The position numbers and the translations under genes were made by a program. Below are positions 1-64,000 of a stretch of DNA of 64,000 nt, piece after piece (the first letter of the stretch is position 1; each line of letters starts with the position of its first letter). This DNA is from Seriola aureovittata (lineage: Eukaryota > Chordata > Actinopteri > Carangiformes > Carangidae): the NCBI RefSeq assembly GCF_021018895.1, contig NC_079384.1, positions 18,157,640 to 18,221,639 of the forward strand. Direction: 5' to 3'. The notes under the pieces were generated by a model, which did no database searches, had not been told where the DNA came from, and worked only from the letters and a program-made list of their open reading frames with translations.

Positions 1-138
1 ATGCAGGAAAGGAAGCTTAAATCTGTGTGTTTTTCTCTAATTCCATTTACTAAAAACATTCGTAATCCTGCCGTTGGTGTTTTTTGACTCCTGTCATTGG
101 CATTCATGGGCTGTGATGTTGTGATGGCAGCAGCTCAG

Positions 139-3100
139 CGAGAGAGTGAAGGCAGTCATTTGTCCGGACCAGGAGTCTGAGTGTCCGGATGACACTACTT
201 GCTGCCAGCTTCCTGACGGCTCCTGGGGCTGCTGTCCATTAGCCAAGGTGATATAAATGCTCACCCTCCCACAAATCCACACACATACCCAAAAACAATC
301 ACCTAAAACCAGAGGCTCAACACAAACCCCAAGCACTTCACACCAAGAAACACATTACACAGTCCACTAGTCAGCTTCTGATGCCGCTTGTGTGACTCCT
401 CTGTAAAAACACTCTGGTAGATAAACTGTCATTTTGAAGATCTTGTTATTTAAGACTCTAGTTCTCTGGTTATGAGCACTTCATGGGAATTAGAAAATGA
501 ACAGCTTGTTTATTTTTAATTAGAATATACTTCTTGTTTCAGAAACTGATCAATAAATTAGCCGCAACAGTAATGGAAATAATGTTTTCATACGTAAATG
601 AATTCCAATTGTTTCTTTGTTTTTGAGCGTCATCAAAACTTAACACTTCCTGATATTTTTCAAATCAAAAGTCTACCAACAAATGGAAGACTGCAAAATT
701 TTTATTGTGAAAATTCTGGAGAAAGTGTTGAGTTTCATTCATGGCAGCTTCACATCTTTGGTGATTCTTGCTGTACCGATGAATTAGCGATGTGGAAATG
801 TACATTATAAAGAATTTAACAACACAATAGCTAAACATAGAGGAAGATTTAAGTTTTTTTTAACTGGAGAACAGGGTAAATTAGAAATAAAATTAAAGAC
901 CCTGTTTGTACAGAGGTTTTTGATTTGTTCATGTCCAAATTGTACAGTTTATTGATCCTGGTAAACTAAAATCCATATATTTATAAATGTTATGTTTATA
1001 TGGTGATTTTATTTTTATAAGAAAGCAGTTATGGTTGGCTTGTCATACATTTATAATCCTTTCCCGCTATCAGCATCAGTGCTGCCGATCCCGTCTGCTT
1101 TACTTTGTACTTTTCCATCATCTGCAGGAAACTGTGTCCTCGGCTGAAGGGTGTCTCTGACTGTCAGAATGTATTCTCTTCTCTCTGCAGGCTGTGTGTT
1201 GTGAGGATAAGCGCCACTGTTGCCCTGAGGGAACAAAGTGTGATCTTGTTCACTCAAAGTGTGTCTCTGCCTCTCTGGAGTCCATCCCCATGCTGGAGAA
1301 GCTTCCTGCCAGAAAGAGGAAGAATAATGCAGGTGGGGAATTACTACTATTAAATAAACACCTTCAGACAAGCCATCCAATGGCCAAAGATCAACTTAAA
1401 AACTGTAATGTGAAACAGACATCTTGTAAATGAAGAAAAAAAGTCTCACTGATATTAATCTTTTTCTCCACAGTTATACTGCACTAATAACGAATGAATA
1501 TGTTTTTTTTCAGGTCTTTATGGTTCTACAGCTCCGACTGTCGGTTCAGTGTCGTGTCCTGATGGGAAAAGCAACTGTCCAAATGGTACCTCCTGTTGCC
1601 TGTCACCCAAGGGAGACTACAACTGCTGCTTTTACCCAGATGTATGTATGACTGGTACAAATACACAAGAGCTGAAAGTACTACTCGATTAAGCAGTTAG
1701 TCGGTTGTCAGAAAATGACTCAATACTTTTGATAAGTCGTTATTTCTGAAAGTCAAGCCACATATTTACATGTAATTTGATACTTTGATCATGTGCAGGC
1801 CGTATGCTGCAGCGACCAGATCCACTGTTGCCCCAGCAACACAACATGTGACTTGGAGCTTGAGATCTGCAGGTCTGGTCAGATCCATGTGCCGCTGATG
1901 AAGAAGATTCCTTCTATGCCCAACAACAGTAAGCCACTCACATCCATCTTTTTCTCCACAGTTATACGCAGATGATGCTGCACTAATAACGAATGAATAT
2001 GTTTCTTTTTCAGGTCTTTATGGTTCTCCAGCTCTGACTGTCGGTTCAGTGACGTGTCCTGGTGGGAAAAAGAGCTGTCCAGATGGTACCTCCTGTTGCC
2101 TGTCACCCAGTGGAGACTACAACTGCTGCTTTTACCCAGATGTATGTATGACTCTGGTGCAAATACACAAGAACTGAAAGTACTACTCAATTAAGCAGTT
2201 AGTCGGTTGACAGAAAATTACACAATACTTTTGATAAGTCGTTATTTCTGAAAGTCAAGCCACATATTTACATGTAATTTGATACTTTGATCATGTGCAG
2301 GCCGTATGCTGCAGCGACCATATCCACTGTTGCCCCAGCAACACAACATGTGACTTGGAGCTTGAGATCTGCAGGTCTGGTCAGATCCATGTGCCGCTGA
2401 TGAAGAAGATTCCTTCTATGCCCAACAACAGTAAGCCACTCACATCCATCTTTTTCTCCACAGTTATACGCAGATGATACTGCACTAATAACGAATGAAT
2501 ATGTTTTTCTCAGGTCTTTATGGTTCTACAGCTCCGACTGTCGGTTCAGTGTCGTGTCCTGGTGGGAAAAGCAACTGTCCAAATGGTACCTCCTGTTGCC
2601 TGTCACCCAAGGGAGACTACAACTGCTGCTTTTACCCAGATGTATGTATGACTGGTACAAATACACAAGAGCTGAAAGTACTACTCAATTAAGCAGTTAG
2701 TCGGTTGACAGAAAATTACACAATACTTTTGATAAGTCGTTATTTCTGAAAGTCAAGCCACATATTTACATGTAATTTGATACTTTGATCATGTGCAGGC
2801 CGTATGCTGCAGCGACCATATCCACTGTTGCCCCAGCAACACAACATGTGACTTGGAGCTTGAGATCTGCAGGTCTGGTCAGATCCATGTGCCGCTGATG
2901 AAGAAGATTCCTTCTCTACCCAACGACAGTAAGCATCCATTACTTATCATCTTGTTTAAAGTAGATTTAATAAAATTCTTTTTGTTTTCAAGTTGGAAAA
3001 GAAACAAGTATTGATCATTGATCCCTGTTCTTACCTCACTTTCTGTCAGTTGATTGTCCAGACAAGAAGTCAGCCTGTCCTGATGAAACCACATGCTGCC

Positions 3101-6100
3101 AGATGGCCAACAGCTCCTATGGCTGCTGTCCAATGCCTTATGTGAGTAATTGCCAGTTTATGGTTCTCTGAGAACAAGTTCTTAAGATCTACTAAATTAA
3201 ATGTGTTCATAGTTGTTCCGGATGGACACATTGGAAGGCATCCTTTAATTTGACTAAAGATTAAAAGAACACAGATAAAAAATCTTCTCAAAAACGGCAT
3301 TTGTTGGGTATTATTTTTTAAATTTATTAATTTTATAAATGTATTGATTATTCAATTTATTTATTATTTTAAAAAATAAGTTTAGAAATACAAATAAAGC
3401 ACAAAAATAAGAATAATAACATTAAAACAAACATTAAAAAAAGAAAGAAAAACCGTTCTACATTGATAACATTATCCAATTAACAGTAAACTTAATCCCA
3501 AAAGTTTTGAAAATGAAATTGAACTATGTCATGTTTAAGATATTTTTATGACAACGCTGTCTCCACAGTTCACTCAGTTCTATACCTGAAAATGATCAAA
3601 CTCAAGCATTAAATAATTTAAGCAAATACACATTGCATTAATATGAAAGTTGAACATTAGAAGGAACATTTCCATTTACTTACCAGTCATTAGTGTCAGA
3701 TTCTGAGTTTACCTGTTGGCTCTGCACATGAATAGATTGCTGAAGTGATAGTTCAGAGGAATTCAGCCTCAATACAGAATATACTGACCCTGAATGAGTT
3801 ACTTTCCTCTCTTTGTCAAGGCTGTCTGTTGCTCAGATCACATCCACTGCTGCCCTGAAGGCACAGAGTGTGACCTAATCCACAGCACCTGTGTGTCAGC
3901 CCGGGGAGACGTCACCATGGCCTCCAAGATCCCCGCTGCTGTGACAGAGGTGGTGGCAGCACAGAGCAAAGGTGAGAGTGGAGCAGTTAAAACCAGGAAG
4001 ACACTGAATTGGTCTCCCCCTGACTGATCTCAGAATCAGCAGTTTGAGGGGGATCATGACACCTGGTTAAATGCCTGAATGATGAACGATCTGGCTCACG
4101 GACAATCAGTCAGCCATATATATGGAAGCATACTTCCTTAAATGGTGTTAAGAACTCTCCTGAGTACTGTATGACAAAGTCCTCTGGGTTTACTGTAGCT
4201 GTGTGGGCTCACAGCTGAGACCGATCAGTACCACAAACATACAGACTCAACTTGACTCGGCTGCTCGCTTCCACCACCTACCACTATTGGACAGCAGACT
4301 TGAAGCTTGTTAGTGGATATTACTCCAGGTTGCTGCTGCTTGTGACTTTCAAGAGTATTGCTGCTGCAGTTCGCAGTTAATTTACAAAACTTTGTGTCAA
4401 TAACTATTTTTCATGTTGATTTAAATACTTCAATCATCTCCAGGTCATTTCTTATTTCTACTGTAAATACTCAGAACGTTCTGAGTATTTACAGTATATA
4501 TATATATATATACACATATACATACACACAGGAATAATAACACCTGAATATCCTAGCACCACTGTCGTCTTGACTGAGACTGTTCTGTGATTCAAAACTG
4601 ACCTTTACTTTCTGTTCAGAATTGCACCAAGAAACAACTTCTTTTTTTTTCTTTTTTTTTTGTGAGTGTTGTTAGGGACACAGACATCTTAACTTTATTT
4701 GGAATTGTTCATTAACAAAACCAACTGATGATTCCATGTTGACGTTCACTGTGAGCTTAGCATCGTGGCGATCATCGATCGACCCAAAGATATTCAGTTT
4801 ACAATGATATGAATCAGAGAAAAGAAGCAAATCATAGAACCCTGAACAGTTGAATGTTTGACATTTTTGTTTTTTAATGATTTAGGTATATTATCAAAGA
4901 TTGGTCTCTGTTAGTTCAGTTTCACCACAAAATCTCTAATGAAATTGTATTTAAATGAGAGAAGTTTGGTTATGTTGACACTGATAAAAGTTTGTGTTTA
5001 TCTTTCAGTCGGTGCTGTTCCGTGTAATGACTCTGTGGCCTGCGCTGACGGAAGCACCTGCTGTAAATCGCTAGAGGGAGAATGGGTCTGTTGTCCTTTA
5101 CCGAAGGTATCAAGGCTCACAGTGTTTGACTCTGCAGAGCTGCACAGGGGTGCTCAACACATGTCCTGACTCTTTAGACTATAATTCATCTGTTGTCTGC
5201 AGAGCTTTGTCCTTTAGCTGTCAGTGATGCTGAAAAATCACCAGAGAGAAAAAGAAGCAGAAAATGATGAAAATAACACTTTGCCAACTGTTAAACATGG
5301 TTGTGTAAATACCCTGCCTTGGGCACACAGGAAATGCTGCACAAATACAGGAAAAATGGTTTCCACTAAATATCAGCCATTTCTGGATGCAGATTTCCTG
5401 GTTGGTTGGTTGGTTGGTTGGCTGACATCTACAACAAGAATGATGATCCAAAGCAAACCTCAAAATCCCCTGTGAACCACTTCAAGAAACACGGGCTGAA
5501 GCTTTTTGAACACCCCGCCCTCTCCTGACCTGAACATTTGAAAATCTGTGGGTAGATCTGAAATCTGCTGTGCGAGCAGGACATACTAAAATATCTCAGA
5601 ACCTGAAAAGATCTGCAGGAAGAGGCTGAAAATTCAAAAACAGAAAGTCTCTAGAGTGTTTGCAAGCAGTGATATCTGACTACTGATTTAGTGGGGAGGC
5701 TAAACCTGTGCACAGTTACTGGTAGCTTTTCAAAATGAACAGTAACAGTACATCAACATTTAAGGAAAGGCTCATTTTAATGTCTGTTTGCTGCAGGAGT
5801 TGTATTTCACAGAATGTAATGCTGATGATTGTAGATCCTTACTCCAGCCTGTTTGCTTCACCTTCCCTGAAGGCTGTGTGCTGTGAGGACCACCTGCACT
5901 GCTGTCCCCATGGCACCGTTTGTAACCTGGCAGCGTCCACGTGTGACGATCCCGCGGGCAGCGCTGTAACGCCCTGGCTCAGCAAAGTGCCCGTCTTCCC
6001 CTTGCTGACCGACAACAGCAAGTGCGACAGATCCACGTCGTGCCCTGGAAAATCCACCTGCTGCAAGACGGCAAGTGGAGACTGGGCCTGCTGTCCTCTG

Positions 6101-9100
6101 CCTCAGGTGATATATAAGGACAGAGTGAGGACAGTGTTGAGGTCAAACCACACAGACACAGAGGCATTTAAAATCTTTCTTACACTGAAAATATGCATAA
6201 CATAACATAACTTTTGGCAGTTTATTAGGAACACCTGGCTAAAACTAAAGCATTCCTGCAATAAATCCTCCGTCATGACATTTATAATGTTCAGAGAGAT
6301 GTTGATTCATCTGTATGATCATTTTGGCTTCAGTTTCACTATGAGCTCTCTGGTTTCACTATAATCATATAGAGCGACAGTGAGTGGGGGGGGGGATAAA
6401 TGAATCCGTAAACAGTTCAGTTTCCTGTAAGTCCAGTATATTTCTGAAATTAGTCCCAGTAACTGACAAATATGGAAAAAGTTAAAAATGCATGATTTAT
6501 CAATTGTTTGCAAATGGCCACTCATTTACAGTGTATAGATTTTGTAATTGTGAAAAGATTCTTGTAGTTAACATTTTCATCGAAACAAATCAACATGATG
6601 ATAAATGTGCAACTTAAACCATCATACAACTGCTACAGTAATAAAACTAAAGTTTAAGCCTAAACAAAAAAAAATGCAAATACATTCTACAATATTATAA
6701 TAAATGGAAATTAGACAAAAAAACAAATTTTCCTCTTTTTAAAAGTAATAAAGTAAGTAAATCTTATTTTTATAGTTTAGTTTTACTTTGTTTTTATTTT
6801 ATTTTGTTCTATTTATTTGTTTTTATTTACATGTTTGCTCTTTTTATGTATTTGTACTCTGTGCTCTCACATTTGTTCATTTTCTGATTTTTTGTCTTCT
6901 CATGTCTGTAAAGCAGTTTGTGAACTTATTTTGCTACATACATTTTTATTTTATTTTATTTTATAGCTCTTTTAACCATTCTTAAAATAAGGTCCCATTT
7001 TAAACCAATACTTTCGAAGCTTTTAGTGCATCCACTTGCATATAAAACAATCATTTTCTTACACTTTTCATTCCGATACTATATAGGAAATAAAATATTA
7101 GTCACATTTTAAAAAGAGCATGAAAACAAAAGGAGATTGTAAATGGTCAATGACCTGCACTTATATAGAGCTTTTTCTAGTCTTAGAGACCACTCAAAGT
7201 GCTTTACAGTACTTGCAACAATCACCCTTTCACTCACATATTGATACACTGATGGAACAGCGATTGGTGTATGAATATGGATCAAACCACCAACCTTCTG
7301 ATTAGTGGACGACCTGCTCTACCTCCTGAGCCACATGACAGTATTCAGGCATTTAACAGGGCCTGGTTTTTCAGCTGCTCAGCTTCATGATGTGTGTGTC
7401 CTCTGTGTCACCGCCAGGCCGTGTGCTGCGACGATCACCAACACTGCTGCCCTCATGGCACAATCTGCAACCTGGAGGCTGAAACTTGTGACGACCCGTC
7501 AGGTTTTTCACCTTCCCTCCCCTGGGTGGAGAAAGTCTCCGCTCTGACCTCTGAGGTTCAGGATGAGAAATGCGACAAGGAGACCATGTGTCCGGGGGGC
7601 ACCACCTGCTGTAAGAAGAACTCTGGACAGTGGGCCTGCTGCCCCTTACCTAAGGTCAGTTTCTTCTTCTTCACAGTCAAAGGGCTTGTTCAGTGTGTGT
7701 GTGTGTGTGAGTGACTGTTGGTCATATGACTGGTGTATTTTGAATCACAGATTGCAGAGGATGTGTTTGTTTGGTGTGTGTTTGGTCCAGTCATGAAGAG
7801 GGAGCAGTTATTTCAGACGTCCATGGAAAAAAGTGGATGTTAGATGAGTTACAGATACAGATTTTTTTTTTTTTTTAAACAAAAATACTCTTTAATTCCT
7901 CTTTCTTCGTCGAATACTGAACGGATTATCTTTTGGTTCTTGACTGTTGGTCAGACAAAACAAGACATTTGAAGATGTCACTTTGAATTCTGAAACACTG
8001 GGAGAGACATTTCTCACAGGTTTCTGATGTTTGACCAAATAATCAAGAAAATAATTTGTAGATTGATAATGAAAAGACGTTACAATATGATCATGCATTA
8101 AATCAAAGAATAACACAGTGCACATCTTAATGATGAGAACAGCTGTGTTTTTTGGATAAAAGGAGAGCAGGAAGATTTCAGTGCTGCATTGCATTCTTTG
8201 ACTTGTATGTCATCTGTTGGAAGTCTTGTTGCGTAAAATATATAACATGTGTGGGACAGAGATCTGGCATTTACAGTCTGTGTTAAAGAGCCATTCAATC
8301 TTCTTCTCTCCAGGCTGTGTGCTGCAACGATCAAAAGCACTGCTGCCCCAAAGGCTACAAGTGTAACGTCGCTGAGCAGACCTGCGACAAGCCCGGACAC
8401 CTGAGCGTGCCCTGGTTGCTGAAGATCCCGGCCCTGCAGAAGCAGCCCGTTTCCGGCCCAGCTCTGCCGCCAGGAACATGTGTGACGCCAAGACCAGCTG
8501 CCCCAAGGACACAACCTGCTGCTTCATGGACAGGACCCACAAATGGGGCTGCTGCCCTCTGCCAAAGGTAAGTGAGGTGATCTCTATTAGTTTTCCACCA
8601 GTGTGAGGTTGTGAAATAACCACAGAGTTATCGTTGCTGTTCTCCAGGCCGTCTGTTGTAAAGATGGAAACCACTGCTGCCCCAGCGGCCACACCTGTGA
8701 GCCTCACCGGTCCTCCTGCTCAAAGGGCCCCCGTGTCATTCCCTGGTTCACCAAAGTGAGCGCTCTGACTGAGCCAGGGTCTGTGTCGGACGTTAAATGT
8801 GACGACAAAAGCAGCTGCGCCTCAGGAACGACCTGCTGTAAACTGCCGACGGGAGAGTGGGGCTGCTGCCCGCTGGTCAAGGTCTGTACATCACTGATTC
8901 ACATTTATGTTAGTTTGAGGAAAGATTGTCAATTTGAGCCTCAGTGATGAAACTGTTGGGTCTTTTAAAATTAAGTGTCTGAAGATAAGATTCAAGAAAG
9001 TTCTGTTCTTTTAATTCCTTGAAAACGGCCATATATTTTTATATTTTCTTAAGAATAAGTTGACTAAAGACTATTTTATATAAAATAAATATCAGTAACC

Positions 9101-11800
9101 AAATTGTTTCACAACATGGTTTTTCAGGGGAATGAAAGTTAGATATTATTTATCATAAAATTAGCATAAAGTTTTACTTTTCAATAACTAAAAACACTCA
9201 AAACAAGTGTTTTTTTGTTAAAACCCAACTTGAAAATTAACATCACCTTGTTTTATATATAATCTAAAATCAAACTGACGAACTGGATCGGATCCTAACT
9301 TTTAATTATCAAACTAATACTTATCATGCAGAGTTTAGTCTGTGTCATACACATACAATCGCTCAGACCACATGGATGTACATGACACAAAATATACTGT
9401 TGTCAAGAAAAAAACAAAATTATTATATTATATATTATATTGTAAACAAACAACTTTCTGTTCTCCCACAATCTCTAGAAATCAAATCAACAAAAAAAGA
9501 TTGTTTTCTAAAACACAATTCAAGTTCTTCATAGTCAACAAACCAGAGGAAAAAATAGTCTTTAGAGTCTGTAAATCATCATATAATGAGCAATAAAATA
9601 TAAAATGAATCTCATAAATCACAAAAGAAACAAAGCCTTTCCTCTTCAGGGACACCATTAAATCTGTCTGTTTCTACAGCTGATGGTAATGATGTAGCTG
9701 AATGTAGATATGGACACACACAACTTTGACTTGTGGTTGACTTTTGCTTTGTGTAAAAATATTTTTAATGTGACAATAAGTTGTTTTCCATCCACTAACC
9801 TGAGTGGAAATACTGAAAATTCATTAAAAAAAACCTAATTGTAGTCTTGAAATGCAGGTGTAAAACACTTGAGTCACACCACTGTTACTTTGTTTATTAT
9901 TATAATTATTATTGTTATTATCATTACATGAAACGGATTCTTCTTCTCTCTCCTCTTCAGGCGGTTTGCTGTGCGGACCACGAGCACTGCTGTCCTCAGG
10001 GCTACACCTGCAACATGCAAACGGGAACATGTGAGAAGAAGAAGGACGCGCTGGTCCACACCCTCCCTCAGAGCAAAGTGGTACGGTCCGAGCCGAGAGA
10101 CACGGGGGACGACACGGACGTACCATGCGACAGAACGGGGGAGTTTCGCTGCCCCAAACAAGAAACATGTTGCAAGATGTCCGCCACGGAGTGGGCCTGC
10201 TGCCCCTCGCCCAGGGTACGTTCACAATCCAAACTCACACCGACACTTCACACTTTGTTGTAGGGGAATTGGTTTTGTAAGAATTACTGTGATGTAATTT
10301 GAAATGTCTCTTCTGGTTTGGTCCTGTTGAACGTGGAGAATGTGACAAGTGAACATTATGTCACATGACCCAAAGAAACTGAAGCCACTTCCTGTTTTCT
10401 GCCTTGTTGAACAAGCAGTTTCCCGCTGTTGTCACATGTACTGTTTTATTTTGTTCCACTACTCTTTCGTGTGTCAGAGAGCGACGTGTTCCTCACGCGT
10501 CTGCAGGACACTCAGATATGATTTAACTTGACTGTGAAATGAATATTAGATAGATTATACATTAGAAAATCAGCTGACAGAGTCACTACGGACAAGTTAC
10601 ACAGGAATCTGATCTGGATAATGTCACATTAAATCTCTTGTTTACAAATATCACTGATGCAAACAAAGCTTGTGACTGTGTATAAAAACATCCAGGAATC
10701 GATCAGTGTTTCTTACATTAGTAGATTATTCAATTATCAAAACAGATTGATCAGCTGATTAATCTTTTTTAGCCATTTTTTTAAGCGTAACATACACAAT
10801 ATTTGGATTTTGTGCTGTTAGACAAAATGAGACATTTGAACCATATTAACACCTATTTACTTTAATTTTATAAACAGAATGATTATTGAAAAAATAATCG
10901 TCAGATTAAACGACAATACTTTGTAGCAGCTGTAGTGCATTTGAATTTAACCGTTTTAACTACCTGCAATGATCAGAGCTTTAAACATGTAAATGAGAAA
11001 TCTGGTTTTCTTAGACACGCAACCGTCTTCTAATCAGCTTTTTACAGGTGATCAGTGACAAAGACTTTAGACAGGGGAATTATCACCGTGACAACAGAGC
11101 GGCACAGTTAAAGGAAAGATCATCACACACTATAGCAATTTAAAAACAATCAAAACCAAAGTCTGACTAAAAGGGAAAGTAAGACAATGTAGTTTCATGA
11201 CATTGTTTTCACTGCTGAACATTTGACAAATTCAGGAGAGCTGTGCTTTAACTGCACCTTCAGTCTAAATGTGTATCCAACACACACTTTAAAATGTCAG
11301 AAAGCCAAGTCTAGAATAACTAACACACTGATTACTGATGTGTGTGTTTTTTAAATTTGGTGGTGGACATGTCGTTTTCTTGACCATTAGGATCACAGGT
11401 TGTATCTTAAAGCTGGTCAGCAACAGTTTTGAATTGACAGGACATTGATTATTTATCTGTTCATGTAGTCTTACACTTAGTAAAACACACCATGCAACTA
11501 ATGTGACTGAAACCTGCAGCTTAGGAAAGCACCATCTGACTGGAAGCTGTGAGGTTTAAAAAAATATTAACACCTGCAGTTTCAGCTGATTCTTCAGTTT
11601 AAGAATCGAAATCTGCAGCGTCTCAGTAAAACAAATATTTTTTGTTTTGACAGGCAACCTGCTGCTCCGACTCAAAGCACTGCTGCCCTGTGGGATACTC
11701 CTGTGACCAGAAGTCTGGAGGCTGCACTCTGAAAACCCAGCTGACCTGGGACACTTTGCTCGCGGACAGAAAGAGAGACTTGGTCCCACGTGGACTCTAA
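139..11800 (+). CDS. grna: progranulin (granulin precursor), 5'-truncated by window
   Basis: Secreted, lysosome-targeted cysteine-rich precursor processed into granulin peptides. Exons read by frame and splice sites: about 139-247, 1191-1332, 1514-1641, 1799-1928, 2014-2141, 2301-2430, 2514-2641, 2799-2928, 3050-3141, 3821-3971, 5009-5106, 5873-6106, 7418-7654, 8314-8567, 8648-8881, 9961-10215, 11654-11800 (TAA). They form eleven complete granulin modules with the family pattern C..C..CC..CC..CC.D..HCCP..C..C; each is split by a phase-0 intron just before the AVCC motif. The signal peptide and first exons lie upstream of the window. The start of the first exon is uncertain because several AG dinucleotides are possible. 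From the 5873 exon on, the C-half of one module and the N-half of the next share an exon; before that each half has its own exon. Exon 8314-8567 carries a frameshift, described separately. The long array fits the teleost grna type rather than short fish granulins. Confidence 0.93.
248..1190 (+). other. grna intron, no other gene seen
   Basis: AT-rich intron between the two halves of the first visible granulin module. Short open frames occur, but none shows codon bias or a family motif. Confidence 0.7.
1458..2935 (+). repeat. tandem triplication of a 500-bp granulin-module unit
   Basis: Three head-to-tail copies of a two-exon unit lie inside grna. N-half exons start at 1514, 2014 and 2514, exactly 500 bp apart; C-half exons start at 1799, 2301 and 2799. 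Exons and introns are nearly identical between copies. Visible differences include CAG (Gln) in copy 1 against CAT (His) in copies 2 and 3 after CCSD, a CPGGKKSCPDG variant in copy 2 against CPDGKSNCPNG or CPGGKSNCPNG in copies 1 and 3, and a 2-nt insertion in the copy 2 intron after GTATGTATGACT. All three copies keep reading frame and splice sites, so the protein gains full granulin modules. Similarity begins in the intron near 1458 and is lost soon after 2935. Confidence 0.93.
4459..4496. repeat. 38-bp perfect palindrome
   Basis: The sequence around the centre AACGTT (4475-4480) is its own reverse complement from 4459 to 4496 with no mismatch. A short TA run follows directly. It lies in the grna intron 3972-5008 and could form a cruciform. 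No function is evident. Confidence 0.9.
7134..7340. repeat. interspersed teleost repeat (SINE-like remnant)
   Basis: The segment contains the phrases TTATATAGAGCTTTTTCTAG, GACCACTCAAAGTGCTTTACA, GGATCAAACCACCAACCTTC and GTGGACGACCTGCTCTACC. I recognise these as parts of a very common fish interspersed repeat. A shorter relative lies at about 51170-51340. It sits in the grna intron 6107-7417. Family assignment is from memory, not from a search. Confidence 0.6.
8314..8567 (+). CDS. grna: grna exon with internal 1-nt frameshift
   Basis: The exon opens in frame with a granulin C-half (AVCCNDQKHCCPKGYKC) and linker, and closes with a clear N-half (CDAKTSCPKDTTCC, then WGCCPLPK) before the donor GTAAGT, but the two halves are in different frames. 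The exon is 254 nt, whereas the sister fused exons (5873-6106, 7418-7654, 8648-8881, 9961-10215) are 234, 237, 234 and 255 nt, all multiples of three. One base appears to be missing near 8449-8453 (CCCGTTTCC). As written, translation would leave the granulin frame, lose the cysteine pattern and stop after the next splice junction. It may be an assembly or sequencing error, or a real null or truncating allele; flanking exons look intact, which favours an error or a recent mutation. Confidence 0.85.
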
Positions 11801-12400
11801 TCCCACTGAGGTGCACTGATCTTCTTCATCTTTCAGTCCATAACATCCATCTGCAGCTCGTGTTGTCTGTGGACAATAAGGGCTTTTTTTCCCAACTTCC
11901 TGTTTGTTTAGTTGGGTGATGGAAGTGTATTTACCACATAAGTATTTGCGATGGTAGGTGTGGAGGATGTTTAGTGCGAGACAGGAAGAAAAAATAAAAG
12001 GGCACGCTGCAGTTATCTCTGGCAATTAAGGGGTTTTAATCAAGTGGAAGCACTTTGGTGGGAGAGTCCTGACTGAAACTTAATGTTGTCATCTCAACAG
12101 TGAGCAGGAGTCTTTCATGTTTTGCACCTGGCACAAAATGTATCATCCTCATGCTCATGTCCTGGAAATCAATAGACTACAATGATACAACCATGAAACA
12201 TAGGCAGGACATACTGCTCAGCTTCACACTGTTAATGTTATTCTATATTTTTCTTATTGTCTACAAACGCTATGAAAAACAGTCCATCTCTGAGTCCTCT
12301 CTGGCCAGCCTGTGGCATTCAGCCTTAAGCCCATTTTTTTCTCACTGAGGATGTAATTGATGAAATTCACTGGAAAATACTGGACCCATAAAATAAAGCT
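11801..12400 (+). other. grna: grna 3' UTR with poly(A) signals
   Basis: Non-coding sequence after the TAA at 11798-11800. Canonical AATAAA hexamers occur at 11993-11998 and 12392-12397; either could end the transcript. The exact cleavage site cannot be fixed from sequence alone. Confidence 0.6.
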
Positions 12401-15400
12401 TTACCAAATATAGTTATAAAATTATTATTCTGCTTTTTCTGCCAGCAAATATCTGTGGCCTGGGAACTGGGAATCAGCAGCAGGACGGAGTGTGTAGGTC
12501 TGAGTCAAACTGAACTAGTGCATGTATATTTTCAGGTTGGAGCTGCATGACACGGGAGTGAGATATATCAGGCTTCTTTCCATGGGACGAGTTGACAATA
12601 AGAAAAATACAGAATACCATCAGCCCATTTTTGATTTTGTTTTTATTGGAACTGAGTATTTAACCAGTGCTGTTACATTTCTCATTAAAAAGACTTGAAT
12701 GTACTTGTCGCCTTATTTTGGGCAAAATTAGCTAAAATTGGTGCATAATGTTTTTTTGTTGTTGTCCCCTCTTTATGTCCCCACTTGTTGAGGAAGCAAC
12801 ACTTCTCTGCTTACTGCGTCATTACATGTGCGCAAGTATGATCCACATACAGAGATGATTTAATTTAGTTGTACAGCTGTGAATTTGGTGTATGTTGATT
12901 TTTATTTAATCCTTATTTTTTCTGTGACTTAAAGCACCAGGAGTCGTGTAATTGAAATGCAAAGTACTTGTAGAAATAGTTTCTTACAGTTTAGATCTTT
13001 ATTTTTCTCTTTATCACAAAAGAGCAATGACAGACCAGACAAATAACTCGTGCCTTCTATAATTTCACTGTAAGAGGTGCCAGTCTGTCGGTGTCCAGTT
13101 TCCATTCCATCATTGGAAAAGAATTAGCATGCTTTTATTTTGTGTGTTTGGACAGTTGAGTGAAGACTTCTCCAAACACAGCCAAGAAATAAGAGCCAAG
13201 TACATCTTAAGGTCATGAGGGAACAAATTCATGAGGGTATGCTCCATCGGCAGAGAACAAAAAACAGACACTGTTGTGTACTGTTGTTTGGTTTAGGGCT
13301 TTTTAACAACTCACAAGGGCATCATTTCCTACCAGGGGATGGAAAATCCTATTTAAATCCTTTTCTTCCCCCCTCACTTTTATAGTTCCATGCTGATTAT
13401 CTTACTGAAATCTCTCTTTAAAAAAAAAAAAACTAATCTGTTTGGCTGCCAAAGTCCAGACAAGAGAAGAGTTGTTCATGTTGGTGGTGGTTGGCACCAG
13501 ATGGAGTCTGAAGGGAATACCTGCAGACATTGTTCAGGGTGGAGAAACAACTTTACATCCTTTGTTTGATATTTTAATCTGTAAAAAGACACTTCATAGA
13601 ACATCAGTCATACATAAAGAATAGAAAAAACGCCACATTGTCTGTCATCTATCTTTATAACTTTGAAAAACAAAACGTTGAAATTCAGAGTTCTGAGACC
13701 AACCCCACGCCATCGTCTACAGTTTCCAGTGTTTTCAGTGATACATATTGAGTCTTTGTTTTTTGTTTTCTAGCTTATGGAGAAAACTTTTCCAACCGCT
13801 GAATCCACTCTTCAATATTGTGAAAACACTGCATCTGATATCTGTAACTAGAACTGTCTGGAACGACCAGACAGGTCATGAGGTGGTTGTAATTTTGATC
13901 AAATCTAGCTTTCATGAACTAAGATTGGACACATCCTGAAATGTATTCTGTGAACATGTGCTCGCGGTCCAGTCCACATCATGTTATCACTGCTCCTTTA
14001 TAGATGCTTGTCTGTGTTTATTAATGTGTTTATTTTCCCGAGGTACATTTTTGCAGCCTTTAAAAAAAGGCTTAACTTTGAGGAGAAGGGGGGCGGGTGG
14101 GATTTAACACTCGAGACTGAAATAAAGTTCTTGAAAATATCAGTTTGGTGGATGTGGTAATTAAATTCGGTGAGGTCACTCTTGAAGTTTTATCAGTTGA
14201 CAGGATGTGCAGACACTCCACACAAGCCCACACACTTCCTCTGGCCTTTTCCCTTCGTATCCTCTTACCCCCACCCCCCCCCGTCTCCCTCTTACTCGTC
14301 ATCAAAAAGTTGTTATGACGACCCGACTAAACACAGGACAGTTGGCTGGAGACACAAATGCGGAGCTGGGGGTGGGTGGCGGGGGACAGTTGTAGTTGTC
14401 CCATATTTACTGCTTGGCAGGCCAGCAATGCCATGCTGATAGCAGAGCTTTATTTCATCCTCTGCCCTCTGGTGGCTGAAAACAAAAACGGAGGCTCTTC
14501 TGCTCGAATAGAGGTAGAAAACAATGGGAAACACATGGTGCTTCCGCTCTAATTGAGGTCACATACTCTCCTGTGTGGCTCCATTGTTTAGGATCTCCAG
14601 GACAGTTACGTTTATGACAGACTGCTGCCTTTGTGTACGGAGAGAGAGCAGGGAGTTGTCTGTTTCACTTTGAGTTAATCTAGGAAGTGCTTTGTCCTTA
14701 TAAATGTTAAAGGAGTACAGTATATTCACTCTAGAACTGTGCCTAAGTGCTATTGTGAGATATTTGTACTTGAGTATTTCCAGGTTATGCTGCTTTATAT
14801 GTGTACTCCACTACAGTTATTTAACATCTAGTCATATTATTGTGGTTCTTTCTAGTTTCCCTCTGTTTCCAGTCTTTATGATAAGTTAGCTAACCAGCTA
14901 CTGGCTAGCTTCATATTTAGTGAACAGATAAAGTGCTTTGAATCCTCTCATCTAACTCTCGGTATATTTCTTAAAACGTACAAATTAAAAACACAAAACT
15001 GACCAAAAATACATTTTCCAAGCTCTAAATCTGTATGTCCCAGTGTTCATTGTTTACTTGTATGTGATTTGGGACTACAAGCTAACTAACTCCCGTCATA
15101 TAAAACCAAAAACCCAGTTGACCATTAGCTAGCAGAGTAGTATGAGATGTGTGTTTGGATTCAATTAGTAAATATATTCACATTTCTTTTCTCCTGGCCA
15201 TCTATACGCCTGGTTCCATGGCCCAAATCTGGCCCATATACGGCATGATTATCAGAGGCTACTTCCACATCTGGACCAATTCTGGCGTACACACCGAAAA
15301 TCTTCTTACCTAAGGATAACATCAGGAATCTGCCCAGATGTGGAAGTATATGGGCAGACTTGGGCTGAGGATTCAGGCATATGTTAGACCAGAGATTTCA

Positions 15401-15834
15401 TTCTGCTATCTGGGATTGTTTCCATATGCTAAACTAAGTTTATTGGCTGTCAATCTGATATCTAATTCAAACTCTTGGGAAGAGCATGAATTATCAGGAA
15501 GCACATTTCTGAAAAATGTCAAACATAAGAGATTGAGAAGAAGTTTGATTTTACTTTTGGTTTATATGAGTGTCAAGTTTTCAAACATCTCCATCGTGTT
15601 TTTCAGTCGAACTACTTCATCAATATCTGTTGCAGTGAATGAGACCTGAAGAAGCTCAACAACCCTGCTGAGGCTTTTCAGTTCTATGTATAGCAGAGTT
15701 GCCCCGCCAACAGTAGAGAGGACCGAAGTGACAAAAACCCATTGACGTGAGAGTAAACTTTCTCCTCAGCCTCACCATTGGCCATTCGCTGATCCCATTC
15801 ACATGTTGCCAGGGAGAGGGACCCTCTACCCAAA

Positions 15835-15870
<36 letters not shown>

Positions 15871-16950
15871 AGGAGAGTTCACACACTCCCTCCACTGGTA
15901 TTTTGCTAATTCCCACAGGAATGTATAGATTCCAGTGATCTCTATTTGGGACAGCAGATGTGTTGGTGGAGAGGAAGCTGCAGTGATAGATTCATGTCAA
16001 TCGCATCATTTAAAAACAGAACCACAATTAACAGATGTATTACACTTTTTAATGTAAATCATTAAATAAATTCGGCAAAACTTGTGGACAAATATTTGCA
16101 ATCTTCACTTATTCAGTCTTGGAAGTTTTTTTGTGGTTAAAACAGGCAAACTTATTGGTTCAAATCTGACTTATTATGGCAAAGACAATGAATACACTTG
16201 ATGATTAAGATCTAAATTTGGGCTAAGTAAAAAAAAAAATATATATATATATTTTGCTTGATTTATTAAAAAAAAAAAAAAAAAAAAAAAGGTTTACTAC
16301 TAATACTTGCATGTGCACTCATGATTCCTGTTCTTAATATGTGCCATCGTCATTGTACTGGCACTAACATTGTACTTCATGTCTAAATTATATATACAGC
16401 TTAACATTAATTGGATTACACTTACAACTGTGCTACTGTACATGCTTAAAGTATTTTAATAACACACCTGAAAATGGAATTTGAGTTTTATTTCCAGTAA
16501 CAAGGTGGATTTCAAAGCACTTGTTTCCAACTTTATTATACTATTCAGTATTTCATATGTGCAAAATACATTGCTAAATGCATGTATGTGATATAACATT
16601 ATTTGTTATGTTTACATTTACTTAAGTAAACGATATAAATGCTTCTTCTACCACTGGCTGTTACACAGTTGTACAGTTTCTGTATAACTTCCTGATGTCT
16701 CAGTTTATTTTTTGTCTTAAAGTAACAATAAATGAAGCATTGAATCACCTAAAAGAGCACGACAGACAAGATCCAAGTGTCACTGAGGGCATCTACAGTA
16801 TCTATCCAGAGTCCTCGGAGGCTGGTATCTGTGCGTGGGTGTTGGGTGGAGGGGGGGTGGGCCGGGGTGACAGAGGTGTAAGAGCTTATAACTCACACAT
16901 GTTGGTCGACCAATCAGCATAGCCTGCGGGGGCCGAAAGCCGGTAGGTTA
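12401..16950. other. intergenic region between grna and map3k14
   Basis: No exon with convincing codon structure was found on either strand. It holds a CA microsatellite (15835-15868), a poly(A) tract (about 16269-16291), short TA runs, and a mirrored pair of phrases around 15220-15365 resembling a degenerate fish repeat. The open frames here are short and lack recognisable domains. Confidence 0.6.
15835..15868. repeat. (CA)n microsatellite
   Basis: Uninterrupted CA dinucleotide tract; the CVCVCV frames on the opposite strand are artefacts of it. Confidence 0.95.
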
Positions 16951-16959
16951 CACTTGGAT

Positions 16960-17100
16960 ACTAATATACACAAGACAAACAGACAGAAAGAGAGTCAGGG
17001 ACAGACACTTTTTATCTCTCTTTTTTATTTATTTTGAAGAGAATCACTGGATCTCACTTGAACCCGAGAGAGGAGGGGACCACCTGATTGTCCTTGCGAG
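16960..17100 (+). promoter_or_regulatory. map3k14: possible non-coding first exon of map3k14
   Basis: Purine-rich sequence ends in GCGAG followed by the good donor GTAATG at 17101. The first coding exon of map3k14 has an acceptor (CTCCTCCAG) at 18695 with 38 nt of leader before the chosen ATG, so an upstream 5' UTR exon is expected. This is the best candidate seen, but there is no coding signal to confirm it. Confidence 0.3.
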
Positions 17101-18009
17101 GTAATGTGCTCTGTTGGTGCAGAGTTTCAGGTACAGCTGGAGCTTGAAACCTTTGTTTTACTGGGAGTGTTCACACTCAGGTCGCAGAGTTGGAAAGCGA
17201 GCGGTGCAGCATGGTCATTTTTTGCAATATGGGACCGGGGACAGAGATCTTGCATGTCCTGGAAGATTGATTGTCCTAAATATGGTGTCACCTGAGTATA
17301 AGCAGCTTTAAATCACTAGAATGTCCATTGGTCAAATATGGATCTTTTTTGTTTCTATTTAACTGCAAAAATTATAGAGAAGTTCTAGTTTTCTATTAGG
17401 TAAAATTTCCATTATCAAATAAAACAACTCCCCTTGCAGGCTTTCTTTGAGGACTTCAGGACAAGTGCTGTCTTTTATGTGTGGGAAGTTTCCATGTTTT
17501 GATCCCCCAGTAGCCGCTGTCAACATGGCGAGGGTCTGAGGAAGAGAGACTCTGACAGCTGGCCGGCCCAGTGGAAAGCATGCAGCTACTTCTCTGCGTG
17601 CCAAATCTCTGCATGCTATTTATACTCACTTTGCCAGGCTCTCTAGTGGTGTCTGTTCATTCACGCCCCGGCCACGGCAAATACCATCACATTAAAATGC
17701 TTGCCAATTACAAATTTGCTATTTCTACTATGGTTGAATTGACAAGTCTTTTTTGCACTATGGGGGGATGTAAATTCCTAAAAATAATTAAAAAAAAAAA
17801 AAAGATTATATCCTTGTGAGCGTGGAGAAGTCTGTAATACAATCACATGACCAGTAAACTTTACAGAAACCTGGAGCTTAAAGGGCAACTTAAGACCACC
17901 TGAAATCCTCGTCTTTGCTGACCTCCAGTGGTCTAACTTCTCACCTTGTTGTAGTGATGTACAAGTGTACTCCAGTACACAGTGGCAATGAGTTAAATAT
18001 CTTATATAT

Positions 18010-18320
18010 ATATATATTGCAAGGATTTAAATTTGGTACCTTCCCGATCCTCAGAGGATGAACGCTGATTCCCTGACTTTTCATCTAACGCCCACAGCTG
18101 GTCAAAGCTTTCACTAAATACCCAGCAAAACATCTCAACATCTACTCAATGGATTGGTGCCAAATTATCTACAGACGTTCATGATCCTCAGAGGATGAAA
18201 CCTAAAGACTTTGGTGGTTCCCTGACCTTCCCTCTAGCACCACCAGGTGGTTCACACTTGTGGCTTTAAGTGAAATGTCTCAACAATTATATGTGACATT
18301 ACATTTGGTACACAAGTTTT
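18010..18320. repeat. common teleost interspersed repeat
   Basis: The phrase GATCCTCAGAGGATGAA occurs twice (about 18048 and 18184), followed by CCCTGAC and C(C/T)TCTAGC-like text. I recognise this pattern from a widespread fish repeat that often ends in a conserved block about the effect of local gene density. It lies upstream of the first map3k14 coding exon. The family name is not assigned. Confidence 0.5.
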
Positions 18321-18733
18321 CCTTTTTACTTTGTCTAATACTCTGGTTCATGTTGAAATACCTGCAAAACAAGTGATATTTTCATTATTTCATTCATTAT
18401 TTTCATTTCATTTATACATGCAATAATATATGTTTCACAACAGTTATAAAATACAAAACCCGTAGATGCTAAATTAAGGAGCATTAACAACAAAGCAGAA
18501 AAATGATTTTAGAACAAATACATAAAAGTACAACAAATAAAATGCATATTTAACACATAGAAATACTGGAAATGGAGTATTTTAAGAAGACAATATGGGC
18601 TCATTGAATATTTAACCCTTGATTTTACAGTATTTATATGTACTGATGTGTATCTATTATTCTAAATGTGTATGTTTGTTCTTCATCTCCTCCAGGTCTC
18701 ACACAGTAGATGCACGCCTACACCGACAGAGAA

Positions 18734-32305
<13,572 letters not shown>

Positions 32306-32610
32306 AACAAACATTTTTGTTATTTAATTTTTTTGTATGTATTGTTTGCACTAACTTAGGTTGTGTTTGTTCTTAAATCATGTGGACTGTATTTGTAGAT
32401 GTACATGTTGGAATCTACTGGGTAAAAGCTGGAAAACTGCTGCTTTTGTGAGAAATGTGAGATTAGTGACTTTTATCCTTGAATAATGTAGAACGTTATT
32501 TTAGAGATGGATTCCTCAGAATTAGGTCAAGTGTGTGCACAAGTACAAGGACTCCGATTTCGAGCAGATCTAAATATACTTACAGCTCTTAGAGCATAGG
32601 TAAACATAAG

Positions 32611-33122
32611 GGTACCACTTTCTACTAAGGCATCATTTGTAAATGGTTTATAAGCTTTAAGGCTTTATTAATGGTTAATAAATGATTTATTAATACTTTA
32701 TTAAGAAGAACAACTTTTGGGTTCCCAGGTTGTGAAAAAATACTTATATTCTGGAGAAGCGCTGCAGGATGTCTGGACCAAAATCCATTTATAGCCTCAC
32801 TATTAACATTTACAACCACAGTCTTGATGTATTATTGTGAGAACCATTAATTTTTATCTATTATTATTTATAGTTGCATGTAAGTGACAAACTTATGCAG
32901 CACTTTTCTAGGGGGTCAGTGGTCAAACAGTGCACCGGAGAGGTCTCGCTAATGGATCAAGGAGCTAAAAAAGACAAGAAAAGTCATGGTGTGCACAAGG
33001 AGGATTTGTTGTTCTTATTAATGGGGTATTACTGTAATTAATAAATGATTTATTTACCATTAATAAAGCCATTAATTATAGCTTGTAAAGCCTTTATAAA
33101 TGGTGCCTTATCAGAAAGCAAT
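32611..33122. repeat. about 510-bp foldback/MITE-like element
   Basis: The left end reads GGTACCACTTTCTACTAAGG with ATTTGTAAATGG and GGCTTTATTAATGG. The right end carries the inverse: CCATTAATAAAGCC, TTTATAAATGG, TGCCTTATCAGAAAGC. It matches a frequent teleost terminal-inverted-repeat element as I remember it. It lies just downstream of the map3k14 stop codon and may supply part of its 3' UTR. Confidence 0.7.
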
Positions 33123-34844
33123 ACAAAAATAGATCCATATATAAATATATATTAGAGTTTGCTACCTGCCATTTCTTTAGAATGAGCAAAGCTGCTTAAA
33201 ACAATTAATAATACCACATGAGCCCTCAACACTTTAATACTTGAATGTTACTGACATTTTATTTCTTAATAAAAAATTACCGTCAAGGTTAAAGAAGCTG
33301 CTCTCCTCTGCTGCCTCTGCTTGTTTTCTGGTCATTGCCTCCTCCAGTTTCCAGGTTACATAGCAGGACAGTGGTGCATCACCACACACATCATAGATTG
33401 GAAACATAGACTAGGACCAGACCTGTAGCAGGTTGTAAACATTTACAGCACTGCTTTGCCCTTGCAAAGAAGGTTTATGTGACTGTATCACGTGTGGAAC
33501 CGTTTTTTATGTATTTAAATCACATGATTTAGACACTTTTGTTAGAAATATGGGATGTTGGTAATGCTTTATTTTTCAGATTTGTAAATTCTGGTTGGTT
33601 TCCAAATAAATTTCCGAATGAGTTGCCTGGAAAAATGTTATTTAGACAGATAGAAATACAAATTATAAGTAAAATAGGGCTATTTTGTACACTTCCAGTT
33701 ATTTCCAAATGCCAGCCCAGCACAACCTTGAGACTTTACTGAGAAAGATAACAGGTGAGCTGAACCAGAAAATGTGAAATATGTCTATAAACAAACATAA
33801 ACTTCAGCATGTAACTGATAATAACTGAACAATAAATGAATAAAGAATTACAGTCTCAGAACTTCTCTCTATTTTCCCTGTTGTTGGTAACAAACTATTT
33901 CCAGGAAGAAGTGGACCTTTATAAAGCAATGCCAAAATGTTTTAGTTCAGAATTGAAATTATTATCAATTATTATAACAACTCACATATAAAATGTGACA
34001 CTGGTCACATCTGGGAATTAGAGGTTTTTAGGAAACTGGTGGGTGCCTCCATTCAACAATTAGAAACTGACATTCAGTGGATATTTTAGAGGCTGGTTCC
34101 TGCATTTTGTTAAACTGTTTATTTAAACTCTACTTCCTTGGGCCACTTAAAATTTGAATAAAAATTCAACATTTCTGCACCAGAATTTGACAATAAAATT
34201 TAAAGAAAACACAGTTGAAAAGTAAATAAAATTGTAAATTTGAGTTATTTTGAAAGAGGAAGGACTTGAACTCATAGCCTTTGTATTTCTTATTTTGGTT
34301 AAGACCCTGTGGTTCAGTTGAGGTTAATGTTTGAGGAATGTGGAGCTCACTCAGGCGGCCCCTCCCACGGCAAATATTTAAACATGGCCCACCACCTTGT
34401 AGCAGGCCCAGCATCAATGTTCTACTGTTGTTTACTGATCACAACTTTTACTTCTCTAACTTCATAACATGGTCCTTTATGTGAGGAATAATAACATAAT
34501 CAAAAGAATATTCAATGAAGAATACTTTAATACACACATGACCCCACTAGCTTGAAACCACCTTGTGTTCAGAGAGACAGTAGATCTTGTCGACTTGCTG
34601 CGGGTGTCCACCTCTACTACGCCTAACCTCGCTTAGCCTAAACCCTAACCCCGGCAATACAGGAAACATCATTTTAACAACAGGGAAGTTATTTTACATC
34701 AAACTGGGAAACTAAAGTGGGAAAGTGAGAAGTTGCCCTATTGAGCTGACTTTGTGGATGGAGGCGAGCATTATCATGTAGTACAAACACAAACTGTTGA
34801 CACAAATTAGGGAGCACGTTATTGTCTACTGTATCATCATTTTG

Positions 34845-35135
34845 ACTGTCTTTGTGGTCACTTTGTGTCTATTTGTCATTTTGTATCTCTTTGTGGTCAC
34901 TTTGTGGTTGTTTTGTGTTTGTGGTCACTTTGTGTTCATTTTGCATCATTTTGTGTCAATGTGTCTTGGGTCATGTCTCTTTGTGGTCTGCGGTCATTGT
35001 GCATCTTATTTTAATTCTTATTTTGACTCACTTTGTGTTTTGGTGTGATCATATTGCATCTGATTTTGTTTCTCTGTGGTTGTTTTATGACTCTTTATAA
35101 TCATTTTGTATCTGATTTTGGTCTTTAAACTGAGT
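34845..35135. repeat. degenerate TTTGTGGTCACTTTGTGT minisatellite
   Basis: Repeated variants of TTTGTGGTCACTTTGTG and CATTTTGTATCTCTTTG run for almost 300 bp. The low-complexity reading frames over it (rich in V, F, L, C) are products of the repeat, not a membrane protein. Confidence 0.8.
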
Positions 35136-35329
35136 TCTCAGACTTTCAAACGAAAACTGTTAACTATAACTTAAATACTGAGGGTAGGCCTGTTCACTAA
35201 CTTCAAATGACAGCCGTAGCCATTTTGTCAGGTTGGACACCAACATAACAAGAGAAACCACTAAGAGTTCAGTCATTCAGCCTGTCAGTGTTGTTATCCA
35301 CTTCCCTGGGTGCCTGTGTCTGAAACTTG

Positions 35330-35571
35330 AATAAACTTGTGTGCGGTTCACTTCCTCGACATCTTGTGCACCGTGCGCACAGATCTGCGGACACTGTGAT
35401 AGGTCAGCAGGGGAACAGAGGCGGGTTGTTAGTTACACCATTTCCTCGGTGATTGGAGCCGGTTTGATAGTGGGAAGTGCCCGTACGCCGGTGTCTCCCT
35501 GGTTGCGCAAGACGCCATTTTGGAGTGACAGTGAAAGATAACGGAAAGATCGAGAAGCTGTCTTTCTAAAG
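35330..35571 (+). promoter_or_regulatory. arf2: arf2 promoter and non-coding first exon
   Basis: A GC- and CpG-rich stretch contrasts with the AT-rich flanks. GACGCCATTTTGG at 35511-35523 matches the YY1 initiator-type motif CGCCATNTT. Sequence then runs to AAAG and the donor GTAAAT at 35572. The coding exon has an acceptor (TTTGACAG) at 37819, 10 nt before the ATG, so a separate leader exon is required and this is the obvious candidate. Confidence 0.6.
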
Positions 35572-37793
35572 GTAAATATCCGTACAAACAGGCTGTTAGT
35601 GGTCCTAAAATGTGAGATAATGTGCGCCAACTGCTTCTCCGTGCGAACGGTCCGTTTTATTTAACGTTTAACATGACGTCACGGTGCACTCTCTTTACTG
35701 TGACGCGGCAGTTAGCTAACGGCGGCTCGGTTAGCCTGCTCGCTAACGTAGTTCCTGCTAGGTCGAAAAGCTACCGAGAGACCACCGAGTTTAAGTCTGA
35801 CCGACGCTTTTCAGAACATGTCAACGTTGGATGGGTCGACAGTGTGTCGCCGTATGCTGTAAACGACGGAGTTCTTCAAACCGTTCGCGAACGGTGTCGC
35901 CCGTCAGTTAGTAGCAAGCTAACGTAAGCTACCAAGCTAACTAGCCGAAGCATCCGCCCTTAATGAAGCCATCGGTAATCTGCTTCGAGCTGTGGTAACC
36001 GGCTAAAAGAACTCATCTCCGATTGTCCACACGTCTAAAATAATCAATTCATCATAGACTGAACGCATTTACTTAACATTTAAAGGTTAACTCAAGCTGT
36101 AGCTGAATTGTCGGCCTTTTGCTAAGGTCGGGGTGTTGTTAGCATGCTAGCGAGCTCACACCTACAGTAACATTATCTGTGTTGCTGGAGCCGACAGAGT
36201 TTACCAGCTGTACCAGGCCTCTCTTATCTGGTCATCGGTCTTCTGTTCGGTTTATCGGGGTTAATAGCGTGTCTGGGTTTGCAACCAGCGATTATTTTCG
36301 CAATCAATTCAATTTCTGATTCATTTCCCAATTAGTCAATTTATGGCTTAGTTCATAATACGTTGGAATATGGTGAAAATGCCTGTTGTAACTTCCTAAA
36401 GCCCTGTTTGACGTTTTCAGATGTTCTGTTTTGTCTAACCAACAGTCCAAACCCCAAATATATTCAGTTTATTCTCATGTACAACTAAGAAAAGCATTCA
36501 ATTCTGAAGATGCGGAACCATCAAATGTTTTGCGTAAAAAATAACCCAAATGAAAATTCAGTTAGTTCATATTTTTTGTGGATTGACTAACCTAGGGCTG
36601 CAACCAAGGGTAACACACGTTTGAGAGGTTGAAACCGGTAAATGTTTGGCATTTTTGCAGAAAAAATTAAGGAAACGATTTATCTTTTATCCAGTAGATG
36701 TCAATTAAAATTCTGTTGATCAGTTAATGACGAGTCGTTTCAGCTCTAAATGTAGCTGTATAGGATTTTTAGTGCATAGTCTTAAGATTTCTCTATAAAT
36801 TAGGTGACGTTAACATCTTAAGCTGCAATCAAGGACTATTTCCATAATTGATTAATTTTGTTTTCTCAATTATTCAATTAATCATCATCTTTTAAGTGCC
36901 AGAAAATATCGAAAATGCTTGTTCTAAGTTTCCCTAGTCCAAAATGACATCTTCAAATGCCTGGTTTTATCTGAACAACAGTCTAAAACAAAAAGGTATT
37001 AAAATTATACTGATATAAAACAGAGAAATGCTGAGAACTCTCACATTGGATAATGTGGAACCAGCAAATATTTCGCATTCATGCTTAATAAAAACAGTAA
37101 AATGATCCTTCAATTGTCAACATAGTTGTTGATTAATTTTCTGTATATTGATTAATTGACTAATCATTGCAGCTCTGATTCAGTATACAATCAGATACAA
37201 CGAAAAGCATCAAATCATCACATTTGAGAGGCTTTAACCAGCAAATGTTGGGACTCTACTCAACCATTTTATCATTTTATAATAATTTTTATCTAAATAG
37301 TTGTCATCCACCAATCGTTGCAGCTCTAAATTAATATATTTATGATTTTTAGCAGCATCTAGTGATATTTCAATATAAATTGTGTAACATTAACATCTAT
37401 GTTGTGTAATTTAACACAGGGAAACGTGAGATAATGGTTGATAGTATTTGCTGGCTGGTAATGTATAGCCACAAACCTTAACCTTAATGTTTAACCATTA
37501 CCCTCAGTAAACATGGCTCCCGACATATTACATTCATTGTGCTGCTTTTAGTGCAATGAGAATCTGCTTTTTACTCAACCAGGTAATATACTGCCATTAC
37601 CAGCCTATTTTAGTTCATTTATTTGTGCCTTTATGAACTCCCAACAATGATGGAATAATATGTTTACTGCCAGCACTCTAGCCTAACTCACAGGTGGTAC
37701 TGTTATCCTGATCATTCACTCTTTCTGTCTTGTTCTGTCCTCTTGGTGTTTTCCACTCTGAAACTGAAAAACCGCAGATGTTAACACTCCTAA

Positions 37794-42640
<4,847 letters not shown>

Positions 42641-44390
42641 TCCATTCCACCAGTTTTGATTTTTGTTTGTTGTTTATTTTTTCTGTTTCAACACAGCGGC
42701 AGCACCGGATCCAGGCCCCTTCGCTCCCATCTAACCCACCTTTCAGCCCCAGCTCTTTCTTTCAAGAACTTCCTTCATTCCCTCCCTCCTGCTTTCTCCC
42801 CTCGTCAGTGGGGCTCTAGCCTGTGCTGCTTGTGTGTGTGTGTGTGGGCGTGCGTGCGTGCGTGCGCGTGTGTGTGTACCTTGTGTGTTCAGCGAGTGTG
42901 TGTGGGTGTGAAGGCGTCTCTGTGTATGTTGGCTGGGATTGGGAGTAACCCTGGCGTGCCTTTTACACACCTCCTGTGGAATCAGCAGTCTGGTTTTCAA
43001 GCCCCTTTCTCCATCCACCAAACTCAGCCTCTGCCCCACTCAGCCTACCCCCACTCTCAGTCTTGCACGGCCCCCTTCTCCCCACCCTTACTCTCCAGAG
43101 GAAGCATGGTTTTCATACGGCAAAGAAAGAGCAAGGGTGCAAGCTCTCCTCCCCCCTCCCTGTAGTATATATCTATGTTAACTAGAAATGTTCACCCAAG
43201 GTAGACTGAATGCTAGATGTTCATTTTAACCTCTTTTGATTTTGAAACCTCAACCCACCAGTAAGAGATTCAGTAAATTGCATCTTAACCTGTATCAGGT
43301 CGAAGCAAATCAAAAAACAGAAAAAGTAAAAAAAAAAAAAAAAAAAAAAATGAATAAACGCCCATCCTCGATCATTCTGGTGTCAATTGAAAATCATGCT
43401 GTTTGTTTTATTATTATTATATTGGAATATAACAGATTATTCTTAACAATGGTTCTCCAATGAACACTACCTTCCCCCCCCCCACTAAGTGAGACCGTGA
43501 AGCACAAGGCAAGCCAACAATCTTAAAAATTAAATCTACTTTAAAATTAGAATCTGCGAGTATATGCAATTCTTGTCTTCAGATATTTTTGGTAGCTGTC
43601 ATTGAATTCCTCGGATTGAATTGAGATGACCTTGAGTGTAATGAATCATTCTGACAGTGTTCCTACTTAATGTAGGTCAATACAAGGTGTTGGGCATTTC
43701 ACAAACTTCAGCCGGTTAACTGAGACAGGTGTCCTGATACATTCACAAGCTTCACATGTTATTCCTTAAAGAGATGTTACATGTGTTTTTTTTTTTCTGT
43801 AACTAGTTTTAGCATTTCTATTTGTACTATGACTGCTGAACCAAATGCATTTGAGCAGTATGACAAATCCTGTATATGAAAGTAGTGTATCCTCGAGGGC
43901 CTAAACTGCGTATGATTTTGACAGATGAGGTTTTTCTCACCAACGGTTGACAGTTTTACTTTGAAACCTGAAAGCATCCAGCTGTCTAATGTTCCTAGTT
44001 GGGATGAAGGATTGGCACCAAATATGAAGGCTCTTTAACTGTGAACGGTCCAGACGTGAAGAAAGGAAACCTAGTTCGAATGTCTGGGTGTTTACAGGCT
44101 ACTACTTCTTATTATAGCGCTGCATACTTCATGACTAAAAGACCAACACAACAAGTACTCTGTCAGTAGCTCGTCAGTGGGCTGGAAGGACTTGGTGGTA
44201 GACCTGTTAAGGGGAATGGGTGTGCAGTTAGCTGGCCGTGAGATTCAGCAGGCGTCCTCAGTGTTGAACCATGGGGGTTAAGCTGGCACTTCTGTCAAGA
44301 ATGATTGTAAATCTGTAAGTTCCCCTGTAAACTGTTTCTGTGGGGATTTCCTGAACACATTAATAAACATGATTTGATCCAACAGTTGGT
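42641..44390 (+). other. arf2: arf2 3' UTR
   Basis: Long untranslated region after the TGA. It includes a TG/GCGTG-rich tract near 42832-42905 and a poly(A) tract at 43328-43350. An AATAAA at 44362-44367 is the best poly(A) signal. A 169-residue open frame at 42656-43165 is low-complexity and not a gene. Confidence 0.6.
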
Positions 44391-44699
44391 GGAGAAAGAG
44401 ACTTTTCTTTTCTTTACTTTACTTCTTTCAAATATCTGCTTGAGAAGGTATGAAGTTCATTTTTAAATGACACTCCCATCAACCTCAGCTGTACGGCTGC
44501 AACTAGCGGTTATTTATGAATCTTTTTGTCTTTTAATTACTGTTTTTCAGACTAAACAAAACTGAAGACACCCCTGCCTGCACTCCAGATTCTATGGTTT
44601 TTCACAGTTTATCTTACAGACTACTTGAATAAAAAATAGTAGATTAATAATAAAGAAAATAAACCCAAACATCAGCGTATTCTGAGATCTGTGTGAAAA

Positions 44700-46095
44700 C
44701 GTGTGTTTGCATGTTTTCCCTGCTCTGCACTGCAACACCACATACCTTCAAAAAACATGCAGGGACTAAAATATTACCTCCAGGGTACAACTGGAATCCA
44801 TCTCATTAAATAATTGCTTCAATGTCTGAATTTCTGTTTTGATGTGTCCTCGTGCAACCAGAGAGTGAACAAATATTCACAGCAAGTATTTAACCCAGAT
44901 TGAACCCAAGCGATGCAGGTTAAACTTTACTCAGGTCAGAGAGAAGCAAGCGCATGTGCCAAGTAAAGAAAAACAAGCTGGTCTCCAGGTAATCAGATTC
45001 AAACACTAGGTGGAGACAAATAATCATCAGTGGTACAGGTAGACGTGTACCTTTACAACCGTTGCCATGTTTTCAATAGTTAAATGTAGTTTTAGTTCCT
45101 GGTCAAAGCAAAGTTAAAAAGAAGTATAGTAGTAGTAGTATTCTATTATAGTAAAATACACACATTTTTCAAAAATTCAATTTTATTTGATTATCTGATT
45201 GGGACAGTGCCCACTGACCAACAAAGAGAAAACTAAATGAGCCATCTGTTGTCTCCCTATAAATAGAATTAAACGACATATCTTAATGTTGTGTAATAAA
45301 TCCGCTCAAAATAATACATAGATAATATGCAGTAAAAGATCATAATCATAATCAATAGTCATAATTTCCTAAAACCCAAGATGACGTGTTTAAATTTCTT
45401 AAAAACCCAAACATCAAGTTCACTCTGATGTGAGTGTTTGACCTAATTCAATTGTTTCAGTAGTAAAGTAACTAAGTACATTTACTCACGTATGTACTGC
45501 ATTTAAGTAAAATGATGAGCTACTTGTATGGATTAATTTCCTGATTATTTTCTTGAATAATATTTAGTTATGATTATTTGATAGTCCAGGCCAAATTATT
45601 CAAAAACAAATCTTCACATCTGGGAAAATGGAACTGAAGTATTTGGTATGGTCATGAAAAAAGACTTAATAATGATCAATATCATTTTCTTTTGTTTCGG
45701 GCCACATTCATTTTCTAATTTATAATTTGATTAAATCTCCATTTGTTTTTCATGCGAGAATAGTGAAGTAACCAGTGACTTCAGCTGTCAGATAAATGCA
45801 GTGACTCAAAAGTACAATATTACCCTCTGAAAGATAGTGAAGTAGAAGTAGGAAGTGGCATCAAAGCAAAATACTCAAGCAAAGTACAATTACCTCGACT
45901 GTACTTTGTTATATTGCCAATAAATACTGACTCAGTATATAATGTATGGTAGTCAGTTACCACCCGCACTAAATTGTAAAGGAGAAAATGAAATGTAAAA
46001 TATTACAACGGCTAATTATTCTTGTTATTTTGATATAATCAAAAGCAATTTCTGTGTGTCAGCTCTGGTGTAATCCTATATATATATATATATAT

Positions 46096-46190
<95 letters not shown>

Positions 46191-46560
46191 TATATGTATA
46201 CCCCCCCCCAGTGTCCTCCACTTGACCACACATTTGTTTACATTCCTTGTTATTGTTTATTATTGCATTAAAGGACATATACAGTATATACAGTATATGA
46301 TCTTGAATCTGTAGGATCTGAAGAGTTGTCTGGTTCTGAAACTGCAGGAACTTACTATTGAAGGGGGGGGGGGCCCGGCCCACAGTGCGCACCTGACGCT
46401 CAGACTCATCCCTGCCTCACCTTTCTATTCAGATACTCTTGTAGTGGCTCTTTTTTTTTTGTGCCACACCTTAGAAAAACACATCACACTCAAAGCTTAG
46501 CATTAGCATACACCTGCGGTGAAGACCATGGCTCACAGCATAAACCGGCCGAGTGACCAG
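44700..46560 (+). repeat. 1.9-kb direct duplication, upstream copy
   Basis: Shared blocks with 53388-55323 in the same order: TTTGCATGTTTTCCCTGC, ACAAGCTGGTCTCCAGGTAA with TCAGATTCAAACACTAGGTG, a GGGACAGTGC block, CTGTGTGTCAG(C/T)TCTGGTG, a TA tract, and the CCACAGTGC(G/A)CACCTGACG-to-AGTGACCAG block. This copy ends about 15 bp before the position equivalent to the splice donor at 55339. Parts are well conserved and parts diverged, so the event is not recent. Confidence 0.85.
46077..46200. repeat. (TA)n microsatellite
   Basis: Long TA tract with a few CA interruptions, followed by a C run. The YIYIYI reading frame over it is an artefact. The equivalent place in the other duplicate also has a TA tract (54899-54934). 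Confidence 0.95.
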
Positions 46561-47958
46561 TACCGGACCAGCTCAGACCGAGCACACCGGTTCCACAGTT
46601 TTAAGGAATTGCACAAAGAACAAATAGTGGAAACACTTAAACATAACGCTAATTCAATTAGATTAAGAAATAATTCTCAACTCAGAGGTGAATCAGGTGA
46701 AATACTCTTTTATTATCTTGATCATGGAGAGTATAGTTACACACAACACTCAGTATAAGTGCAAGACCTCTAAATCTTAACAAAGAAATCATCTCTCCTT
46801 TATATATTCCACGCCACTCTTTAGCAAAGCTCCAAGTACAAAACTATCACCATATCAGTCCTAATAGACCCTTTTCCCCAAAAGTTTACCAAGAGCTAAT
46901 GCTCATTCGCTACAATGGACATTTGCGACAATGTCATTAGTGACAATGGACGTTAATGCCAACACATCCAGGTCGACATGATGACATTCAAACAAATGTC
47001 CCAATGTTGCTGTGATGAAAACACATCATGATCACAGTTTCTCTCACATCAATTAGAAAAAATCCCTGGATGAACTAATATTGAATTAAGTCTTAGTTGT
47101 AACCTATAGATTATATAACACCCAGCCCATCTAAGTCCAATTACATTCTGTTATAAAATAGCTGGCCTATACACTCTTAACCTTGGACATCAATCGAAGA
47201 CAATGACTTGTCAGTGCTCCCATTCTTCTCTTTAATCCAAATTTGATACGTAGTAGATCCTGTAATCAGACAGCATTCAAACACAAAGACATAGGACACA
47301 GACGTTATTTGTGTATTTAGTTTTCTAGTTTCTTTACTGTTTGTTCAGACCGAAGGCATCAAGAACATCGAAGTGACCAGAAGTCAGTCATTTTCCATGT
47401 GAGCCAGCGCCTCAACCAGTCAGAATGTAAAAGTACTCCAACCGTGAGAACTTTTACATTTACATTTACTCATTTGGCAGATGCTTTTATGCTGAGGGCC
47501 TCACGAGCGAGGGACATCACTAAAACTTCAGTGCAGTAGGAGACCTTGACAAAAGTACTAAATAGTAAAGAGGTGCACCGATAGTGCGAGTTAGGAATGT
47601 TGGTGTGTCAAAGGACAAGATAGGAAGGAATTGCATGTAACTAGCACCACAGCATTAGCAGATAGCATTCGTTCCTTTAACAAGATTTAATGAGGTTTTT
47701 ACTTGGTCAGGTTGACATGTCTGTTTGCTTTGTGGGCCCTTTAAATAAAGTTTGCAAGACCAAGCGTTTTGGACAAACTTGCTAGCTCGTCTATTTCATC
47801 TTTGTCGGAGTGCACACAGACTTCAACAGCGTTCTTAGCTGGGCAGCCAGAGCAAATTTGAGACTTTCGGTCTGAACGTTCAGTTCGTTCTCACATTGCA
47901 TCAGCAAATAATCAAAAACAGGTCAATTGTTAAAAAGTGAAGGATTCCACTAGAAACT
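46561..47958. other. intergenic region downstream of the tyrosinase-like gene
   Basis: No exon recognised on either strand. A fragment around 47455-47510 (ACTCATTTGGCAGATGCTTTTAT) belongs to a common fish repeat also seen near 51170. A further exon for the minus-strand tyrosinase-like gene could be hidden here, but none with a membrane segment was found. Confidence 0.5.
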
Positions 47959-50766
47959 CTAGACAGTTAAAAGTACATTTCCCACATGTACCACCATGAG
48001 TGAGGTGTCACAGAAAATAAAACTATAATGAGCTCTACCTGCTCCACCTTCAGCCTGTCTTGTGGCGCCGTGATTGAGTCCAGGGTGGGGGATGCTGTGT
48101 GCCCTGTAGCTGTAACCCAGGCTCAATGTGCTTTTGTCCCAGTACCAGGCGTTGGCGCGTAGAGGAAAGAACGGGGCCATGAATGCATCCCCTCTCTGGG
48201 CTTTATGGATTTCATCACTCACAGGGTAGCTTGCATTCTTGTGGCGCTGCAACCACTCTTCAAGAAGCCTGACACACATTTATAAAGCACAGAGAATATT
48301 GTACAAAGTGTTCAATAAATCATTGTTATTGTAACATTAACTTATCTTTGTTTTCAAACCTTAAAGGATAGGTTCTGTCATGGTTTTGAGTTTGAGTCTG
48401 CTCACTCATCCTTTCATTCAATCAGTCCAGTTGTGTGTGCACATGCACTTCTTTTTCATTTCAGACCCAGTAGAATCACCTGGCCTGCTCCTCCTGCCCA
48501 CTCACCTGCTCACCCATTCCCCATCCCGTCATCAGCTCCTAGAATACATACCGACCTGTTTCCAGATTGTCTTTGTGCATGTACCTTATCTTTCCAGTGC
48601 TCTGTTCTTTGCCTGCCTGCACTGACCCTTGTCATGTTTTTTGGTATTTGACTTTGATTTTGCCACAGTCTGACCTTTAGTACTTTGTTGATCTGTTTGG
48701 ATTTGTCTATCCTTTTTTCTCTTTACTTTAGACTCTTCACTTTTGCGTCTGCTTCCCGAGTCATGCTCCTGTGTCCCTTTTCTGAGAACCATGACAAATT
48801 CACGTTTTTTTTCGCATTTGTCTTAAAACAGTACGTGTATATGTGCACATTGAGACATTTGGTTTCATAATCAGATCAGAGATCCCTCCATAAGCAATTA
48901 CGGTGGGGCGCAATATCCAAAGCCCTCACTTTGTTTAAAAACTTCATTCCAAAGTTTAATCAAAGTTAATATGAGGCTTCAGCAGTCTTAAGTTAGACAA
49001 ACCAAGTGGTTATTTTTGTATTAGTGTCAAATTCCTACTTTGTGTTGCTATAATTTAAAACACTGTACATTTAGAAGATACACACTTCATCTGCAAAAGC
49101 CTCATATGAGCTTCAGATGATCATTTTTACACTGACCAAGGACTGTGGATTTTGCCCCACATCACCTGCTTCTGGAACTGCTTTGTGAAGTGGTCTCTCT
49201 CTGTGGCCAGTAGGGCAGGAGAAACAGTTACAGCAGCTAATAACCCTTTCATTGTACATATGGGCATGTCAGTATTGAATTCAAATACACTTCAAAAATA
49301 TCAATCTATCCTTAACTGGGAATTTTATCACAAATTAAAATGATATGACTTACTTGTCAACGAAGCTGTGGTGTACCATGAACAGGGGGTCATTGGCTGC
49401 AGTGGGGAGGTGAGACATTGTGCCATTCAAGTAATCGTGGACCAGGTTGTGCATAGAGGACTGCAGGTGTCGGGAATCTTGAGGAATGTCAAAACCTCAG
49501 AGGGCAAAATGACACAATTTAAATTGATTTAAAATTTCTTCACCTTGTTTTTTTCTTAGTTTACATCTTACGCTTTTACTGCTTTATATTCGAGAGTTCT
49601 TGCTTGTCAAATTGTTGAAGTTCTAGTGGCAGACATTTGAACTTAAAGTCACCAGTTCTTCAATAAGAAATATAATTTAATAATGCATGTTAAGTCATTT
49701 ACCCTCTAGTTTGCTCCTGAAGCTGTTCCTGGATCTGCCGTTATATGGAGGTGTGTCATAATTGTCAGTTCCCAGCATGTCATTAACATCACCCATGTTC
49801 GGCAAAGTGTCGGCAGTTTGATCCATTCCAGGTTTTCGGGTTATAGGTGCAGGTGAAGGGTCATCTGGGCGGCTGCAGATCATACCAAGACCTTCGTCAA
49901 GAACACATGCGGTCTGTGGAGAAAAGAAAGATGAGTCGGAGCAAGAGAAAGAAGACACGTGGAAAAGAATAGGAATGATATCTCACCTTCCACTTTGAGA
50001 ATCGGGAGGCCTTGTCTATAAGACCATCTGGGCCAACTGCTCCAAAGTAGTCATTGTTGCAGATGTTGCAGTTGGTGTGTCTGGTCCAGTCCCAATACGG
50101 AATGTAGAAATCTTCTTTCCCTGTGAGCAATCTGATCTCCCTCTCAATAAAGAGTAGGAACACTCTGTGCCAGAATGGGAAAGCAGGACCCCGGTGCGCA
50201 GCGTCGTCCTCAGTATCAGCATACTTCTTTGCTGCATAGTAGTGCAACCATACATACAGATCATAGACAGTTGCGCTGTGAAATTTAAAGTTGCTGAACA
50301 CTGTTGTGTCATTGCTGGTAAGGATCATGTAACGGTTGCTGGTGTTGTGTTTTGCGTGGTCCAGGCTTGAGAGGAAACTCTCCCTCTCAGAATCATTCAT
50401 ATCTGTTATCTCTTTCCTTTCCACGTGGTGCGGTTCTGTACAGTCGGGTCCTTTCCAACCCGGGAGGCACACACCACAGTCAAATCCATCATAGTTGTCA
50501 AAGCATTTACACACATAAGTATAGAAGGCGCTTGGCCAGTCCACCCTGTAGTCAAATGGTGAGAGGGTTTCTCTAGCAGGTGCTGCACAGATCCCTCGTC
50601 TTGAGTTTTGTCCACAAGGAGAACCATCTTTCCAGGGGGGACAACATGTCTTGGTGTCCAGGGCCTCCTGTGTCGTACAGGCGTGTGGAAACTGAGCCTC
50701 CACGTCTGTGAGGCTTGTCAGATAGAATAAAAAGACCAAATACAACCACTGAAACGATAGCAGCAT
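47959..50766 (-). CDS. tyrosinase-like type 3 copper oxidase
   Basis: Minus-strand exons 50766-49987, 49913-49703, 49495-49354 and 48268-47959 give 480 aa plus TAG. Residues 1-24 form a signal peptide; the mature start (QFPHAC) and cysteine-rich region up to about 110 ([23 protein letters not shown]) resemble tyrosinase. CuA histidines H175, H191, H200 and CuB H346, H350, H373 are all present ([23 protein letters not shown]). Intron phases 0, 1 and 2 equal those of vertebrate TYR. N-glycosylation sequons occur at NTS and NDT near 141-154. Tyrosinases oxidise phenols to quinones in melanin synthesis, but this protein is clearly diverged and its substrate is unknown. No C-terminal transmembrane segment is visible; an alternative donor (GCAG|GTAGAG at 48039/48038) might lead to an unseen last exon. 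It is not orthologous-looking to tyr, tyrp1 or dct. Confidence 0.88.
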
Positions 50767-50870
50767 GGTGCAGGAGATGAAGACAGATCACTGCACTACT
50801 TGAGCTCAGGATGCAGCAAACTAACCAGCTTGTTGCTGCAGCTTCCTTTTTAAAGGGCAACTGTTGTGAG
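50767..50870 (-). promoter_or_regulatory. candidate promoter and 5' UTR of tyrosinase-like gene
   Basis: On the minus strand, a TATA-like CCTTTAAAAAGG lies near 50858-50847, about 80-90 nt before the ATG at 50766. The spacing fits a short leader with no 5' intron. No canonical CATGTG M-box was seen close by. Confidence 0.4.
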
Positions 50871-51169
50871 ACTCTTGTACTTTGACATTTATTTTGCAAA
50901 TATTTGATCACGTTGCACGTAAGAATTTCAGGTTAAATATCTGTTATGTATGTAAAATTCTTGTAATGATGGCTTGTGTTGTATAAGCTGTGTCAACATA
51001 AGACCCAGAAGTTCATCTGGTTTGATCAGTGTGCTATATGTGCCAAAGATAGAGAGATAAGAAAGAGGAGAGGAAAAACTGATTTTTAGATGGAGCAGCC
51101 ATTGATGACTAATGGTATAGAACAGTCCTTTAAATGAGCAGCTTCCTCTGTTGTTTTGTATGTTTAAAT

Positions 51170-51340
51170 TTACTCATTTGGTAGATGCTTTTATCCATAG
51201 TGTTTCACAAGTGAGGCAACTTGGGGTTCAGTGTCTTTTCCAAGGACACTTCGGCATAGGGGCAGGAGGACCTGGGGATTGAACCACCAACCCTGTAATG
51301 AGTGGACAACCCATTCTACCACCTGAGCTAGAGCCACCCA
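51170..51340. repeat. interspersed teleost repeat (SINE-like remnant)
   Basis: The text GGCAACTTGGGGTTCAGTG, AGGACACTTCGGCAT and GATTGAACCACCAACCCTG, ending GAGTGGACAACCCATTCTACC, is a familiar fish repeat tail, related to the copy at 7134-7340. Its source family is not assigned. Confidence 0.6.
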
Positions 51341-52622
51341 GTGTGTATATCCATATATCCACTGTACGCCCTGGTCAGGCCACCAGTCCATCACAGGGGC
51401 TGACATACAGAAGTAAACATTCACGCTCACATCCACACCTTCGGGCAATTTAAAGTTGCCAATTAACTTAAGCTGCATGTGTTTGGACTGTGGGAAGAAG
51501 CTGGAGCAACCAGAGGAAACCAAAACAGGTAGAAGAAGAAGAAGAAGAAGTTGCAAATTCCACACAGAAAGGTCCTGGAAGAACCTGTGATGTGACAGTG
51601 TCAACCACTGCAAGAGGGCATGTTATTGTTGGCAGAAAAATTCTTATTGGTAGATCAGAAGGCCTGCATGTTGAATCAGCTAACATGCTAGCAAATAAAA
51701 CAAGACCTCATAGTAAAAGATAAGAATTGATGGGACTGATGCCAGTGGGTAGCTGGTGTGATGTGGAACACGTGTGGTGCCCTTTGTGTTCCAGGTTACA
51801 TAAGTTTGGGCTGCAGTCTAACCACTCTCTCTCTCTCTGCTCCGCTCCACAGTCCCTTCCCTTTCTTCAAATTTGGCTCAAATGTTCACTTTGACTCAAA
51901 GATGAACTGTTTAGAATTTGGTGGTCAAAGGTCAAAGGTCAACTTCAGTGTGAGCTCACAAAACACGTCTTTGGCCATAACACAGAAAATTCATGCACTA
52001 ATGACACAATTTAACTCAAATTTTCAAATGATTATAAAGATTAAATTAACTAGCTGTAGTTGTGCAAACTGACAACTGTGCAGCCTCAGAACTGAGTCAG
52101 TCCGGTGATGCTGATGAGACAGGGCGAGGAGGAGGTAGCATGGAAAACACAGCTGCAGGTGTGCACACTGACGCTGCACTATGCTATGAGTGCAAAGGAT
52201 ATGATGCAGTTTCTAGGGGAAAGTTATAATATTGCACAATTTTGGTCTTATATTTCATATTATATTTTCTTATCTTATATTTTCTGATATTAAGGAAAAT
52301 TACTGGACAAATGTTATGATTTCAACATGTAGAAATCTCGGACAAGATATACTACAATATGTGTATTATTTATGCAGTTCAACCCCCCAACCAACATCCA
52401 ACCCCCACTCCGCCCCTGCCTCCCAGTAAGCCTCTTGTTTGATTTTGAGTTAATAAATAATTTGATCTGCATTAGCTCGGCCTCTGCGTCTGAATTTTGG
52501 TTATTTTATCTGTGATCTTGTTGTCAAATGTAAGACTTTGGATCATAACACAGGATGTAACTAGAAGCTTTTGTTTACCAAAAAACTCCAAAGGGCAAGG
52601 GGTTGACACACTATTTATCCAA

Positions 52623-52698
52623 ATCACGCAGGTATCACGCAGGTATCACGCAGGTATCACGCAGGTATCACGCAGGTATCACGCAGGTATCACGCAGG
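52623..52698. repeat. 11-bp minisatellite
   Basis: About seven perfect tandem copies of ATCACGCAGGT. The unit is not a multiple of three, so the open frame across it repeats every 33 nt. There are no spacers, so it is not a CRISPR. Confidence 0.95.
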
Positions 52699-53387
52699 AG
52701 TCTGACTGGTTGGAAAAAAAAGAGTGAAATTTGTTAAGATGATAAATGCACACAATATTTTGATCTTTTTCTTGATATTTCCTATTACGCTTAGAAGACC
52801 CAGAGTGGAAGACCTAAGAAGGTGAAGGAATGAAGGAGATCTATGAAGTATTCTGGGGCGTGGCCGTGTGGAGCTCCAAAAGTGATCACTGAATTTTTAT
52901 AATGGATTCTAAAATTCTAAAAACATGAAGCCAGTGCAGAGAGGTTAGAATAAGTGTTATATGTGACCATCTGTGTGATCTTGTTATAAAGCCTGGCAGC
53001 AGTTTGTAGGCACTGTAGGGAAGATTTGGTCAGAGGGTTCAAAAGGGAATTACAATAATCTAATTGAGATGAGATAAAAACATGTATTAACATCTCCATT
53101 TCGTTCTGTGAGGAAACATGACCTAGTCAACGTCATAATGTGTGCATTAAAACTCATGGAAAGATAATGATAATGCCAAGACTAGGTTGAGAGGAGTACT
53201 TCAGTTTTATCTGCATTTAACTGTATTGTAAACACACAATGAAAACAGAAAAGAAAAGAAAGAGAGGGCTCTATTAGTAACTGAGAAGTACTGTGAATTC
53301 TGAGGGATTTCATTGAATTTCATATTGTTAGTGTTGATAAAGTTTCCATATATATTTTAAGATGTGGCAAACGAGTGTGTCAGAGCA

Positions 53388-54898
53388 GGAGTTTGCATGT
53401 TTTCCCTGCACTGCCGACACTACTACATTCCCTTCAGAAACATGCAGGGACTCAAATGTTGCCTCCAGGTCAGAACACTAATCGGTTTTATTGAATAATT
53501 GCTGCAATAAAAGTGTCTGCATTTTAATTTCTGCTTTGATGCGTATTCATGCGACCAGAGGGTGAACAAGATATAAATATTTAACCCAGAGTGAACCCAA
53601 GACATGCAGGTTAAACATTATTCAGGTCAGAAAAGCAAGTGCACGTGTCAAGTGCAGAAAAACAAGCTGGTCTCCAGGTAATCAGATTCAAACACTAGGT
53701 GGAGACAAATAGTCATCAGTGGTACAGGTAGAAGTGTACCTTTACTGCTGTTTCCATGTTTTCAGTGGCTAAATGTTATTTTGTAGTTACTGGTCAAAAC
53801 AAAAATAAAACTAATTAATAAACTAAGTTAATTTAGCCATTTTAAGAAAGGAAAACTGCTGTGTATCATATTATTTTCATTGAAAGTAGCATTTTATAAT
53901 ATTAAAACAAATTTAATTTATTCAATTATTTGAAAGGGACAGTGCTCAAGAGAAAACTGTAAATGAATTTGCCTAAAATGTTCATTTTCATCTGTTACCT
54001 CCCTATAAGTAGAATATCCGACAGTTACATTTACTCAAGTACTGGATTTAATTCTGGTGTATTTGTATTTTACTTGAGTATTTTGTGCTACTTTTGTAAT
54101 CCAGCATATTTCAGAGCAAAACTTTGTACTTTTTACTCCAGTGCATTTATCTGACAGCTGTGGTTTCATTCCAAATTAAGATTTTACATTAAAAACATGA
54201 TATTCTTATCTTATATAAAACCTGTTACAGAAAAGCAGGCGGTGTCACCTGTCATGTTTCAGATGTGTATGATATTTATGAATTTACCCTCTAATCTCTC
54301 AGATTATTTTATCAAAAAACTGATCAAAATAATGTGATAATATATCAGTCAGAAGCTACTTTTACCATTGATACTTAAATTACATTTTGCTGATAATACT
54401 AAGTAAACTTTTGAATACTGCTATTCCACTTGTAAAGGATCAGAGTGCTTCTTCCACCACCAGCTCTACAAAATTGCACAGTCCTTATTATTCAACAGTG
54501 GCAAAGGAAGAACTCTGATCCTTTATTTAAGCAAAACTACTAATACCACACTGAAATTCCTTCTTCAAAAATGTAAAAGACTTGGCAGCTGTTTTGGTAA
54601 TTAAGTAAAATTAAGTACATAGGAGGTATAATCAGGAAAACATACTGAACATATTAAAAGTAAAAATGCTCCTGAAAAATGCTGCAGCAAAGCTCAATCA
54701 ATTGATTTTTTTGGTTTGTAAAAATTACAGGGAATGTTGTTTTAATAGCCTGACCTCAAAATTATTGTTTGTTTGTTTGTTTGCATGAAAAATGAAAAAA
54801 TGATGATCAAAATTGTTATGTTCTATAGTTTCAGCTGCATTTATTTGTGATTTATACTCTAAGTGTAATTGAGAAATGATATGAATGATATAACATGA

Positions 54899-54935
<37 letters not shown>

Positions 54936-55323
54936 GATATAACAACATCTAATTTTTCAATTATTAACAATTATTATCAAAAAAATTCTGTGTGTCAGTT
55001 CTGGTGTAATTATAAAATAATAGGACACAAAAGTACATGAACCAAGAAGCTGTACACGTATTTGAACCTACCGCCCTTTTAAACCCACATCCGGCTCCAG
55101 CGGTCGCAGTGAGGGGAGGTGGGCGGGGCCACAGTGCACACCTGACGGACAGACTCCTCCCTGCCTCCTCAGATACTGTTGTTGGCACTCAGTTGTAGTG
55201 GCACGGCATCTTGTTTTGTGTGCCACACACAAGAAAAACAAACGCACACATACACACACTCACAGCTTAGCATCACATCTGCAGTGGAGACGATGGCTGA
55301 CAGCTGAAACCCGCCTAGTGACC
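53388..55323 (+). repeat. 1.9-kb direct duplication, downstream copy
   Basis: Counterpart of 44700-46560, with the same ordered blocks. Its last 200 bp are the likely grb7 promoter and first exon. Between the two copies lies the whole tyrosinase-like gene on the opposite strand. Confidence 0.85.
54899..54934. repeat. (TA)n microsatellite
   Basis: Uninterrupted TA tract inside the downstream duplicate. Confidence 0.95.
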
Positions 55324-55338
55324 AGACACAGTTTACAG
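55080..55338 (+). promoter_or_regulatory. grb7: putative grb7 promoter and non-coding exon 1
   Basis: A locally GC-rich stretch (GGGAGGTGGGCGGGGCC, an Sp1-type box) precedes sequence ending GTTTACAG with the donor GTAGGT at 55339. A short upstream frame, ATGGCTGACAGCTGA, encodes only four residues. The grb7 coding exon has an acceptor at 59090, five nt before the ATG, so an upstream leader exon is required; this is the best candidate on the + strand. Confidence 0.45.
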
Positions 55339-55879
55339 GTAGGTTTTTACTGTTTTTTTCCGGTGATGCTAACAAGCTAGTCCAAACAGGTGCAGGCTGG
55401 ATTTAACCGCGAAAATAAAGACCGTACAAACAGGTGGGGTTAGCCGATGTTAGCCGAATTTATCACTATATTAGTGCCAACCTTATAAAAGTGTGTTTTC
55501 ATCGACAGAGCTTTGTTGAGGACAGGGGAGTCATGTTCTTCAGGTTCAGTACGAGGTTTGGCGCCGTGCCTACACCATCTTAGATATCATGCCTTTAAAA
55601 CTACCAGAAGTAAGTTGTAATTCTCGCCCTCTCCACCTTTAGTTTACAGGTATGATAAGAGACTGAATGTGCCAGTGGAATCACAGTAATCAAACTTTTC
55701 TTAACATAAGATGTAAGGGATCTAAGGTCGACTAGTGAAATTGTATTCCTTCACACCAGGACACTGTTATTAGCACCCAGTGAGGCGGTTGGTAAGTCTG
55801 ATAACAAGTGTTTTCTTCCCTCAGCAAGTGTAATATTATCTCTCAGTAGGAACCTTATCACTGGCCAACTTCCAAAAAG

Positions 55880-55916
55880 AAATACTACAGTACAGTGGTA
55901 TTGTACTGTAGTATTT
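55880..55916. repeat. 14-bp stem hairpin
   Basis: AAATACTACAGTAC and GTACTGTAGTATTT are perfect inverse copies separated by 9 nt. No U-run terminator role is implied in this eukaryotic setting. Confidence 0.85.
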
Positions 55917-57261
55917 GTTATAGCTTTTTTTTTTTTTTTTTACAGTCAGATTAACACAGTGCTTTTGGTATCTAATTAGAATTAATCAGTCAATTTAGAG
56001 AAAATGAATTATTTAGCAATTATATTGATAACTACTTATTCATTTAAGTTGTTTTAATTTTTTTCTTTTTAATTTCTACTTTTATTCCAACTGTTCTTTT
56101 TTTGTGGTTTGAACACAACAACATACTTGAAGGGCTTAAAGAATTTATGACAGATGCTTTTTACTGTTGTTGTTGTTTATTGTTTGTTGGGATTCCCATT
56201 GGCCTCCATGTAGAGACTGAGATCAGTACTTTTCACAATGTTCTTACACTTTATACAATTAATCAAGAAAATAAATGGCAGATTAATTGATAAACAAAAG
56301 GAATCACTAATTGAAGCCCTGAATTAAGTTGCTGGCTTAATTGATTTGTTGGCAGAAAATGTATTGGAAGCAACATGGATGATTTATCAATCATTTATTC
56401 ATTTAATAAACAATCATGCTAAACTTTCACACATTTCTTCTTATCAACGGTGAGGATTTGCTGCTTTTCTCTCTTGTATATTATTGTAAATCTTAAAATA
56501 TGATCATTTTAAATAATTTTGCACTTTTGTAGATTCTTGAGGTACAAATCTTACTGTTATATTATATTATATAGCTACTGCACTTCACATTAAACTATGA
56601 TAATACTAGTGTTGATTAGTTAGTCATGAATTCACTGGTGACAATATTGATAATGTTCTCCCTTTATACACTTGTGCACCTGCTCACACGCAGGTCTTTA
56701 AAACTGGATCTTCAGCCTGTTGTGCAGAGATTTTAAATCAACCAACTACTACACACGGAGTTTTTGTGGTGATGTAATTGAACCGCTGTCCAGGCACTGT
56801 GTTCTTGTTTGTGGAGAAGAAAGGAAATATTCAGACCCCCTCTGCCAAACAGCCAACCCCCCCACCCGCCTCCCTGCCTGATCAAAGCATTATCTCCGTC
56901 TCTAAAGCTGCAGGCTGCCAGTAGTTCTCTTCATCACATGCTACATGATCTGCATAACAATAATCACTAACCTGGTCCGCTGGACATCCTTTGCAGTAGG
57001 GTGATACTGCTGAAATATCACAATGTAAAAAAGGATATTGATCTGATATTCACAGTATGGCATGTGCGTTCAAAATGACATATAAAATAGCCAAATTGAC
57101 TGTTCTGCATTACATGAGCCAAAACTATTCACTGGGACCGAACAATAACTTGAAATATAATCGAAATTTGAAATATGACCAAGTGCAGTCCAAAGCAGTT
57201 TCAACATAAACTGAAAATTGAACCTTCATGAAGGATGAAGTTCTGCAGGACTGGTGCACTC

Positions 57262-57563
57262 TACGGTGGCCCTGAGAGCTCAAAGCACTGCAACTGAGGA
57301 AAACACATGCAAACAGACAGAACACAAGGAAGTTCAGAAAAACATCTTCATCAGTTTGACAACACATGTGCCGCAAATACTCACAACAGAACAAGAGAAG
57401 TGTTTCCAGAGGACACAATAGGGATGAACCCAACTGGCAAGTACTATTATAATAGGTGTATAATAATAAATCCATGTGCACTTGTTGTTCATTGCTTTTA
57501 ACTGCAAAAGTCACAAAGCGCAAGCACAAAGTTGCAGTACGTTGAGCCCTCAGGGCCACCGTA
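57262..57563. mobile_element. MITE-like element with terminal inverted repeats
   Basis: Begins TACGGTGGCCCTGAGAGCTC and ends with the inverse, GAGCCCTCAGGGCCACCGTA; the arms match for roughly 35 bp with few mismatches. The total length is about 302 bp. The terminal TA on both sides may be a TA target duplication. The half copy at 20755-20905 shows it is dispersed. A 150-residue minus-strand frame covers it, but this is not a transposase I recognise. Confidence 0.85.
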
Positions 57564-58679
57564 GTATTAGACTGCATTAGTTTTTATCTAGTTTATTAGT
57601 GGTCACAGACATGTAAAGGCCCGGGGCCCGTCCAGTAATCTATCCATGTGTTGTTAACACACTGTTAATTGTAGGGTTGGTGGTTGATTGAAGTGTCCCT
57701 GAGCAAAGCACTGACCCCCCCCAAAATGGGACAGAAGTAATATAATCTAAAGTACATTTGCTTGTTTGACAGTTGGAAGCTTAACTTTATGGGCTTTGCA
57801 GATAGTTAGAGGTTTTGTTAAGAACACGAAATGTACATAAATAATAATTTTATTTAATGATAATTTCTTCTGCTATAGTCACATGGTACAAACAGAGCAG
57901 GAACTTGTAGAGACAATACATAATATACAGTCACACTATTGAACTTTCATCATTCAGCAGCAGGTGAGTGTTTGAACTGGAGGGAATGTGCTTTATATTC
58001 AGATGACACACACAGCAGCAGGTGTTGTCATGTGTGGGTGTGGGGACATTCAGGTGTGTTTTCTCTGGCTCAGTGCCTCGTGAAGTCTATTTTGAGTAAC
58101 GAAAGTATGACTCAACCGTGTGTGTTTTTAATGTTGTTATTTAAACATTAAAGTAAACACAAAGTCTGTTCTGTGTAGGCAGCACCAACACAAACTGCTG
58201 GACTTTTTAAAAATACTGAAAGTGACGTGGAACATATCAGAAACAAACAGAAGTTTAAGTTAATTTTATTGTGTCAAATCTTTACATCTCTGGGAATAAT
58301 TAAGAAGAGAAATTACCAACAATCAAATATATTTATTATATATGAAGATATGAACAGGGATGAAATGACAGGAAATTTTCTGAAATGGAAACAAAGTTCT
58401 GCTTCTAATTTGTTCTGCTGTTGCTTGGCCCTGCACACGTCAGCTACGTATCAGGTTGTCATCATTATTGTGATCATTGTTTCATTACCCAGCCCTGTTT
58501 GCACCTGATAAATACGAAAAATAAAGTAAACTACAATCACCTCCCCGTGGTTTCAGGTTATATCCCTGTTTATCCAGAGTCATATGTCATATTAATTATT
58601 CATGTTTGTGTGAAATATTGTCAAAATTACTGTGTGAAGTCTTGAGCTATGGCTATAAAGTGTTTTGTTAAATCACACT

Positions 58680-58910
58680 GGCCTTGACCTTTGACCTTTC
58701 AGCACCAAACTCTAATCAGTTCATCTTTGAGCCCCAGTGAACATTTGTGGTAAATTTGAAGGGATTCCCTTGAAGGGTCTTCGAGATATCGCCTTTGTAA
58801 GACCAAAACCTTGACCTTTGACCTTTGACCACCAAAATCTATTACATCTATAGTGTTACTGAAATATCAGGTCCACGAGTATGGGATGGATGGACAACCT
58901 GAAAACAATA
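58680..58910. repeat. interspersed repeat carrying TGACCTTTGACC motifs
   Basis: Contains CTTGACCTTTGACCTTTCAG and, at 58812-58830, TGACCTTTGACCTTTGACC, then ACCAAAATCTA. A copy in the other orientation is at about 51880-52080. The motif equals tandem DR1 nuclear-receptor half sites. I recognise it as a frequent fish repeat. Confidence 0.65.
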
Positions 58911-59095
58911 TTCCTCTGGCTCTGGAAAAGTGACGTAACACCAAAGTAAAGGTGTTCAAATAGACTAAAACTATTATTAGTTCACTTATTGATATTATTA
59001 ATTATTATTTACCTTAATAATTATCATTTATTCTCTTTGTAAAGCACTTTGGTCAATGTTTGACTTGCCCTGACCTACGACTCCCTCCAGGTATC

Positions 59096-59350
59096 ATGAT
59101 GGAGGTGGCAGGTCCCTGGACAGAAGTGTTTGAGGGCTCGGAGAGAAAGGAGAAGTCCGGAGTAGCGGAGACGCTGCTGGGGAGCTCCACCCTGACTCTG
59201 GCTCCTCTGGTCGCGGACTCTCCCTGCGTTCGCCGCTCCCAGCCCATCTTCATCACCTCCAGCAGGTATGACCAACAGGGCCGCGCACAAAGGCACAGAC
59301 GGCATTAGTCACTGTGGGAAGAAGCTAATTGAGTTGCTCAATATGCAGGA

Positions 59351-59412
<62 letters not shown>

Positions 59413-62400
59413 GGGGACATGAGTCAATAGAAGTGCATGATATTGACTCAGCCTCAGGCCATAAGTCATCTGATGTTTCTGTGAAGACGAAACTGATCCC
59501 AGATACTTGAAGTAGTAAACCTGTGAGCGGGCTGGTGTTTGTTCTGCTGCTGCAGCCACTGGGTACAGTTGTGGTTTTGTTGTTTTCGTTTCTTTGTTTC
59601 TCAACAGGCCTGTGGCTACAGCTTCATTATTTAATACTATTAATGTTTAATATAACATGGCTAATTACACATAATTTACCAGAAACAACGGGTTGCCTCA
59701 TAATTAATCCCGGCTTGTTTTTTTCTGATGCTTCGGTAGATTTTCTACTTGAAGTGTAATTACCAACAACAACAAAAAAAGAATTGTAATTTTCTCCCCA
59801 GTATCGACTTGAAAATGTTTGAGATTGTCAAAATCAGATACAGTTAAAAGGATACTGCTGGTGTTATTCCATTATGTTCCTTATCGTCAACAAATCCCAC
59901 CAAGAGACCAACTCAGCAGTGTGTTAGTTTGTCTCTCGATACCATAACTGCCCTGTGTGAGAGACTCAGCCCCAAATCTGGTTTGCAAACCCATTTGGCT
60001 TTACACAGGCCTTAATGAATGAAATGTGTGAACTTGAGCCAAAAAAACAAAGCAGCATGATCAGAAACTGAACTAAATGACGTGTCTGTGTCTGTCTCCT
60101 CTGCTCTTAAATCACAGCAGCTCCTACACACAACAAGCAGCGCTTCATTACAGTCAGATGATCGGAGTGTGACGTGTGTTCACATGTTGCAGCGTTGGTT
60201 ACGTGCGGTTGTATACGTCAAACTGTGGCACGCAAATTAAATTTAGTATTAATTTAACACTACAAATAATAAGTTACTAGATTAATGGGAAAACAAGTCA
60301 AATATCCTCTTGACATTTGCAAAGGCATGAGCAAACGCTGATCGTTCTGATGATCATCGTTCACCGATATCATCGTCCATCGGCACAACCCCTATCACCA
60401 GGCTTATCCTTTAACGGGACGATATTCCACGTTAACTGTATGATGAGATCATTGTTTTCTGCTCAGATGATTGTGTCTGGTTCTGACCTTGTTCATCACT
60501 TTTGTTTATTTCAATTACTTTTTTTTTTTTCTCAGGGTGAAAGGAGTGGAGTCGTTCTCTTCCTCTGTCCCGTCCATCCCCAACCCCTTCCCAGAGCTGT
60601 GCAGCCCCTCCACGTCTCCGGTGCTCATCGGTTCATTCCCACCACCGTCAAGTGAAAAACATGTGAGTCCAAGTCCGAGACCCATACTCTAGATTTGACC
60701 TTTGATTATTCTGTCACCACAGCATTTTCATTCCTCTCATTTCACCTTTGATATTCTATATTTTTTAGTTCTATGTATTTTCCAAAACCAGCGATGATGT
60801 GTATTAATCCATCACTGAAATAGTTCCCAGCTAATGCTGTATTTCCTCCTGTTTTAGTATCATTTGCTAGAAACCACAGAGCTCAGCTGTTACAGGAAAC
60901 AAAGTTTAAAGTGAAACTCTTCAGTATGAATCAGTTGTGAGATCCACAGGCAACAGAAGTCTGAGTGTTAGGAAACAGATTAACACATTTCTGGTCTCGT
61001 GGGATTTGCTGATGTGAGAAAAACATAGACTAACGCCAGCTTTATCCCTTAAGAAGTTTTTGTTTGGACAAATGAGAGCATCTAACTCCGTTAATCCCAT
61101 CACACCTGCACAGGTACTCAGGGTCTGACAGGTGGCATCAGCAAGTGGATCCTCTAAATGTGTCTTAACCTGTTTTGTGAATACTGTAGGAGAAGGCTGG
61201 TTGTGATTGTGTGTGACAGGTGAGATGTGTTGCCATGCCTGCGCTGTCTTATTTTGACTCCCAAACACTGTCAGAGTAAACATGTCTGCTATCACAGCAG
61301 CACGTCACTGTGCCACCCCCCACCCCTGGTGTGTAATGTACAGTAATGGAAGCGAACAGGCTGACGCTTTAGTTTTTATCATTATTATCTGTTTTTTTGT
61401 TTTTTTTTATCATTAATATTATTATTTGTAGCACATCTGGACAGCTGTGGAGGTGGTTTGTGTAGCTCGTCTCTCAAACCATGAATCAACAACAAAACAA
61501 AAAAACAAAAGCCTCAACCTGGTCAAAAGTATGTGAACACCCCTGTCTACATTAAAAGTTGCTAATGTCCTAGTTTCGCAAATCCTTCTCATACTGCGGT
61601 TAATTGTAAAATTGGTGTGTACTTACAATATATGGTCAGTGGTGTGTCTTTACTTTTGTTCTGGGGCTGTTAATAACATTAAATATTCTTAAATAAGCAA
61701 CAATCAAAGTATAAAATAAATTATTTATTACCTCAACTCCATCCATCACCTTTTGAAACAGCATTTTAAAATGAAAGTGATCTCCGTTCAGACGTGTGTT
61801 TTAGCTCCATATGAGAAATAATGTCTGTCCGTTGGGGCTGCGCAATTAATCGAAATGTAAATCGAAATCACAACATGGCCAAGTGTAATATCCAAATCGC
61901 AGGAGCTAATAATTTTTTTTGCAGTTGGTAGTTTAGTTGCAGAAAATACTACGAACGAGGAACAGCAAAGGTGAAGGGTAAGACCAGAGAGAAGAACTGT
62001 TCATGAAAGTAACACGAGTATGATGTGCTCATGGTGATGGAAAAAACAGATTGTTGTTTTCACGGGGGGGGGGGGGTGTCGGGGGTGTCATGTTAGGAGT
62101 GTGACGAATCAGGGAAGGATACATCACGACTGATGAGCAGATGTCCAGACTAAAGCGCAACCCTGGAGTTTTCAAAATAAAACAAGGTCAACAGTGTTTC
62201 CAGAAGTCTCAGGAGTATTGTCTTCGTTTTCGATTGTGTGCAGATGATGTGAGTGAGTTTTTCAGTATGTGATCTAATCTCCACCGTTGTCACGCACTGT
62301 TAGTTTTGTGTCCTGAGCTCAGAGGCTGAATTTGCTCTGAGTAAATAGAAACAAATTCTCCTCTGCCTCCCCTGCTCTTTAATGAAACAACACTCAGGAG

Positions 62401-63356
62401 TCAAAGCGGACTGACCGGATATTGAACTACGGGGTTTCCACTGAAGGAATGTCCCTCCCCCACGAGCCTTCCTGGTTTATACTCAGCCATTATTTTGTCC
62501 CGACTGATGCCGGCACTCGCCCGACCAGTCCAGGCGTGCTGATTGACAGCCGCAGGTTTCTGGTCGGGCAGGTTTGTTTTCTTTTGGCTGGATCCAGACG
62601 GCGTGTCAGACAGCCGCACGCTCTGAGAAACGTCCTGACCCCTGAATAACCTGCACCCGGTTCACATCAGCAGCATCATGGACACAGACAGTCTTACACA
62701 CACACACACACACACACAGAAAAGACCAGGAGGATGTAGGAAGGTGGATTTCTTTCTTTCACCAGACGGCTCAGGACATGGAGAATTAGACACGAACCCT
62801 GTGTTGAAATGTCAGTTCACCTTGGTTGCAAAAAACTGATATATGTAATTACATTATATATTAGACACTGACAGGGGCCATTTTTCTGCAGTGAATAATG
62901 AAACTTTTGATATTTAAAGTCTGTTTATCCAATAATGCTTCTAAATTATTCTTCCCCCACTTTTGTGTCTCCATCAGCTGATAAAGGTGTACGGGGAGGA
63001 CAGCTACAGCAAGTCGGTGTGGGTTTCTCGCAGAGCTACAGCCAGAGACGTGTGTCACATGTTGGTGCAGACGGCTCACTGCAGCGACCAGGAGAACTGG
63101 GCTCTCCTCGAGCTCCACCCCACCCTCGGTCTGGGTAAGACTGCGCCTTAAAACTGAATTTAAAGTACAAAACTAAAGCTTTAAAGTAACAGATTTAACG
63201 GTCAGTTTTCACACATGTTCTGTTGGCTCCTCAGAGAGATGTCTGGAGGACCACGAGGTTGTGCTGGAGGTTCAGGCGACCTGGTCTCTCAAGGGCGACA
63301 CAAGGCTCATTTTCTGCAAAAACTACGCCAAGTACGAGTTCTTCAGGAAACCAGTG
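59096..63356 (+). CDS. grb7: growth factor receptor-bound protein 7, N-terminal part
   Basis: Adaptor protein that binds activated receptor tyrosine kinases and focal adhesion kinase through an SH2 domain and signals to cell migration. Coding exons in the window: 59096-59265, 60536-60662, 62978-63134, 63235-63356, together 192 codons in matching phases. RRSQPIFI (46-53) and the proline motif SIPNPFPELCSP (70-81) match remembered human GRB7 (RSQPLLI, SIPNPFPELCSP). The RA (Ras-associating) domain runs from about residue 100 (LIKVYGED) through ATARDVCHMLVQ, LEDHEVVLEVQATW and KNYAKYEFF near 188. The PH, BPS and SH2 exons lie beyond the window. Two adjacent ATGs (59096, 59099) can start it. GRB10 and GRB14 share the motif, but these linker residues favour GRB7. 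Confidence 0.92.
59350..59413. repeat. (CA)n microsatellite
   Basis: CA dinucleotide tract in grb7 intron 59266-60535; the opposite-strand CVCVCV frame is an artefact. Confidence 0.95.
60663..62977 (+). other. grb7: grb7 intron before the RA-domain exon
   Basis: 2.3 kb without a recognised gene. It holds a MITE-like fragment near 61520-61640, a G run at about 62066-62077 and a short CA tract at 62696-62718. Confidence 0.6.
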
Positions 63357-64000
63357 GTACGCAGCTCATCAACCTGTAACAAGTCAAACTCCCCTAAATA
63401 ACAGACAGCAGTGAGGTTTAAGACGCACATCCCTCCTGTGCTTTTATATAACAGAACACCTCCAGCCAGGGACAAGGAGGATTTTCATGTTCTTTATCAA
63501 ACATGTTGGTACAGCAGATGTTGACAAAGCCTGACGTCACGGTGGTTACTGATCCCGGATGACTGGCAGGTTGCGTGCCGGTGCAGACACGCTGACTTAA
63601 TGCCTCAGATATTTCATTACATTGGATCTGGTCTGTCGCCTGTGCTGTTAAACAAAGATGACAGTTCACTCTGAAAACTGGTTCTGATGAACCTCCCACC
63701 GGCACACCCCTCCGCCACCCCCACGGTGCCTCTTTCTGTAAAGTTTGCCCACACTGCCTCCACAAGGCACAAACGTGAATTTGATCAGGGATTTACCACA
63801 TTATACTCATGAAGTGAGGCTTAAACTTCCCGTATGTTTAATTGAAATGCTGATTATTTTCTTGATTAATCATTTGTTTATTGAGTGTCAAAAAATAGTA
63901 GAGTTTGAAGTAAGGCCTTAAAATGTCTTGTTTTTTTTGACTATCAGTCCAAAAGCCGATAAAATTCAGTTTACAATCATATAAAACAGAGAAAAGCAAC

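What the first reader, a model, noticed from the sequence alone, without database searches (positions are those of the whole stretch)
1458..2935. Fresh triplication of a granulin module inside progranulin
Three 500-bp units, exon and intron alike, are nearly identical and keep frame and splice sites. The period is the same for the N-half exons (1514, 2014, 2514). This is protein-domain gain by unequal crossing-over caught in the act, and copy number may vary between individuals. Copy 2 has changed residues in the loop between cysteines (KKSCPDG).
Basis: seen in the sequence. Interest (0 to 1): 0.75.

Follow-up and report, generated by a model that had tools for sequence, protein, structure and literature searches.

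The report
Tandem granulin array in amberjack-like progranulin
A fish progranulin gene carries three near-identical tandem copies of one of its protein modules, a known habit of this gene family; the copies are probably not fresh but older than the split from a sister species, and seem to stay alike because they exchange sequence.

Summary
Window 1447-2934 holds three head-to-tail units of 488, 502 and 498 nt, about 94.5% identical. Each is one N-half plus one C-half granulin exon with introns, phase 1-0-1, so frame survives. The gene is teleost granulin b (grnb), from a fish very close to, but distinct from, Seriola dumerili (622 of 636 residues outside the array identical).

'Fresh, caught in the act' is not supported. 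S. dumerili grnb has the same three modules with the same copy-2 signature; Trachinotus anak has 11 copies and Echeneis naucrates 7.

Differences between copies fall in blocks. N-halves group partly by type across genera, C-halves by species, on few columns. Best reading: an old carangid array kept similar by conversion and unequal crossing-over.

Recurrent near-identical module tandems in progranulin are published (PMC4527844). Apparently new: the lineage, the N-terminal position and the half-module discordance. Copy-number polymorphism could not be tested.

The parts
156..247 (+). grnb module 2, N-half exon (module 1 lies upstream of the window, in L004)
   Evidence: exon model; upstream exons; module 2 plus linker 77 of 77 residues identical to S. 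dumerili
1191..1332 (+). grnb module 2, C-half exon
   Evidence: module 2 PF00396 E 1.6e-17
1447..1934 (+). Array unit 1 (module 3a): N exon 1514-1641, C exon 1799-1928
   Evidence: PF00396 E 3.5e-15
1935..2436 (+). Array unit 2 (module 3b, ancestral-like N-half): N exon 2014-2141, C exon 2301-2430
   Evidence: PF00396 E 6.5e-14; polarity
2437..2934 (+). Array unit 3 (module 3c): N exon 2514-2641, C exon 2799-2928
   Evidence: PF00396 E 1.5e-14
3050..3971 (+). grnb module 4: N exon 3050-3141, C exon 3821-3971
5009..11800 (+). grnb modules 5-10: N exon 5009-5106, five CN exons (5873-6106, 7418-7654, 8314-8567, 8648-8881, 9961-10215), last C exon 11654-11800 with stop
   Evidence: exon 8314-8567 is 254 nt, out of frame

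Best explanation
This is a three-copy tandem array of module 3 of granulin b in a Seriola-like carangid. One module-sized unit (intron, N exon, intron, C exon) was duplicated in an ancestor of at least the window species and S. dumerili, and by the N-half evidence probably before Seriola and Trachinotus split. The breakpoints lie in introns, and because the unit begins and ends in phase 1, any number of copies stays in frame and adds one complete 12-cysteine granulin per copy. Unequal crossing-over between units then changed copy number by lineage (3, 11, 7), while gene conversion or crossover between units keeps introns and C exons alike, so that the copies look young. The N exon alone keeps marked differences: an ancestral-like type (copy 2) and a derived type (copies 1 and 3). 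Shown: structure, frame, blocks of similarity, shared copies in S. dumerili and the copy numbers, at protein level. Inferred: conversion as the homogeniser, the pre-Trachinotus origin, and the product (extra granulins from a longer precursor, as progranulin is processed in general).
For: Structure, frame and splice sites. One locus with three copies in a 31-contig assembly. S. dumerili P0002 has three copies with a matching copy-2 type. T. anak P0121 has 11 copies in the order A B C B C A B C A B C; E. naucrates P0143 has 7 alternating X Y plus a cut N-half. Of 47 grnb-like proteins recognised by pattern among the 272 fetched, 33 have one copy (one of them P0005, a one-copy isoform model of S. 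dumerili), 9 are undetermined, 1 gives 0, and the 4 with more come from these three species, all Carangiformes. Blocks: 28 variable events in 7 runs of odd-copy type against a shuffled mean of 18.7; with an omitted homopolymer gap put in, 29 events in 9 runs against 19.1, 0 of 20,000 shuffles as low. A K in SPKGDY is in window copies 1 and 3 but in no S. dumerili copy, and a K in CCKDH is in S. dumerili copies 1 and 2 only: exchange after the split. N-half tree: Seriola copies 1 and 3 with T. anak B and C (91/94, 94/94); holding all T. anak copies together is rejected (AU p 0.010), all Seriola copies likewise (p 0.031). C-half tree: T. anak copies of all types together (92/94).
Against: With the ends of the unit and homopolymer events left out and neighbouring changes merged, the block signal is modest: 17 events, 6 runs against 10.3, 392 of 20,000 shuffles as low. 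Half-module trees rest on 29 and 24 columns with few starred forks (2 of 19 and 1 of 17), and the clade tests were run after seeing the tree. Only proteins of relatives were available, no introns. The S. dumerili, T. anak and Echeneis models may hide collapse or over-expansion. A recent triplication here plus convergence on the S. dumerili copy types is unlikely but not excluded.
Confidence: 0.75

Rival explanations
1. Fresh triplication within this species by unequal crossing-over, still polymorphic.
For: High identity of exons and introns; noncoding differences between copies 2 and 3 only 4 of 234 sites.
Against: Same three copies and same middle-copy residues in S. dumerili; copy 1 differs from copies 2 and 3 at 10 of 224 and 9 of 223 noncoding sites; block structure.
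Confidence: 0.08
2. Positive selection drove amino-acid change in the N exon after duplication (a neofunctionalised loop), rather than an old tract merely escaping conversion.
For: Copies 2 and 3: 9 N-exon substitutions, all nonsynonymous, none at 30.8 synonymous sites; against introns plus synonymous sites (4 of 265) Fisher p 0.0015, or 0.027 with adjacent changes merged. Copies 1 and 2: p 0.025 unmerged. Within-array pairs with N difference at least 4 and at least 4 times the C difference: 10 of 15 distinct-copy pairs (counted from the list), against 3 of 990 pairs of single-copy orthologues.
Against: That all 9 are nonsynonymous by chance has probability 0.086. Inside the divergent block alone 9 of 98 against 2 of 63 neutral sites gives p 0.12, so an older tract explains it nearly as well. 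Copies 1 and 2 with changes merged: p 0.16. N greater than C is not general in other progranulin arrays: Maylandia grna P0166 0.014/0.123, zebrafish grna P0119 0.112/0.103. Array pairs are not independent.
Confidence: 0.3
3. Assembly artefact: false duplication of one or two real units.
For: Near-identical tandems are a known trouble for assemblers (general knowledge); a one-base frame break in exon 8314-8567 suggests that base errors may exist nearby.
Against: The copies differ by clustered changes including an indel of about 11 nt; a separate S. dumerili protein record has three copies; the array is only 1.5 kb on a contig of 22.66 Mb.
Confidence: 0.04

Closest known systems
Granulin b of Seriola dumerili (P0002; isoform models P0001, P0005)
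   Same: Three copies of the same module in the same place with the same copy-2 N-half type; 622 of 636 residues outside the array identical (P0001)
   Different: Copy 2 ends SLPND like copy 3 there, SMPNN like copy 1 here; the K residues shared between copies differ; isoform models X6 and X5 carry two and one copies, X5 joining N1 to C3, either exon skipping or mis-mapped reads
Granulin b arrays of Trachinotus anak (P0121) and Echeneis naucrates (P0143)
   Same: Expansion of grnb after module 2; N-halves vary between copies, C-halves nearly constant
   Different: 11 copies with a three-type order; 7 copies with a two-type order, and in Echeneis the next module is cut
Recurrent near-identical module tandems in progranulins (Palfree et al. 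2015, PMC4527844; abstract, passages and sections 14, 16, 18 and 19 seen)
   Same: The same phenomenon, reported there for Aplysia, Nematostella, oyster, sea urchin, amphioxus, Xenopus and zebrafish GrnA modules 4-7
   Different: That paper places vertebrate repeats nearer the carboxyl end and calls the third N-terminal module conserved; here the expanded module is the third, made by separate N and C exons, in GrnB. The parts seen do not mention gene conversion (0 occurrences listed)

Membership tests
Granulin domain (PF00396) progranulin gene | 12-cysteine granulin modules above the Pfam cut-off | tested here: met
   Module 2 and the three copies score 52.3-63.8 bits against cut-off 20.9
Granulin domain (PF00396) progranulin gene | N and C half-module exons, phase 0 inside a module | tested here: met
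   17 exons modelled in the window
GrnB orthology group | Closest to annotated granulin b; five CN exons before the last C exon; 12-cysteine second module | tested here: met
   zebrafish GrnB exon pattern in PMC4527844 Table 2; grna-type and short-form genes sit on other contigs
GrnB orthology group | GrnB gene neighbourhood (synteny) | not tested
   Neighbours were only glimpsed (Arf and tyrosinase exons)
Recent copy-number variant | Absent from close relatives | tested here: not met
   Same copies in S. dumerili
Recent copy-number variant | Variable between individuals | not testable with these tools
   One assembly only
Concerted evolution by gene conversion or unequal crossing-over | Blocks of similarity between copies and species-wise homogenisation of some segments | tested here: met
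   Runs of site types, strong over the whole unit, modest for the inner part; N/C tree discordance on 29 and 24 columns

The most novel reading that the evidence does not exclude
In carangiform grnb, module 3 is a long-lived hypervariable array in which the two halves of one protein domain evolve under opposite regimes: C exons and introns are homogenised within each species by conversion, while N exons hold old, trans-specific types kept apart by selection for diverse N-half surfaces (T. anak type A and B modules differ at 14 of 29 N-half and 0 of 24 C-half residues).
Probability: 0.3. Interest if true: 0.6.

Novelty: new member of a known kind. Interest (0 to 1): 0.36.

Why it matters
It gives a vertebrate progranulin with a lineage-restricted array of near-identical modules: 3, 11 and 7 copies in three carangiform genera, against one in 33 of 47 other or partial grnb-like models examined. 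That is a natural test of how module number and N-half type affect progranulin processing and signalling, and a compact case for studying how conversion and selection act on two exons of one domain. Haploinsufficiency of human progranulin causes frontotemporal dementia (abstract of PMC4527844), and what extra granulin modules do is open.

Tried and rejected
Tandem Repeats Finder did not list the array; its longest period is 500. A clean claim of positive selection was considered and weakened by the within-block test. A general rule that N-halves always diverge more than C-halves in progranulin arrays was tested on the array-bearing proteins among those fetched and is false (the rows there are redundant, many being isoforms). 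Flanking repeats as the cause of the first duplication were looked for by aligning flanks and junctions: no long shared sequence was seen at the ends. Naming the species: the held genome has 647.09 Mb; S. lalandi 648.34, S. aureovittata 649.86 and T. ovatus 647.5 Mb are quoted in PMC11047736 (passages), so size does not decide; protein similarity points to Seriola. One search counted 47 orthologous modules, two of them not orthologous (P0029, P0196); these were dropped (45 left). The rule gives 6 for Echeneis because it takes some array modules for module 4; 7 is read. The runs test was made on a hand-typed list that left out one homopolymer gap and one three-way site; one search puts the gap back and adds a stricter inner-part test. 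That weaker inner result made me lower the confidence of the best explanation from 0.78 to 0.75. A rough date from protein difference (14 of 636 to S. dumerili, 61 of 636 to T. anak; Trachinotus-Seriola calibration 52.4-57.9 Mya in PMC10608450, passages; 66.69 Mya for the Trachinotinae split in PMC7370159, passages) would put the window/S. dumerili split near 12-15 Mya; only indicative. Passages of PMC8807568 and PMC5571200 and section 24 of PMC11047736 gave no date for that split. Literature searches: (21 papers, 20 listed; 1 paper; 387, 12 listed; 165, 10 listed; 357, 10 listed) showed no report of this array in what was listed; the lists are cut, so absence from print is not shown.

Full report
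What is there. The first 11.8 kb of the window are most of a progranulin gene. Seventeen exons could be placed with AG/GT borders and consistent phases; the two exons of module 1, the first with a signal-peptide-like start, lie just upstream (L004). Without the repeats the gene would have ten modules; module 3 is present three times, so there are twelve. Units run 1447-1934, 1935-2436 and 2437-2934. Each holds an N-half exon of 128 nt and a C-half exon of 130 nt; module borders are phase 1 and the intron inside the module is phase 0, so a unit can be added or lost without a frame change. A search of the held assembly with the unit found it only here, three times.

Which gene, which fish. The closest hits in the protein search are S. 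dumerili granulin b models (96% and 81% identity over the whole query), and the further hits above 55% identity that carry a name are mostly granulin b (120 of 982 hits listed). The five CN exons match the GrnB plan of zebrafish in PMC4527844 Table 2. Further granulin matches lie on contig C17 (grna type, with its own internal repeats at 78-81% identity) and C16 (short form). Outside the array the protein matches S. dumerili at 77/77, 308/317 and 237/242 residues, and T. anak at 71/77, 285/317 and 219/242. The fish is therefore most likely another Seriola; the species is not shown.

How old. S. dumerili P0002 has the same three modules: copies 1 and 3 with SNCPNG, copy 2 with GGK-SCPDG, as here. 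Of 47 grnb-like proteins recognised by pattern, 33 have a single module 3 (one of them the S. dumerili isoform model P0005), 9 could not be settled, 1 gives none, and 4 have more: two S. dumerili models, T. anak and E. naucrates. T. anak has 11 copies in a repeating three-type order and E. naucrates 7 in a two-type order. A different near-identical array, mixing modules 2 and 3, is in Cottoperca gobio (P0053; Perciformes). So the array is shared within Seriola and its copy number differs between genera; it is not an event seen in one individual.

Polarity. In 45 single-copy orthologous modules, N-half positions 7, 10 and 19 are S in 38, D in 34 and S in 32; N, N and K occur there in 0, 2 and 0. 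Copy 2 has S, D, S; copies 1 and 3 have N, N, K. The K at position 6 of copy 2 is its only private change in the loop (S in 42 of 45), and S. dumerili copy 2 has T there. The N at position 10 of copies 1 and 3 makes an NGT sequon (motif recalled, not tested).

Exchange between copies. Along the unit the variable sites fall into blocks: copy 1 odd in the upstream intron, copy 2 odd through the N exon and the first 32 nt of the next intron, copy 1 odd in the rest of that intron and the start of the C exon, copy 3 odd at the end. Over the whole unit 29 events make 9 runs against a shuffled mean of 19.1 (0 of 20,000 as low); but the end blocks are partly old flanks, and with these and homopolymer events left out and neighbours merged, 17 events make 6 runs against 10.3 (392 of 20,000) (a first version left out one gap). 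Species-private residues are shared by two copies in each species (K of SPKGDY in window copies 1 and 3; K of CCKDH in S. dumerili copies 1 and 2), and the linker end of copy 2 matches copy 1 here but copy 3 there. This is most simply read as exchange after the species split.

Half-module discordance. N-halves: Seriola copies 1 and 3 fall with T. anak types B and C (91/94, 94/94); T. anak type A stands apart; holding all T. anak copies together is rejected at AU p 0.010, all Seriola copies at 0.031. C-halves: T. anak copies of all types group together (92/94), and types A and B are identical at 24 of 24 sites. Mean N and C differences between copies are 0.115/0.028 in the window, 0.092/0.056 in S. 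dumerili, 0.214/0.021 in T. anak and 0.158/0.036 in E. naucrates, against 0.207/0.247 among 45 single-copy orthologues. Of 15 distinct-copy pairs within arrays 10 have an N difference of at least 4 residues and at least four times the C difference, against 3 of 990 orthologue pairs. These are few columns and dependent pairs, and other progranulin arrays go either way, so this is not a rule of the family.

Selection or spared tract. Copies 2 and 3 differ by 9 replacement and 0 silent N-exon changes, against 4 of 265 neutral sites in introns and silent positions (p 0.0015; 0.027 with neighbours merged). Restricted to the block itself the contrast is 9 of 98 against 2 of 63 (p 0.12). I keep selection as a live rival, not a result.

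Known or new. Near-identical tandem modules are a published, recurrent feature of progranulin (PMC4527844; abstract, passages and sections 14, 16, 18 and 19 seen), and closely similar domains within zebrafish progranulin-A were described in 2005 (PMC1310530; abstract and one section seen). The S. dumerili protein with three copies is in public databases. The cut listings of searches showed no report of the carangiform grnb array, of its place in the third module that PMC4527844 calls conserved, or of the N/C discordance. Hence a new member of a known kind, of modest interest, with a more interesting reading that needs genomic DNA of relatives.

Noticed in passing
window 8314-8567: This CN exon is 254 nt while its four sibling CN exons are multiples of three; the frame breaks between its C-half and N-half, whereas S. 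dumerili and T. anak read on. Either an assembly base error or a truncating allele that would remove modules 8-10.
   Followed up: partly
P0001, P0002, P0005 (S. dumerili) against window 1514-2928: S. dumerili models carry two, three and one copies; the one-copy model joins N1 to C3. Phase symmetry would allow such exon skipping, but ambiguous read mapping among near-identical exons would give the same picture.
   Followed up: partly
P0143 (Echeneis naucrates), residues about 188-201 and 770-782: The array is flanked by remnants: a linker like the Seriola C-exon end (HFPLMKKIPALPNN) before it and a cut N-half after it, suggesting deletion of neighbouring modules.
   Followed up: no
L017 and L018 (contig C17): The grna-type gene of the same genome has its own CN-exon repeats at 78-81% identity, less alike than the grnb array.
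   Followed up: partly
window 37794-38084 (+) and 49898-50787 (-): Neighbouring genes: an Arf family exon (PF00025, E 7.7e-18) and a tyrosinase exon (PF00264, E 1.9e-16).
   Followed up: no
P0053 (Cottoperca gobio granulin b): A different near-identical array built from module-2-like C-halves and module-3-like N-halves, outside Carangiformes.
   Followed up: no
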